From a virus: DNA of 48,443 nt. Below the pieces are notes generated by a model that was not told the origin of the DNA, did no database searches, and saw nothing but the letters and a program-made list of their open reading frames with translations. The translations under genes and the position numbers were made by a program. This document shows positions 1 to 48,443 of the stretch, in pieces. How positions within the stretch are numbered: position 1 is the stretch's first letter; each line of letters opens with the position of its first letter. The stretch is from IMG/VR virus record IMGVR_UViG_3300046413_001120, positions 1-48,443 of that record; one strand, given 5' to 3'.

Positions 1-121
1 CAAGATTCAATATCTCTCGTGTGAAATCCTCTATATAGGATACACATATCTTAATCAATATCCAAACCAAGCCCATTATTTCTTTTGTAAGTGACCCTAT
101 TGTAGGTTTATGATTTGACAT
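1..121 (-). CDS. Hypothetical membrane protein, C-terminus outside window
   Basis: This gene starts with ATG at 121 and is open to the window edge, giving 40 codons. Its start overlaps the stop of the previous gene in a TAATG junction, which supports the start by translational coupling. The visible protein has a polar N-terminus (MSNHKPTIGS) followed by a hydrophobic stretch around residues 16-30 (MGLVWILIKICVSYI) that looks like one membrane helix. No family is recognised and the function is unknown. Confidence 0.6.
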   Translation of the reverse strand, partial: MSNHKPTIGSLTKEIMGLVWILIKICVSYIEDFTREILNL

Positions 122-501
122 TAATCCCTCCACCAATGATTCAAGGGAAGTTTCATCATATAATAATGTGTATCATTAATCTCTACATAATCGGGTATAT
201 CTTGATGCAACTCTTGATTCACTATTGTGATGGTGAGTTTCTCTCGTATATCCTCATCCATATAATCGGGCCAAATCACATCCAACTCACTCCAACAACC
301 ATACAAGGGATTATCGGAAGGCACAATTCTATAAGGGATTATCTCGGTTTTCACCGATAGGTGTGAGCGATGATTGTTCCATTCATCCAATAATACGGGT
401 GAATCATTTGGTAGTATATTGGTATCTTGTCCCTTTAACACTCCAACCATTATGAATGTCACTACCATTATAATTAAGTGTACTTTACTTATTCTTGTCA
501 T
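121..501 (-). CDS. Small exported protein of unknown function (126 aa)
   Basis: The first 24 residues form a signal peptide or membrane anchor: basic MTRISK, then a hydrophobic core ending in GVLKGQ, so the mature part (about 100 aa) is probably outside the cytoplasm. It is rich in acidic and aromatic residues (CWSELDVIWPDYMDED near residue 70) and has no motif I recognise. An AAGGA site precedes the ATG at 501. The leader contains a strong hairpin (531-561) and a TATATACATATATA element (605-618). It forms a coupled pair with the next gene (TAATG overlap). A lysis or envelope role is possible but not shown. Confidence 0.65.
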   Translation of the reverse strand: MTRISKVHLIIMVVTFIMVGVLKGQDTNILPNDSPVLLDEWNNHRSHLSVKTEIIPYRIVPSDNPLYGCWSELDVIWPDYMDEDIREKLTITIVNQELHQDIPDYVEINDTHYYMMKLPLNHWWRD

Positions 502-530
502 TTATATCCTTTTCGAGATTGTGAGAATGA

Positions 531-561
531 TTTGGGGGGATTCGTTAGAATCTTCCCCAAA
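531..561 (-). other. Strong GC hairpin in the leader of the 121-501 gene
   Basis: TTTGGGG at 531-537 pairs with CCCCAAA at 555-561, and an inner GGATTC/GAATCT stem closes a GTTA loop. It lies between the stop of the GHKL gene (647) and the next start (501). No T-run follows on the minus strand, so a classical intrinsic terminator is not supported. It may be an RNA-stabilising, attenuating or processing structure. Confidence 0.55.
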
Positions 562-604
562 CACTCTCGAGTCTCGTACTTTGTGGTCTCTTTCCGTTCC
601 TCTA

Positions 605-618
605 TATATACATATATA
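605..618 (-). promoter_or_regulatory. TATATATGTATATA element, copy 1
   Basis: This is an exact copy of a 14-nt near-palindrome (TATATATGTATATA read on the minus strand) that also occurs at 2387-2400, 31256-31269 and 42611-42624, always just upstream of a minus-strand gene. Here it lies about 100 nt before the start at 501. It could be a -10-like promoter element or a protein-binding site; which one cannot be told from sequence. Confidence 0.45.
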
Positions 619-646
619 GAACTTGAAAAAAAGTCCTTACTTTGTT

Positions 647-2275
647 TTAAGCAGCCAACTTTGATTGCTTCTTCTTGGCGATTTCCATCACTTTGTGTTC
701 ATCAATATCCAACTCTGAGAAATTGATTGTAACGAACTCTGTTTTTGGAAACTTCTTATTCCAAGATTTGAACTCGTTATTTACACTATCAGCAAACCCT
801 CTTGCCAATACTACTACTCGTTTCACTTCACCACCACGATTCATATAGTATCGAGCAACTTGTGATACAACTGAAGTATCTGCAATCTCATCTTTAATCT
901 CAACCAATGAAGTATCTTCTTCATCCTCATATGTGAAATCTGGTTTAGATGATATGTGTGCTTTTTCGTGAGATAGGTTATCTTTCATATCCTCAACTGA
1001 TATATCTTTACCGAATACATGCTTTCTCTTTGCATCAGCAATAGGACCCTCTTCATACATAACAGCTTCAAACGCATCATGCCATTGAGATTCTCTAATA
1101 TCTGCTGTTGGATATCCATTCTCGTGGTTCTCAACATATTCTTGGATGATTGGTTTCAAGTAATCCTGCCATGCCTTATCAAAACCATTCTTAGTAGTGT
1201 TTGTTGGTACTATGTAATCTTTTGGTAAATCCAACTCTACGAATAAACCATTTAAGTGAGCAATACCACCAGTTCTCTCACTTGCTTTGTACTTGATACT
1301 ACCTAACAATATATTGTTTTGATATACATAGATAGTAGGTATCGCAGAACGAGCAGGTGAACCACATAGTAGGTGTCTCGTACCTAATGATATCCACACC
1401 TTGCGTTGGATAGCAGATAAGTGTTTACCAAACTTGATTGGTATATTCACACCCTCATAATTAATAGTTTCACCTAATACATCAAACTGATTGTTAGTGG
1501 ATTTCTCATACTGTCCACCAGGTTTTTCCCAACTCTTATCAGAAGAACCTTTGTTATCAAGAAACTTCTCACCACCGACCAATACTTTTGTTTTAGTTTT
1601 TGCACCAGTATGTAGTTTAAATGTAATAGTAATCTTACCACTACTCAATAGACGATTGTAACGATTCTGAATAGATTTATACCAAGTGTTTTTACTTGGT
1701 GACCACCATTCTTTTACAAACTTTGAACCATCCACATTAGTAATCTCAATCATTGTTCCGTAATTAACATCACCTAATGGAGTCATTTCGTGTTTGAAAT
1801 GGTCTATTGGTAAATCAACTGATTCCATTGATGGTGCTTTTCCATCTTCATATACACATTGTGATTCAAATGGTTTATCTTCACCAATCTCACTTGTGAT
1901 TACTCTACCTGGTTCACCAAGATAATGAGTAAACTGATTATATCCTAATCCCCATCGTGATGTCCCACCATTCTTAATCTTGGCGGTTGCAGAAACTGCA
2001 GTAGTAACATATAATTTATTACCTACAGTCACTTTAGACATACCAATACCATTATCATAAATCTTAATAGTATCTGGTGAGAGTGTATCATTAGGATTGA
2101 AAAACTCTACTACGATATTCCGAATGTGGTCATCTGGTAATCGTGGGTCATCGAGTCCGATTAGTGAATTATCTAATGCATCTTCTAATGCATTAAATGC
2201 GGCACCATATCCAGCACCTTTGAAAGATTTGTAAACATCACTGGTGATTACAAGTTCTTGTGTTTGTTTAGTCAT
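647..2275 (-). CDS. GHKL ATPase with C-terminal PD-(D/E)XK nuclease-like domain
   Basis: The N-terminal half shows a full GHKL (gyrase/Hsp90/MutL/MORC) ATP site: N-box E31..D35-N36, G1 box D74-N-G-I-G78, lid GTSRWGLG at 104-111 and GT at 173-174. Residues 200-400 resemble no family I can name. The C-terminal part contains P445-D446, then V-E459-I-K461 and Q472-VARYY, the spacing expected for a PD-(D/E)XK nuclease with a QxxxY-type motif. GHKL proteins of T4-like phages include rIIA and topoisomerase subunit gp39; the length (542 aa) and C-terminus do not clearly fit either. The protein is intracellular. Its ATG follows AAAGGA, and the leader carries a long-stem inverted repeat and a TATATACATATATA element. 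The ATPase is confident; the nuclease assignment is an inference from motif spacing. Confidence 0.8.
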   Translation of the reverse strand: MTKQTQELVITSDVYKSFKGAGYGAAFNALEDALDNSLIGLDDPRLPDDHIRNIVVEFFNPNDTLSPDTIKIYDNGIGMSKVTVGNKLYVTTAVSATAKIKNGGTSRWGLGYNQFTHYLGEPGRVITSEIGEDKPFESQCVYEDGKAPSMESVDLPIDHFKHEMTPLGDVNYGTMIEITNVDGSKFVKEWWSPSKNTWYKSIQNRYNRLLSSGKITITFKLHTGAKTKTKVLVGGEKFLDNKGSSDKSWEKPGGQYEKSTNNQFDVLGETINYEGVNIPIKFGKHLSAIQRKVWISLGTRHLLCGSPARSAIPTIYVYQNNILLGSIKYKASERTGGIAHLNGLFVELDLPKDYIVPTNTTKNGFDKAWQDYLKPIIQEYVENHENGYPTADIRESQWHDAFEAVMYEEGPIADAKRKHVFGKDISVEDMKDNLSHEKAHISSKPDFTYEDEEDTSLVEIKDEIADTSVVSQVARYYMNRGGEVKRVVVLARGFADSVNNEFKSWNKKFPKTEFVTINFSELDIDEHKVMEIAKKKQSKLAA

Positions 2276-2287
2276 TGACTATCCTTT

Positions 2288-2331
2288 CAATCAAGATTTT
2301 GTTCAGAGCTCAAACGAGTTGGTCTTGATTG
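2288..2331 (-). promoter_or_regulatory. Perfect 9-bp inverted repeat in the GHKL gene leader
   Basis: CAATCAAGA (2288-2296) is exactly complementary to TCTTGATTG (2323-2331), with a 26-nt loop that contains a small CTC/GAG stem. The structure ends only a few bases before the AAAGGA ribosome-binding site of the gene starting at 2275. Folding in mRNA could therefore affect translation or stability of the GHKL message. Confidence 0.5.
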
Positions 2332-2386
2332 TTTAGTTATGATTGGATATCCTAATATTTCCTACTAGCGATATATCAATCTGTTG

Positions 2387-2400
2387 TATATACATATATA
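2387..2400 (-). promoter_or_regulatory. TATATATGTATATA element, copy 2
   Basis: Second exact copy of the 14-nt motif, in the 160-nt gap between the 173-aa hypothetical gene and the GHKL gene, about 110 nt before the GHKL start. The distance is similar to copy 1. Candidate promoter core or binding site. Confidence 0.45.
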
Positions 2401-2435
2401 TCATATGTAATTCTCAAAATGTAATTTATTTTAGA

Positions 2436-2957
2436 TTACCTCACAAATATATCCTCTTTTATGTTTAGATTTGCATCTTCCATACTACCTTTGTGAGCAG
2501 TTGTCTCTATTCTTTTCTTAAATCTTTCGTGCATCTGATTCAACGCGTATGTTTGTTTCTTTGTTAAACCACCATACTTTGATACACCTTGTGATACACT
2601 CTGTAAAAATTCTTGTGAACGAACCATATAACTCGTACTATAATCACACTTGAATAGTGTATCGTGTACTATCTTGATTTTACTCATAATCTTTTTAATC
2701 TTTTCTGTCTTTTCCAACCGAGTTTCTTTGGTATCGTTACTACGCCATTTCACATAGTTTCTAATTACATTTGATATGGCAGAATCCATCTTTGGTGTAA
2801 TCTTCCTACCACCACCAATTGCACCCTGCATACTCTGTACAAACTCTTTATACCCATCATTCATATAGTAATCTGGGTCTTGTAGTATATGAGTTAATTG
2901 TTTGTATGTTTTACCATACTCATCCATATTTGATTCTATTCTTTTTGGTACACTCAC
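2436..2957 (-). CDS. Conserved-looking phage protein of unknown function (173 aa)
   Basis: This is a charged, mostly helical protein with no recognised catalytic motif. Residues 128-150 (GGLTKKQTYALNQMHERFK) resemble a short helical segment common in phage-encoded proteins, with the pattern G-x-L-[ST]-x-K-Q, but I cannot name a family. The start is GTG at 2957 with AGGA about 8 nt upstream, and it overlaps the previous stop by 4 nt (GTGA). It is the last gene before the 160-nt leader of the GHKL gene, so it probably ends the operon of small genes transcribed from about 3.8 kb. Confidence 0.6.
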   Translation of the reverse strand: MSVPKRIESNMDEYGKTYKQLTHILQDPDYYMNDGYKEFVQSMQGAIGGGRKITPKMDSAISNVIRNYVKWRSNDTKETRLEKTEKIKKIMSKIKIVHDTLFKCDYSTSYMVRSQEFLQSVSQGVSKYGGLTKKQTYALNQMHERFKKRIETTAHKGSMEDANLNIKEDIFVR

Positions 2958-3289
2958 GCAATAGTCCTATCTAATTCAGCCCACATCAATAATGAACTAA
3001 TTAACTTATCATCATTATCATTCCATTCACTTTCTCTATCTATTGCATTCCAATAAACTTCGCCAGTATTGTGGTCATATATGTGGTCTATATTGATTTC
3101 ACCATCAACTACTTCCCACACTACTGATAAATCTTCAATGTTATCCACAATATGAGCTTTCATCCACACATCAAATACTTCACACTCCAACATCAATTGA
3201 AGTATTGTAACCTCTCTAATATGTGGTGGTGTATTTATCTCTTCAACTGCAACCATATGGTTCACATTATATATTGTTTCATTCAACAT
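2954..3289 (-). CDS. Hypothetical acidic protein (111 aa)
   Basis: The start was placed at ATG 3289 because it overlaps the upstream stop as TAATG and has GGAG 7 nt before it; a longer reading would run 34 nt into the preceding gene. The protein is acidic and tryptophan-rich toward its C-terminus (SSLLMWAELDRTIA). No known domain, signal peptide or membrane segment is visible. It is coupled on both sides (TAATG upstream, GTGA downstream), so it belongs to the 3.8-2.4 kb operon. Function unknown. Confidence 0.55.
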   Translation of the reverse strand: MLNETIYNVNHMVAVEEINTPPHIREVTILQLMLECEVFDVWMKAHIVDNIEDLSVVWEVVDGEINIDHIYDHNTGEVYWNAIDRESEWNDNDDKLISSLLMWAELDRTIA

Positions 3290-3600
3290 TAAGCAACTCC
3301 AAGTTCTTCTAACGCACTCCAAGTTCCCTCGAACCCAACCATATCAGATTCATCTTCCATAGTACCACATATCCTATTCGTCATATCGTTTTCCAAATCC
3401 TCCATCAACTCTTTTTGAGCTGATTTACTCATCCAATTCATCCGATGAAAATGTTCACCCTCAGAATCAACTCGCCACATCTCAACTACCTTGAGTGAAT
3501 CAGAAACCGAAGAGAACACATACTCAACTATGAGTTTGTTTCCCTCGAAGTTAGTGGAAGAATCGAACTTCCCAAATGTTTTTTCAAAAGTGTATGTCAT
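3289..3600 (-). CDS. Hypothetical protein (103 aa)
   Basis: Starts at ATG 3600 with AAGGA about 10 nt upstream, one base after the stop of the 56-aa gene. The protein is acidic and soluble-looking, with a predicted beta-rich first half (LIVEYVFSSVSDSLKVVEMW) and a helical middle (KELMEDLENDM). There are no cysteine clusters or catalytic motifs. It is the second gene after the promoter at 3796-3825. Function unknown. Confidence 0.55.
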   Translation of the reverse strand: MTYTFEKTFGKFDSSTNFEGNKLIVEYVFSSVSDSLKVVEMWRVDSEGEHFHRMNWMSKSAQKELMEDLENDMTNRICGTMEDESDMVGFEGTWSALEELGVA

Positions 3601-3601
3601 A

Positions 3602-3772
3602 CTATTTGTTTCCTTTTTTTCTATTGAATAAAAAATCTAAAATATCATCAGCAGTTTCATTCTCTTCAACTATCTCATTGAGATTGTCAAATAGATTTAA
3701 TTGATTCTTGTGATTACCATAATCAGTTCTTTCAACTATGTCACCAAAAGCGTTTTCAACTAAGTTCTTCAT
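3602..3772 (-). CDS. Hypothetical acidic small protein (56 aa)
   Basis: The reading frame is open from 3838, but the promoter at 3796-3825 would lie inside it. The ATG at 3772, preceded by GGGGA at proper spacing, is therefore taken as the start. The product begins MKNLVENAFGDIVE and is acidic with a basic tail (NRKKGNK). It is the first gene after promoter P1. Small first genes behind strong promoters are often early host-takeover proteins in phages, but that role is only an inference here. Confidence 0.6.
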   Translation of the reverse strand: MKNLVENAFGDIVERTDYGNHKNQLNLFDNLNEIVEENETADDILDFLFNRKKGNK

Positions 3773-3795
3773 ATATTCCCCATTTATCATACATA

Positions 3796-3825
3796 AATAT
3801 AAGGCCAAATGCCAATACGAGTCAA
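3796..3825 (-). promoter_or_regulatory. Sigma70-type promoter P1
   Basis: On the minus strand this reads TTGACT (3825-3820), an 18-nt spacer and TATATT (3801-3796). The -35 box overlaps the stop codon of the SGNH-like gene, so the promoter restarts transcription for 3772-2436. The spacer (CGTATTGGC...) is nearly identical to that of P3 at 5689-5718. Six sites in this window share the same boxes and spacing. Confidence 0.8.
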
Positions 3826-4490
3826 GTATTATTTTCAACTATTTTTGTTTGTATATATTTTGCTAACTCTCTATGCCCATTCTCTGTTGGGTGCATTTTA
3901 CTTTTTACTAATTTCAAAATCTGTTTTGTATCTAAAAAAGAATCTGGTAACTTATCAAATTCATTCTCTATTGGCATAAACTGAATCAGTTCGTGTCCAA
4001 ATTGCTTACATAAAGAATCTACACTCCAAATATACCTTAGTGTTTTTTTATTATCAACATCATCATTTTGATACTTAGAATAATATTCTAACGAGTAAAC
4101 TATACTCTCGTGGTTTGGATTTTGATTCTTAAAATCTGTGTTGAAATCTGGTACGATTCCCAAAAACATATTTGCTTTCTCACTCCAATACTCTGTTCTA
4201 TGTGGAAATGACCACTGAACTATATAGGTATTTTTAGTATCAGTATTAAGTATATGTTCTGATAACATTCTAAATGTTCTATCATTAGAACCACCACTCC
4301 AACCATAGTTTTCAACTTGATAACCCAATGTATCACCAACTATATATGGCCAACTTTTTTTAGATGGTTTGTGATGTATTAATTTATCAGGCATATAATT
4401 CCGTAAATCTGTTTTATCATTAAACCAATCTGGTAAATCATCTAACTCTTCACCAAAGGTAAAACTACAACCATATGATATTAATTTAAT
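3822..4490 (-). CDS. SGNH-hydrolase-like protein, probable ATT start (222 aa)
   Basis: The frame extends upstream of the first in-frame ATG (4394) to an in-frame stop. The added 32 residues contain GCSFTFGEEL (about residues 7-16), which matches the beginning of the paralogue at 22970-23644 and carries the block I nucleophile Ser. A glycine-rich SGGSND (about 66-71) and HPTENGH near the C-terminus resemble the later SGNH blocks. The only plausible start in register is ATT at 4490, which overlaps the previous stop (TAATT) where neighbours use TAATG; AGAGG lies 7 nt upstream. SGNH enzymes remove or transfer acyl groups on glycans or lipids. Substrate unknown. An ATG-to-ATT change or a true AUU start are both possible. 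Confidence 0.65.
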   Translation of the reverse strand: MKLISYGCSFTFGEELDDLPDWFNDKTDLRNYMPDKLIHHKPSKKSWPYIVGDTLGYQVENYGWSGGSNDRTFRMLSEHILNTDTKNTYIVQWSFPHRTEYWSEKANMFLGIVPDFNTDFKNQNPNHESIVYSLEYYSKYQNDDVDNKKTLRYIWSVDSLCKQFGHELIQFMPIENEFDKLPDSFLDTKQILKLVKSKMHPTENGHRELAKYIQTKIVENNT

Positions 4491-4663
4491 TATTCTGCCT
4501 CTTTAACAATTTTTTCCATCTTTTCTTTCAATACATATAATGTATTGCGAGCTCCATCTATGTAACTCCTACTATCTGTATTAGCAGAATACTCTGGTAG
4601 ACAATTTACTGAATCATCTAACTCACATTCTATCTCATTAATTAGTTCTAATATTTCTTTCAC
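4490..4663 (-). CDS. Hypothetical small helical protein (57 aa)
   Basis: Start taken as GTG 4663, which overlaps the previous stop (GTGA) and has AGGA 8 nt upstream; an ATG at 4684 would overlap the upstream gene by 25 nt. The product is rich in Glu, Lys and Leu (KEILELINEIECEL and LKEKMEKIVKEAE) and is probably a helical bundle or coiled coil. Two cysteines are present without a metal-site pattern. Function unknown. Confidence 0.5.
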   Translation of the reverse strand: MKEILELINEIECELDDSVNCLPEYSANTDSRSYIDGARNTLYVLKEKMEKIVKEAE

Positions 4664-4845
4664 GATGCTATTCCTATATTCCAAGACAACATTATTGCCT
4701 CACTTAGAGTGATGTTGGGTTTTTCATCTACTACCCAATTCTCCATCTCTGTTATTAAAAAATCTATATCTTCCCATCCCATCCAATTCTTCATTATAAT
4801 ATTGAAGTATGGGTCATTCTGTAGTACCATATCTGTTTTCATCAT
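4660..4845 (-). CDS. Hypothetical small protein (61 aa)
   Basis: Start placed at ATG 4845, where it overlaps the upstream TGA stop as ATGA; a TTG start at 4869 is possible but would overlap more and has no better ribosome site. The product is tryptophan- and methionine-rich (NWMGWEDIDFLITEMENWVV) and acidic. No domain is recognised. It is translationally coupled on both sides. Confidence 0.5.
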   Translation of the reverse strand: MMKTDMVLQNDPYFNIIMKNWMGWEDIDFLITEMENWVVDEKPNITLSEAIMLSWNIGIAS

Positions 4846-5189
4846 ATCATATAGTTTGGACCAGTCCAACTGAAATAGTTCTGGTTATCATCAAATATAT
4901 TACCACGAGTGTGTTTTGCTGGAGCATTATATCCAGCTGCTTTCAGTACATCACCAGCTTTTAGTGGTAATCCTTTATGAGAACCATCAACTTTAGATAC
5001 GAAACCCCAAACTGATGAACCCCTTATAATCTTTAAGAACTTCCTACCATCTTTGAGTGATATCACATCTGCACTGATAGGTTTACCATTACACCATTTT
5101 ATATAGTTCTCTTCTATACCAAGTACCAACCTATCAATTGCGGAATCGAAGTCTTGTTTAGGTGGTAGTGGTTTTATACCATTAATCAA
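4842..5189 (-). CDS. Conserved-looking phage protein (115 aa), TTG start
   Basis: No catalytic domain is recognised. The central part (KWCNGKPISADVISLKDG, then FLKIIRGSSVWGFVSK) looks like a compact beta-rich fold, and the C-terminal region KAAGYNAPAKHTRGNIFD has the look of a segment conserved among marine T4-like phages; that is an impression, not a search result. The start is TTG at 5189 with AGGA 7 nt upstream, directly after the stop of the 68-aa gene. It is transcribed from promoter P2. Function unknown. Confidence 0.55.
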   Translation of the reverse strand: MINGIKPLPPKQDFDSAIDRLVLGIEENYIKWCNGKPISADVISLKDGRKFLKIIRGSSVWGFVSKVDGSHKGLPLKAGDVLKAAGYNAPAKHTRGNIFDDNQNYFSWTGPNYMI

Positions 5190-5396
5190 TTAGAAATCCT
5201 CCAATTCATCGATTCCCTCATATAGGTCATCTTCGAAGTTGAACCCTTTCACAAGTGTAGTGTTATTGAAACCCTCATTGAGAGTATCAAAGTTAGTGTT
5301 ATCAACACCCATTTCATCAAGGGCGGTTTTCTTAGTACCGAACCCAATATCATTTACTGGTGTATGTTTCTTTAGTTTCTTGATTTGTTTCTTCAT
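5190..5396 (-). CDS. Hypothetical small protein (68 aa)
   Basis: An earlier in-frame ATG at 5417 sits at the predicted transcription start of P2. The ATG at 5396, with AAGGA 7 nt upstream, is therefore chosen. The protein has a basic N-terminus (MKKQIKKLKKH) and an acidic C-terminus (EDDLYEGIDELEDF), suggesting a nucleic-acid or protein contact region followed by a disordered acidic tail. First gene behind P2. Function unknown. Confidence 0.55.
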   Translation of the reverse strand: MKKQIKKLKKHTPVNDIGFGTKKTALDEMGVDNTNFDTLNEGFNNTTLVKGFNFEDDLYEGIDELEDF

Positions 5397-5422
5397 TGTT
5401 ATTTCCTTATTTTTCATATATG

Positions 5423-5452
5423 AATATACGGCTTTTTTTATATTAAAGTCAA
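5423..5452 (-). promoter_or_regulatory. Sigma70-type promoter P2
   Basis: TTGACT (5452-5447), an 18-nt spacer and TATATT (5428-5423) on the minus strand. An A-rich block upstream (AATTAAAGAAAACAC) is shared with P3 and may act as an UP element. It serves the small-gene run from 5396 downward. Confidence 0.8.
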
Positions 5453-5470
5453 GTGTTTTCTTTAATTATT

Positions 5471-5662
5471 TTAAATAAAATCCTTTATGATTGAATCACC
5501 ACCACAACAAGGACATATTTTAAATGTTCCAGTCTTATCGTCAAATGTTACTGCGGCGAAAAAAGGTTTATCCAACCCTATAGATTTACCAAAGGCTGCC
5601 AATCCCTTGTCTATCTTTTTTTGTGATGCAATTGCTTTTGGTGTTTTGAATTTTGAAACCAT
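5471..5662 (-). CDS. Small Cys-motif protein (63 aa)
   Basis: The C-terminal third contains CPCCGGDS, a compact cysteine cluster that could bind zinc together with other residues, although only one CxCC group is visible. The N-terminal half is basic and helical (TPKAIASQKKIDKGLAAF). It starts at ATG 5662 behind AGGGA and promoter P3, and is the only gene between P3 and P2. It could be a small early regulator; function unknown. Confidence 0.6.
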   Translation of the reverse strand: MVSKFKTPKAIASQKKIDKGLAAFGKSIGLDKPFFAAVTFDDKTGTFKICPCCGGDSIIKDFI

Positions 5663-5688
5663 TGTTTATTCCCTTTATTTAATACCTA

Positions 5689-5718
5689 AATATAGGGCAA
5701 AAAGCCAATACGAGTCAA
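5689..5718 (-). promoter_or_regulatory. Sigma70-type promoter P3
   Basis: TTGACT (5718-5713), an 18-nt spacer and TATATT (5694-5689). The spacer begins CGTATTGGC as in P1, and the upstream A-rich block is shared with P2. P3 therefore looks like a recombined or duplicated copy of a promoter cassette. Confidence 0.8.
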
Positions 5719-5766
5719 GTGTTTTCTTTAATTATTATGATATTTTTCGATTTAATTCGTAATATA

Positions 5767-6054
5767 TTAGGATTTTGTGAACATATCCCATATGTGTTTG
5801 GCCATTAGACCTATAAAACCTGTACCAATGACGGTTCTCCACTTGCCTGTGGATTCTCTGAATTGTGAGTTCAGTTTTGTTTCTGCCCATAAACCCTCAT
5901 GCGGATTGAATAGATTCTCTTTAACAAATTTGATATTTGTATGCACTTCTTGATGTGCTTTATCCATTTCAGTTTTCATCTCATCAATAGATTGCGTAAG
6001 ATTATCAATCTTATTGTGTATCAACTCAAACTCTTTCTTATCTGCTTGGTTCAC
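5767..6054 (-). CDS. XhlA-like coiled-coil membrane protein, possible lysis accessory
   Basis: Residues 1-45 form a charged coiled coil (ELIHNKIDNLTQSIDEMKTEM). The C-terminus has the arrangement KWRTVIGTGFIGLMAKHIW, a basic residue followed by a hydrophobic helix, as in haemolysin XhlA/holin-accessory proteins. Length (95 aa) fits that group. The start is GTG 6054 with GGAG 8 nt upstream. It follows three other small membrane-anchored coiled-coil genes, so the group may be a lysis or membrane cassette. The family link rests on layout only. Confidence 0.5.
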   Translation of the reverse strand: MNQADKKEFELIHNKIDNLTQSIDEMKTEMDKAHQEVHTNIKFVKENLFNPHEGLWAETKLNSQFRESTGKWRTVIGTGFIGLMAKHIWDMFTKS

Positions 6055-6139
6055 TTGGGGTTCTCCATTGGTTATTTTTTTATCAGTAATAAATAGTATA
6101 TATATAAAAACTTTGTAAAAAAATTAAGTTCTTTTTTAC

Positions 6140-6400
6140 TTATTTTTTAGGTTTATATAGTTTACCTGTATGATAATTCTTTTTATATCTTTTTTTGCGT
6201 GGTTGTGGTTTACGCGGTTTGTAATTCTTTTCTAATCTGAAGATTTCTTCTTTAAGTAGATGTCTTGTTGTTCTTAATCTATCTATCTCATCGTTCTTTG
6301 CTTCAGCACTTTGTAGTGTCCATAGTCCCATACTAAGACCACCTAAAATTACTCCGATAATTGTACCACACCCAAATGCAATCCATACTGTCTCAATCAT
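6140..6400 (-). CDS. Membrane-anchored protein with basic tail (86 aa)
   Basis: An N-terminal membrane helix (about residues 5-27, glycine-rich: FGCGTIIGVILGGLSMGLW) is followed by a short coiled coil (about 36-58) and a strongly basic, proline/lysine-rich tail (KPRKPQPRKKRYKKN). It starts at ATG 6400, overlapping the previous stop by 8 nt, with AAGGA upstream. The layout (anchor, coil, basic tail) resembles small phage spanin- or holin-associated proteins but is not diagnostic. Confidence 0.6.
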   Translation of the reverse strand: MIETVWIAFGCGTIIGVILGGLSMGLWTLQSAEAKNDEIDRLRTTRHLLKEEIFRLEKNYKPRKPQPRKKRYKKNYHTGKLYKPKK

Positions 6401-6716
6401 TTGTTGTATCCTTATCTAATTTCTTGTTTATATCAGATAACTCTTTTTCTAAATCTCGAATTACCTCTTTAATGGTATCTGGTGTTTTTCTACCCTCATA
6501 CCTATCTTCGTACTTCCATATCCTCTCTTGGATTAGATTTGCTCTATCCTTGAGTATCTTATTGTCAAGTCTTGTTTCTACTTTCTTGACTTTCTCTTGT
6601 ACTTGTTGTATATCATCTGCTTTAGCATACCTACCATCTACTGAGAACGCAGTTCCCATTAGTGTGATACATCCTATTGCAAGTGCAACAATCGTTTTTG
6701 TTTTATCTAACTCCAT
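6393..6716 (-). CDS. Membrane-anchored or exported coiled-coil protein (107 aa)
   Basis: After MELDKTK there is a hydrophobic segment (TIVALAIGCITLMGTAF, about 8-24), then a periplasm-like region with a long charged coiled coil (QQVQEKVKKVETRL and IRDLEKELSDINKKL). The cysteine in the hydrophobic core is not followed by a clear lipobox. The start has GGAG 7 nt upstream. The pattern is that of an inner-membrane spanin-like or holin-associated protein; the function is not established. Confidence 0.6.
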   Translation of the reverse strand: MELDKTKTIVALAIGCITLMGTAFSVDGRYAKADDIQQVQEKVKKVETRLDNKILKDRANLIQERIWKYEDRYEGRKTPDTIKEVIRDLEKELSDINKKLDKDTTND

Positions 6717-6731
6717 AGTATAACTCCTTGT

Positions 6732-7193
6732 TTAACCTCTTATTCCTTTCTCAATCAAATCTTCTCTTTTCTTTCTTTCCATCCACTTTTCCCATAGATG
6801 CCATTTGAACCAACTTGTAACTTTACCCACCACATTCTGTATTGGTTTGAATAATTTGGTTAATACATTATCAACCTTTTCTTGTGGTGTTTCATCATAC
6901 TCTTTTAAGAAATCAAAAGTACCTGAAAATTCTGGTAGAATTACATCACCTTTTTGGTGTTCAAGTATCTTAATCGTATTACCATCAACATCCTTTGTAA
7001 CATAGTAACTATCTAAGAAATGGTGTGAGTGATATTGGAACGCTTCATCTTTCTTTTGTTGTAGTTCTTTTGCCTGTTCCTCTAACTCTCTTGATTCCCA
7101 CCCATAATAATAATCTAATACACTATTGGTTATCATCAATGGTAATGCTAATGCGATGGTTAAGTTTTTCCACCACTCTATTACTCTCTTCAT
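6732..7193 (-). CDS. Membrane-associated protein of unknown function (153 aa)
   Basis: A basic and aromatic start (MKRVIEWWKN) leads into a hydrophobic segment (LTIALALPLMITNSVL, about 11-26). A coiled coil (ELEEQAKELQQKKDEA), a beta-rich middle and an amphipathic aromatic C-terminal region (VTSWFKWHLWEKWMERKK) follow. Its start overlaps the stop of a 20-codon reading frame (ATGA), so translation is probably coupled to it. Part of the four-gene membrane cassette. Confidence 0.6.
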   Translation of the reverse strand: MKRVIEWWKNLTIALALPLMITNSVLDYYYGWESRELEEQAKELQQKKDEAFQYHSHHFLDSYYVTKDVDGNTIKILEHQKGDVILPEFSGTFDFLKEYDETPQEKVDNVLTKLFKPIQNVVGKVTSWFKWHLWEKWMERKKREDLIEKGIRG

Positions 7194-7252
7194 CTATTAA
7201 TCATTAAATGAAATAAGATTACTCCAGTCATAAATACTGTCATCTCTACCAT
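7190..7252 (-). CDS. 20-aa hydrophobic micro-ORF between GroES and membrane gene
   Basis: ATG at 7252 overlaps the GroES stop as TAATG, with GAGG 7 nt upstream inside the GroES 3' end. The stop TGA at 7190 overlaps the next ATG as ATGA. The peptide is hydrophobic (core VFMTGVILFHLMI), enough for one short membrane helix. The two perfect coupling junctions are unlikely by chance and support translation, either for the peptide itself or to carry ribosomes across the gap. Confidence 0.5.
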   Translation of the reverse strand: MVEMTVFMTGVILFHLMINR

Positions 7253-7548
7253 TACTCGTCCTCTACTACTGCTATTATATCTTGTTCACCAAGTACTAAA
7301 TAAGTTTTTCCTTGATGTTCTATTTCTTGTGCTGAAAATCTTCCATATAAAACCTTATCTCCAACCTTAACTTCCATCGGAATTAACTCTCCACTCATAC
7401 TTCTTGAACCATTACCTACCGCAACACATAATCCAATTTCAGGTTCTCCACCCTCTCTTGCAGTATCTGGTATTATAATACCACTATCTGTTTGTGTTTG
7501 AGTTTCTCTCTTTTCTACTACTAATCTACCACCTATTGGTTTTAACAT
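7252..7548 (-). CDS. groES: GroES-like co-chaperonin
   Basis: A 98-aa protein with the Cpn10 layout: start MLKPIGGRLVVEK, mobile-loop region around residues 17-36 (TQTQTDSGIIIPDTAREG), VGDKVLYGRFS near 62-72 and C-terminal YLVLGEQDIIAVVE. Such proteins cap the GroEL ring; in T4 the unrelated-sequence gp31 has this job for capsid protein folding. No GroEL is encoded in the window, so it presumably acts with the host GroEL. The mobile loop, which contacts GroEL, has a hydrophobic III as expected. It is followed immediately by the coupled micro-ORF. Confidence 0.9.
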   Translation of the reverse strand: MLKPIGGRLVVEKRETQTQTDSGIIIPDTAREGGEPEIGLCVAVGNGSRSMSGELIPMEVKVGDKVLYGRFSAQEIEHQGKTYLVLGEQDIIAVVEDE

Positions 7549-7566
7549 ACTCCATCTTACCTTTCA

Positions 7567-7830
7567 TCATTTATCTATGTCAAGATAATCCTCATCATCT
7601 TTCCACCATTCGTATTTTCGTTTACCTAATTGTCTATCATTCAAATTGTTCTTAAACTCTGTATTCCACTGCTCGTGTGTCATTACTCTCCAAAGTTTAC
7701 TAAACTCATCTCTATCTTCCATCTGTTTTATACCTTGAAAGAATGTAGTTGCACCAGCAACACCGATATCACTACCAAGGTCTGCTGATGTTACAATTTC
7801 ATCATATTTATTCACTAATACATATTTCAA
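7567..7830 (-). CDS. Hypothetical protein (87 aa)
   Basis: A soluble, charged protein beginning MKYVLVNKYDEIV, with a central glycine-containing stretch (DLGSDIGVAGATTFFQ) and a C-terminus rich in Trp and Asp (YEWWKDDEDYLDID). No motif is recognised. AGGAG lies 13 nt before the ATG. It sits between the lipoprotein and GroES genes in the same transcript. Function unknown. Confidence 0.55.
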   Translation of the reverse strand: MKYVLVNKYDEIVTSADLGSDIGVAGATTFFQGIKQMEDRDEFSKLWRVMTHEQWNTEFKNNLNDRQLGKRKYEWWKDDEDYLDIDK

Positions 7831-7839
7831 CTCTCTCTC

Positions 7840-8370
7840 CTAATCCAATATTATTCCAAAGTGTTTCCAATCATCATCGTAATACGCACTTAATCTTAAT
7901 GTATCACCAATCATAGATTTGACTGGTGCAATCATATTGTTAATCTCACCATCACTATTACTATAACTTGCCATATTACTTGTTGGAACTTCCATACCAC
8001 TATAACCTGTTACATAGACCGTGTCATATGACACATATTCTAAATCATCTGTCAATCCTCGTTTAACTACATATCCCAATGTATCTCCAAGATACCACAT
8101 TAAATCGGATTCCCAATAAACTCTCTCATTCATAACTGCACCCAAATCATTCTGTATCGAACCTGATACTCGATGTATTGTTTGCCAGTTATTTCTATCC
8201 ATTTCTAAATGATAATAACCATTACCATCAATAGGTAATCTCATATCATATTGAACAAATGGTGGTGAGTCTTGTAGTGTATCCTCACAACCAACTAAAA
8301 ATAAACTAATCCCTATTAGGATGCTTCTTATTGAAATGTTTATTATCTCGTTTCTTTTGAAGTTCATCAT
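7840..8370 (-). CDS. Phage-encoded lipoprotein (about 176 aa)
   Basis: A signal peptide (hydrophobic core SILIGISLFLVG) ends in the lipobox LVGC at about residues 25-28, so the mature protein should be lipid-anchored at Cys28, in the outer or inner membrane. The mature part is beta-rich with many Asp and Tyr residues (DTVYVTGYSGMEVP; DTLRLSAYYDDDW), like host surface lipoproteins of FCB-group bacteria. Its 5' end overlaps the 54-aa gene by 65 nt. Start is ATG 8370 or 8367. Phage lipoproteins elsewhere can block superinfection; whether this one does is unknown. Confidence 0.75.
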   Translation of the reverse strand: MMNFKRNEIINISIRSILIGISLFLVGCEDTLQDSPPFVQYDMRLPIDGNGYYHLEMDRNNWQTIHRVSGSIQNDLGAVMNERVYWESDLMWYLGDTLGYVVKRGLTDDLEYVSYDTVYVTGYSGMEVPTSNMASYSNSDGEINNMIAPVKSMIGDTLRLSAYYDDDWKHFGIILD

Positions 8371-8470
8371 AACTTTTCTTTTTCCTTTTCGGTTTTATTT
8401 TGCGTTGAATCTTTTCTTCCCACACTTCATCTTCGTAGTGTTCGTAATCAACACTTGTATATTTTGCCAT
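8306..8470 (-). CDS. Small basic protein (54 aa)
   Basis: Starts at ATG 8470 behind AAGGAG and promoter P4, with a leader of only about a dozen nt, and stops with TAG at 8306. The N-terminal 20 residues are acidic (VDYEHYEDEVWEEK), and the rest is strongly basic (KIKPKRKKKSYDELQKKRD), consistent with binding nucleic acid or an acidic partner. It overlaps the lipoprotein gene in another frame. The promoter and ribosome site make it a real gene despite its size. Function unknown. Confidence 0.65.
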   Translation of the reverse strand: MAKYTSVDYEHYEDEVWEEKIQRKIKPKRKKKSYDELQKKRDNKHFNKKHPNRD

Positions 8471-8483
8471 TTTATAACTCCTT

Positions 8484-8513
8484 AATATACTACATTTTTA
8501 TAATACAAGTCAA
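8484..8513 (-). promoter_or_regulatory. Sigma70-type promoter P4
   Basis: TTGACT (8513-8508), an 18-nt spacer and TATATT (8489-8484). The -35 box overlaps the stop of the 80-aa gene. Transcription would cover the basic protein, lipoprotein, GroES and the membrane cassette. Confidence 0.8.
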
Positions 8514-8752
8514 GTTCTTTTTATTTTTAATTTCTCAACTATATCGAGAAACTCTGTTAAAGAATACTTACCACCTTGTTCATCAAGTATGATGTAATTT
8601 GGTAATGATTCTGGACTTGTATTTATCATATTATTTAATGCTACCCAACCTTGTTCAGGATAAAAACTACCTAAACTTTCTTCCCCTAATTGATTACTAC
8701 TAAACATTAGGTTTTCTTTCTTTTCATCTTTATGTATTATGAAATATGTCAT
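8510..8752 (-). CDS. Hypothetical protein (80 aa)
   Basis: A soluble protein beginning MTYFIIHKDEKKEN, with a predicted alpha/beta character and a helical basic C-terminus (FLDIVEKLKIKRT). No conserved motif is recognised. Its start overlaps the glycosyltransferase stop by 4 nt (ATGA), so it is the last gene of the long glycan-island transcript. Promoter P4 restarts transcription at its 3' end. Confidence 0.55.
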   Translation of the reverse strand: MTYFIIHKDEKKENLMFSSNQLGEESLGSFYPEQGWVALNNMINTSPESLPNYIILDEQGGKYSLTEFLDIVEKLKIKRT

Positions 8753-9990
8753 AATTGTATTAAATCTTTCTCAGAAGTTTTAAGTGATTTGATTGTTATA
8801 TTAAATATATCCAACTCTGATATACCTAATTCTCCACTATCTTGTAGTATCGCAGGTAACTTCTCTATAATCTTAAAGTTCTCTTGTGTTAAATTACTTG
8901 CATCAAATCTAACAACTATCCCATCTGTAGGATTCATATGGTCTGAATGTATTCTCTTCTTCAAATCAAATGATGTTTGTTCTTCTTCAATGTATCTATT
9001 AGCACCAAATCCTTTATGTCCCACAAAATCACTATATATGTTATCACACCAAGGCTCTAACAATTGTAACATCTGTATATTACAATTCTCAACTACAAAC
9101 CCAATACTATATTTTGGTGGTACTATTGGTTTCATCATCTTATCGTGGTCTACAAAACTACCCCACTTTCGTATGAACTCTCGTGTACTCTTCTGATTCT
9201 GTTTCAACCACTCATCTGATTCTCGGTTCTTCATAAACACCTGTCCTGCAGGATTTCTTATCGCACCATCTTTAAATCTACTACCTCTACAAGTCATATG
9301 ATACACGAACCCCTGCCAAGTTTGAATAAATGTATATCCAGCAAGATGAAATCTATTGAATATATCTGAATCTTCTTTACTTTGTGGTGCAAATATAGGG
9401 TCGTGTCCACCAATGAAATCCCAATCCTCTTTCATAATAGCCCAAGGAGCGAATATACCCTCTGATATTTCTCGGTTTAATGCGAGTGGGCCATACTTAA
9501 TCCCATCTGAGTTTTTACTCTGTAAATCTTTTACAAACTCTAATAACTCATCTCTCTTAAACTCTTCAGGTTCTATACCAAAATCCATTAATATCTTTTC
9601 AGGTCCATCTGGATGTAGTGGTGGTTCTATTCTTGTTAATGATACAACTTTACCCTTTTCTAAATACTTATCAACCTCTTTATCTGAATTGGGTGTTAGA
9701 ATCATATCCGCGTGGAATATCATAACCCTATCGTGTGTTGCATAATCGTTAATTAATGTATCATATAGTATTGTATGTCCCAATCTATCTGGGCCTTTGT
9801 TGATATGAAGTTTGATATTCTTATCTCTCTTCATCCAAACTAATACTTGTTCCATTGTTCCATCAGTACTTGCATCATCTGCAATACATATCTCGTGTTC
9901 TACCGATTGGTTTTCACGAATACTCTCATATGCCTGTTTTAAATACTTTAGATTATTCCTCGATGGAATGATAAAACTAATTGGATTCAT
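8749..9990 (-). CDS. GT2-type glycosyltransferase (413 aa)
   Basis: The N-terminal 250 residues have the GT-A family 2 pattern: ISFIIPSRNNLKYLKQAYES at 4-23, ICIADDASTDGT at 35-46 and FHADM near 93 as the DxD-like metal/nucleotide-sugar site. About 130 extra C-terminal residues (from about 280) form an additional unrecognised domain. It would transfer a sugar from a nucleotide donor in the cytoplasm; donor and acceptor are unknown. AAAGGA precedes the ATG, and the gene overlaps the epimerase gene by 14 nt. Confidence 0.85.
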   Translation of the reverse strand: MNPISFIIPSRNNLKYLKQAYESIRENQSVEHEICIADDASTDGTMEQVLVWMKRDKNIKLHINKGPDRLGHTILYDTLINDYATHDRVMIFHADMILTPNSDKEVDKYLEKGKVVSLTRIEPPLHPDGPEKILMDFGIEPEEFKRDELLEFVKDLQSKNSDGIKYGPLALNREISEGIFAPWAIMKEDWDFIGGHDPIFAPQSKEDSDIFNRFHLAGYTFIQTWQGFVYHMTCRGSRFKDGAIRNPAGQVFMKNRESDEWLKQNQKSTREFIRKWGSFVDHDKMMKPIVPPKYSIGFVVENCNIQMLQLLEPWCDNIYSDFVGHKGFGANRYIEEEQTSFDLKKRIHSDHMNPTDGIVVRFDASNLTQENFKIIEKLPAILQDSGELGISELDIFNITIKSLKTSEKDLIQL

Positions 9991-10843
9991 TCACTTGTTC
10001 CTTTACCCATTTTATTAGGTTTTCTTTTGGTGCCCATCCGAGTAACTCACTTGCAGATTCATCTGTACAAAGTGTTTCTCTCATCTCACCTGGTCTTTTT
10101 GGTACTTTTACTTTTGGATGTTCTCCAAATGCATCTGCCAATTCATTAATAGAATAGTTTACTCCACTACCCAACTCAAAGAAGTTTCCATTAACTTCAC
10201 CATCAACCAATTTCTCGGCTGATTTAACTAATCCATCTACAATATCGTAAACATGCGTGAAATCTCTTCTTTGTTCTCCATCCCAAGTAATGGTTATATC
10301 TCTATTCTCTTCCCATTGTTTCATAAATACACCTACGACAGTACAATATTCCCCATCCACTAATTGTTTAGGCCCATATACATTGTAGAACCTACATACT
10401 ATTGTTGGTAAATCATATATCTGATGATATAGTTTCACTAATTCTTCACCTTGCCATTTACTAAATGAATAAGGATTTGCGTGTACATCTCCGTGTACTG
10501 ATGATGAACCAGCATAAACTAATGGTATGTTTTCTTTTCTAGCATATTCTAATACTCTCTGTGTACCTTGTGTGTTTGTATCAATTGTACTCGTTGGGTC
10601 ATCAAATGATGGTTGTATCCTTGCCAATGCAGCTAAATGAAATATACAATCAATACCATCTATCCCATCAAGAATACCATCCTCTCTAATATCTCCGTGA
10701 ATGTATCTGGCTTGTCCATGCTCGTTTGATTTAAAACCTGTGTAGTAATTATCTATTGAAATTACCTCGTGTCCATCTTCTAATAACCTTTTGATTAAAT
10801 TAGTGCCGATGAACCCAGCACCACCTGTTACTAATATATTCAT
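9977..10843 (-). CDS. NAD-dependent sugar epimerase/dehydratase
   Basis: The start was set at ATG 10843, which overlaps the previous stop (ATGA) and directly precedes the Rossmann motif ILVTGGAGFIG (residues 3-13). The SDR active site follows: SSSVHGD (Ser/Thr region, about 112-118) and NPYSFSK (Tyr-x3-Lys, about 122-128). The product (288 aa) is the size of UDP-glucose/GlcNAc 4-epimerases and dTDP-glucose dehydratases, and the sequence cannot separate these. It probably supplies an activated hexose to the glycosyltransferases around it. Confidence 0.88.
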   Translation of the reverse strand: MNILVTGGAGFIGTNLIKRLLEDGHEVISIDNYYTGFKSNEHGQARYIHGDIREDGILDGIDGIDCIFHLAALARIQPSFDDPTSTIDTNTQGTQRVLEYARKENIPLVYAGSSSVHGDVHANPYSFSKWQGEELVKLYHQIYDLPTIVCRFYNVYGPKQLVDGEYCTVVGVFMKQWEENRDITITWDGEQRRDFTHVYDIVDGLVKSAEKLVDGEVNGNFFELGSGVNYSINELADAFGEHPKVKVPKRPGEMRETLCTDESASELLGWAPKENLIKWVKEQVNESN

Positions 10844-11754
10844 TTGTTTCTTAACTCCCAATTTCGTTTCCATACTTCTTCAGTATAGTTTGATTCATAT
10901 CGTTTTCTTATTGTTTCACTACATAACTTGTAGAACTTATCATTCTCTTTTAATTTCTTTCCAATTCTTTTTGCTTCATCTAAATCACCAACCTCGACTG
11001 TAGTCAATGGATGAAGTATTTCTTGTGTATCCAATCCTTTGTATCCAATACAAGGTATTCCGTGAAACCCACAATTTAATGCGAATGTTCCTGCTGCGTG
11101 TGTTCTCATCATATGAACACCTATATTATATTGTCCTAAATTAGTAACCCATTCTCTCCAATTCATATAAGGTAGGTAATTTATATCCTCTATCATATCT
11201 TCTTGTTCTTGTTTTCTACCCATTGATGGTGCAGATATAGGATTACCTATTTCCCTTGCTACCATATACGAATCAAATCCACCATACCAACTTACCATAT
11301 TACCACCAACCATTGTACCATCACCCCACTCATTTCGTGGAACTAAACCATCTGTAATCATCAAACTTCTCATCACCCTTACATCTTTACAACCTAATCC
11401 AAGATAGTAATTCACATCAGATTCATTATGACAATAAACCCAATCTGCATCCATCAATGAATTGAAATATTTAAATTGTTTATCAACTGAATAATCTTGG
11501 AAGTACCAATGTGGGCCTTCTTGCATTACTGCCACCTTATCACAAAATTGTTTGAAGTGATTAATATCTACTTCAGGATTATTCTTTGGTATAATTACTA
11601 TTCCTAAATCATATCTCTTTCTTCGTGGTGTATCCTTGATAGGTGACCACTCAGCATCTAATGCTATTGACCATGCATATTCTGTTCTGGCGTTCTCAAA
11701 ATCTCTTGGAACTTTACCATATATTTGACTCTCTGAAAAAAATACTATGTTCAT
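10840..11754 (-). CDS. GT-B-like glycosyltransferase (304 aa)
   Basis: The protein starts MNIVFFSESQIYGKVP, a Rossmann-like opening. The C-terminal half has the arrangement of a GT-B nucleotide-sugar domain: an acceptor-like segment HMMRTHAAGTFALNCGFHG (about 220-238), then PCIGYKG, and a C-terminal helix RKRYESNYTEEVWKRNW typical of group 1 transferases. Clear catalytic residues cannot be named. Overlaps of 4 nt on both sides place it in the glycan transcript. It could also be a non-catalytic GT-B relative. Confidence 0.6.
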   Translation of the reverse strand: MNIVFFSESQIYGKVPRDFENARTEYAWSIALDAEWSPIKDTPRRKRYDLGIVIIPKNNPEVDINHFKQFCDKVAVMQEGPHWYFQDYSVDKQFKYFNSLMDADWVYCHNESDVNYYLGLGCKDVRVMRSLMITDGLVPRNEWGDGTMVGGNMVSWYGGFDSYMVAREIGNPISAPSMGRKQEQEDMIEDINYLPYMNWREWVTNLGQYNIGVHMMRTHAAGTFALNCGFHGIPCIGYKGLDTQEILHPLTTVEVGDLDEAKRIGKKLKENDKFYKLCSETIRKRYESNYTEEVWKRNWELRNK

Positions 11755-12416
11755 TTTATCTCTGATATTGTAACAAATTGTAAATCATATTGTGATAATA
11801 AGTATTCAATAACTCTGTCAAAATGTAAAAAATTTTCCTCTTTCCACACATTATCATTGTGTGTTCCATTGATGTGTGATTGAAACATAAATGTATTTCC
11901 ATATAAACTTATATTGTCTGATTCATTAATACCATCACATCCCTCGAAGAAATCACACCCCCAAGTTATCCCTTTATTGATTTCACTATGTCCTGCAACC
12001 CATTGAAAATAATTACTGATTGCATCTGCACTTTGTTGGTTCACTCCCCAACCTGGTGCTCTAAATCCTTTTGGTATATAACCACAACTCTCCCACAAAT
12101 CTTGTGATGTTTGGATTCGCTGTGTTGCATCACCATATTGTAATTCATAATATTCCATCTCACCAATATCTTCAGTTTGACATGCATGAAAATGACCGTG
12201 ATTACTCATCTCCACCCAATCGTATTGTTTCCAAAAATTAACAAACTCTTTTGTGATTGGATACTTATCGTGATAATTACTTGGTATGAATAAATTAAAC
12301 TTTACACCATACTTTTTATTGAGCTCAGAGAGATACTCAACTTGAATATCTCCCTCAACTCCCCAACCTTTTTCTGGATGTATATCATCTATCGCGACAA
12401 CTACATTATTTTTCAT
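11751..12416 (-). CDS. Polysaccharide-deacetylase-like protein (CE4/NodB fold)
   Basis: Shows the CE4 motif series: AIDDIHPEKG at 8-17 (catalytic/metal Asp pair), SNHGHFHAC at about 71-79 (the H-x3-H metal motif as HGHFH), GFRAPGWG near 118-125 (the R-x-P groove motif) and SHINGTH near 186. At 221 aa it is a complete single-domain enzyme. CE4 enzymes remove N- or O-acetyl groups from glycans such as peptidoglycan or exopolysaccharide, usually with Zn or Co. It has no signal peptide, so it probably acts on a cytoplasmic precursor. GAGGG precedes the ATG. Confidence 0.78.
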   Translation of the reverse strand: MKNNVVVAIDDIHPEKGWGVEGDIQVEYLSELNKKYGVKFNLFIPSNYHDKYPITKEFVNFWKQYDWVEMSNHGHFHACQTEDIGEMEYYELQYGDATQRIQTSQDLWESCGYIPKGFRAPGWGVNQQSADAISNYFQWVAGHSEINKGITWGCDFFEGCDGINESDNISLYGNTFMFQSHINGTHNDNVWKEENFLHFDRVIEYLLSQYDLQFVTISEIK

Positions 12417-12806
12417 CTACCATCCCTCTTCGAATGGATATTCTTTTGTTGATGGTTTACTATCTTTACTATTGACATAAATCCATTTAACATCAGGTAA
12501 TATCTCATTCCTAATTTGTTTTCTTTGGTCTGCATATGGACATATAGATGCTATAACTACATTTTTTCCTTGTACCCATAACACTCTTGCTATCCTCGCC
12601 AACCTATCATTCTGTTTTCTTCTACCCTTTTCACTAAAATCCAAATCATCCCAAACACTCTCTCTAAAATCATCTGCATCCAAAACTATTTTGTTTGGTA
12701 CATCGAACTTCAAAGCAATGTTTGTCTTTCCACTTCCGCTATTTCCGTGAAACCACCACACTTGTCCTGGTCTATCATCAGGTATTACTCTGTGTATTGC
12801 TCCCAT
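12417..12806 (-). CDS. APS-kinase-like P-loop kinase (129 aa)
   Basis: Starts at ATG 12806 (AAGGG 6 nt upstream), inside the 3' end of the preceding gene. Walker A GNSGSGKT at about 21-28, LDADDFRESVWDDL (about 42-55) and GKNVVIASICPYADQRKQIR (about 82-101) fit the adenylylsulfate kinase (CysC) or related small-molecule kinase pattern. It is shorter than CysC (about 200 aa) and lacks part of the C-terminal region. In this context it may phosphorylate a sugar or support a sulfated modification; substrate unknown. Confidence 0.7.
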   Translation of the reverse strand: MGAIHRVIPDDRPGQVWWFHGNSGSGKTNIALKFDVPNKIVLDADDFRESVWDDLDFSEKGRRKQNDRLARIARVLWVQGKNVVIASICPYADQRKQIRNEILPDVKWIYVNSKDSKPSTKEYPFEEGW

Positions 12807-13851
12807 CTTCAACCCTTTCGTAGTCTTTAAAGACATCACTCCAACTATAAGTGTATGCCTGTTTACTTAAATTGAATGCATTTTGTTGGGACATTTTATC
12901 TGCGTTAGGAAACCAATATTGTTTCTTTCTCATCACAGTCATATCATCTGTTGTGAAATCCTGTCCCTTTATATACATTCGTTTATTTGGTAATTTTCTA
13001 TTGTGAACCAATAGAATATTTTTAATTATATATTGTGTTAATTGGCCTTGAAAGTGTATTAAACAATTATTCATAAATGCTGTATCTTCGTGTACAAAGA
13101 ATACACTTTTTGGTATATTAACTCCACTCTTAATTACATCTGATGATATAACTAATCCACACCCATTAAACTTTAGGTTTTGAGTAACTTGTATATCTAA
13201 ATCCTCAACCTTTTCATTAATCAAATCCATTTCTTGCTGTTTCATATTGTATCGTAAACTCCACCAATTTGTTAAATCACCCTCTATGAATGGTTTATCT
13301 GTGAAGTCTGGATGTTCTAATATTTTCCAAGTATCATCCCACATTTTACAAGTACTGAAAAATCCAACATACTTTGGTGTTGTTTCTTTTGCTGCAGTAT
13401 GTAGATTATCTAATATTTCAAATGTTTGTTTTGGTATCAATGAATCACTCTCACCCCACATAAGTATATCTACTTCTTCACAATACTTTTCATTAAACTC
13501 TCTACGATAATCAGCAATAGTATAAATATCTTCTCGATGGTCTCCACCATTCCTATCGTGTTCTACTAATCTTAAATTATATTCTAATGTTGAATCAAAG
13601 TGGTGGTCATATCCAAATATACCCTTTAATATTTCTCTGAAGTTATCTCGTAGTTCACCAATAGTTATTTTCTTTGTATCAACTTGTTCCAACCCTTGAT
13701 TTAAATTAAAACAAATGTCAATAACCACATTCTCTTTGTTTTCAATATCAGTTAATGCTTTTTGTACACTAAGTAGATAATCTTTTATGATATCTATTTC
13801 ATAGAATTGTACTAAACATCCGATTGCAATCTTATTAGTTAACTTATGCAT
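12778..13851 (-). CDS. GT-A-like glycosyltransferase (357 aa)
   Basis: Opens with KIAIGCLVQFYEIDIIKDYL, resembling the first strand-helix of GT-A folds. VDILMWGESDSLIPKQTFEIL (about 129-149) looks like the DxD region, here as ESD. VFFVHEDTAFMNNCLIHF near 254 carries an acidic residue in the position of the catalytic base (ED). No firm family number can be given. It overlaps its neighbours by 8 and 29 nt, firmly within the glycan transcript. A role as a nucleotide-sugar-dependent transferase is inferred from this pattern and context. Confidence 0.55.
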   Translation of the reverse strand: MHKLTNKIAIGCLVQFYEIDIIKDYLLSVQKALTDIENKENVVIDICFNLNQGLEQVDTKKITIGELRDNFREILKGIFGYDHHFDSTLEYNLRLVEHDRNGGDHREDIYTIADYRREFNEKYCEEVDILMWGESDSLIPKQTFEILDNLHTAAKETTPKYVGFFSTCKMWDDTWKILEHPDFTDKPFIEGDLTNWWSLRYNMKQQEMDLINEKVEDLDIQVTQNLKFNGCGLVISSDVIKSGVNIPKSVFFVHEDTAFMNNCLIHFQGQLTQYIIKNILLVHNRKLPNKRMYIKGQDFTTDDMTVMRKKQYWFPNADKMSQQNAFNLSKQAYTYSWSDVFKDYERVEDGSNTQSNT

Positions 13852-14608
13852 AATTGTGTTTTACTCTCTCCCATACATTCTTCATCAAAGCATTTCGTTC
13901 TGTTTTTTCAAATCCATTAAAATGCCAAACCCAACCAACATTCCATAGTAAATCACTCTGTAATACTCCTCGTAGATGTAATTGTTGTAGATTAAATCTC
14001 TCATCTAAAAACTCAATATCGTGTTCACTATTTCGTATCATATAATTAATAGGTGTTTGGTCTGAACCCTTTTTTACAGTCTCGTGTTGTCTCATTCGTA
14101 TTTCATCTTCGTTCTTATAGTAAAAATCTGTAACACTCTTACACCATTCTTTGTGTTTCTTATTCAATACAATGAAACCACAATTAAAATAACTTAACCA
14201 ATCAAATTTAATATCAGGCCAAAAATCTTGATAACCTTGAATACTATTATGAGTCCACTCTATAAAGAATCTATCTTGTATTGCACCAAACTCACCTTTT
14301 GATGCTTCAAAAAAATCTGGACAATCCCAATGTACCATCGTATCAATATCAACTAATGCTACATTATCATATTCTATACCATTTGCATCCAATACTTCCA
14401 TCGCATGCCATCTTTGCCAAGTGGGTTTCATACCTGGAACTTTCATTGTTCCATCACCCTTTGGTCTTAACTCATCTTCTAATATGAATAACTCTACATC
14501 ATTCTTATCACACCAATATTGCCACGATTTATAACACCACTCAGCATAATCTAATCTATCTGGTGCATCTACCATTGCAGTCATAAATACTACATTTTTA
14601 CTCTTCAT
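13844..14608 (-). CDS. Nucleotide-diphospho-sugar transferase, GT8-like (254 aa)
   Basis: Start taken at ATG 14608, with GAGG 6 nt upstream; a longer reading would enter the upstream gene. The DxD motif is clear in VALVDIDTMVHWDCP (about 86-100), and FNCGFIVLNKKH (about 142-153) matches the region after the metal site in GT8/GT-A transferases that carries the N-C-G-x-x-x-x-N pattern. It has no membrane segment. It likely transfers hexose to a growing glycan; donor unknown. Confidence 0.72.
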   Translation of the reverse strand: MKSKNVVFMTAMVDAPDRLDYAEWCYKSWQYWCDKNDVELFILEDELRPKGDGTMKVPGMKPTWQRWHAMEVLDANGIEYDNVALVDIDTMVHWDCPDFFEASKGEFGAIQDRFFIEWTHNSIQGYQDFWPDIKFDWLSYFNCGFIVLNKKHKEWCKSVTDFYYKNEDEIRMRQHETVKKGSDQTPINYMIRNSEHDIEFLDERFNLQQLHLRGVLQSDLLWNVGWVWHFNGFEKTERNALMKNVWERVKHNYA

Positions 14609-14837
14609 TAAAAACCTCAATACATAATATGTTTTTATCATTAACCATTACCCAAGTACCATCAGTTTGTTTAAATTTAGTAAACTGTCCTTGTAATAAT
14701 GATTTTGATATGACATGGTTAAATGTTCTTTTCTCCCCACCAACAAAATGTATGATTTGTGTTACCACTTCACCAACCGCATTTACTGATGACCTTAAAT
14801 CTGTATATTCTCTCTCCACTAACTCTTTCACCATCAT
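14598..14837 (-). CDS. Hypothetical small phage protein (79 aa)
   Basis: Compact, probably beta-rich protein; the C-terminal half (GGEKRTFNHVISKSLLQGQF, then GTWVMVNDKNILCIEVF) reads like a conserved small-protein fold. No catalytic motif. Starts MM at 14837, overlapping the previous stop (ATGA). It is not an obvious sugar enzyme and may be a phage core gene left within the glycan island. Confidence 0.5.
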   Translation of the reverse strand: MMVKELVEREYTDLRSSVNAVGEVVTQIIHFVGGEKRTFNHVISKSLLQGQFTKFKQTDGTWVMVNDKNILCIEVFNEE

Positions 14838-15388
14838 AACTCCTTTATTTGATTTAACAAATCACTACTGATTGTAAATCCCATCTTCTTAAATTTATCT
14901 ATTCTACCAAGTAATTGTTCAATGGTATGATAATTCTCAACTCTTAGTGGCCAATGATTACAAATTAACCTTTTATGTGATATATCATCAAAATATGTAG
15001 GTGAATATCTAAACATTTCGTTTTTAAACTCGTATCCACCAGTGATTATAGTGAAATCAAAATTAGAAACCACATCATCGTAACTTCCCTTTCCCCACCT
15101 CACATTATCATCGTTGTTCCATATCAATTGAACAATTAAATCCTTACATTTATAATTTTTGAATGCATTAGTTTCTTCTATACATTCAAATGAATCTCTA
15201 AAATAATCATCTACATTTTTGTATTTTTCGTAATCTCTAAAATATAAATCTAAATCTGAATCTAATGGTAACTCCATCATTAATTTTAGAATACTACCAC
15301 CCATTAAACAAACATCATTCTCTTTCAAAATATCTATATTTATATCATTTGATTCTAATATAGTTAATAACTCTTTTTGTTTATTCAC
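14834..15388 (-). CDS. Nucleotidyltransferase-superfamily protein (184 aa)
   Basis: Residues 29-50 show the Pol-beta-type nucleotidyltransferase signature: MGGSILKLMMELPLDSDLDL, with GGS at 30-32 and D43-S-D45-L-D47 as the metal-binding acidic pair, and a third acidic residue possible in FDFTIITGG (about 110-118). The size suits a minimal enzyme. Such proteins add nucleotides to RNA, proteins or sugars. Here the target is unknown, and the setting inside a glycan island could be incidental. The start is GTG 15388, overlapping the previous stop (GTGA). Confidence 0.65.
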   Translation of the reverse strand: MNKQKELLTILESNDINIDILKENDVCLMGGSILKLMMELPLDSDLDLYFRDYEKYKNVDDYFRDSFECIEETNAFKNYKCKDLIVQLIWNNDDNVRWGKGSYDDVVSNFDFTIITGGYEFKNEMFRYSPTYFDDISHKRLICNHWPLRVENYHTIEQLLGRIDKFKKMGFTISSDLLNQIKEL

Positions 15389-16002
15389 TTCTTTTTCAAT
15401 CCTACTATCGTTTGTCCACCATCTCCTACTTGCGTATCTTTTATACTAACAACTTCAGTATAATAATCAAACACTTTATGGTACTCTGGTCTTGGCCAGA
15501 AATCGTGTATGAACACGATGGAATTTTCATCTATATAATTCAATACTTTATAAGCACAATCTGTTCTTGCTCTACCATCTATAAATACTATATCAAAATG
15601 GTCAACCCCCAAGTTATCTACATAATCTATGTACTCACCCCAAACATATTTATCTCTTGGATATACACAATCATCTAACTTTGGTATATTATGATTATCT
15701 AAATGTTCTGAAGCATATAGTATATTATCATCATACTTGTTCCAAAATTCCTCTCTATTGGTTGGTACACCCTTTGGTATATCACATAAGTGTATTTCTG
15801 CGTTATCAAGTTTATCATCATATATCTCCTGTTGTACATTCCAATACCAATCTAAGTTATGTTCTATACTATAAAACTTCTTTACATACTTTGGGAATAT
15901 TGTAGTACTACCACCACAACCCCACTCTAACATTACCGAATCATCTTTGCAATAACTCTGTACTAATTCTATTTCTCGTGGATGTATATTAGGTGTTAAC
16001 AT
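15385..16002 (-). CDS. SAM-dependent methyltransferase-like protein (205 aa)
   Basis: Motif I is MLEWGCGGSTTIFPKYV (about 24-40), followed by SIEHN at the motif II acidic position and FDIVFIDGRARTDCAYKVL (about 136-154) as motif IV and after, then IHDFW. This is the class I methyltransferase layout seen in many polysaccharide clusters. It probably methylates a sugar or a small precursor in the cytoplasm. It lies 3 nt after the aminotransferase gene in the same transcript. Confidence 0.72.
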   Translation of the reverse strand: MLTPNIHPREIELVQSYCKDDSVMLEWGCGGSTTIFPKYVKKFYSIEHNLDWYWNVQQEIYDDKLDNAEIHLCDIPKGVPTNREEFWNKYDDNILYASEHLDNHNIPKLDDCVYPRDKYVWGEYIDYVDNLGVDHFDIVFIDGRARTDCAYKVLNYIDENSIVFIHDFWPRPEYHKVFDYYTEVVSIKDTQVGDGGQTIVGLKKK

Positions 16003-16005
16003 AAT

Positions 16006-17172
16006 CTACCAGCCTTTTTTAATAGTCTGAACGATATACTCTCGTTCTTTTTTAGTAACCCACCAACCAACTGGTATTGCAATTAATCTTGGTGTAATCT
16101 TATCAAGTGTAGGTAGGTTTCTTTCAAATTCTTTTACACAACTATGAATATCATTTCTTTCGTGTACTTGTGATACCATAATATCGTGTTTCTTCATATG
16201 TTCCATAAACTCATCTTTTCTATCAACTAATAAACTATAAATCCAAAATGATGATTTGTGATTAGGTTTTCTTTCTAATAATTGTACATCTGTTACATCA
16301 CTTAACTCTTCATCATAGTATTGTGCATTCTCTTGATGTTTACTAACTATCTCATCTAAATGTTTAAAGTTCTCAATACCAAGTGTTGCAGCAATATCAT
16401 TCATATGAAATTTATATCCCCACTCTTTGATATCTTCTTCACATCTGAAATCTTTCTTATTAGATTCTCTATCTATACCATACCACCTTAACAACTTAGA
16501 CCTATCATAAGATTCTCTATCTGGTGTGATTAATATTCCACCATCACCCGTTGTGATGTGTTTAATTGCTTGAAAACTAAATGTACACCAATTTCCGTGA
16601 GAACCTATTGGTTTGTTATTATATGTAGAACCCATCGCGTGAGCACAATCTTCTATAATTGCTGGTTTAAAACCAAATCGTTTTTCTGCGTTCCTTGCAA
16701 TCATATCTAATCTATCTAAATCGACTGGATAACCACCCCAATGTACAACAAATATAACTTTTGTTTTCTTTGTTATCTTTCTTTCTAAATCAACCAAGTC
16801 CATATTCAATGTTTTCTCATCTACATCAACCCATTTTATCTTTAGGTTATTTGCAAGTATTGGCCAGTTGGTTGCAGTACAAGTTAATGGTGTGGTTAAT
16901 ACTTCATCACCATCCTCTAATCCAGGCCAGATATTTCTTGATGCACAACCCTCAAATACTTCATCTATTGGTTTTTTTAATTGGTGTAATGCTAAATGTT
17001 CTGCAGATGTTGCAGCATTTACAGTCGAGATATAATCAACTCCAAAGTATTCTTTTAAATTACTTTCAAACTCTTCTACCTTTGGTCCTTGTCCTATAAA
17101 CCCACTCTCCAATACTTTTCGTACTGATTTGTGAGCATTCTTGTCCATAAATACTTTAAATAGTGGTATCAT
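16006..17172 (-). CDS. DegT/DnrJ/EryC1/StrS-type sugar aminotransferase
   Basis: A full-length (388 aa) PLP enzyme. TVNAATSAEHLAL (about 50-62) is the phosphate-binding region, EDCAHAMGS (174-182) carries the PLP-contacting Asp175, and FSFQAIKHITTGDGG (198-212) carries the Schiff-base Lys204. These enzymes convert nucleotide-linked keto-sugars to amino-sugars. The substrate could come from the epimerase/dehydratase at 9977-10843 or from the host. GGAG precedes the ATG, and the 5' end overlaps the GT2 gene by 17 nt. Confidence 0.92.
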   Translation of the reverse strand: MIPLFKVFMDKNAHKSVRKVLESGFIGQGPKVEEFESNLKEYFGVDYISTVNAATSAEHLALHQLKKPIDEVFEGCASRNIWPGLEDGDEVLTTPLTCTATNWPILANNLKIKWVDVDEKTLNMDLVDLERKITKKTKVIFVVHWGGYPVDLDRLDMIARNAEKRFGFKPAIIEDCAHAMGSTYNNKPIGSHGNWCTFSFQAIKHITTGDGGILITPDRESYDRSKLLRWYGIDRESNKKDFRCEEDIKEWGYKFHMNDIAATLGIENFKHLDEIVSKHQENAQYYDEELSDVTDVQLLERKPNHKSSFWIYSLLVDRKDEFMEHMKKHDIMVSQVHERNDIHSCVKEFERNLPTLDKITPRLIAIPVGWWVTKKEREYIVQTIKKGW

Positions 17173-17884
17173 CTAAGTATCTCCTCGCTTCCTTGTTCCA
17201 TAAATCTATGGTTTCTTGTGGTCTTGTTTCTCCTCTACCATAATGGAAGAAGAATGGTTTTTGATTGATTGAACATTGTTCTCCGTGTGGTAAATTTAAA
17301 ATGTGTTTTGATTTATCACCAACATATTGTCCTTGCATTGTAAATGCTGTATTCTCTAATATAATACAACTCTCTCTATTCTCTGCTGCTACCTTAGTTA
17401 TGTTACCACAACTATCTATGTGAGTTGCATCTGGATACAAATCATACTTCTCAAAATTCTCTCGTTTAAATATCATAAACATTTCTCTACATATACTTCT
17501 ATCAAATCTATTACTCACCAAGAAAACATTTTCTATTAGTGGTAGTATATCCTCTGTCCAAGTATCAAGGAATAATATATCTGAATCTAAAAAACAAACT
17601 ATTGGATTGGAAGTATTTTTCATACCCATTGTTAATCCTGCAGAATGATTTATACTACCATCACCTGGTTTCTTCCACACCCCATCTTGTGGGCCTTTTA
17701 ATATCTGATAGTTATCCTTATCTTTATAGATTTCTTTGTATCTTTCTACATCATCACCATTATCAATTATGGTTACATCAAATGGATGGTCTACGAATTT
17801 CTCTACACTTTCAAGTGCAAGTTTTACATATTCTGTATTTTTAAAACTTACTATTATAAAATCAATTTTGTTAGAATGGTTCAT
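17156..17884 (-). CDS. GT2-type glycosyltransferase (242 aa)
   Basis: GT-A fold signature: IDFIIVSFKNTEYVKLALES at 7-26, VTIIDNGDD near 37-45 and VCFLDSDILF (about 95-104) with the DSD metal motif. A lone catalytic domain without membrane segments. Shine-Dalgarno AGAGGG, with a 14-nt overlap with the upstream gene. Donor and acceptor are unknown; it is next to the aminotransferase and so might use an amino-sugar. Confidence 0.82.
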   Translation of the reverse strand: MNHSNKIDFIIVSFKNTEYVKLALESVEKFVDHPFDVTIIDNGDDVERYKEIYKDKDNYQILKGPQDGVWKKPGDGSINHSAGLTMGMKNTSNPIVCFLDSDILFLDTWTEDILPLIENVFLVSNRFDRSICREMFMIFKRENFEKYDLYPDATHIDSCGNITKVAAENRESCIILENTAFTMQGQYVGDKSKHILNLPHGEQCSINQKPFFFHYGRGETRPQETIDLWNKEARRYLDDTTI

Positions 17885-18563
17885 AAGTATTTCCCTCTAA
17901 CCCCATATTCCAAAAAGGATTTAATGAATAAATATTACACCCATAAACCTCTTTAATTTTATCTCTAACTTCTATATTCATATCTTTAATAAGTCCTAAC
18001 CATTCAGTAATTCCACCATAGTTATCTGAAGATTGCCAGTGACCTTCCATATAACCATTGTAGTATTTATCCCCATTTACTGCTCCATTATCTGCACCAC
18101 TTATTATAATATTTTTTGCACCCATATATGCTGCTATATTCATTGCACTCGTTATACTTGACCTTACACAAACCATCTTATCTGTTCCAATACAATCTAA
18201 ATCTAAACTACCATCTGTTTTTTTATTGTTCCCATTATCCATATGGTCAAACATATAAAAGTTGTCTGAATATTCAGGTTTATTTTCTCCAGAACTATAA
18301 TGTCCAGCGTGAAACTTTGAGAATAATAGTTTTAACTCAGCACCTTTCAATTCGTCAATACTTGCATCAAACCTTGAAGATTCTGATAAATCTTTCATCA
18401 CTGCATAATCACAAGGAAAGTGTCGGTACACTTGATTTAACCCAATTGTTATTTTGTTCTCGAAGAAACTTGAATTAATATAATTCATTGAACCACCTGC
18501 ACATATAATCCAAATATCATCACCAAGATGTTTATCTTTTAATTCTAATATTTCTTTATACAT
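17871..18563 (-). CDS. MptE/DUF115-like glycosyltransferase-family protein (230 aa)
   Basis: Starts MYKEILELKDKHLGDD. IWIICAGGSMNYIN (18-31) resembles the nucleotide-binding G-x-G-x-S/P-S-L segment of DUF115/MptE-like and GT42 sialyltransferase-like proteins, and RSSITSAMNIAAYMGAKNII plus SGADNG (about 135-160) matches their second conserved block. In Campylobacter, DUF115 Maf proteins transfer nonulosonic acids to flagellin. The adjacent NeuA-like gene (8-nt overlap) fits a nonulosonate-transfer role. The family call is by motif only. Confidence 0.6.
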   Translation of the reverse strand: MYKEILELKDKHLGDDIWIICAGGSMNYINSSFFENKITIGLNQVYRHFPCDYAVMKDLSESSRFDASIDELKGAELKLLFSKFHAGHYSSGENKPEYSDNFYMFDHMDNGNNKKTDGSLDLDCIGTDKMVCVRSSITSAMNIAAYMGAKNIIISGADNGAVNGDKYYNGYMEGHWQSSDNYGGITEWLGLIKDMNIEVRDKIKEVYGCNIYSLNPFWNMGLEGNTYEPF

Positions 18564-19209
18564 TTAACTCCCCATAAATATACTCTGCAACTTTGAAATC
18601 AAACTCTGTATCAATATCAATTGATTCTATTTCATCTGTTAAAAAAAATGTTGGTTCAAATACAACATTTTTGTGTTTGTGTAAATCTTCTTTAGATAAA
18701 ATACAACATCCATAATTTACCGAATATATATCAGGTAAATCTTGTGAATTTGGTGAATCACTTGGATTGTAATTTAATGGTCTACCATCTAACCACATAT
18801 GATGCTTGTGTGATATAGCAGTAACAATGTTTTTAAAATTACCTGTCTTATACTTAGTAACTATCTCTGTAATCGTTTCACTACTTAATAGTGGTGATGT
18901 ACAAGGTGCAAACATAATATCACCATCTTCAACTATTGTGGATAGGTTTTGCATAAAATCACTATTGTTAACTTCATTACTTGCAAAGTGTTCATCTCTC
19001 TTATGAGTACTAACATTGTACTTAGTGGCAATATCCAACATCTTTTCTGAATCACTTGTTACAACTATCTCATCGATACCTTGAACTCGTTTAAGTGTTT
19101 CTATTTTTATTTCTAATAGAGTAGTTCCTGCAAAAGGTTTTATATTTTTATCCTTAACTCTTTGTGAACCCGCTCTTACTGGTATTATTGCTGTTAATTT
19201 ATTACTCAT
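18556..19209 (-). CDS. neuA: NeuA-like CMP-nonulosonate (acylneuraminate) cytidylyltransferase
   Basis: Has the N-terminal signature IIPVRAGSQRVKDKNIKPFAG (8-28, the R-x-G-S-x-R-x-x-x-K-N nucleotide site), VVTSDSE (about 49-55), FAPCTSPLL (about 100-108) and ESIDIDTEFDF (about 195-205), the acidic metal-binding motif. Length 217 aa is normal for CMP-NeuAc/CMP-legionaminate/CMP-pseudaminate synthetases, and KDO cytidylyltransferases are more distant. It activates a nine-carbon sugar with CTP. A NeuB condensing enzyme is not in the window. A strong GGAGG site precedes the start. Confidence 0.85.
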   Translation of the reverse strand: MSNKLTAIIPVRAGSQRVKDKNIKPFAGTTLLEIKIETLKRVQGIDEIVVTSDSEKMLDIATKYNVSTHKRDEHFASNEVNNSDFMQNLSTIVEDGDIMFAPCTSPLLSSETITEIVTKYKTGNFKNIVTAISHKHHMWLDGRPLNYNPSDSPNSQDLPDIYSVNYGCCILSKEDLHKHKNVVFEPTFFLTDEIESIDIDTEFDFKVAEYIYGELNV

Positions 19210-19892
19210 AATTGACCTCCATTTATATCAAGTGTTGTTCCTGTGATGTAAGATGATTCATCTGAACACAAAAACAATATTCCATTCACAACTTCTTGTC
19301 TTGTTGCGATTCTACCCAATGGTATTAATTTCCCTAATTCTTTTAATTCTTTTTCTGTCATAGATTCCTCTAACATATCGGTTCTTGTTTGACTTGGACA
19401 AACTGCATTCACATTAATATTTCTTTCACCAACCTCGTGAGCAATTTGTTTTGTTAATCCTATTATACCTGCTTTACTCGATGTATAATGTACTCCAGCA
19501 TTACCAATACTTTTGTTTCTACCAGCAATTGATGATACATTTACTATCCTACCACCCATTGGCATATTCCATAGTACTTGTTTAGTGATATAGAAAAAAC
19601 TTCTAAGATTTGTATCAATTACACTATCCCACTCATCTACTGAAATATCTTCGATTTTCTTTGCAAATGTTATACCTGCATTATTTACTAATATATCTAT
19701 CTCATCTGGTAAATTGTGTGTAAAGTAAGAATCAATCTCCTCTATGTTAGAGATATCACAATTACTACTATTAATACCATATACATCTGCTCCTGCAGCA
19801 ACAAAGTTTGCAAAAAGACATTCACCGATACCTCGTGAATCTCCCACAATTAAAACTTTTCTATCAGTAAAATCCCACTTAATATTACTCAT
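19206..19892 (-). CDS. Short-chain dehydrogenase/reductase (228 aa)
   Basis: Start taken at ATG 19892, preceding VLIVGDSRGIGECLF (about 12-26, the G-x3-G-I-G cofactor site); an earlier methionine would enter the cupin gene. NNAG near 82, a catalytic Ser in VSSIAG, and YTSSKAG (Y-x3-K, about 145-151) complete the SDR set, and TLDINGGQL closes it like FabG-type enzymes. Beside a NeuA-like gene it resembles PtmA-type oxidoreductases of legionaminate pathways, which is only a contextual suggestion. Cofactor NAD(P). Confidence 0.88.
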   Translation of the reverse strand: MSNIKWDFTDRKVLIVGDSRGIGECLFANFVAAGADVYGINSSNCDISNIEEIDSYFTHNLPDEIDILVNNAGITFAKKIEDISVDEWDSVIDTNLRSFFYITKQVLWNMPMGGRIVNVSSIAGRNKSIGNAGVHYTSSKAGIIGLTKQIAHEVGERNINVNAVCPSQTRTDMLEESMTEKELKELGKLIPLGRIATRQEVVNGILFLCSDESSYITGTTLDINGGQL

Positions 19893-20319
19893 CATCATCC
19901 TCATACACATGCATAACATCTGGCCAATTGATAGCATATCTAACTGCTGGTTCATCACTAATACAAGTTATCTGATGCCAAGTTCCTTTTTTAACATTAA
20001 TGATATCGCCTGTTTTAACTTTCATAGTTCCTTTCCCATCAATCCACCACTCAAACTCACCATCCATTATTATCCAATTCTCATCAGCTTCTGGATGATA
20101 GTGTTTTCTATTACCCTCACCTGGTTGTTGTTGAATTACTACTCCTTGATAATTTGTATTAAATGAAGTTCTAACTGCCCAAGAACCTAGTCCTAACTCG
20201 TCTCTCAATTCTTTAAGACTTATATTTGTAACATTTTCATATTTTTTTAAGGTATCCCAATCAACTGCGGACATCCCATCACCTCTTAAAACACTCTCTA
20301 AATTTGAATCTTTTTTCAT
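19885..20319 (-). CDS. Cupin-domain protein (144 aa)
   Basis: The cupin core is visible: GEGNRKHYHPEADENWIIMD (about 67-86, motif 1 with two His and Glu), then GDIINVKKGTWHQI (about 104-117, motif 2 with His). A hydrophilic N-terminal extension precedes it. Metal binding through the His/Glu set is likely. Single-domain cupins in sugar clusters often isomerise or bind nucleotide sugars, but this one could also be a small dioxygenase. AAAGG 7 nt before the ATG. Confidence 0.75.
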   Translation of the reverse strand: MKKDSNLESVLRGDGMSAVDWDTLKKYENVTNISLKELRDELGLGSWAVRTSFNTNYQGVVIQQQPGEGNRKHYHPEADENWIIMDGEFEWWIDGKGTMKVKTGDIINVKKGTWHQITCISDEPAVRYAINWPDVMHVYEDDDE

Positions 20320-20340
20320 AATATAACCTTTAATAAATAG

Positions 20341-20967
20341 TTAATAAATTTTGTAAAGAGAACATTTTTTTGTCTCTGTTTCTGGTGTATTCCAATATGT
20401 CCATGCGTTTCCATTTTTGTATATGTTGTAGATATCTGTGTACATCTCAACATTCAACTCACAATCAAACAACTTGTGTTTGTAGAAATCCATTTCGATT
20501 CTTCTCGGTATCTTCTTATGTGATGGCCAATGTGTTTCAGATTGTAATAAATCTGTAATTAATAATGGTTTATCAACTCTATTGTACATCAACTCAAAAA
20601 TCATTTTATGGTCTATGTGTCCATATTCTCCCATAGGATTATGTGTGAAAACAAAATCACATTCCTTTGAATCTACACAATCAACTATCGTGTTTTGCAT
20701 ATCCTCTAATGTAGTACCACGAGTTTCTAATTTATAAAACTCTGATGGATAATCAAAACAAGTTAATGGTATGTTATATTTATCACACACCTCTTGTAGT
20801 AAAAACTTTCTGTGAGCATATTCCTGTCTTGCTGGATTATTAAAATCTGAACTACACATAATGATTTCCTTTTCGTAATCATCATCTTGAAATATTGGCC
20901 AACCAAATATTATTTCATCGTCTGGATGTGCCATCACCATTACTACTTTTGTTTTCTTTTCTTCCAT
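20341..20967 (-). CDS. PIG-L/LmbE-family deacetylase (208 aa)
   Basis: Has the signature VVMVMAHPDDEIIFG (8-22, the zinc-binding HPDDE) and GEYGHIDHKMIF (about 113-124, the third zinc His in GHxDH). PIG-L enzymes remove N-acetyl from GlcNAc-linked or similar substrates, as in GlcNAc-PI or bacillithiol and mycothiol precursors. Here it may deacetylate an amino sugar or lipid-linked sugar, complementing the CE4-like gene. GGAG lies before the start. No signal peptide, so cytoplasmic. Confidence 0.88.
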   Translation of the reverse strand: MEEKKTKVVMVMAHPDDEIIFGWPIFQDDDYEKEIIMCSSDFNNPARQEYAHRKFLLQEVCDKYNIPLTCFDYPSEFYKLETRGTTLEDMQNTIVDCVDSKECDFVFTHNPMGEYGHIDHKMIFELMYNRVDKPLLITDLLQSETHWPSHKKIPRRIEMDFYKHKLFDCELNVEMYTDIYNIYKNGNAWTYWNTPETETKKCSLYKIY

Positions 20968-20969
20968 AG

Positions 20970-21731
20970 TTATTTCTCCAAATAATAATCTGCAACTTTT
21001 TTATGACCAGTATGTAAACAAATCACATCATTAATACCAACACTCATATCACAAACACACCATTGAAATGGTAATATGTTTGGATTCCAACCTTGTTTCC
21101 ATATTGCTCTCCACATTGATAATGGACCTCTTGCAGGATTAGTTTCCATTTCATTACAATATTCTTTTAATACATCTCTTGCTTTTTGATTTGATGTATC
21201 TAAGGTGATTGGTGACATATTAGTTATCATACCATTTCCACGCGTTGGGTCTTCGTCTAAAGTATAGTTTCCATCCATTCCTCTAATCCCATCAAACCTA
21301 ACCTGTAATCTTGGATTCTCTGGTATACACATACCAAATTTTTGTGTGAGTGGTACAATTGTTTTAAACTCATCATTAACTACATACATATCAGAATCCA
21401 TACATATAGCAATATCTGCATCTGATTCCAACAACCCCTTTACTTTATAGTAATCATTACTTCTGTTACCATATCTTGCTTCACCTCTTTGTGAAGTAGA
21501 ATTACCCTCAAATATATTATCGGTAATCATCTCGACTGTATATGGTAATTCTGTATTTATAGATACCTCTGTATCTGTTATTAATGTTAAACTTACATCA
21601 TAATCATCACCCATTACTTTTGAAAATGTAGATAATGTTGGGTCTAATCTCTGTGAACCCTCGAATAAGTTTCCACCCATATTTTTTCGTTCTTCTCCGA
21701 ACTCTGCCATTATTAATTCTATACTAACCAT
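20970..21731 (-). CDS. GT-A-like glycosyltransferase (253 aa)
   Basis: The clearest motif is ADIAICMDSDMYVVND (about 104-119) with DSD, typical of the GT-A metal site. The segment before it (SQRGEARYGNRSNDYYKVKG) is the place where donor-binding residues lie in related enzymes, and a C-terminal LHTGHKKVADYY includes a His that could close the metal site. The family number is uncertain. The start at 21731 overlaps the upstream cytidylyltransferase stop by 8 nt. Confidence 0.6.
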   Translation of the reverse strand: MVSIELIMAEFGEERKNMGGNLFEGSQRLDPTLSTFSKVMGDDYDVSLTLITDTEVSINTELPYTVEMITDNIFEGNSTSQRGEARYGNRSNDYYKVKGLLESDADIAICMDSDMYVVNDEFKTIVPLTQKFGMCIPENPRLQVRFDGIRGMDGNYTLDEDPTRGNGMITNMSPITLDTSNQKARDVLKEYCNEMETNPARGPLSMWRAIWKQGWNPNILPFQWCVCDMSVGINDVICLHTGHKKVADYYLEK

Positions 21732-22146
21732 TTTCTAATATCCTTTTTCTTAACTCGGTTGATGAGTAATTATGGTCTCTCGTATTAAATACTATTTTGA
21801 TTGGTAAATCTATACCAGTCAAATTTGGATTACCTTTCCAATCCTCACCTACAAATCTAACATCAGGACTAATCTCCTTTAACAACTCAATCAAATCCTC
21901 TTCTGTATCATATTCAATTATCTCATCTATATATTTTACTGCTTCTAATTGTATTCTTCTTTCCTCTACTGATTGTATAGGTTTATTCTTTTCAGGTCTA
22001 TCAATCGTTGGGTCTCTATGTAAACCAACTATTAAATAATGACATTGTTCTTTTACTTCTTTCAACATCAATATATGTCCTGCGTGTAATAAATCCATTG
22101 TTCCAGCCGTAAATCCTCTTCTCGTTTTTCCCATCAATATCGCCAT
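21724..22146 (-). CDS. TagD/HldE-type cytidylyltransferase (140 aa)
   Basis: A HxGH nucleotidyltransferase: GFTAGTMDLLHAGHILMLK (about 12-30) with HAGH, LIVGLHRD (about 38-45), ERRIQLEAVKYIDEI (about 62-76) and the C-terminal YSSTELRKRI (the S-S-T/S-x-x-R/K-x-R/K-I signature). The size fits glycerol-3-phosphate cytidylyltransferase, ethanolamine-phosphate cytidylyltransferase or the heptose-1-phosphate domain of HldE. With the SIS-HAD fusion nearby, an ADP/GDP/CDP-heptose-type activation is attractive but unproven. AGGAG precedes the chosen ATG. Confidence 0.82.
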   Translation of the reverse strand: MAILMGKTRRGFTAGTMDLLHAGHILMLKEVKEQCHYLIVGLHRDPTIDRPEKNKPIQSVEERRIQLEAVKYIDEIIEYDTEEDLIELLKEISPDVRFVGEDWKGNPNLTGIDLPIKIVFNTRDHNYSSTELRKRILENG

Positions 22147-22973
22147 GCTAATCTCCTATCGTCTTTGTTATCTACCTTTATTTTTGGATAATACTTTGGA
22201 TGTAAGTGTCTAAATATTTCTTGGTCATCTGACATTTGTTTATGTTCAGGTGCTTCTGGTGGGTGTTGTGTGAACCTTTTATCATCTTTATACTTTAATG
22301 CTTCTCTCAATATTTCAATCATAAAATCTGTTCTTCCTATAACTACCCCACAATTCAAATAATAACCATATTGATTATCTTCGTGATTCATAGCTTTCTC
22401 ACCCCATTCTCCGTGAAATCCACCCTTGTTTCCAGCTCTGAATGTTGTTCCCATAAATAACAATTCACAATCATACTCATAAAATATATCTATAATTTTT
22501 TGTGGGTCATCTTTGAATATTACATCACCAGCATCACACCACATCGTTAATTCTGTTGTTTTGTTGTTTTCCAAATACTCAAGTATCCATTGTTCTTTCA
22601 TTAAGTGAGAATACATACCATACTCCTCAACTATCTTCTCGTCCGTTATATGGTGGCCACACACGGGTTTAGAAACAACTACGGGTGTTCCTATACCTAA
22701 ATGTATTAAATTTTTCTCAAATATACTAACCTTTTTACCATCTTCTAATTCATATAATTGATTGTGTCTATGTAGTTTAGATTCAGCACTTCCCAACTCA
22801 TCATCAACATAATTGTGGGCAGTGATAAAGGTTATGTTATCTGGTTTAGTATATTTATTTTTTAAATAACCAGTATCAAGCATATAATTCATTGCATCTC
22901 TGGCGTGTGGACCAGCGTGTATGATTGGTTGTTTTATTTCTAATTGTGGTGCTTTCATATGTGTATCACTCAT
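22134..22973 (-). CDS. PLOD-like glycosyltransferase (GT-A, 279 aa)
   Basis: The region ELTMWCDAGDVIFKDDP (about 139-155) has the D-x-x-D metal motif of procollagen galactosyl/glucosyltransferase-like (PLOD/GT25-like) proteins, followed by LLFMGTTFRAG and YGYYLNCGVVIGRTDF (about 196-211), the N-x-G donor-site region. Histidine-rich N- and C-termini. It probably transfers galactose or glucose. The stop overlaps the next start region by 13 nt. Confidence 0.72.
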   Translation of the reverse strand: MSDTHMKAPQLEIKQPIIHAGPHARDAMNYMLDTGYLKNKYTKPDNITFITAHNYVDDELGSAESKLHRHNQLYELEDGKKVSIFEKNLIHLGIGTPVVVSKPVCGHHITDEKIVEEYGMYSHLMKEQWILEYLENNKTTELTMWCDAGDVIFKDDPQKIIDIFYEYDCELLFMGTTFRAGNKGGFHGEWGEKAMNHEDNQYGYYLNCGVVIGRTDFMIEILREALKYKDDKRFTQHPPEAPEHKQMSDDQEIFRHLHPKYYPKIKVDNKDDRRLAWRY

Positions 22974-23644
22974 AATCTATCCATTATATATTCTGCAAAT
23001 AATTCGTGAGCTTTTTCATTTGGATGATGGTCTGGTTTTAATCCAGCATACTCTAATGAAAACTCACGAAAGGTTTCACTTGGATTAACTAAACTTGGGA
23101 ATCTATCCGTATCAATATTTTGTATATACAATTTATTAATTTTATCTAAATCAAACCCATCAATTATCTCTGCTCCAGTCTGATTCCACATAATATGTTC
23201 TCCTGCATCAATCTTAAAGAAGAAATAATTTATATTGTGTTTTTTTAGGAATGATTCCACAACCATAACTTCCCACATAAAATCCAACATATCCTTTTCT
23301 GTAGATTGAAATACTCCATAATAATAATATGGAGCATCTTGTCTATCACTTACTGAGTTTGGTGTTAAACCTTTCCAACCATTATCAAAATATTCCCATC
23401 TTGAAACTAAACTCCAACCTATTACTACATCCAAATCTTTTGGGTCATTTCCATCATCGATATACTTCATAAGATAATCCATAGTTTTTCTACAAATCTC
23501 TTCATTCCCAGCTCCACATCTTGCCTCATTTACAACATACATATCTCTCGTATATGCAATCAGATTTGGAAACCTTTCAACTTCAGGATGATTTAACTCA
23601 TCCCCAAGTGTAAAACTACAACCATTTGCGTATAATGTTCTCAT
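22970..23644 (-). CDS. SGNH-hydrolase-like protein (224 aa)
   Basis: Begins MRTLYANGCSFTLGDEL with the block I nucleophile Ser in GCSFT, then EARCGAGNEEICRKT (block II Gly/Asn region), VVIGWSLVSRWEYF near block III, and HHPNEKAHELFAEYI at the C-terminus (block V His). It is a paralogue of the protein at 3822-4490 with the same opening and length. These enzymes usually deacylate or transacylate carbohydrates. No signal peptide. Overlaps both neighbours by 4 nt within the glycan transcript. Confidence 0.7.
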   Translation of the reverse strand: MRTLYANGCSFTLGDELNHPEVERFPNLIAYTRDMYVVNEARCGAGNEEICRKTMDYLMKYIDDGNDPKDLDVVIGWSLVSRWEYFDNGWKGLTPNSVSDRQDAPYYYYGVFQSTEKDMLDFMWEVMVVESFLKKHNINYFFFKIDAGEHIMWNQTGAEIIDGFDLDKINKLYIQNIDTDRFPSLVNPSETFREFSLEYAGLKPDHHPNEKAHELFAEYIMDRL

Positions 23645-24552
23645 ACTTTTGGCATCCTCTCAAAATAGTGTTGAATCATTCTTCCATTTTTAGAATCATA
23701 TATCCAATCCAACCCATGCTTATCTATTAATTTTGTTAATTGTTTTGGTGTGGGATTATCTAATGCCCAACCTTGATTTGTATTTGCCTGTGTTTTAATA
23801 ACTTGAGTACCAACTTCAATTCCATCCTCATTATATTCAGAGAATCTATAAGGTTCTCTTATTAATAATGATAATCCACCATTCTGTGGTTTCATAACAC
23901 AAATCCCATTTAAGTGTAAGTGTTCTGCTGGAAATACATGCATTAACACCTCACCATCATAATCTTTATTCATCCACATATCATCAAACATTTTTGAAAA
24001 TATATCAAACACTTTTGGTGAACCTAAAAAATAATAATCGTGTGTCCAAAATGAATGATTCCATTTCTCCAGTTCTGGTGAGTAAACACTATGAATTTTC
24101 ATCCCACTCTTAGAAAACATATTTCTATCAGTTATTTGATTTCTCGTGAGTTCATCTACAAGACCATCTAAAGTTTTTCTAAGTATTACCATATCACATC
24201 TTGTTTGTAATACAGCATCATATTCTTCATCGTGTGAGTTTCTCAAATCATTTACTTTTTTAAGTGTATAACAATAATGTGGTTGATGATGTCCTGCCTC
24301 GTGTGATTTCAAATCATAAGGACAATCTTCTTCTTTTAATACTTCCCATTTAGTAGTCCAATCGAGTTCATTATAATCTAATGCGGTATCAAATTTTTCA
24401 TAATCATTATCAATTGTATCCCAAATACTCACAAAAAAATCAAACTCTATATTATCATATAAATTATTCCAATGTTTAAATAAATGTTGAGTGGTTTCCA
24501 AGTGTTTTGGATGTCCGTTTAACATAACCGCTATTTTAAAATTATCTTTCAT
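23641..24552 (-). CDS. Putative glycosyltransferase (303 aa)
   Basis: The opening FKIAVMLNGHPKHLETTQHL and the segment EEYDAVLQTRCDMVIL (about 107-122), with RCD at a DxD-like site, match a family of putative GT-A transferases common in marine phage and host surface clusters. TQANTNQGWALD and a tail of basic residues follow. No enzymatic activity can be stated. It overlaps the 47-aa gene and the SGNH gene by 4 nt each (ATGA). Confidence 0.5.
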   Translation of the reverse strand: MKDNFKIAVMLNGHPKHLETTQHLFKHWNNLYDNIEFDFFVSIWDTIDNDYEKFDTALDYNELDWTTKWEVLKEEDCPYDLKSHEAGHHQPHYCYTLKKVNDLRNSHDEEYDAVLQTRCDMVILRKTLDGLVDELTRNQITDRNMFSKSGMKIHSVYSPELEKWNHSFWTHDYYFLGSPKVFDIFSKMFDDMWMNKDYDGEVLMHVFPAEHLHLNGICVMKPQNGGLSLLIREPYRFSEYNEDGIEVGTQVIKTQANTNQGWALDNPTPKQLTKLIDKHGLDWIYDSKNGRMIQHYFERMPKV

Positions 24553-24692
24553 TTGTAAATAAATGGGTCCTTAGATTTTAATTTTTTCAGTTTCTTATCA
24601 ATTTTTCTTTTGAGTTTCCAATCCCAATACTTGTTTTTAAGCCAGTGATAGATTTTAAACTCACCCCAAAATAAATTATCCCAAAAACTCAC
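24549..24692 (-). CDS. Small basic protein (47 aa), GTG start
   Basis: This gene fills the 136-nt space between two glycan genes. GTG at 24692 overlaps the upstream stop (GTGA) with AAGGA 6 nt before it, and its TGA overlaps the next ATG (ATGA). The N-terminal half is aromatic (SFWDNLFWGEFKIYHWL), and the rest is Lys-rich (LKRKIDKKLKKLKSK). It could bind a membrane surface amphipathically or contact nucleic acid. Both junctions and the ribosome site support it as a real gene. Confidence 0.6.
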   Translation of the reverse strand: MSFWDNLFWGEFKIYHWLKNKYWDWKLKRKIDKKLKKLKSKDPFIYK

Positions 24693-25672
24693 AATACTTC
24701 CTTTAAAATCTCATCCCAATTATTGGTAAATTTGATACCTCTATCATCAATGTAATATTCTGCTCTTGGCTTTTCCCAAGTAATCTCATCTACATATTGT
24801 AACACATCGTGTTTATCTAACCATTCCTCTACCAACTCAATACCAGTCTTTCCATTTACTAATGGTCTATCTGGTCTACCTTTTGCAGTGAAGATTATTA
24901 TATTCCATTTACTATACAATTGTTTTAACGCATCTAAACTACCTGGTAGTGGTTCTCCGTAACAAGTACCATCATACCAACCTTTATCCATATTATGAAT
25001 AACACCATCAAAATCAACTGCAATATTCTTTTGTTCATCTTCAAATCCAGGTGGTACATTTAGATTAGATATTTCTGTATTAACTTCTGATTCTATTCCC
25101 AATTCATCAAATCTTCTTTGATTTGCTTTTCCAGCAATCGTAGGACATTTGAACCCAGCACTATGTATTAGTTCGTAAGTTAACGCGAGTGATAATATTT
25201 CTGAAGTATGGTAGTTTATAACATCAAAACTTATAGGGATAATTCTTTCATCTAAATCTTCCTTTGGTTGTGCACTCCATAAACATCCATCCATACCATT
25301 TTCAACTGCATAATTCAACGCGTTTACTAATGAGTTTGATGATGCTCCAGTCGTTGAACAACTCATACCGATTGCCAAACATTTAGAAGTATCCAATCCT
25401 CGTGTTCTTATCTCTAACCATTTTGCTAACCAAGTTTCAAATGATTCATCTGAAATAATTGATGTTGCAAGAACTCCACTACCTGGTGCAATAACATTCT
25501 TATCTGTTAACCTTGAGATATCTATTGCTGCATGGTCTGCGACTCCAAGATTACCACCATGTCCAAACAAAAATATATGTTCTGCATCATTGAACTTTCT
25601 CTGTAGTTCTTTCCACTCATTGGTTCTACCTATACTATTAAACTTTCTATCAAAATTTTCTATATTAACCAT
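24689..25672 (-). CDS. SIS (GmhA-like) phosphosugar isomerase fused to HAD phosphatase
   Basis: Start taken at ATG 25672. Residues 1-180 form a SIS domain with FLFGHGGNLGVADHAAID (about 36-53) and CLAIGMSCSTTGASSN (about 102-117), the phosphosugar-binding region of GmhA-type sedoheptulose-7-phosphate isomerases. From about 205 there is a HAD domain: IAVDFDGVIHNMD (catalytic D-x-D), WNIIIFTAKGRPDRP, and IDDRGIKFTNNWDEI at the C-terminus. Heptose synthesis uses GmhA and a HAD phosphatase (GmhB) in separate proteins, so a fusion could carry both steps. Substrate unproven. 8-nt overlap with the upstream gene. Confidence 0.82.
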   Translation of the reverse strand: MVNIENFDRKFNSIGRTNEWKELQRKFNDAEHIFLFGHGGNLGVADHAAIDISRLTDKNVIAPGSGVLATSIISDESFETWLAKWLEIRTRGLDTSKCLAIGMSCSTTGASSNSLVNALNYAVENGMDGCLWSAQPKEDLDERIIPISFDVINYHTSEILSLALTYELIHSAGFKCPTIAGKANQRRFDELGIESEVNTEISNLNVPPGFEDEQKNIAVDFDGVIHNMDKGWYDGTCYGEPLPGSLDALKQLYSKWNIIIFTAKGRPDRPLVNGKTGIELVEEWLDKHDVLQYVDEITWEKPRAEYYIDDRGIKFTNNWDEILKEVL

Positions 25673-26693
25673 TTGTCTCTTCCTCATTAATTTCCTTAAA
25701 CATCTCAACTACATGCTCTATATAATTTCGTGCATCGTACACTTTTAAATATTGCTCTCTTGCATAATGAGTTACTTTTTCGTTAAGATTATCAAAATCA
25801 TCTATAATACTACTAATCACCTCATTTAAATTTGACCAATCATACTGACAACCAAAATAAGTTTTACCATCTATATACATATTAGGTGCAGTATCAATTA
25901 AATCCATCGTTGGTTTAACCATTATTGTACTCGTTGCCCATATCTCAAAATCTCTGAAACATATCTCACCCATACCAAATGGTGATAAACAAACCTTTGA
26001 ATTATATAAATAGTTAATATACTCTTGATAAGGTAATTTATCTTTATTGGATATGAAATCAATACTTAACTCATCCCAAGCACCCTTTCTATGTTTGGTG
26101 TATGGAATATCATTTCGTATCTCGTGTTCGTAATTCTCTTTGTGTTCTGCTTGATATATTGCACAAACATCGTGTGGTTTTACATTTGCTGGTGGCATAA
26201 TTAAATTCTGGTCAAATAGATGTCCTTGTAGATAACCAAGATTCCATCCACTCAATGCTATCTTTTTCCACTCATCTTCAGTTATATCGTAACTTAGATT
26301 ATTATCACCTTTACCCCAAAACCATCTTCCAAAATCCATCGGATTATTATACAACTCTCGCTTTAATAATTGGTTTTTTATGTAACGCGTTGGATTAGTA
26401 TTTCGCATTACCTCAATACCACCCATTAACGATGTTGAATCTGAACCATCGAACATCATAAACCTACCACCTTGTGATAGTTTCTCTACATTTTCACTTC
26501 CCCACTCAATACTATATTTCAATGGTATTTTCTTGTTTATGAAATCATGCATACCAATAAACATTACATCAAAATCATCTGATTCAGTTATTTCTATACC
26601 ATAATTTTTGAAGTGTTCTCTACACGCCATAAATATTCTGAATGTTGGTTCGTTCCTATCGAGTGTAGGATTTATAACTTTTACTTTTATCAT
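25665..26693 (-). CDS. Putative GT-B-like glycosyltransferase (342 aa)
   Basis: The start IKVKVINPTLDRNEPTF and the later region YNSKVCLSPFGMGEICFRDF (about 229-248), then EIWATSTIMVKPTMDL, resemble the nucleotide-sugar half of exostosin- or CgeB-like GT-B enzymes, with the E in MGEICF and E in FEIW as candidate donor contacts. A C-terminal helix YAREQYLKVYDARNYIEHVV is typical. No firm family. It overlaps neighbours by 4 and 8 nt. Confidence 0.55.
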   Translation of the reverse strand: MIKVKVINPTLDRNEPTFRIFMACREHFKNYGIEITESDDFDVMFIGMHDFINKKIPLKYSIEWGSENVEKLSQGGRFMMFDGSDSTSLMGGIEVMRNTNPTRYIKNQLLKRELYNNPMDFGRWFWGKGDNNLSYDITEDEWKKIALSGWNLGYLQGHLFDQNLIMPPANVKPHDVCAIYQAEHKENYEHEIRNDIPYTKHRKGAWDELSIDFISNKDKLPYQEYINYLYNSKVCLSPFGMGEICFRDFEIWATSTIMVKPTMDLIDTAPNMYIDGKTYFGCQYDWSNLNEVISSIIDDFDNLNEKVTHYAREQYLKVYDARNYIEHVVEMFKEINEEETNG

Positions 26694-27310
26694 AAATAAT
26701 TATCCATTGTTATTGCAGTATATAACTGATTTTGGGTTTCTTGTTTGTGTATTGTTTTAGGATGATACAAACTCAATTCCTCTTGTGGTGGGATATGAGC
26801 ATATGTTTTACAACCTGTAATTTGTTCGTGTACTGGTCGTTGCCATCTAATTCTTTTATCATTTTTAAAAACTCTTGATTGGTAATCTGGATAATTAATC
26901 CAACCTTGTTCTGTTTGTTTCCAACCCCAAGTGTTTAAGTGTGCTTGAGTAATACCATCGACTGTATTTATTCTTGGTATCCAAATTAAATCAACTTGAT
27001 TTATCTCAAGTATTTGTTTTAATTGTTGAACCAATATAACATTTGGATATTCATCCGCATCTATGTGAAAGATGTAATCACCACTACATTTTTCAATTAC
27101 AAAATTTTTATGTTTTGCAAAATCACCACCAAGTTTTCTTTGATGATGTTCTACATCATATTTCTTAATTATATTTTGAGTTTCTTCATTTGAAAAATCA
27201 TCAACTATAACAACTTCATCTTCAGAATCTATATTCTCTGTTAATATTTCTAATAACTGATTTAACTCTTCGTGTTCATTGTGGACAGTGATTCCATAAC
27301 TAATTTTCAA
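26690..27310 (-). CDS. GT2-type glycosyltransferase (206 aa), TTG start
   Basis: TTG at 27310, with GAGG 6 nt upstream, yields MKISYGITVHNEHEELNQLL, a textbook GT2 opening; a longer ATG reading would overlap the preceding gene by 65 nt. EVVIVDDFSNEET (about 31-43), KNFVIEKCSGDYIFHIDADE (about 68-87, the DAD metal motif) and WIPRINTVDG follow. The length is short, with only the core catalytic domain. Donor and acceptor unknown. Confidence 0.78.
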   Translation of the reverse strand: MKISYGITVHNEHEELNQLLEILTENIDSEDEVVIVDDFSNEETQNIIKKYDVEHHQRKLGGDFAKHKNFVIEKCSGDYIFHIDADEYPNVILVQQLKQILEINQVDLIWIPRINTVDGITQAHLNTWGWKQTEQGWINYPDYQSRVFKNDKRIRWQRPVHEQITGCKTYAHIPPQEELSLYHPKTIHKQETQNQLYTAITMDNYL

Positions 27311-27806
27311 TTCCAGCCTCAATTTGTTTTTGGAACTTTCGTTCCATTTCTTTACTAAATTCATCTAATGTATCTTTTGGTATTTTACTATAATCTACTT
27401 CAAGATACACTCTTCGTTTTAAACATTCTCTTCTATCAAATGTTCTGTAATTTTGATATTGACCAACCAATTGTTTTAATCTTTTATACATTACTGATGT
27501 TTGTGCTTTTGAAACTCTATCAGGTAAATCTGCTGCAATAGAACCCTCTTCAAATTCTAATCCACCAAGTTTACCAAATAATTTTTCAATTTTAGTTTCA
27601 GTTAATGGTCTTGTTATTGCGGTATCTAATACTAATCCTGCAACAAATCTTTTAATTCTTTTGGTAGTTTTTTTTCTAAATCGTAAATCTGGATTTAACA
27701 TCAAGATGGTTCTCTTATATCCACGAGTCTCACCTTTTGATTTATACATAAAGGTTACTATTTGACCTGGTTCAACTTGATGCCATGCTGTATTCTTTAT
27801 CGCCAC
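27300..27806 (-). CDS. Conserved-looking basic phage protein (168 aa)
   Basis: Starts at GTG 27806, sharing one base with the upstream stop, with AAGGA 9 nt before. A beta-rich start (GQIVTFMYKSKGETRGYKRT) and a very basic middle (NPDLRFRKKTTKRIKRF) suggest nucleic-acid contact; the C-terminus is a charged helix. I do not recognise a family. It and the next gene are not glycan enzymes, so they look like core phage genes interspersed in the island. Confidence 0.55.
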   Translation of the reverse strand: MAIKNTAWHQVEPGQIVTFMYKSKGETRGYKRTILMLNPDLRFRKKTTKRIKRFVAGLVLDTAITRPLTETKIEKLFGKLGGLEFEEGSIAADLPDRVSKAQTSVMYKRLKQLVGQYQNYRTFDRRECLKRRVYLEVDYSKIPKDTLDEFSKEMERKFQKQIEAGIEN

Positions 27807-28267
27807 TAATCAAGGTCCTTGATTATACCCATATCCTTACAAGCATCTAAAAACTCATATTGCCCATAGGTTTTTGCAGTTTCTACATCTAATATACTAT
27901 CGTGACCTTTGTATTTATCATCCTTTAATTCTAATGCAGTTAATTTACGAACTTCTGCTAATTTATAGTTCCAACTATTTTGAGTACCATCTGGATAAAT
28001 TACTCCCAACTTTCCCATATTTAAAACTGATGGAAACCACATAAGTTTTCTCTCTTCATCATAAAAAGAAATATCATTCATCAATTGTGATGAACCTAAT
28101 TGTGCTTTTTTAAGTTCTGGTGAATCCCACTCGTATGTTGAATTACTTGTGAATCCACAATTAAAACACATATACGATTTAAAATCTTTACCCTCAACTT
28201 CTTGAGTATCTTCAAAACATCTCTTGTCATTAAAACAATTTGGACAGGTTATTATTTTTTCAGCCAT
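27806..28267 (-). CDS. Zinc-ribbon phage protein (153 aa)
   Basis: The N-terminus has two CxxC knuckles, CPNCFND (8-14) and CFNCGF (about 34-39), typical of a four-cysteine zinc ribbon. The remaining 110 residues (WFPSVLNMGKLGVIYPDGTQ and EFLDACKDMGII) are unassigned. Zinc ribbons of this kind bind DNA, RNA or polymerase, so a transcription or replication accessory role is possible. AAAAAGG precedes the ATG. It overlaps the following gene by one base. Confidence 0.6.
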   Translation of the reverse strand: MAEKIITCPNCFNDKRCFEDTQEVEGKDFKSYMCFNCGFTSNSTYEWDSPELKKAQLGSSQLMNDISFYDEERKLMWFPSVLNMGKLGVIYPDGTQNSWNYKLAEVRKLTALELKDDKYKGHDSILDVETAKTYGQYEFLDACKDMGIIKDLD

Positions 28268-28268
28268 T

Positions 28269-29582
28269 TTACACCTTTTTCAGTTTGGGTAATTTCAACC
28301 CTTTATTATCTTCTACTTTATTTAACTTAGGTAGTTTCAATTCTACTGCTTTTGGAACTGATTCTACTATTGGGTCAATGATAGATTCAAGTTTATTCTT
28401 CATTGATTCATACGAGAATTGCTTCTTTGTGTATGCTTGTAATTGTTTTCCCTTTACTTGGTACTTACTATAATTATTATGAATCTCACTAAAAACACTT
28501 GATGCTACATTATAATTGACTGTAATCCATTTATTTTCTGGACTATTGAATGCCATATCCTTTGGAAATGCTTCCATAGGAACTTTAGTTAATGAACCAG
28601 GTAATAACTGAGCATAGTTTTTATGTAAGAAATCTACATGTCCACTCCAACCTGGTGCAACTACTGGTTTACCACTCTGTGCTGCTTCTAATAATGGTCT
28701 ACCAAATCCCTCTCCGTGAGTGAATGTGACATGAGCTTTTACCTTTGGATGATTATACATTTCATTCATCTCATTATCTGTAAAATCTCCGTGTATTAAA
28801 TAGATATTTGGAAGTTTACTACCAACTATACCTTTTTTGATATATTTAATTTTCTTTAAAATATCTTCCCTATCTAATATAGAAAAATCTGCACCACTTG
28901 TTTTAAGTAATAAAGCAGGTTGATTTCTTGTATTCTTGAATGTTTCTAAAAATACTTTAATCAACATACCTACATCTTTTCTATCTTGTCCAATTGAACC
29001 ACCCAACCAATGACCAGTAAATAAATAACAAAAATCTTCTGTAATAGGTTTGAATGCATCTTTAACCGTCTTACCAATCTTCTTGGTTTCCTTATAAACA
29101 TTTGTATCAACACCCTCAAATAAAACCTCTGATGGTTTTTGCATTTTTATTTGTCTCTGTTGTTTCTCATCATTAAATTCTGCTTGTTCGAAAACATTTT
29201 TAGAAAACTCTGAAGTGAATATTGTGGTATCCATTCTATTTACACCATCTACCCAACTCGGTATTGGTATAGTGGATTCCATTCCAGCTGTCATACCAAT
29301 ATTTTTTTTACCTATTGGTTGAAACTCACTTGGAATAACTATATGTAAATGTACATCAGGTTGTTTTTCTAAGTTTGGACCTGAAATTAAATGTGATTTA
29401 ATTTTATCGTGTTGTGGATTACCATCTTCCAATGCAGTCATCGGTGTACTTCCCCATCTTACGGAATTAATTTTCACATTGTATTTATCTGATTCAATCA
29501 ACGCAGAACAAATATCTCGTGAGTGATTTCCGTACCCACTACGAGTTTTTACTGGTGCTGTTACTAATATTAATGGTTTCAT
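28269..29582 (-). CDS. GT4-family glycosyltransferase with KLPKLK tail (437 aa)
   Basis: GT-B enzyme: opening MKPLILVTAPVKTRSGYGNH, GHWLGGSIGQDRKD near 192 as the start of the C-domain, and THGEGFGRPLLEAAQSGKP (about 288-306) with the E-x7-E donor-binding motif. The extreme C-terminus carries LKLPKLNKV and again LKLPKLKKV within the last 25 residues. The same peptide begins the next protein. It transfers a sugar from a nucleotide donor in the cytoplasm. AAGGCG lies before the start. Confidence 0.85.
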   Translation of the reverse strand: MKPLILVTAPVKTRSGYGNHSRDICSALIESDKYNVKINSVRWGSTPMTALEDGNPQHDKIKSHLISGPNLEKQPDVHLHIVIPSEFQPIGKKNIGMTAGMESTIPIPSWVDGVNRMDTTIFTSEFSKNVFEQAEFNDEKQQRQIKMQKPSEVLFEGVDTNVYKETKKIGKTVKDAFKPITEDFCYLFTGHWLGGSIGQDRKDVGMLIKVFLETFKNTRNQPALLLKTSGADFSILDREDILKKIKYIKKGIVGSKLPNIYLIHGDFTDNEMNEMYNHPKVKAHVTFTHGEGFGRPLLEAAQSGKPVVAPGWSGHVDFLHKNYAQLLPGSLTKVPMEAFPKDMAFNSPENKWITVNYNVASSVFSEIHNNYSKYQVKGKQLQAYTKKQFSYESMKNKLESIIDPIVESVPKAVELKLPKLNKVEDNKGLKLPKLKKV

Positions 29583-29585
29583 ATC

Positions 29586-31022
29586 TTACGCCTTATATGT
29601 GTTAACTTTTTTTCTTGGTGTCCATTTTTCAAATGCAGTTTCCATATGGTCTATGAAATTTTTACACATCCATCGTGCACTCATCATAGATTCATCTCCA
29701 CTAACCCATTCGTGTCCTTTGAACCCACACTCATCTCTTGCTTCTTTACCCATCTCATACCATTCTTTAATCCTAACGGCAGCATCTTGCCAATCACATC
29801 TGTCATCAAAAATGTATGGTGTTGGAACTGAACCCATCAATGAACGAGTCTTAGGCCAAACTGGTTTACACCACTCACCCCAAGTTAATTCTTCATTGTG
29901 TTCCCACTCTTTCCAATTATGTAGAGATTTGATTTCTTTATAATCTTCTGCAGTTAAAAGTTTATCATTTACTTTAAATCCTGCTTGGTCTTGTAATCCA
30001 CCTGTAACATTCACGATGATTGGTGTTCCACTCATTAATGATTCACAAGTTCCTAATCCGAATCCCTCGTTGGATGCAAGGTTCATTGTAACATCTGCAA
30101 TATTGTATAAGAAATTCATTTGTTTATTTTCAAGTTTCTTAGTACTAAACACCACATTTATTTCTGGTGCAATAGCATTAATTAATGCTGGTAAATCAGT
30201 TCCATTTCCATCAACTGGTTGTGTATGCATTACATATGTAACTTTATCTCTATCTTCCTTTGGAATGGTACTTACAAATTCTTTAAATGCAAGAATACAA
30301 TCACCCATCATCTTTCTACGAATATTTCTATTCACATACAATAATGTAAATTTATGTGGTTTATTACCTAATAACTCATTCTTAAATTTTCTCATCTCTA
30401 ACAATTCCGCTTCATCCTTAATTGGATAGAATTGTGTTTCATTAATTCCGTGTGGTAAGTATGTAGAATCCCAATCTGTTCTTGGTTTTTTCTTTGCAAC
30501 CTCATCAACTAACCCAACTGTCTGTTTAGAAATATTCATAATCAAATCACAACTCTCATAAAAGAACTCGTTGTAATGTGGTGCAGGTAAATCATCCCAA
30601 ATATTGTAATAGAAAATAGGTATGTTCTGTCTTAACTCGTGTTCCATATGATACAACCATCCCCAAAATCTTGGGTCTGTGTAGTGTAGAATTGCATCTG
30701 GCTTTTCAAGTTCCATAATTTCTTTTAGAATATCTGGATTACCATAACCATCAATTGGATAAACTTTTAAGTATCCATCTGTAACACCAGTTTCTTCTTT
30801 TACAGCATCGTGCATATCAACCACTTTACCCTTATCTGGATGTTCTATTGCTCCACCAATCTGAACCCAATCGTATTTATCAATCGTACCCAATACAAAT
30901 TCTCTCGACATCGTACCAACCCCACTTGACATACGAAGGTCATCTGATAGTAAAAGAATCTTTTTCTTCTTACGAGCTTGTACTTCTTTTACTGACTTTA
31001 ATTTTGGTAATTTAATATCCAT
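29586..31022 (-). CDS. GT4-family glycosyltransferase with N-terminal KLPKLK tag (478 aa)
   Basis: Begins MDIKLPKLKSVKEVQARKKK, then ILLLSDDLRMSSGVGTMSRE as the GT-B N-domain. The donor-site motif is ASNEGFGLGTCESLMSGTP (about 316-334, E-x7-E). FTLLYVNRNIRRK (about 227-239) opens the C-domain. It is probably the first enzyme gene of the glycan transcript, right after the regulator gene. The N-terminal peptide repeats the tail of its neighbour, suggesting a shared docking partner. AAGGG precedes the ATG. Confidence 0.85.
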   Translation of the reverse strand: MDIKLPKLKSVKEVQARKKKKILLLSDDLRMSSGVGTMSREFVLGTIDKYDWVQIGGAIEHPDKGKVVDMHDAVKEETGVTDGYLKVYPIDGYGNPDILKEIMELEKPDAILHYTDPRFWGWLYHMEHELRQNIPIFYYNIWDDLPAPHYNEFFYESCDLIMNISKQTVGLVDEVAKKKPRTDWDSTYLPHGINETQFYPIKDEAELLEMRKFKNELLGNKPHKFTLLYVNRNIRRKMMGDCILAFKEFVSTIPKEDRDKVTYVMHTQPVDGNGTDLPALINAIAPEINVVFSTKKLENKQMNFLYNIADVTMNLASNEGFGLGTCESLMSGTPIIVNVTGGLQDQAGFKVNDKLLTAEDYKEIKSLHNWKEWEHNEELTWGEWCKPVWPKTRSLMGSVPTPYIFDDRCDWQDAAVRIKEWYEMGKEARDECGFKGHEWVSGDESMMSARWMCKNFIDHMETAFEKWTPRKKVNTYKA

Positions 31023-31043
31023 TTATAACCCTTATTATTTAAC

Positions 31044-31238
31044 TTAAAATTTACTTCCACTCTGTGTTAACTTATCGTGTTCGAGAATTTCTTTTCGAAA
31101 CTCTTCATCATAAACAAACTTATTCAGCGTCCTGTTTACCAACTTCTGTAGTGAGAACTCCGACTCAATTGTCTCACTTTTAAACTTACTATATAACTCC
31201 GATATTACTTTTACCGAAGTTAATTTAATCTCTTTCAT
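31044..31238 (-). CDS. Ribbon-helix-helix DNA-binding protein (64 aa)
   Basis: Pattern of a small RHH protein: beta strand IKLTSVKVISELY (4-16), helix YSKFKSETIES, then FSLQKLVNRTLNKFV (28-42), the second helix with the usual hydrophobic spacing. The tail is charged. Such dimers bind short palindromes. The leader of its own gene contains TATATACATATATA, a palindrome-like candidate operator. It could regulate its own gene and the other three leaders that carry the motif. GAGG lies 7 nt before the ATG. Confidence 0.65.
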   Translation of the reverse strand: MKEIKLTSVKVISELYSKFKSETIESEFSLQKLVNRTLNKFVYDEEFRKEILEHDKLTQSGSKF

Positions 31239-31255
31239 AATATATCCTCAATCAT

Positions 31256-31269
31256 TATATACATATATA
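31256..31269 (-). promoter_or_regulatory. TATATATGTATATA element, copy 3
   Basis: Third exact copy, within an AT-rich 30-nt stretch just 18 nt before the start of the ribbon-helix-helix gene, closer than the other copies. Candidate promoter core or autoregulatory operator. Confidence 0.45.
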
Positions 31270-31280
31270 TAAATATATAC

Positions 31281-31688
31281 TTAATCAATAATAATGTATT
31301 TTTTTTCTATTTTATGTGAATACTTTAATGCGGATAATGTACCATTAGTTACCTCACCATTAGTACAAAATGCAACTACTTTATCACTATACTCTACTAA
31401 ATCTTTATTTCTTCTATGATAATGTCCCACATTATATGGTTTACCATATCTAAATGATTCCATTACACAATGCATATTATGTGATTCGTGGTATGCAGGA
31501 AACTCAGAATATTTTACATCGAAATCTAATGCAAACTTCTTAGCATATTTATCTGCTCCATCTTTTGCACCACCACTAACGATTTCTAATCTATTCTTAA
31601 ACTTTTCTTTTAGTTCCCAAATAAATTTTTGAATCTTTCTGTTATTTGTGTAACTCCGACTTCCGATGATTGCTATCTTCACCGTCAT
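31281..31688 (-). CDS. SLOG-superfamily (YspA/DUF2493-like) protein (135 aa)
   Basis: The N-terminus IAIIGSRSYTNNRKIQKF (5-22) and EIVSGGAKDGADKYAKKF (about 35-52) are the two conserved segments of YspA-like SLOG proteins, which bind nucleotide-type ligands in a Rossmann-like fold. MHCVMESFRYGKPYNVGHYHRRN (about residue 71 on) is also typical of phage members. A start at ATG 31688 is chosen, overlapping the upstream gene by 47 nt; the ribosome site is weak. The ligand is unknown. Confidence 0.7.
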   Translation of the reverse strand: MTVKIAIIGSRSYTNNRKIQKFIWELKEKFKNRLEIVSGGAKDGADKYAKKFALDFDVKYSEFPAYHESHNMHCVMESFRYGKPYNVGHYHRRNKDLVEYSDKVVAFCTNGEVTNGTLSALKYSHKIEKKYIIID

Positions 31689-32124
31689 TTCTTTTTTGTT
31701 TTTTGATTGGTTTATCATTTGTAACGAACTCATATATAACTTTAAATTCTTCTAATCCCTCTATAATATCTTTAGGTTCTACATATCTCCACGAGAATCT
31801 TGTATATTGATTCTTAATACCCGTTGCATCTGGTGTAAGGGAATCCACCATTTTGTATGACATTACATCATACCATATAAAATCATTTTGTGTATCAAAA
31901 TAGTATGGTCTGATAATAGTTTTAAAATTTGTGTGCTTTTCACTTTCCCAACTATCAAGAAAATCTTTTACTTCTTTTGCTTTTAAATCTGGTTCGTGAT
32001 ACCAAAAATATAATCTTGCACTACGAACATCATTTGAAATATCAGTTAACATCTTTATAATCTCTTCAGTATAACCACCTTTAATAACATCTGGTAAGTA
32101 CAATCTTATATTTGGATTTATCAT
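31642..32124 (-). CDS. Hypothetical protein (160 aa)
   Basis: Soluble protein with aromatic residues (ARLYFWYHEPDLKAKEVKDF; DTQNDFIWYDVMSYKM) and a basic, disordered C-terminus (KPIKKQKRNDGEDSNHRK). No domain is recognised. It overlaps the nuclease gene by 4 nt (ATGA) and is transcribed after it, so it may be a partner of the nuclease, but that is only position. Confidence 0.5.
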   Translation of the reverse strand: MINPNIRLYLPDVIKGGYTEEIIKMLTDISNDVRSARLYFWYHEPDLKAKEVKDFLDSWESEKHTNFKTIIRPYYFDTQNDFIWYDVMSYKMVDSLTPDATGIKNQYTRFSWRYVEPKDIIEGLEEFKVIYEFVTNDKPIKKQKRNDGEDSNHRKSELHK

Positions 32125-32987
32125 TTCATATTCCTATCACATAAATCTGGTTTAGTTTTGAACTCACAATATTTACAATTCTTTGCTGATGCAATCTTAG
32201 TATATTCTTTCAGCACTTGTTTACCCTCTGAATCAAAACAATCATCAATAAACTCTTGTAACCTTTTCATAACCCTATTTACACTTGGTGTTCCACTTGC
32301 TGGTGAAAAGGTTTGTATTCTCTTTTGTGGATATTGTAAGTTCTCATACAATTTTCTCTTCAATATTAAATATTCAATATCTATTTTATCGACTGAAATA
32401 TCTCGTTGTTTTGCAAAGAAATGTTTATATAATAGTAACTGATTAGTTTTATTCTTATCGGCTTTTTGCCATTTGTTCCAACCCATCGTAGATGTTTTGA
32501 TATCTATAATCTTAACTCTACCTCTTCGTTTATCGTGTATAACTACATCCATATACCCAATGAACTTCATTTGGTTTGGTAAATCAAAATTCAAATCTAA
32601 TTCTATCCCAAGTAACTCGTGGTCTTTTTTAGGGAAGTATCTATTTTTTAACTTTAAGAACTCACCAATAATATTTAACCCATCTTGGTAAAACTCTTTC
32701 ATCTCTGGCAAAGTTATTGGTAATTCATTTTCTGAAGAGGCAACTGCCTTCTTGTAGTTTTCTTCCATTCTGTATAGTAGAATTTCTTTTAATGGAAGTG
32801 AATCTGCTTTCTTTATGGTTTTCTCATAATAACAAACTAAGTATGCTTGGATTGTTTCGTGAACCGCAGTTCCAAAGACCGTGTAGATATTACCCTCGAA
32901 TGTACCGAGTTTATCTACATAGTTAAGTTTCCACATTTGTGGGCATTTATCCCATTGTGAAAATTGACTATAACTTATTCTGGCCAA
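32121..32987 (-). CDS. Cas4/AddB-like PD-(D/E)XK exonuclease with Fe-S cysteines
   Basis: Core motifs: ISYSQFSQWDKCPQMW (4-19), FGTAVHETIQ (38-47, catalytic His43), GYMDVVI (144-150, Asp), KIIDIKTST (159-167, D162-x-K164) and QLLLY (183-187, QxxxY). Cys15 plus C271, C274 and C283 (spacing x2, x8) form the arrangement of a [4Fe-4S] iron-staple domain as in Cas4/AddB. It probably cuts single-stranded DNA ends in replication, recombination or host DNA breakdown. The start is TTG 32987 with GGGG 7 nt before. Confidence 0.82.
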   Translation of the reverse strand: MARISYSQFSQWDKCPQMWKLNYVDKLGTFEGNIYTVFGTAVHETIQAYLVCYYEKTIKKADSLPLKEILLYRMEENYKKAVASSENELPITLPEMKEFYQDGLNIIGEFLKLKNRYFPKKDHELLGIELDLNFDLPNQMKFIGYMDVVIHDKRRGRVKIIDIKTSTMGWNKWQKADKNKTNQLLLYKHFFAKQRDISVDKIDIEYLILKRKLYENLQYPQKRIQTFSPASGTPSVNRVMKRLQEFIDDCFDSEGKQVLKEYTKIASAKNCKYCEFKTKPDLCDRNMK

Positions 32988-33383
32988 TTATCTACCCCAT
33001 TTTCCATTTTTAACAATTGTTGCCATAATACCATAATTAGATACATCTAAGAACGCATCTTCCATTGGTTCATCCTTTACAGCATTTACCCTACCACTCA
33101 TCAATAGAGTTTTCAACCTCTGTATTTTATCGTTCATCCTAAACCATAAACCAGTAAGAGATAATTTAATATCCTCTTCTGTTTTTAGTGGTGAACCAAC
33201 TGATATATTACCTGGGCCATAATCGTGTTGTTTGTGTAGGAACAATTCATATTGTTCTCGTTGTAATCTACGAAACTCTGTAGTCATCTCTGGCCATTCT
33301 TTTTCCATCTGTGCAATAATATTTGCACTTGTTTTATCAACTACTTGTTTTGTAGATTTATCTTTTATATATGTTTCACTCAT
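32988..33383 (-). CDS. DUF1599-type (nucleotide-modification-associated) protein
   Basis: A 131-aa all-alpha protein with the DUF1599 signature: QHDYGPGNISVGSPLKTEED (about 52-71), LWFRMNDKIQRLKTL (about 78-92) and EPMEDAFLDVSNYG (about 103-116), where the E/D residues probably bind metal as in MazG/dUTPase-like NTP pyrophosphatases. This family is often found beside modified-base or nucleotide-pool genes in phages. Its substrate is unknown. First gene after P5, with CGGAG before the ATG. Confidence 0.78.
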   Translation of the reverse strand: MSETYIKDKSTKQVVDKTSANIIAQMEKEWPEMTTEFRRLQREQYELFLHKQHDYGPGNISVGSPLKTEEDIKLSLTGLWFRMNDKIQRLKTLLMSGRVNAVKDEPMEDAFLDVSNYGIMATIVKNGKWGR

Positions 33384-33406
33384 ATTTTACTCCGATTTCA
33401 TACTTG

Positions 33407-33436
33407 AATATACGACATTTTTCATATAAGAGTCAA
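33407..33436 (-). promoter_or_regulatory. Sigma70-type promoter P5
   Basis: TTGACT (33436-33431), an 18-nt spacer and TATATT (33412-33407), followed by an about 20-nt leader and the ATG at 33383. The stretch before the -35 box (AAAAAAGTAC) is shared with P6. Confidence 0.8.
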
Positions 33437-33444
33437 GTACTTTT

Positions 33445-34011
33445 TTAAATAATTTTATCGATGATACCATATTCTAAACATTGTGCGGCATCTAAGTATG
33501 TATCGTTTCTATTCATTCTCTTCCAAAACTTCACATCCTTGTTAGTTACTTCTGCAAGTAACTCATTAATATCTTTTGCTAATTCCTTTAAGTGGTCAAC
33601 ACCTCTCATAACATCTGTAGATTTACCAACCTCTACTGCTGAACCCTCGTGTACCATCACAGTCGAATGTTTTGTCATTGTTCTTTCACCAGTACCACAT
33701 GCTAATAAAACTGCTGCAGCACTCATACAAGTTCCAACACAATGTGTATTCACTTTAATATCCATATTGTGTATATAATCTACCAATCCTAACATAGCAT
33801 AAACATCACCACCATAGGAAGCAATATTAAGATTTATAGCATTCAAATGTGGATTTACTCTTACCAAATAATCTAACTTAACTATCGTACTATACAAACT
33901 ATCAATATCAAATTCAAAATTCATATAGGTAGTGTTGGTTTTTGAATTAACACCCCACTCCATCTCTGACATTGCGAATTGTTCTTCTTTTTTAAAACCT
34001 TGTTCTGCCAT
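33445..34011 (-). CDS. clpP: ClpP-type serine protease (188 aa)
   Basis: The catalytic triad of a ClpP is readable: Ser97 in GTCMSAAAVLLACG, His121 in VMVHEGS and Asp170 in RNDTYLDAAQCLEYGIID. NLNIASYGGDVYAMLGL is the region for the oxyanion and substrate strand. The fold is a tetradecameric protease that works with an AAA+ unfoldase (ClpX/ClpA), none of which is in the window. In phages, ClpP-like proteins are used for prohead processing or host protein control. It shares one base with the gp62-like gene (TAATG). Confidence 0.88.
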   Translation of the reverse strand: MAEQGFKKEEQFAMSEMEWGVNSKTNTTYMNFEFDIDSLYSTIVKLDYLVRVNPHLNAINLNIASYGGDVYAMLGLVDYIHNMDIKVNTHCVGTCMSAAAVLLACGTGERTMTKHSTVMVHEGSAVEVGKSTDVMRGVDHLKELAKDINELLAEVTNKDVKFWKRMNRNDTYLDAAQCLEYGIIDKII

Positions 34012-34445
34012 TACTTACTCCATATTTTTTTTAATTGTTTATCATCCACACCATATCTCATTATAATGCTTGTTACTTGTTGTTTTGTTAATATATCCAA
34101 ATGTTGTTCAACTTCTCGTGTACTACATTCAAAGTAATCCACTAAATGTTCCATAGCCCATTTTTCAACTTTTGATTTCTTTTTAGATTTGGTATATCTA
34201 AGAAATGTTCTACCTCTTGGTATTATGTCAATATAAAACTGATACAAATTCTTTGGTTTTAGTTCCCAATACTTTTGTATCTCATTTACAACCTCTAACC
34301 ATTCAGATTTCATACTAAGAAATCGATGTACCATATAGTTACTCCAAGTTTTTTTATCAGCATCTGATAAGGAGTCCCAATACATAGTATTTTGAACATT
34401 AGTAATTTGTTTTATGTGGTCGAATAACGATTTTGTTTTTGCCAT
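34011..34445 (-). CDS. 62: Clamp loader small subunit (gp62-like, 144 aa)
   Basis: Resembles T4 gp62, which stabilises the gp44 clamp loader that opens gp45: a helical N-terminal part (DHIKQITNVQNTMYWDSL), the hallmark IIPRGRTFLRY near 74-84 (gp62 has AVPRGKRYGKW), and a helical tail with HLVDYFECSTREVEQHLDIL. It is shorter than T4 gp62 (187 aa). It lies about 5 kb from the gp44-like gene instead of beside it. Expected to pair with the 39118-40041 product. AAAGG 5 nt before the ATG. Confidence 0.68.
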   Translation of the reverse strand: MAKTKSLFDHIKQITNVQNTMYWDSLSDADKKTWSNYMVHRFLSMKSEWLEVVNEIQKYWELKPKNLYQFYIDIIPRGRTFLRYTKSKKKSKVEKWAMEHLVDYFECSTREVEQHLDILTKQQVTSIIMRYGVDDKQLKKIWSK

Positions 34446-34468
34446 AATAACCTTTTGATGTATATAAA

Positions 34469-34486
34469 TAGAGAATATAATCTCTA
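34469..34486 (-). other. Short inverted repeat between oxygenase and gp62-like genes
   Basis: TAGAGA (34469-34474) and TCTCTA (34481-34486) form a 6-bp stem with a 6-nt loop, in the 50-nt AT-rich gap. The following minus-strand bases (TTTATATAC) are U-containing but not a clear U-tract, so this is at most a weak terminator or a leader structure. Confidence 0.3.
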
Positions 34487-34495
34487 AAATTTAAT

Positions 34496-35092
34496 TTATT
34501 TAAAAGTGTTTCCTGCAACCCAACAAACACTTGTGTACCTTACACCTTTAGTAACTGGTGTAACTTGGTGTCCTGCAAATGATGGAAATATAATCAATCT
34601 ACCTGGTTCTGGTTCAATTATAGTATCATCAAATAATATAAAATCTCCACCCTCATATTCATTATTTAAAAATAATACTGCAGTCATTTTAACTATACTG
34701 AAATCATCTGATGGATGAAAATCTGCGTGTGGTGTGTACCAATCTCCAACTTCATATTTATGACCAGTATATTCATTTCTATGAATCCCACCGATATCAA
34801 ATTTATAATAAAGTTGATTTGCTAGTTTAAATGCGTTCCAATATTTTGTTAATATTTCCTCATCCGTATAGAGTGCAACATTTAAGTTACAAACTGCAGG
34901 GTCTTTTTTATACTTAGGATTAGAATCTGCACCATAGTAAACATCCTTTTGTTTCTTCACACAATCTTTATCAATTCGTGTTATAAACTCATCACACTCT
35001 TCTTGAGTAATAAAGTTTTTTCTATCCACCCACCATCTAAAATTTGGATTAGGTGTAAAGTTCTGTTCTACTGGTTTATACAAAGGTATCAC
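34496..35092 (-). CDS. 2OG-Fe(II) oxygenase (P4H-type), 198 aa
   Basis: Double-stranded beta-helix enzyme: iron motif YTPHADFH (about 117-124, H-x-D), the EYEGGDF strand near 147 and the distal His in FPSFAGHQVTPVTKGVRY (about 172-189), with R for 2OG. It hydroxylates a protein or small molecule using 2-oxoglutarate and O2. The start is GTG 35092, overlapping the upstream stop by 17 nt. One of four tandem relatives. Target unknown; virion or host protein is possible. Confidence 0.85.
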   Translation of the reverse strand: MIPLYKPVEQNFTPNPNFRWWVDRKNFITQEECDEFITRIDKDCVKKQKDVYYGADSNPKYKKDPAVCNLNVALYTDEEILTKYWNAFKLANQLYYKFDIGGIHRNEYTGHKYEVGDWYTPHADFHPSDDFSIVKMTAVLFLNNEYEGGDFILFDDTIIEPEPGRLIIFPSFAGHQVTPVTKGVRYTSVCWVAGNTFK

Positions 35093-35684
35093 CTATTATA
35101 AATTCTTGAATACAATGTCGTATTCCCTTTGTAACTGGAGTTACTCTATGAAAAAATATTGGTGAGAATACAATTAAAGTTCCCTTTTCTTGTGGAATTG
35201 TATAATACTCCATAGAATGTGGGTCTTGTATAGCAAATTGTGTTTTACCACCCTCATATTCACTTGGGTCTGTTAATTGTACAATACACGCTAACTTTCT
35301 TAAAGAACTTTGACCTGCATTAAAATCTGAATGCCAAGTATAAAAATCTTCAGTCTCTCCATTATACTGAATCATTTTTATATTGTTTTCTACTTCTTGA
35401 ATATTAAAGTTCCAAGATAACTGATTCATTACTTTTGCAGATAGAAATAATTTCTGTTGTATATCTGAATAATCACCCTTTGCATAATCTCTCATATCTT
35501 TATGTAAATACCATTCTTTAACACTTCTAAATTCTAAATTATGGTCTGAACCCATATGTGGTTCTATACAACCTGTCTCACCCTTTTCCGTACTTTTAAC
35601 CCTTTCAATAAACTCATCACATTCTTCTGGTGTAAAGAAGTTTGGTTTTGTCATATACCATTGAAAGTTTTCATTCTTTTTCAT
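35076..35684 (-). CDS. 2OG-Fe(II) oxygenase (P4H-type), 202 aa
   Basis: Motifs: FYTWHSDFNAG (about 118-128, H-x-D), YEGGKTQF and FSPIFFHRVTPVTKGIRH (about 173-190, distal His and 2OG Arg). Its opening MKKNENFQWYMTKPNFFTPE is shared in pattern with the neighbouring oxygenases (K-x-N-x-x-F-x-[WY]), which shows a recent duplication set. It overlaps the neighbour genes by 4 and 17 nt. Enzymatically complete by sequence. Confidence 0.85.
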   Translation of the reverse strand: MKKNENFQWYMTKPNFFTPEECDEFIERVKSTEKGETGCIEPHMGSDHNLEFRSVKEWYLHKDMRDYAKGDYSDIQQKLFLSAKVMNQLSWNFNIQEVENNIKMIQYNGETEDFYTWHSDFNAGQSSLRKLACIVQLTDPSEYEGGKTQFAIQDPHSMEYYTIPQEKGTLIVFSPIFFHRVTPVTKGIRHCIQEFIIGDTFV

Positions 35685-36289
35685 CTTAGTGGTTCTCCTA
35701 TGTAGGTTTCTCTCATTATAAATCTTTCTCCACTTTTAAGTGGTGTAACCATATGGTTCGTAAACGATGGGAACATAAATAAATATCCTTGTTTATATGG
35801 ACATTTAAAAAAATCTTCTTTTTCATTACTAAATGCAAAATGTAAATCACCACCATCAAAATCTTTTGGGTCGGATATTTGAATCAAGCAAGTTATTTTG
35901 TTTAATGATAGTATTCCAGCATCTGTACCCGAATGCCAATTGAAATGGTCTCCCTTTTGATATTCAATAGTTCTAAAATCCCCTTGATTTCGTTCAATAT
36001 CGAATTTCCAAACCCTATCATTTGTAATCTTTACTATAGTATTTAGTTTATCTACCAACCAACTATAATCATTCTTTATATTACTATTTAATTCTGGTAA
36101 TAAATATATTTCATTACAATCACGATGGTGAGATGGATTAACTTTTGTAGGCTCTTCTTCTTGTGGATTATATGTTCCACCTTGAACCCAACTATCTTCA
36201 CCCTTAACTTTTTTTACTAAATCATTACATTGTTCTACACTAAGAAATGGTAAATGTATAAACCATTTAAAATCATTGTTTTCTTTCAC
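35681..36289 (-). CDS. 2OG-Fe(II) oxygenase with altered iron motif (HSG), 202 aa
   Basis: Same family and length as its neighbours, but the proximal iron motif is WHSG (H119-S-G121) where the others have H-x-D. The distal FPSFTNHMVTP (His179) and the 2OG-type Arg189 are kept. An Asp is displaced to position 123 (HSGTD). Loss of the Asp ligand with two His retained is the pattern of iron halogenases, or of an inactive copy. The start is GTG 36289 with GGAG before. Hydroxylase activity should not be assumed. Confidence 0.8.
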   Translation of the reverse strand: MKENNDFKWFIHLPFLSVEQCNDLVKKVKGEDSWVQGGTYNPQEEEPTKVNPSHHRDCNEIYLLPELNSNIKNDYSWLVDKLNTIVKITNDRVWKFDIERNQGDFRTIEYQKGDHFNWHSGTDAGILSLNKITCLIQISDPKDFDGGDLHFAFSNEKEDFFKCPYKQGYLFMFPSFTNHMVTPLKSGERFIMRETYIGEPLR

Positions 36290-36876
36290 CTAAAAGTATC
36301 TCCGTGTAACCAACCAACGATGGAATATCTTGAGCCAGAAAGTAATGGTGTAATTCTATGTATTACTAATGGATTAAAAATAATTACACTCCCCTTTTTT
36401 CTCGTACCCTTAACAAAACTATCACTATCTTTGGTTGTTAATGCAAACTCTAAATCTCCACCATCATAATCATCACCATCTGATAATTGAACTATAACAC
36501 TTAATTTTCTCGTTGATTCATCACCTTTACCAAAATCTGGATGCCATCCATACCCATCACCCTTTACATATTTTAATAGTTTGAAATTCTCGTAAGAATC
36601 CCAATCAATATCGTAATTGAAATGTAGTTTATTAGCAACCTTAGTGAGATTTAATATTTTATCAGTAATTTTACTACTTTCTATTTGGAACTCTGTTGCT
36701 TTTCTGTAATCTCTAACCTCACTACCACCCAAACCAACAAGTTCGGCTCTACTACCATTGGTATTGATTGTGTGTTGAGATTCACCAAAACTTTTATTTT
36801 TAATAAAATCTATTTCTGAATCACTTAGAAAGTTTTCCTTTTCAACATAATACTTAAAACCATTATTTTTTTTCAT
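36286..36876 (-). CDS. 2OG-Fe(II) oxygenase (P4H-type), 196 aa
   Basis: Iron motif GYGWHPDFGKG (about 115-125, H-x-D), DDYDGGDLEFAL strand and the distal FNPLVIHRITPLLSGSRY (about 167-184). A complete catalytic set. It is the first of the four tandem oxygenases, just after the Hint-domain gene. AAAGGA lies somewhat far (about 17 nt) before the ATG. Substrate unknown. Confidence 0.85.
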   Translation of the reverse strand: MKKNNGFKYYVEKENFLSDSEIDFIKNKSFGESQHTINTNGSRAELVGLGGSEVRDYRKATEFQIESSKITDKILNLTKVANKLHFNYDIDWDSYENFKLLKYVKGDGYGWHPDFGKGDESTRKLSVIVQLSDGDDYDGGDLEFALTTKDSDSFVKGTRKKGSVIIFNPLVIHRITPLLSGSRYSIVGWLHGDTFR

Positions 36877-36885
36877 ACTTACTCT

Positions 36886-38412
36886 TTAAGGTCCTTTTGG
36901 TGGTAAGTTATGAACTAATATATCACTTGAAAAATAAGTATCAATATCCTCTACATCTAATGAATAGAAAGTTTCATCGCTAGTTACTTCGACTGTTGAT
37001 GTTACCTCTACAAGATTACCATCTTTATCCAGTAGTTCATCACCAACTTCAATTTCAAATCCTCTAAGGAACTTATACTCGCCTGCTCGTTTTACAAATA
37101 TCATCCCCATCCAACCAAACTTATAAGTATCATTTATTACATAATGTTCTGGCTGTACATTAGAAGATACCTCAAGTACAACTGAACCACTCGAAACACT
37201 ATTGGTTAAATCTGTTGATGAATATGCTGCAAAATCGTGGTCACTTAAACTCATTCCAACTGGTTGATATGATTTAACCACATCACCAACTTCTACATCT
37301 TGTATTTGTTTAGTACTACCATCATACATACGAATTAAACTTCCACTCGGTGTTGTAGTACCTCTATTTGCAAGTAGTTTCCACTTATACCAATCATTAT
37401 CTGCAGATGAACTTACACCTGTAGGTGGATTTATTTGTATGTATTGTGGACTATAATAAGAACACAATACATCTGTATGTTGTGGTGTGAATAATACATA
37501 TGCCCTACCAGTCCCTAAGTATTTATTTCCATTACTATCTAAACTACCAGAAGATGGAATAAATTTTTCTGGATAAGTAGATATACCAGCACTCGTCTCA
37601 ATATCATACCAATATGTCATACTCTCTTTATAATCCGAATTTGATTCCCAGGTTTGTTCAACTCCATCCGCATCTACATAGGTAGATGAGTATATATTCT
37701 GTTGTTCTGCATTACTTACATATGAGTTAAAACTTATATTGAATGGACTAACTAATAATGAACCATCTTCAGTTTTAGATTTTAAAACAAAATCTGGCCA
37801 AGTTCCTACACCAGTATTAGCTGTAACTGATGATGAAACAAAATTATCTATAAATGTCTCACCAACATTTGCACTCTGAAGTATAGTTCTAAAATTAGTT
37901 TTATCCATAGAACCAGTACCCATTCTATATAATGTATCATCTGCTCCGTAACCATTTGGTGTATCAACGAAAAGATGAAATTTACTTGAAGATGCCTCTA
38001 CACGAGAATTAACATATGGTGCTGAACTCTCATAAACAAAAGAAGAACTTATGTTATGATTAGCAAAACTTGCGGATATACTTTGAAGTTTAGTTTGTCT
38101 TGGATTTTGCATATCTGCCCAAGTAGAACCATAAACATTTACACTACTATAACTTTGTGTAACAGCATATTGTGCAATTCTATCAAAGAAATCCGAACCT
38201 TGTACTGATAAAGGTATCTGTACACTTGGATTTGTATTAAACTCAAATATTTTTGTATCATTACTACCACTCTCAATAGTAAAATCATATGCACCAATAA
38301 ATGCTGAATAACTATGGTCTGGCCAATCTCCTGCACTACCTGTTATGTAATCACTAAGTTCTTTTACTTTAGCGTTTACATCTGATTTTTGTGTATAATT
38401 TACTATACTCAT
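36886..38412 (-). CDS. Serine-rich protein with C-terminal Hint domain (508 aa)
   Basis: Residues 1-345 are Ser/Thr/Asn/Tyr-rich with short beta-type repeats (SYSSVNVYGSTWADM; SSSKFHLFVDT) and resemble phage structural or adhesion proteins, but no family is clear. Residues about 352-502 form a Hint (Hedgehog/intein) domain: SLIRMYDGSTKQIQDVEVGD, FEIEVGDELLDKDGN, and TYFSSDILVHN (VHN at 500-502). The usual nucleophile Cys/Ser is replaced by Thr (TTPSGS) and only six residues follow the Asn. AGGAG precedes the start. A virion or host-surface role is likely; splicing is not. Confidence 0.68.
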   Translation of the reverse strand: MSIVNYTQKSDVNAKVKELSDYITGSAGDWPDHSYSAFIGAYDFTIESGSNDTKIFEFNTNPSVQIPLSVQGSDFFDRIAQYAVTQSYSSVNVYGSTWADMQNPRQTKLQSISASFANHNISSSFVYESSAPYVNSRVEASSSKFHLFVDTPNGYGADDTLYRMGTGSMDKTNFRTILQSANVGETFIDNFVSSSVTANTGVGTWPDFVLKSKTEDGSLLVSPFNISFNSYVSNAEQQNIYSSTYVDADGVEQTWESNSDYKESMTYWYDIETSAGISTYPEKFIPSSGSLDSNGNKYLGTGRAYVLFTPQHTDVLCSYYSPQYIQINPPTGVSSSADNDWYKWKLLANRGTTTPSGSLIRMYDGSTKQIQDVEVGDVVKSYQPVGMSLSDHDFAAYSSTDLTNSVSSGSVVLEVSSNVQPEHYVINDTYKFGWMGMIFVKRAGEYKFLRGFEIEVGDELLDKDGNLVEVTSTVEVTSDETFYSLDVEDIDTYFSSDILVHNLPPKGP

Positions 38413-38450
38413 TAACTTCTCCTAATGATACTTTTATTCATATATAAATA

Positions 38451-38870
38451 TCATATTTTTACATTATAGTTACTATTTAGGAACATCTTCTGTGCGGATT
38501 TATTCCAACTATCTGATTGTGCCCACCAAGTATCCCAATCTTGGCAATATCTATGTAGTGAATTAACAATCTCACCACCTATACCTTTATTTCTATATTT
38601 AGGATTTACATAGATATTACATATTTCCCTTGTTTCTGTATTTAACCAACCCCAACCTTGAATTATTGATTGTGGATTAAATACTACAAACTTCCATCCA
38701 TTGTCTAATCTGATTTTTGCTTTAGGTAAATCCCACATACCATCCCATTTGATTATTGAATTAAAGTAATCTATCTCATATTGTAAATTATATAAGGTAC
38801 ACTCATCATAATCAAACGATGGACATAAATCAGATACTTCTGCATCCTCTCTGTTGATGCTGAACAACAT
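38451..38870 (-). CDS. GNAT-type acetyltransferase (139 aa)
   Basis: The start is placed at ATG 38870, after the upstream stop at 38873. IYVNPKYRNKGIGGEIVNSL (about 90-109) is the acetyl-CoA pyrophosphate loop R/Q-x-x-G-x-G. SINREDAEVSDLCPSF opens the N-domain. It should transfer an acetyl group from CoA to an amine of a protein, antibiotic or small metabolite; substrate unknown. The neighbouring zinc-ribbon gene is 2 nt upstream. The ribosome site is weak, so expression may be coupled. Confidence 0.75.
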   Translation of the reverse strand: MLFSINREDAEVSDLCPSFDYDECTLYNLQYEIDYFNSIIKWDGMWDLPKAKIRLDNGWKFVVFNPQSIIQGWGWLNTETREICNIYVNPKYRNKGIGGEIVNSLHRYCQDWDTWWAQSDSWNKSAQKMFLNSNYNVKI

Positions 38871-38872
38871 CT

Positions 38873-39121
38873 TTAAGGTGTTTCTAAACCTGTACCCTTT
38901 AACATCTCTTTTGGTACTTGACCACAATTACCACAACTAAATACTTCAATTGGAATTAATCCCTCTTGACCATTTGGTGACATAATTGCAGATATCTTTT
39001 TGATAATTGTTGATGTTATAAATAAATAATTACCACATGCTTGACAATTTAATGTATCTGCTTTACTTAAATCTAATTTCTGTTGTGGTTTACCTATTGG
39101 TTTTTGTGCTTTCATATTCAT
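38873..39121 (-). CDS. Zinc-ribbon protein (82 aa)
   Basis: Two CxxC pairs, CQACGN (about 26-31) and CGNCGQ (about 63-68), form a four-cysteine zinc ribbon around a beta hairpin. The N-terminal 24 residues are basic and polar (KAQKPIGKPQQKLDLSK). It overlaps the clamp-loader gene stop by 4 nt (ATGA). Small ribbons adjacent to replication genes may bind DNA or a replisome subunit; exact role unknown. Confidence 0.65.
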   Translation of the reverse strand: MNMKAQKPIGKPQQKLDLSKADTLNCQACGNYLFITSTIIKKISAIMSPNGQEGLIPIEVFSCGNCGQVPKEMLKGTGLETP

Positions 39122-40041
39122 TTTACTTTTCCTATTATCTCAACAAACATTGCCATAGCATTTATTTCCTTATCCACTACTACTGCATCACTTTGTTGGT
39201 ATTGACTCAATACTAAGATACATTCTGCTACATGTCCTCTACCCCAATCATCGACTGTATCAAATAACAACCTAAACATATCACTAAAATCTGTAACTTT
39301 GGAATCTGCCAATAGTTGTCGAATGTTCTTAAAACTATTCTTCTTATCTTGTGTTTTCAAGATTTCTAAAACTTCTAACTTGTAATCGTTTTGTGTACTC
39401 ATCGCTTCATCTATAACGAGTTTTTCATCTACTACTTGTCTCTGAGCAGCATTGATTACTCTTCTGATATCGGGATAACCACCATTTACTATCGTTACGA
39501 TATCATCTACTTTTGCATCTACCGATTCTTTCTGTAAGATATTCGACATATGCATCGCGACTTGTTTTCTATCGGGTGGGATAATCTGAAAGGATTGACA
39601 TCTTGATTGGATTGGGTCAATTATTCTTTCAACATAATTACAAGTTAGGATAAACCTACAATGTTTTGAAAATGTTTCCATTAGATTTCTTAATGCTGCT
39701 TGAGCATTCGGTGTAATATAATCACACTCATCTAATATTATAATCTTCATCTCTGAAAATCCAAGTGTTGATGCGAAGTTCTTTACTTTATCACGAACTA
39801 CATCTACACTATTTTCATCAGATGCGTTAATATATAAATAATCACAATCTATATTATTAACGAGTAATTTAGCGAGAGTGGTTTTACCTGTACCTGCACG
39901 CCCATACAATAATAAATGTGGTAAATCCCCACTCTCCAAATACACCTTTACCTTACTCTTGAGATGTTCATTCCCAATGTAAGTTTCAAGCGATTGCGGC
40001 CGATACTTTTCTACCCATAGGGTATTTTTAATTTCTTCCAT
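39118..40041 (-). CDS. 44: Clamp loader large subunit (gp44-like AAA+ ATPase)
   Basis: Full-length (307 aa) RFC-type ATPase: TLWVEKYRPQSLETYIGN (7-24), Walker A LLYGRAGTGKTT (44-55), Walker B IIILDECD (100-107), sensor CNY near 134 and the SRC motif (146-148) for trans arginine. T4 gp44 is 319 aa. It loads the 41830-42561 clamp onto primer ends with the small subunit. AAAGGA lies before the ATG. One or two bases after the 2OG gene stop. Confidence 0.93.
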   Translation of the reverse strand: MEEIKNTLWVEKYRPQSLETYIGNEHLKSKVKVYLESGDLPHLLLYGRAGTGKTTLAKLLVNNIDCDYLYINASDENSVDVVRDKVKNFASTLGFSEMKIIILDECDYITPNAQAALRNLMETFSKHCRFILTCNYVERIIDPIQSRCQSFQIIPPDRKQVAMHMSNILQKESVDAKVDDIVTIVNGGYPDIRRVINAAQRQVVDEKLVIDEAMSTQNDYKLEVLEILKTQDKKNSFKNIRQLLADSKVTDFSDMFRLLFDTVDDWGRGHVAECILVLSQYQQSDAVVVDKEINAMAMFVEIIGKVK

Positions 40042-40042
40042 A

Positions 40043-40597
40043 CTATTCCTTTATTGCATCTTGTTCTAAAAATATCTGAACACTCCATCGAATACCAGAT
40101 GTAACTTCATTTACCCAATGTAAATGTTTATCTGCTATCCAAACATACCCAGCATCTTGTTTCATTGTTCTAACACCATCGTTAGTTTCAAATTGTAATT
40201 CTCCACCCTCATATTCACCATACTCTTTATCAGATAATTGAATACCAATCGTAAAACATCTCTTCCTTAGAATTTCACCCTCAGTACCTGTCATAACATC
40301 ATCTATATGTGGTTTAAAATAACAACCTTTACTATAGTGACATATTATCATTGAGTAACCAAGATTATCAATGTTTAAATCTAAGGTATCTGTCCAATCC
40401 TTAATCCTATTATAAACCCAAGATATATCATAAGGTGAGTTACCCCAAGGCAAAGTATCTGATAACATTTTACTACCAACCTTTTCATATTCGTTATGGT
40501 AGACATCAATTACTCTAACTTTTAATTTAGCATATGATTTTATTTTTTCACATTCTTCTTTAGTAAATAATCTTTTTTCTATTAAAGTTTTTTCCAT
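40043..40597 (-). CDS. 2OG-Fe(II) oxygenase (P4H-type), 184 aa
   Basis: A fifth oxygenase of this type. Iron motif FKPHIDDVM (about 90-98, H-x-D), YEGGELQFETNDG and the distal IADKHLHWVNEVTSGIRW (about 151-168). It differs more from the four tandem copies and lies between the methyltransferase and the clamp loader, as in several marine T4-like phages. The start is taken as ATG 40597 (a TTG is also possible two codons earlier). Substrate unknown. Confidence 0.82.
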   Translation of the reverse strand: MEKTLIEKRLFTKEECEKIKSYAKLKVRVIDVYHNEYEKVGSKMLSDTLPWGNSPYDISWVYNRIKDWTDTLDLNIDNLGYSMIICHYSKGCYFKPHIDDVMTGTEGEILRKRCFTIGIQLSDKEYGEYEGGELQFETNDGVRTMKQDAGYVWIADKHLHWVNEVTSGIRWSVQIFLEQDAIKE

Positions 40598-41829
40598 ATC
40601 CAAATCGGTTCACAAAATGTTTTATCTTTTGTTTGTTCCGCCAGTTCCCTCGTCTCATCTTTGAATCTATCTTCTGCTGCAGTTCCTGCACCACCACTAT
40701 TAGGTCGTTTAGCCATTTCCATTCCAATACAACCTTGATACTCTGAATCAGTAAATGTTGATACAAAATCATTCATAGGATTACAAATCTCCAACCAATA
40801 CTTACCATTAGTACCCATCTTCTTTTGTTTTGCTCCACTACTTGCATAAACATCACTTATATTCACTAATAAATATCCACCACTTTTTATAGAACACCAT
40901 AATTTTTTAATAGTTGCCTGTAAAAATTTATCATTCCATTCATCAATAGTTTTATATCTAACCCAACTTTGAGTATCATCATAACTATACCTCTCTACAC
41001 CAAAATATGGTGGTGATGTAAAGACGGTGTCAAATATATCTTTGTACTCTTCAAACTCCACATCTTCTGCTGGTGATTCTAAAAACTCTGAATCTTTATC
41101 AACCTCGAAAAACATATTTCTGTGTTTTTCATAGAACTCTTTTTGTTCTCTGTAGATAGGATGGTTTTCTTTTCGTGGGTCTATCCCAAGATAATACTTA
41201 CCACTCTCACTACCATAGAATCCTGCTAATCTATCTCCCCAGCCTGCAGAGAAATCTAATATGTTCTCACTACCCAATTTATCATACAATACTTTTGCAA
41301 CATTAGGTTTAAATTGAGAACAAATATACTTCCTCAAACTCAACATAATCCTAAGATTACCCGCAGTAATTTTTGGTAACTTCAAAGTATATGCAGCACC
41401 CATAAGTGATGTCATATATTTTTCTGTTTCCCAAGTTCTCTTTGGGCCTGGTGCAATTGTTCCATCCACACTCCAACGATTGACTTGTTGGAAGAAATTA
41501 CTGGCAGCATTACCTGTGTTGATTCTTCTAAAGTATTGTTGTTTACCCTCAAATTCTAAACCATATCTGTATGCAGTTCCCTCTCGAGCAAACCACTCTC
41601 CCTCTACCAATATTTCATTATGTCTCATACCCTTTAACTTCATTAAAGCTTTATAAGCATCATCCTCTGAAATAGTGGCATAGGGAATCTCATAAGTCAT
41701 TGCTACTTTTGCAAGACTCTCTTTGACATCATCCTTTTCGAATGTTTCTTTGATATACTCCCACTCTTTCTCATCTATTTCAAGATAAGGAGTCATACCT
41801 TTAAATTTATCAAAGTATTCTAAATACAT
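40582..41829 (-). CDS. DNA methyltransferase-like protein with TSPPY motif (415 aa)
   Basis: SAM motif I is ILDFSAGWGDR (190-200) and the catalytic motif IV is FTSPPYFG (270-277), in an alpha- or beta-like order. TSPPY marks amino-N methyltransferases acting on adenine or cytosine (N6A/N4C) in DNA. The N-terminal 180 residues are an added region that may recognise DNA. It could protect phage DNA from host restriction. It directly follows the clamp gene (TAAATG junction). Confidence 0.82.
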   Translation of the reverse strand: MYLEYFDKFKGMTPYLEIDEKEWEYIKETFEKDDVKESLAKVAMTYEIPYATISEDDAYKALMKLKGMRHNEILVEGEWFAREGTAYRYGLEFEGKQQYFRRINTGNAASNFFQQVNRWSVDGTIAPGPKRTWETEKYMTSLMGAAYTLKLPKITAGNLRIMLSLRKYICSQFKPNVAKVLYDKLGSENILDFSAGWGDRLAGFYGSESGKYYLGIDPRKENHPIYREQKEFYEKHRNMFFEVDKDSEFLESPAEDVEFEEYKDIFDTVFTSPPYFGVERYSYDDTQSWVRYKTIDEWNDKFLQATIKKLWCSIKSGGYLLVNISDVYASSGAKQKKMGTNGKYWLEICNPMNDFVSTFTDSEYQGCIGMEMAKRPNSGGAGTAAEDRFKDETRELAEQTKDKTFCEPIWIWKKL

Positions 41830-42561
41830 TTATGTAACTTGTTGAGTTGCCACCAAGAAGTAATCTGATTTATAATCATCAATATTAAAACTGATTGTAG
41901 CTAATCCATCTGAACTAACCTTTAATACAGCTTTCTCACATTCTTTATTTGCTTGTAATATATTAGCAAACATATTTGCATTAAATGAGATTGGTTCAGT
42001 ATCACTAAACTCTTCACACTCAACTGGTATTGTTACTCTATTGGTTGCAACATTACTGAAACCAATAACTACTTTTGCTTTATCATCTTTTGCAATAATA
42101 GTAAATGTATCGGTATCTGGTAACGCACCTTTACCACTAATAAATGTATCAATGAAATACCTATCAATCTTTAATTCTAATTCGAATGTTGATGGTAAAT
42201 TTTTAAGTTCTGGTGGTGTTGGTATAACTGATAAATCACTTAACATATACTTTGTGTTAGTACCATGCTGTGAATCTTTCATATCAACACTTACAAACTT
42301 ATCACCCATCTTCTGTAAACCAAAATCTACATCTTCACCTAAGATAGATAATAAAGATACTAATTGTGGTGTATTATACACCCCAACTTCTGATGCCTCT
42401 ACATCATTAAAGTTGTCTACTACTACTGAACCAACCAAAGATTTATCTCCACTAATGAATCGTGTAGATAACTTTTGTCCGTTGGATGTCCATTTTACTG
42501 ATTTAATTTCGCCACCAAGTGAATACTTGTTAATAAAGCGAAGTAAATTACTTTTATTCAT
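41830..42561 (-). CDS. 45: DNA polymerase sliding clamp (gp45-like)
   Basis: A 243-aa clamp like T4 gp45 (228 aa): the opening helix KSNLLRFINKYSLGG, a strongly beta pattern in two domains, and VYNTPQLVSLLSIL (about 61-74) and PISFNANMFANILQAN (about 193-208) as the helices facing DNA. As a trimer it encircles DNA to hold the polymerase, and in T4 it also activates late transcription. It sits between gp43 and the methyltransferase. GGAG and AAAGG sites lie near the start. Its leader has copy 4 of the 14-nt element. Confidence 0.85.
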   Translation of the reverse strand: MNKSNLLRFINKYSLGGEIKSVKWTSNGQKLSTRFISGDKSLVGSVVVDNFNDVEASEVGVYNTPQLVSLLSILGEDVDFGLQKMGDKFVSVDMKDSQHGTNTKYMLSDLSVIPTPPELKNLPSTFELELKIDRYFIDTFISGKGALPDTDTFTIIAKDDKAKVVIGFSNVATNRVTIPVECEEFSDTEPISFNANMFANILQANKECEKAVLKVSSDGLATISFNIDDYKSDYFLVATQQVT

Positions 42562-42610
42562 AACCTTTTGTCTCCAATTTGTTAATAGTTATTATTTAAT
42601 AATCCGTATA

Positions 42611-42624
42611 TATATACATATATA
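42611..42624 (-). promoter_or_regulatory. TATATATGTATATA element, copy 4
   Basis: Fourth exact copy, about 50 nt before the clamp gene, in the 78-nt gap after the polymerase stop. TTGAGA lies upstream at a spacing that would let it work as a -35/-10 promoter (TTGAGA-N17-TATATA), so a clamp-specific promoter is possible. Confidence 0.5.
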
Positions 42625-42639
42625 CAAGAAATCTCAAAA

Positions 42640-45144
42640 TCAAAAAAATCTTTCAATACTTTGTTTTTTATCTACCACTGCTTCCCAACTTAATGCTTGA
42701 TAGAACATTCCTATTTTTTTACTCATTGCTTGTTCAAACATTCTATTGTGGTCGATATTATTTTTAATAAATTCTAATATTTGTGGTGGGTCCTCATATC
42801 CTTTATAACCAATTGCATCAAAACCAAACTCGTTATTCTTTAAATACACCCACTTAATTTTATTCCCATTGGTAATCTTCTCATATTTTCTACCCTCAAA
42901 CCAATGTAGTAAAATAGAATTATAATTGATTGCGGCCTTTACATGCACTGGTGCACCTTTCTTATATTTACTGAATGATGTTTCTTCATCCTCTTCAATA
43001 TACTTTCCTATACCCTTTACTCCAATAGGATTTGCCATTACCTCATAAGATAGGTTATGCATATTTCTTTTGAATACTGATATTCTTTCATCAATCTTTT
43101 CTTTTGGAACATCTGCAAGAATATCATCTAATACATTTTGTAATAAATCTTTCATAGCAGGAGCAAAATTACTTCTGACTGTATCCAAACCCTTTACTTG
43201 TGTTTTGTTTACTTTTCTACCCGCATCATTAATGATTCGTAATCCGTATCGTTTCTTTGTAACAAATAATCCAGTCTTTGCAACAACTTCTTGTTTAATA
43301 TCAAATACATGCTTATCGATATTCAAAAACTTCTTGGCAAAATAATCATAACTTGTGTTCAGATAATCTTGTACCTCTCCACATATCTCCATAATCCTCT
43401 GTGTCATCATTGTTTCAGATAATTTCTCATTGGGAAATCTTTTCTCTACCAAAGGAACTGCAGATGCAAAAATAGAATCTGTATCAATGTAGATAACATA
43501 ATCTTCATTTGTTCCTAATTCTTTATTGTAGAAATGATTAGTAATCTTTTTACTAAACTTAATTAATGATTGACCTGTTGTTGTGGTTGCTTCTGCATTA
43601 TCCAAATCATAGAATCTAAATACTGGTAACCCCAATACACCATATAATGAGTTTAAAAGAATCTTCTGTAGGTATTGTCTCCTATCAAAATATTGAGATT
43701 TCTTTTTATCACCTTGTTCGTGAAACTTCTTCACGAGTTTTCTCATCTCAACTCGTTCATTAAACCACTTTGTAAGTAGAGCAGGAATCAAACCTTGTTT
43801 ATCTGTACGATACATAACACCATTACTCGATATACTCAATCCAGTCTCATCCAAATAACTCTTTAATTCTGTATTGGTTATCTTTTGTATTTCCTTACCC
43901 TTTGTATTAATCATAGAATAAGTTTTATTGTGTCCTACCTTTAGATATTGTTCTGCATTCCAATCCTTTACTTGACCAACCTTAGTTTCAGGAGATATGT
44001 TCAATGAACGAATCACACTTGGATACATACTCGTGATATCCAAATCATAAACCCAATCGTGTTTACCTTTTTGTGGGTCTTGCACATATGCACCAGAGAA
44101 CTTTTCATCATCCCCTCTTCGTTTAGGATTTCTTGGTTTGTTTGGTGCAACAATACCCATCTTCTTTAAATAAACTAATATCGCACCCTCAAGATATCTT
44201 GAACTCATAAACACATCTTCATAAGGAACATGTCCTAAGTGTGCTATACCACACGCAACTCCAATGTAATCTAACTTATCATTTAATTCTACGAGAATAC
44301 GAACATCTCGAATATTATAATCTATAAACTTCTGTAAATCTTTTTCAAATAAATCATTGAGTGTTCCCTCATACTCAATCTTCTTCATACCAACTTCAAC
44401 TTCACCAATATAATCTAAACGATAACTTGATTGTTGAATTGGTGAAAACTTTTTATATAATGCAAGATAATCTAACACACTAACACCTGCAATAACAAAC
44501 TTCTTTTTATATTCATTGTAGTAACAATGTCTAATAGGTGATAACATCTTTGCAACTTCTGAACCCAAAACTCTGACTGTTCTATTATATAGATAAGGGA
44601 TATCAAAGAAATCTATATTCCAACCACTTAATATCGTTGGTTGTATTTCTGAATATTTTTGGTAAAATCTTGTTAATAATTCGTGTTCAGTTTTGAATAA
44701 CTCTACAAGTGTATCACCATCTTCATAATTTTGTATAGTATTTTTAGAATCTAAGGTATAACATATATACTTCTTTAGTATCTCATCATATAATGCAATA
44801 GATGTAATTGCAGTTTCTGCCTTCTCTACATCTGGAAAACCATCAACCACTTCCACCTCGATATCAAAATAGAAAGTTCTATTTCCCTCTGCAACATCAT
44901 CTGAATCCGTGTATTGGTCAACTAAAAATCTTGTAGTGATTGGTACATCACTTTCATATAAACTTGGGTCATCATCATCCCATTGGTAAACTTTTTTAAC
45001 TTTAGTACCATCAAGTGTGTGGTGTAACCCACTTGCATTTTTTACATATGCGTATTTTTTATAAGGTACAATAAGATGACCTCTTCTGTCATCCCAAACA
45101 TGCACTTTGTTTTTTCTCTTATCATAAAAAACATTTTGATACAT
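42640..45144 (-). CDS. 43: Family B DNA polymerase (gp43-like, 834 aa)
   Basis: Full-length replicative polymerase with 3'-5' exonuclease: exo I FYFDIEVE (91-98), exo II GWNIDFFDIPYL (174-185), exo III YNIRDVRI (276-283); polymerase motif A DLDITSMYPS (367-376), motif B KILLNSLYGV (494-503), motif C YIDTDSIF (552-559). The C-terminus ends in SIERFF, a PIP-like tail that could bind the clamp, as in T4 gp43. About 60 aa shorter than T4. Promoter P6 lies directly upstream. Confidence 0.96.
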   Translation of the reverse strand: MYQNVFYDKRKNKVHVWDDRRGHLIVPYKKYAYVKNASGLHHTLDGTKVKKVYQWDDDDPSLYESDVPITTRFLVDQYTDSDDVAEGNRTFYFDIEVEVVDGFPDVEKAETAITSIALYDEILKKYICYTLDSKNTIQNYEDGDTLVELFKTEHELLTRFYQKYSEIQPTILSGWNIDFFDIPYLYNRTVRVLGSEVAKMLSPIRHCYYNEYKKKFVIAGVSVLDYLALYKKFSPIQQSSYRLDYIGEVEVGMKKIEYEGTLNDLFEKDLQKFIDYNIRDVRILVELNDKLDYIGVACGIAHLGHVPYEDVFMSSRYLEGAILVYLKKMGIVAPNKPRNPKRRGDDEKFSGAYVQDPQKGKHDWVYDLDITSMYPSVIRSLNISPETKVGQVKDWNAEQYLKVGHNKTYSMINTKGKEIQKITNTELKSYLDETGLSISSNGVMYRTDKQGLIPALLTKWFNERVEMRKLVKKFHEQGDKKKSQYFDRRQYLQKILLNSLYGVLGLPVFRFYDLDNAEATTTTGQSLIKFSKKITNHFYNKELGTNEDYVIYIDTDSIFASAVPLVEKRFPNEKLSETMMTQRIMEICGEVQDYLNTSYDYFAKKFLNIDKHVFDIKQEVVAKTGLFVTKKRYGLRIINDAGRKVNKTQVKGLDTVRSNFAPAMKDLLQNVLDDILADVPKEKIDERISVFKRNMHNLSYEVMANPIGVKGIGKYIEEDEETSFSKYKKGAPVHVKAAINYNSILLHWFEGRKYEKITNGNKIKWVYLKNNEFGFDAIGYKGYEDPPQILEFIKNNIDHNRMFEQAMSKKIGMFYQALSWEAVVDKKQSIERFF

Positions 45145-45176
45145 TTATGTTGTAATCTCCGAATTTATCATATCTG

Positions 45177-45206
45177 AATATAACACTAAAACCATATACT
45201 TGTCAA
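45177..45206 (-). promoter_or_regulatory. Sigma70-type promoter P6
   Basis: TTGACA (45206-45201), an 18-nt spacer and TATATT (45182-45177), about 35 nt before the polymerase ATG. The preceding AAAAAAGTAC is shared with P5. It separates the TonB-receptor unit from the replication unit. Confidence 0.8.
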
Positions 45207-45222
45207 GTACTTTTTTGATAAA

Positions 45223-45246
45223 TGGGGGATATTTTTCAATCCCCCA
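45223..45246 (-). terminator. Possible terminator after the TonB receptor gene
   Basis: TGGGGGAT (45223-45230) and ATCCCCCA (45239-45246) make an 8-bp G/C stem with an 8-nt loop, 10-20 nt after the receptor stop. The minus-strand sequence after it (TTTATC) has only a few U residues, so termination may be weak or the hairpin may protect mRNA ends. Confidence 0.45.
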
Positions 45247-45256
45247 AATCACCATT

Positions 45257-47995
45257 TTAAAAATCAATAGTTAATCCTATGTTTGCATATCTTGGTGTTC
45301 CAAGAAATACTTCAGAATTATGAGCTAAGTGAAGTTTATCACCATACCCATTGTATTTACTATTGTCAACGGCATCTTGTACGAAAACTTCATCAAGTGC
45401 GTTAAAGATGTGACCTGTAATAGTCAAATCTAAACCACCAATACTTGGAAGTTTGTAAGATGCGTGTAAATCAAGTTTTGAGTAACCAGGAGCTTCCCAA
45501 ACTTGTGTTCTATCTGCAACTCCATCAGAATCCACTTCTCTTGAATCAGGACTCCAATCTGCATAGTTCTTATCATATACATTGTAAAGTGCTTGTAATC
45601 TCAATCCCTTAATAGGTTTAAGTGTTACACCCAATATATAAGATGATTGTGGTTGGTCACCAACAAATAAACCATCAAGTGCATATGCATATTCAGTAGT
45701 TTGATAACCAATTACTTGGTTGTCATCGTTATATTGAGATTCTTGGTAAGTACCATTGGCATCACCATCGAATTTCCAACCACCGAATGAAGCAATTAAA
45801 TCAAGTTCTACCATATCGTGTGGTAATACTTTTACTTCAAGTTCTGTACCTTGATGTTTCTGATTAACACCTCTTAAAAAGATTACATCAGTATCACCTG
45901 AATCACCTTGACCCGTGTCAACATTACGAGTAAGGTTTCTATCTTTCCAATCTGTGTTATATACGGAAACATTAACTGCAACTTTATCATTTGCATATCC
46001 CAGTCCAACTTCTGTTGATAAGAATTTCTCATTATCTGGGTCGGATGAGACCGTACCAGAATAATCAATTACATTATCAAGAATTGGTGCTTTTTCTACA
46101 TATCCTGAGTTGATGAATGAAGTAACACCTGGAATAATTTCATAGTGTACTCCACCTTTAACTTGAAATGATGAAATAGCATCGGCAGTAATTTTCTCGT
46201 TTTCTACTGAAAAATGGTCTTGATATGAGTATTGAATAGATGATACCCCACCCATTCCATATACATTTAGATTATCTTTCGTGTAGTTACCTTGAACAAA
46301 TCCACCTAACCAATCGACAGTAGTAGTGTTGTGATAAGCAATAATATCACCTAAACCAACAACTTTCCCATCTGGTGCATTTTTATCTGCAAAATCAACA
46401 TAGTAATCACCACCTAATAAATCACGAACTTCACGAGCGTGTTCTATTTCAGCAGTTCTCCAGTCAATACCTGTCTGAAACTCTAAATTATCATTTACTT
46501 TGTAATTTAATTTAGAGATTAATCCGTATGTGTCCTGTCTGTTGATTGAGTTTCTAAGAATACCTGTGGAACGCTTGTCTGTTTCAGAGTAATCAGCATC
46601 GATATTAGTACGATTCTGTTCAATCTCTCCATTCCAATCCCACATCCAAGGCGAACTTGAATACCAAGCATTATCTGCTACAGCAGGTGTTCTCATTACA
46701 CTACCATAAGTACCAGTTCCACCACCTGAACCACCACTCCAATAAAGAACTGATGATAATTTAGTTTTATCATTTATCTCTAAAAAGTGATTTAGATTCA
46801 CTAATGGTTTATGGAAGAAATTCTCCCTTTCATTAAGAAAGTTTGAATTGTATCTTTTGGTTGTGTTTGCTCCATACATATACCAATATTGTTCTCCAGT
46901 GTAGTCGGAACTAACTGGTGCCCAATTTTGACTAAAGAATCTACCAGCTTCAGTTTCGAATTTGTTACCCTCTGCAAAAGCATCAGTATCATATCCGTCA
47001 ATATCACCAGCTAACTCTTGTGAGTAAGTAGCAATATTCTGTTTGTATAGATTTTGTCCGTGTCTTTGTGGAGCACCGATTGCATACAACTCAAATCGTT
47101 GTTTATCGGATACTGCGTAAGAACTTCCAAAATAATAAGCCCAAGCATCTGTCCAGTTTCCATCAATGATACCATCACCAGTCTTACGAACAATTGTTCC
47201 AGCCAGTGCAAGTTTATCACCAATTAAACCTGTATTATAGTTAATAGTAGTTTTAAGAAAACCACCATCTCCTGTTTCTTGTTTGAACTTACCACCCTTT
47301 TCATATTTAGCAGGGTCTGTAATGATATTCATAGTTCCACCAATAGAAGGTGTTGCTAAATTAACAGCAGATAGTCCTCTTTGTAACTGAATAGATTGAG
47401 CAGCATCTGCAACTCCATCCCAATTACTCCAATAAACCCATCCGTTCTCCATATCATTTTGGGGAACACCATTAATCATTACCGCAACATTTCGTTGGTT
47501 AAATCCACGAACATTGATTCTTGCATCACCAGCACCACCACCTTGTTGAGTTGCATATACACTTGGTGTAGTATTCAAAGCCATTGGAACATCTTGAGAA
47601 CCTAATCTCAATTCCATTTCTTCTTTACTAACCATTGAATAAGCAACAGGTGTTGTTGCAACAGCTCTTGAAGCCAAAACTTCAACATCTGTTAGAGTAA
47701 GAGCATCAACTGCCAAAGCAATATCTACTTTTACTTCACTATCACTCACAACAACCTCTTTAGATTGAGATGAGTATCCTATGAATGAAGCAGTAATAGT
47801 ATAAGTTCCAGCTTCTACTGAAATTGTAGTAAGACCTGTCTCGTTAGTAACACCACCGAGTTCAGTTCCCTCTACCACTACATTTGCTCCAACCAAAGGG
47901 TTATATTCTGCATCTTTAACATCAACAACGATGGATTGAGCGAACAATCCTGTCATCAATACGAAAGATGCTATTAGTTTACGATATATATTCAT
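45257..47995 (-). CDS. TonB-dependent outer membrane receptor with CarboxypepD-reg-like domain (912 aa)
   Basis: Signal peptide (about 1-19, MNIYRKLIASFVLMTGLFAQ), then a beta-sandwich CarboxypepD_reg-like domain (about 22-100, LVGANVVVEGTELGGVTNET), a TonB-box-like VEVLASR, and a plug (about 115-230, with INVRGFNQRNVAVMINGVP and SIGGTMNIIT). The rest is a 22-strand-type barrel ending in IGLTIDF with a C-terminal Phe. Length is normal and intact. This layout is characteristic of FCB-group bacteria. It imports substrates across the outer membrane using TonB energy. GAGGAG 7 nt before the ATG. Very unusual in a phage; substrate unknown. Confidence 0.93.
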   Translation of the reverse strand: MNIYRKLIASFVLMTGLFAQSIVVDVKDAEYNPLVGANVVVEGTELGGVTNETGLTTISVEAGTYTITASFIGYSSQSKEVVVSDSEVKVDIALAVDALTLTDVEVLASRAVATTPVAYSMVSKEEMELRLGSQDVPMALNTTPSVYATQQGGGAGDARINVRGFNQRNVAVMINGVPQNDMENGWVYWSNWDGVADAAQSIQLQRGLSAVNLATPSIGGTMNIITDPAKYEKGGKFKQETGDGGFLKTTINYNTGLIGDKLALAGTIVRKTGDGIIDGNWTDAWAYYFGSSYAVSDKQRFELYAIGAPQRHGQNLYKQNIATYSQELAGDIDGYDTDAFAEGNKFETEAGRFFSQNWAPVSSDYTGEQYWYMYGANTTKRYNSNFLNERENFFHKPLVNLNHFLEINDKTKLSSVLYWSGGSGGGTGTYGSVMRTPAVADNAWYSSSPWMWDWNGEIEQNRTNIDADYSETDKRSTGILRNSINRQDTYGLISKLNYKVNDNLEFQTGIDWRTAEIEHAREVRDLLGGDYYVDFADKNAPDGKVVGLGDIIAYHNTTTVDWLGGFVQGNYTKDNLNVYGMGGVSSIQYSYQDHFSVENEKITADAISSFQVKGGVHYEIIPGVTSFINSGYVEKAPILDNVIDYSGTVSSDPDNEKFLSTEVGLGYANDKVAVNVSVYNTDWKDRNLTRNVDTGQGDSGDTDVIFLRGVNQKHQGTELEVKVLPHDMVELDLIASFGGWKFDGDANGTYQESQYNDDNQVIGYQTTEYAYALDGLFVGDQPQSSYILGVTLKPIKGLRLQALYNVYDKNYADWSPDSREVDSDGVADRTQVWEAPGYSKLDLHASYKLPSIGGLDLTITGHIFNALDEVFVQDAVDNSKYNGYGDKLHLAHNSEVFLGTPRYANIGLTIDF

Positions 47996-48019
47996 AAATC
48001 GTCTCCTCTGTTTGTTTTG

Positions 48020-48049
48020 TTAAGACACATTTTTTACCAGGTGTGTCAA
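48020..48049 (-). promoter_or_regulatory. Weak promoter-like site with inverted repeat, TonB gene leader
   Basis: TTGACA (48049-48044) lies 18 nt before TCTTAA (48025-48020), matching the -35 and spacing of P1-P6 but with a poor -10. The inverted repeat GACACA (48024-48029)/TGTGTC (48042-48047) spans the same region. It could be a low-activity promoter, an operator, or a stem separating the RNR and receptor genes. Confidence 0.35.
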
Positions 48050-48079
48050 CTGCCTGTGTATGTGAAGTTTTCCACATAT

Positions 48080-48443
48080 TTAGTTTGCGTAATCTTGGTC
48101 ATCATTATCACCAGTTGTCGGTGTGATTTCTACATCACAAAAATCACCATCACAAAATTTTTCTATATTTGCTTCTTCCGCCTTGATTACACCAAAGTTT
48201 AATTTACCAAGTTTCTTAACATCTTTATTATATTGTTTTTCATCAATTGCTTCATACGGCATTTGTTTGTATGCTCCATAATCGTGTCTTGGTAGTAAAC
48301 TAATTCCCTTTAAATGATATTGAAAATAGTTTAATACTTGTGGTATCATTTCACCCTCTGTATCAGGATTAAATGTGACAGTACAACTTACTTGATTATC
48401 AGCCCAATGTCTTTGCATAAATGCTGCTAAACTGAATTGTTCC
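48080..48443 (-). CDS. Class II (AdoCbl-dependent) ribonucleotide reductase, C-terminal part
   Basis: The frame is open to the window edge; the gene starts outside. RHWADNQVSCTVTFNPDTEG and ISLLPRHDYGAYKQMPYEAI are conserved C-terminal segments of monomeric B12-dependent RTPR-type enzymes, and the end has CDGDFC, a C-x4-C pair that in Lactobacillus RTPR (C-terminal cysteines) re-reduces the active site. It makes dNTPs from NTPs for phage DNA replication with adenosylcobalamin. The stop at 48080 is 84 nt upstream of the TonB receptor gene. It ends with an acidic tail. Confidence 0.9.
   Translation of the reverse strand, partial: EQFSLAAFMQRHWADNQVSCTVTFNPDTEGEMIPQVLNYFQYHLKGISLLPRHDYGAYKQMPYEAIDEKQYNKDVKKLGKLNFGVIKAEEANIEKFCDGDFCDVEITPTTGDNDDQDYAN

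Follow-up and report, generated by a model that had tools for sequence, protein, structure and literature searches.

TonB-dependent receptors (TBDRs) have been reported from phage genomes before. In the parts of these reports available to us, Mar_Mega_1 carries a SusC-type TBDR for which raised carbohydrate uptake during infection was suggested (PMC9723777), and TBDR genes are annotated in the genomes of the pelagiphage Skadi (PMC10504331) and of hot-spring phages (PMC6302217); the same parts mention no RNA element, short TonB-like protein or host capture. Cellular TBDRs such as FhuA serve as phage receptors (PMC11658791, available part). The accessible portions of PMC11019789 and PMC9948707 mention putative Marinimicrobia viruses, and TonB does not appear in that text. 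With respect to RNA control, the nearest known phage case is the leader of T4-type gene 32, described in the available parts of PMC535899 and PMC3014915 as a pseudoknot operator bound by that gene's own protein.

The window analyzed here, 48,443 nucleotides of the IMG/VR record IMGVR_UViG_3300046413_001120, encodes a TBDR in a single ORF running from ATG to stop (Table 1). A sequence-only reading had proposed a complete receptor with signal peptide, carboxypeptidase-like domain, plug and barrel, and this is borne out by the ORF, by Pfam matches above cut-off (CarbopepD_reg_2, 1.3e-14; Plug, 1e-14), by AlphaFold2 models and, for the signal peptide, by inspection. The second AlphaFold2 model (pLDDT 84.4, pTM 0.79) contains both plug and barrel, the plug at good confidence, and in our own DSSP reading of the models the barrel has 22 strands, with turns that are short on the periplasmic side and loops that are long on the outer side. 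NCBIfam searches returned only matches far below cut-off. As judged from sequence and model, the protein has the features of its class, namely a plug, a 22-strand outer-membrane barrel and a TonB box before the plug, and is predicted to import a ligand. The closest folds found with VIA-align are those of transporters (BtuB, Z 38.0; Fiu, 37.4; FyuA, 36.4). The plug-and-barrel fold is shared with BtuB, Fiu, FhuA and other siderophore/cobalamin receptors at Z 33–38, but the identity to these is 12–17% and the fold gives no ligand; the top rank falls to BtuB in VIA-align and to PqqU in Foldseek, so that no single ligand is indicated. The absence of SusC among the Foldseek and VIA-align matches listed carries no weight.

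Table 1. Features of the receptor locus in window coordinates
Feature	Position	Strand	Basis
Intact TonB-dependent receptor, 912 aa	45257..47995	-	ORF, Pfam, AlphaFold2 model, fold comparison
Probable signal peptide, residues 1-20, ends LFAQ	47936..47995	-	inspection
Carboxypeptidase-regulatory-like domain, residues 26-106, PF13715	47678..47920	-	Pfam
Probable TonB box, residues 103-110 (DVEVLASR)	47666..47689	-	alignment; name by consensus
Plug domain, residues 113-221, PF07715	47333..47659	-	Pfam
Beta barrel, residues 234-912, 22 strands and 11 outer loops	45260..47296	-	our DSSP reading
Phage ribonucleotide reductase (RNR), C-terminal part, cut by window end	48080..48443	-	phrog_367, 4.9e-17
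Phage family-B DNA polymerase (PolB), next gene downstream of the receptor	42640..45144	-	phrog_262, 5e-183
H-type RNA pseudoknot in receptor leader	48024..48056	-	pattern scan, shuffles, covariation
Pseudoknot stem S1, CAGG with CCTG	48053..48056 with 48038..48041	-	
Pseudoknot stem S2, GACACA with TGTGTC	48042..48047 with 48024..48029	-	
Pseudoknot loop L1	48048..48052	-	
Pseudoknot loop L3, A-rich	48030..48037	-	
Shine-Dalgarno AGGAG	48003..48007	-	AGGAG in 104/109 viral leaders
Sigma-70-like promoter match, 11 of 12, before PolB	45177..45206	-	best match of scan
Stable hairpin just 3' of receptor stop, -18.8 kcal/mol, z -2.8	45216..45254	-	folding

The placement of the gene between a phage RNR and a phage polymerase, which had likewise been proposed, is confirmed by the PHROG matches of both flanks. 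To survey its distribution we ran three scans, each taking the best 80 of 306–318 matches, so that the 129 distinct viral genes recovered count as a sample; of these 126 are complete, three are cut at contig ends and none is broken. Among sampled viral genes RNR lies directly upstream in 111/125 and PolB within 2.5 kb in 89/105. Any of the viral records may be a fragment. The gene would be an assembly chimera or host contamination only with negligible probability, given that the RNR-TBDR-PolB order is repeated in many other contigs, several with a TBDR 96–97% and a PolB 94% identical, and that contigs with identical junctions include members 94–100% identical. This contradicts a break at the edges of the gene, which the sequence-only reading had named as the finding that would overturn phage carriage, and the same gene is indeed present in related virus contigs, as it had suggested checking. 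By these sequence comparisons the TBDR is a lineage trait of this phage group. The neighbors of the phage TBDR are RNR, PolB or other phage genes. A SusC-type nutrient importer would be expected to have a gene for a SusD lipoprotein partner alongside. INPHARED phages yielded only TBDR matches under 32% identity. The window also holds a large sugar/glycosyltransferase region.

Among cellular relatives, 54 of 61 GTDB matches are titled Marinimicrobia/Neomarinimicrobiota. By this gene kinship the host of these ocean viruses is probably Marinimicrobia, which supports the earlier suggestion of an FCB host of this kind. With three candidates scored per genome, the chromosomal TBDRs of Marinimicrobia (Fidelibacterota) comprise an orthologous group about 51–69% identical to the phage protein over the full length, and other copies at 35–43%. 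They have the same domains, TonB box and plug, but their outer loops are more variable, with longer medians for outer loops L3 and L4, and no phage-type RNR or PolB lies alongside, except in two loci (L082, L128) that look viral. Of 12 close viral pairs one (L009/L010) was dropped for zero amino-acid change, and the 11 informative pairs gave dN/dS values of 0.09–0.27 (mean 0.15); the viral TBDR is under purifying selection. As far as sequence can tell, this is a host-derived gene that is carried and maintained by phages, which is one hallmark of an auxiliary metabolic gene.

We aligned 68 rows: the window, 24 host sequences, L083 and, out of 48 viral cluster representatives, 42. L083 was not counted as host when invariance and loops were compared. 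Careful trees used 25 of the 43 viral and 18 of the 25 other rows. The full-length protein tree fits a single origin of the viral copies, L083 excepted. However, when the first 110 residues are left out the tree does not fit one origin for all viral copies, as the viral L237, L245, L252 and L264 then group with host sequences (support 99/95). This host-like barrel in 4/25 viral rows, together with gene exchange between phages (a correlation of only r = 0.19 between TBDR and PolB distances), shows that the transporter body has been swapped, and a constant single substrate is therefore not assured. Exchange may also run in the other direction: on one Marinimicrobia MAG contig a phage-type TBDR stands beside a native one and has the leader and signal peptide of the native kind, in an apparent capture from a virus. 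Such a copy under native signals is expected if the protein works as a cellular transporter. Seven host-neighbor proteins scanned for a clue to the substrate (DnaG, SRAP, a GBBH-like N-terminal domain, DegT, a CvpA-like protein, a peptidoglycan-binding protein and one without match) gave none.

The sequence-only reading had offered three functions for the receptor: nutrient uptake, masking or replacement of the phage's own receptor, and superinfection control. By consensus, residues 103–110 are probably the TonB box, whose core (E105–R110) is invariant in all 68 rows from phages and hosts. Conservation is highest in the plug, with a viral-host identity of 0.88 and 72 of 121 positions invariant, while 80 of 329 outer-loop positions are invariant across phage and host. 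Given this conservation of TonB box, plug and a good part of the outer loops between phage and host, uptake is the best fit of the three. At a strand identity of 0.74 the viral loop identity is 0.73 against 0.63 in hosts, a difference of 0.097 (range 0.075–0.114 in 60 row resamples). Viral outer loops about 10 points more conserved at matched strand identity weaken the masking or replacement proposal, and at equal strand divergence favor ligand uptake over an arms-race decoy. A decoy, by which the phage protein would replace or mimic the phage's receptor so that neither progeny nor debris would bind infected cells, does have points in its favor. TBDRs are known phage receptors, as noted above for FhuA. 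The lambdoid phage PA-2, which encodes a porin that alters phage sensitivity, would be a precedent. We nevertheless regard a decoy as quite improbable, as it has no need of the conserved TonB box and plug, the outer loops show no arms-race divergence from the host, and at no alignment position are the phages fixed for one residue and the hosts for another (at least 90% in either set).

Superinfection control is kept in play by the secreted TonB C-terminal domains that some related phages encode. At 41 viral loci we found a short protein with the TonB_C domain (PF03544), which by inspection, wherever its start is present, begins like a signal peptide and lacks a visible membrane anchor. If left uncleaved, this start might serve as the inner-membrane anchor by which a functional TonB couples to ExbBD. 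This mini-TonB shares its TonB_C domain with cellular TonB, but is about 100–120 residues long and without visible anchor or long linker, whereas many host TonB matches are frames of about 205–240 residues, small forms of about 117–142 also being present. The conserved PFxLxYxDLP of the mini-TonB was considered as D-box-like after the available part of PMC10907165, a reading we dropped because the motif is likelier part of the C-terminal domain. A 67-kb record of a related phage holds a TBDR identical to that of the window together with a secreted TonB C-terminal domain. A secreted mini-TonB is ill-fitting with simple energized uptake, as it could be a competitor for TonB boxes. Instead, the phage might control the cell surface through its own TBDR and, in at least some members, an exported soluble domain that occupies TonB boxes, the two together blocking the entry of TonB-dependent phages and bacteriocins or changing the usable receptors. 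This is consistent with the presence of a phage TBDR of at least 55% identity in 10 of the 41 mini-TonB records, and with the mini-TonB in 5 of 15 TBDR records and ExbD in 0/15; the sugar/glycosyltransferase region would be another possible surface-changing module. Yet the viral outer loops are unusually conserved, without diversification, the phage TBDR would itself be blocked because its TonB box is the same as the host's, and in 10 of the 15 TBDR records, possibly all fragments, the mini-TonB went undetected; on balance we consider such control rather unlikely, though well short of dismissible.

The leader of the gene sets the phage TBDR apart. The phage-type promoter proposed for the TBDR in the sequence-only reading is not supported: in 109 viral leaders TTGACA occurs in 9 and TATAAATA in none, and a sigma-70-like scan of the window found 11 sites against 14.6 in shuffles, the best preceding the polymerase. 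The hairpin after the stop is a possible transcript end, though it lies outside the terminator-like sites of a separate scan. What the leaders do share, unremarked in the sequence-only reading, is an H-type pseudoknot, present in 107 of 109 distinct viral leaders (128 before identical ones were dropped) as against 26 of 2180 shuffles. Its stems covary, with 99.6% of cells paired, 57 cells changed on both sides and 0 of 500 shuffles as high, while two of five covariation measures gave no separation from shuffles; the gene tree requires no fewer than 41 changes of pair state (5+4+5+16+11). The loops are strongly conserved, mostly as CAGNN and NNNAAAAA. A pattern scan gave at least 119 stretches, several on contigs already known from the protein scans, and among the matches listed 114 of 114 precede a TBDR gene, the pattern having been modeled on TBDR leaders. 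Within 14 of 14 phage records there is one element per record and no second copy at up to three mismatches; the window has one clean match, and another with four G-U pairs that we take as chance. Minimum-energy folding, which cannot form pseudoknots, does no better for the window leader than for shuffles (z -0.14).

None of the 4227 models of Rfam 15 matched the window at gathering score, those reported in 47900–48250 being sub-threshold and unrelated (E 0.59–2.9), and nothing comparable appeared in the open full-text literature searched, so that the element is apparently undescribed. The pattern occurs in 0/244 Marinimicrobia genomes, and not in the leaders of the Marinimicrobia TBDRs; 7 of 47 host TBDR leaders (L082, L128 and L130 excluded) fit a loose geometry, all with unrelated AT-rich letters. 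As a separate question, compatible with any function of the protein, the pseudoknot could sense the substrate of the transporter as a small-molecule riboswitch, instead of serving as an operator for a protein or as an element of RNA stability. It is compact with conserved loops, and among the matches listed stands only before the TBDR gene, that is with a transporter gene downstream. Against this stand its absence from the host leaders and genomes examined and the lack of a conserved fold masking the Shine-Dalgarno; an alternative fold in which S2' occludes that site was seen in 48 of 107 leaders and 855 of 2140 controls, which does not support such a switch. Moreover, the gene 32 leader, which in the available descriptions likewise forms an H-type pseudoknot of some 30 nt on the 5' side of the ribosome site of a phage gene, is a protein-bound operator. 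It belongs to a different gene, whose product binds the pseudoknot, whereas in the records examined the present element precedes the TBDR alone; the 150 nt before the gp32-like gene of the record L443 hold no pseudoknot of the scanned geometry. A riboswitch is accordingly a tentative proposal, which we would sooner doubt than adopt.

Overall, we favor at a probability of about 0.5 the reading that this is a long-term phage uptake gene of Marinimicrobia-type origin, cis-regulated by the pseudoknot and host-powered, that imports a scarce, large solute. Its observed basis is the integrity, conservation, Marinimicrobia kinship and selection of the gene, and the covariation and, in the examined records, TBDR-only occurrence of the pseudoknot. 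On this uptake reading, a gene from a Marinimicrobia-type host, kept by purifying selection, would be expressed in the infected cell, with translation starting from a leader that folds into the pseudoknot just 5' of the ribosome site. The pseudoknot would be a phage-specific cis-regulator of the TBDR gene alone, acting in one direction or the other. The protein would be exported and inserted into the outer membrane, where host ExbBD-TonB would presumably power it via the conserved TonB box, so that the cell imports the solute while virus is produced, to the presumed benefit of the phage. A bolder proposal, which we hold only tentatively, is that the T4-type phages infecting marine Marinimicrobia bring along a Ton module of their own: a pseudoknot-switched TBDR, in some joined by an anchorless exported TonB domain that might redirect or shut host Ton traffic, with the transporter body swapped while the RNA switch and 5' end stay, and with hosts recapturing the phage version.

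In phage biology, outer-membrane transporters mostly figure as receptors under attack; the present virus lineage has itself maintained such a transporter for a long time, apparently under RNA control. The locus suggests gene movement from host to virus and back to host. Should the RNA prove responsive to a solute or a phage protein, it would be a small regulatory pseudoknot of a new kind whose readout is clear. The locus offers a testable route to how marine viruses may feed or seal the infected cells of a largely uncultured phylum.

The claim of the sequence-only reading that a complete TonB-dependent receptor (TBDR) is encoded in a phage genome was borne out, the uninterrupted frame with its start, regulatory domain, plug and barrel lying between the phage ribonucleotide reductase (RNR) and family-B DNA polymerase (PolB) genes of this 48,443-base virus record. 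The first AlphaFold2 model, built from 68 sequences, showed a good barrel and a poor plug (pLDDT 72.6); in a second from 80 sequences, a set that took in host paralogues about 32-37% identical, the plug was formed (pLDDT 84.4, pTM 0.79). VIA-align placed BtuB, Fiu and FyuA at the top (Z 36-38, identity 14-17%) and Foldseek ranked PqqU first, so that the fold is that of a canonical TonB-dependent transporter, with no single ligand indicated.

Features of the window and of L443, a locus in the larger record G258
Feature	Location	Strand	Remarks
TBDR	window 45257-47995	-	912 codons, no internal stop; signal-peptide-like start, carboxypeptidase-regulatory-like domain, plug, then barrel
Leader pseudoknot	window 48024-48056	-	before TBDR
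RNR			upstream of TBDR
PolB, clamp-like gene, clamp-loader gene			downstream of TBDR, in this order
Hairpin and promoter-like site	window 45177-45254	-	stable hairpin past TBDR stop, then sigma-70-like site ahead of PolB
Sugar/LPS-like region	window 8749-31022	-	large; glycosyltransferases, nucleotide-sugar epimerase, aminotransferase, phosphoheptose isomerase
Mini-TonB of G258	L443:7888-8256	-	about 8 kb upstream of TBDR, past the window's right end
64-aa ORF	L443:7642-7836	+	signal-peptide-like start, long lysine run; opposite strand, beside mini-TonB gene
Type IV pilin-like protein	L443:9135-9575	-	N-methylation motif PF07963; in phage record
Gene adjoining the pilin-like gene	L443:9610-10257	-	no Pfam match; start looks pilin-like

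Three IMG/VR protein scans returned 306-318 relatives each, and the best 80 of each were pooled, which made up 215 loci and 129 different TBDR genes. The same gene, sought in related virus contigs as had been proposed, was thus found in this sample as 126 complete copies, 3 truncated by contig ends and none broken. Of the 125 loci with sufficient sequence, 111 have RNR immediately upstream (within 300 bases), and 89 of 105 have PolB no more than 2.5 kb downstream; the exceptions include several loci with one additional gene in between and others with a different neighbourhood. Two loci, L063 and L249, have the usual RNR-TBDR order, yet their polymerase further downstream is only 26-27% identical to that of the window, which we read as polymerase replacement. 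The hairpin and sigma-70-like site following the gene could render the TBDR its own transcription unit. The dN/dS values of 11 informative close viral TBDR pairs, which leave aside a twelfth pair (L009/L010) with zero amino-acid changes, ranged from 0.09 to 0.27 (mean 0.15); for the window and locus L003, dN was 0.022 and dS 0.137. The INPHARED phages yielded only 12 TBDR matches, two of which span most of the protein (identity 30.5-31.8%). A T4-type gp23 capsid protein is present in 3 of the 15 records of the TBDR phage group, all of which may be fragments.

Among the GTDB matches to the TBDR, 54 of 61 were titled Marinimicrobia or Neomarinimicrobiota. Two GTDB matches, L082 (Flavobacteriales) and L128 (Euryarchaeota), probably represent viral contigs that ended up in MAG bins, since RNR adjoins their TBDR and they group among viral rows. 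These and L489 (G175 contig 64, from a Marinimicrobia phylum MAG) resemble this phage group in having either RNR-TBDR or a mini-TonB close to viral ones, and such phage-like MAG contigs are probably binning errors or infected cells. The suggested phylogeny of the receptor against host genomes placed all 25 viral rows and the host row L083 on one side of a branch in the full-length tree (43 rows; 100/100), separate from the other host rows. L083 is nested among the viral rows (100/98), and a grouping of these rows that leaves it out was rejected (AU p 0.0013). With the first 110 residues removed, L083 is still within the main viral group (100/99), the viral rows L237, L245, L252 and L264 join host sequences (99/95), and a single group of all viral rows was rejected (p 0.002). 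The transporter body was therefore acquired by these phages more than once, or else recombination replaced it; the 5' end of these four rows looks viral, because all four possess the leader element. Across 94 loci TBDR and PolB distances are weakly correlated (Mantel r 0.19; 0/999 permutations as high), and L047 and L249 share 81% in the TBDR and 28% in the polymerase. The gene thus appears to be exchanged between phages.

L083, a Marinimicrobia MAG contig of 4,266 bases, carries a phage-type TBDR together with an incomplete DegT aminotransferase gene and the beginning of another TBDR. In a set of 245 genomes of the phylum, with three candidates scored per genome, the phage-type TBDR has the highest identity (69%) of the matches covering most of the protein; two partial matches of 255 and 396 residues reach 69-70%. 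The best match in its small-genome relatives (0.7-1.0 Mb), with three candidates likewise scored per genome, is a TBDR that shares about 36-40% identity with that of the phage. A DegT homologue (81-90% identity) adjoins the native TBDR in 7 of 11 fetched relative regions, and the native start is 60-78% identical to the second TBDR of L083 in all 11; by this match, the phage-type TBDR lies with degT on one side and the native TBDR on the other. The final bases of its leader, and its signal peptide, are almost identical to those of the native neighbour on the same contig, and its leader lacks the phage pattern. The simplest reading, from one MAG contig, is that a phage gene was captured by the host and refitted with host signals.

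Between virus and host, identity amounts to 0.88 in the plug, 0.67 in the strands and 0.61 in the outer loops, and the TonB box core is identical in phage and host. Median lengths of viral versus host loops are shorter for L3 (94 vs 101) and L4 (50 vs 63) and longer for L9 (45 vs 40). It had also been proposed that the protein replaces or masks the receptor used by the phage; an arms-race decoy is disfavoured, as, at matched strand identity, the similarity among viral loops exceeds that among host loops by about 10 points. This sequence comparison falls short of proving one ligand, because host ligand diversity could inflate host loop variation.

The phage-type promoter proposed ahead of the TBDR found no support; comparison of the leaders revealed a conserved element instead. 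Its stems, S1 (CAGG...CCTG) and S2 (GACACA...TGTGTC), and loops, L1 (mostly CAGNN) and L3 (mostly NNNAAAAA), are interleaved as in an H-type pseudoknot. The commonest spacings put its end 19-36 bases ahead of the start codon (28 in the window). Of 109 distinct viral leaders, 107 have this geometry, as do 26 of 2180 dinucleotide shuffles; among host leaders, 7 of 47 satisfy the loose geometry, with unrelated, AT-rich letters. Across 82 distinct elements, including the two leaders failing the geometry test, pairing occurs in 99.6% of cells, falling to 20-61% in slid versions. Doubly changed cells number 57 (0/500 shuffles as high), and the gene tree requires at least 5, 4, 5, 16 and 11 changes of pair state; two other covariation measures did not separate from shuffles, namely the number of pairs changed on both sides (5 of 10; 39/500 shuffles as high) and the number of further pair types (488/500). 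Interleaved DNA repeats in place of RNA pairing stand as a formal alternative, but five G-U cells fit RNA pairing.

A DNA scan with the element pattern, itself modelled on TBDR leaders, gave at least 119 stretches, some on contigs previously known. In all 114 newly fetched loci the element is directly ahead of the TBDR start, assigned by blastx in 107 and by a typical start at the contig end in 7. In each of fourteen large viral records there is a single TBDR and a single element, and the pattern was found in none of 244 Marinimicrobia genomes. The element belongs to the TBDR, since L028 and L036 keep it with an upstream gene other than RNR. Masking of the ribosome site by S2' was not supported. 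No Rfam model matches the element; the T4 gene 32 operator, described in parts of PMC535899 and PMC3014915, is a comparable phage pseudoknot. The gp32-like gene of L443 has no pseudoknot of the scanned geometry within the 150 bases preceding it.

A TonB_C domain occurs in 5 of the 15 TBDR records, the same 5 being recovered by a family profile, and ExbD in none. The 67-kb record G258, whose TBDR is 100% identical to that of the window, carries a 122-aa mini-TonB with a signal-peptide-like start and TonB_C (1.3e-11). A pattern-limited scan extended this family to 41 viral loci, one of them (L469) cut at its start, all short and with no anchor visible by inspection; INPHARED phages gave no match. 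Twelve of the 41 records have a TBDR match, 10 being counted, as two matches (G288 and G289) are of only 21 residues and cover the extreme C-terminus; these possibly reflect a different protein whose outer-membrane end signal is similar. In E. coli, TonB function is inhibited by TonB fragments located in the periplasm, an effect that the literature search did not turn up. These phages may both use and interfere with the host Ton system, as the main rival reading or as a second layer.

TBDRs in phage genomes have already been published, as parts of PMC9723777, PMC10504331 and PMC6302217 report. The present finding is real and its fold ordinary; what makes it unusual is the conserved phage ownership together with the mini-TonB, the apparent capture by a host and a covarying pseudoknot that seems not to have been described before.
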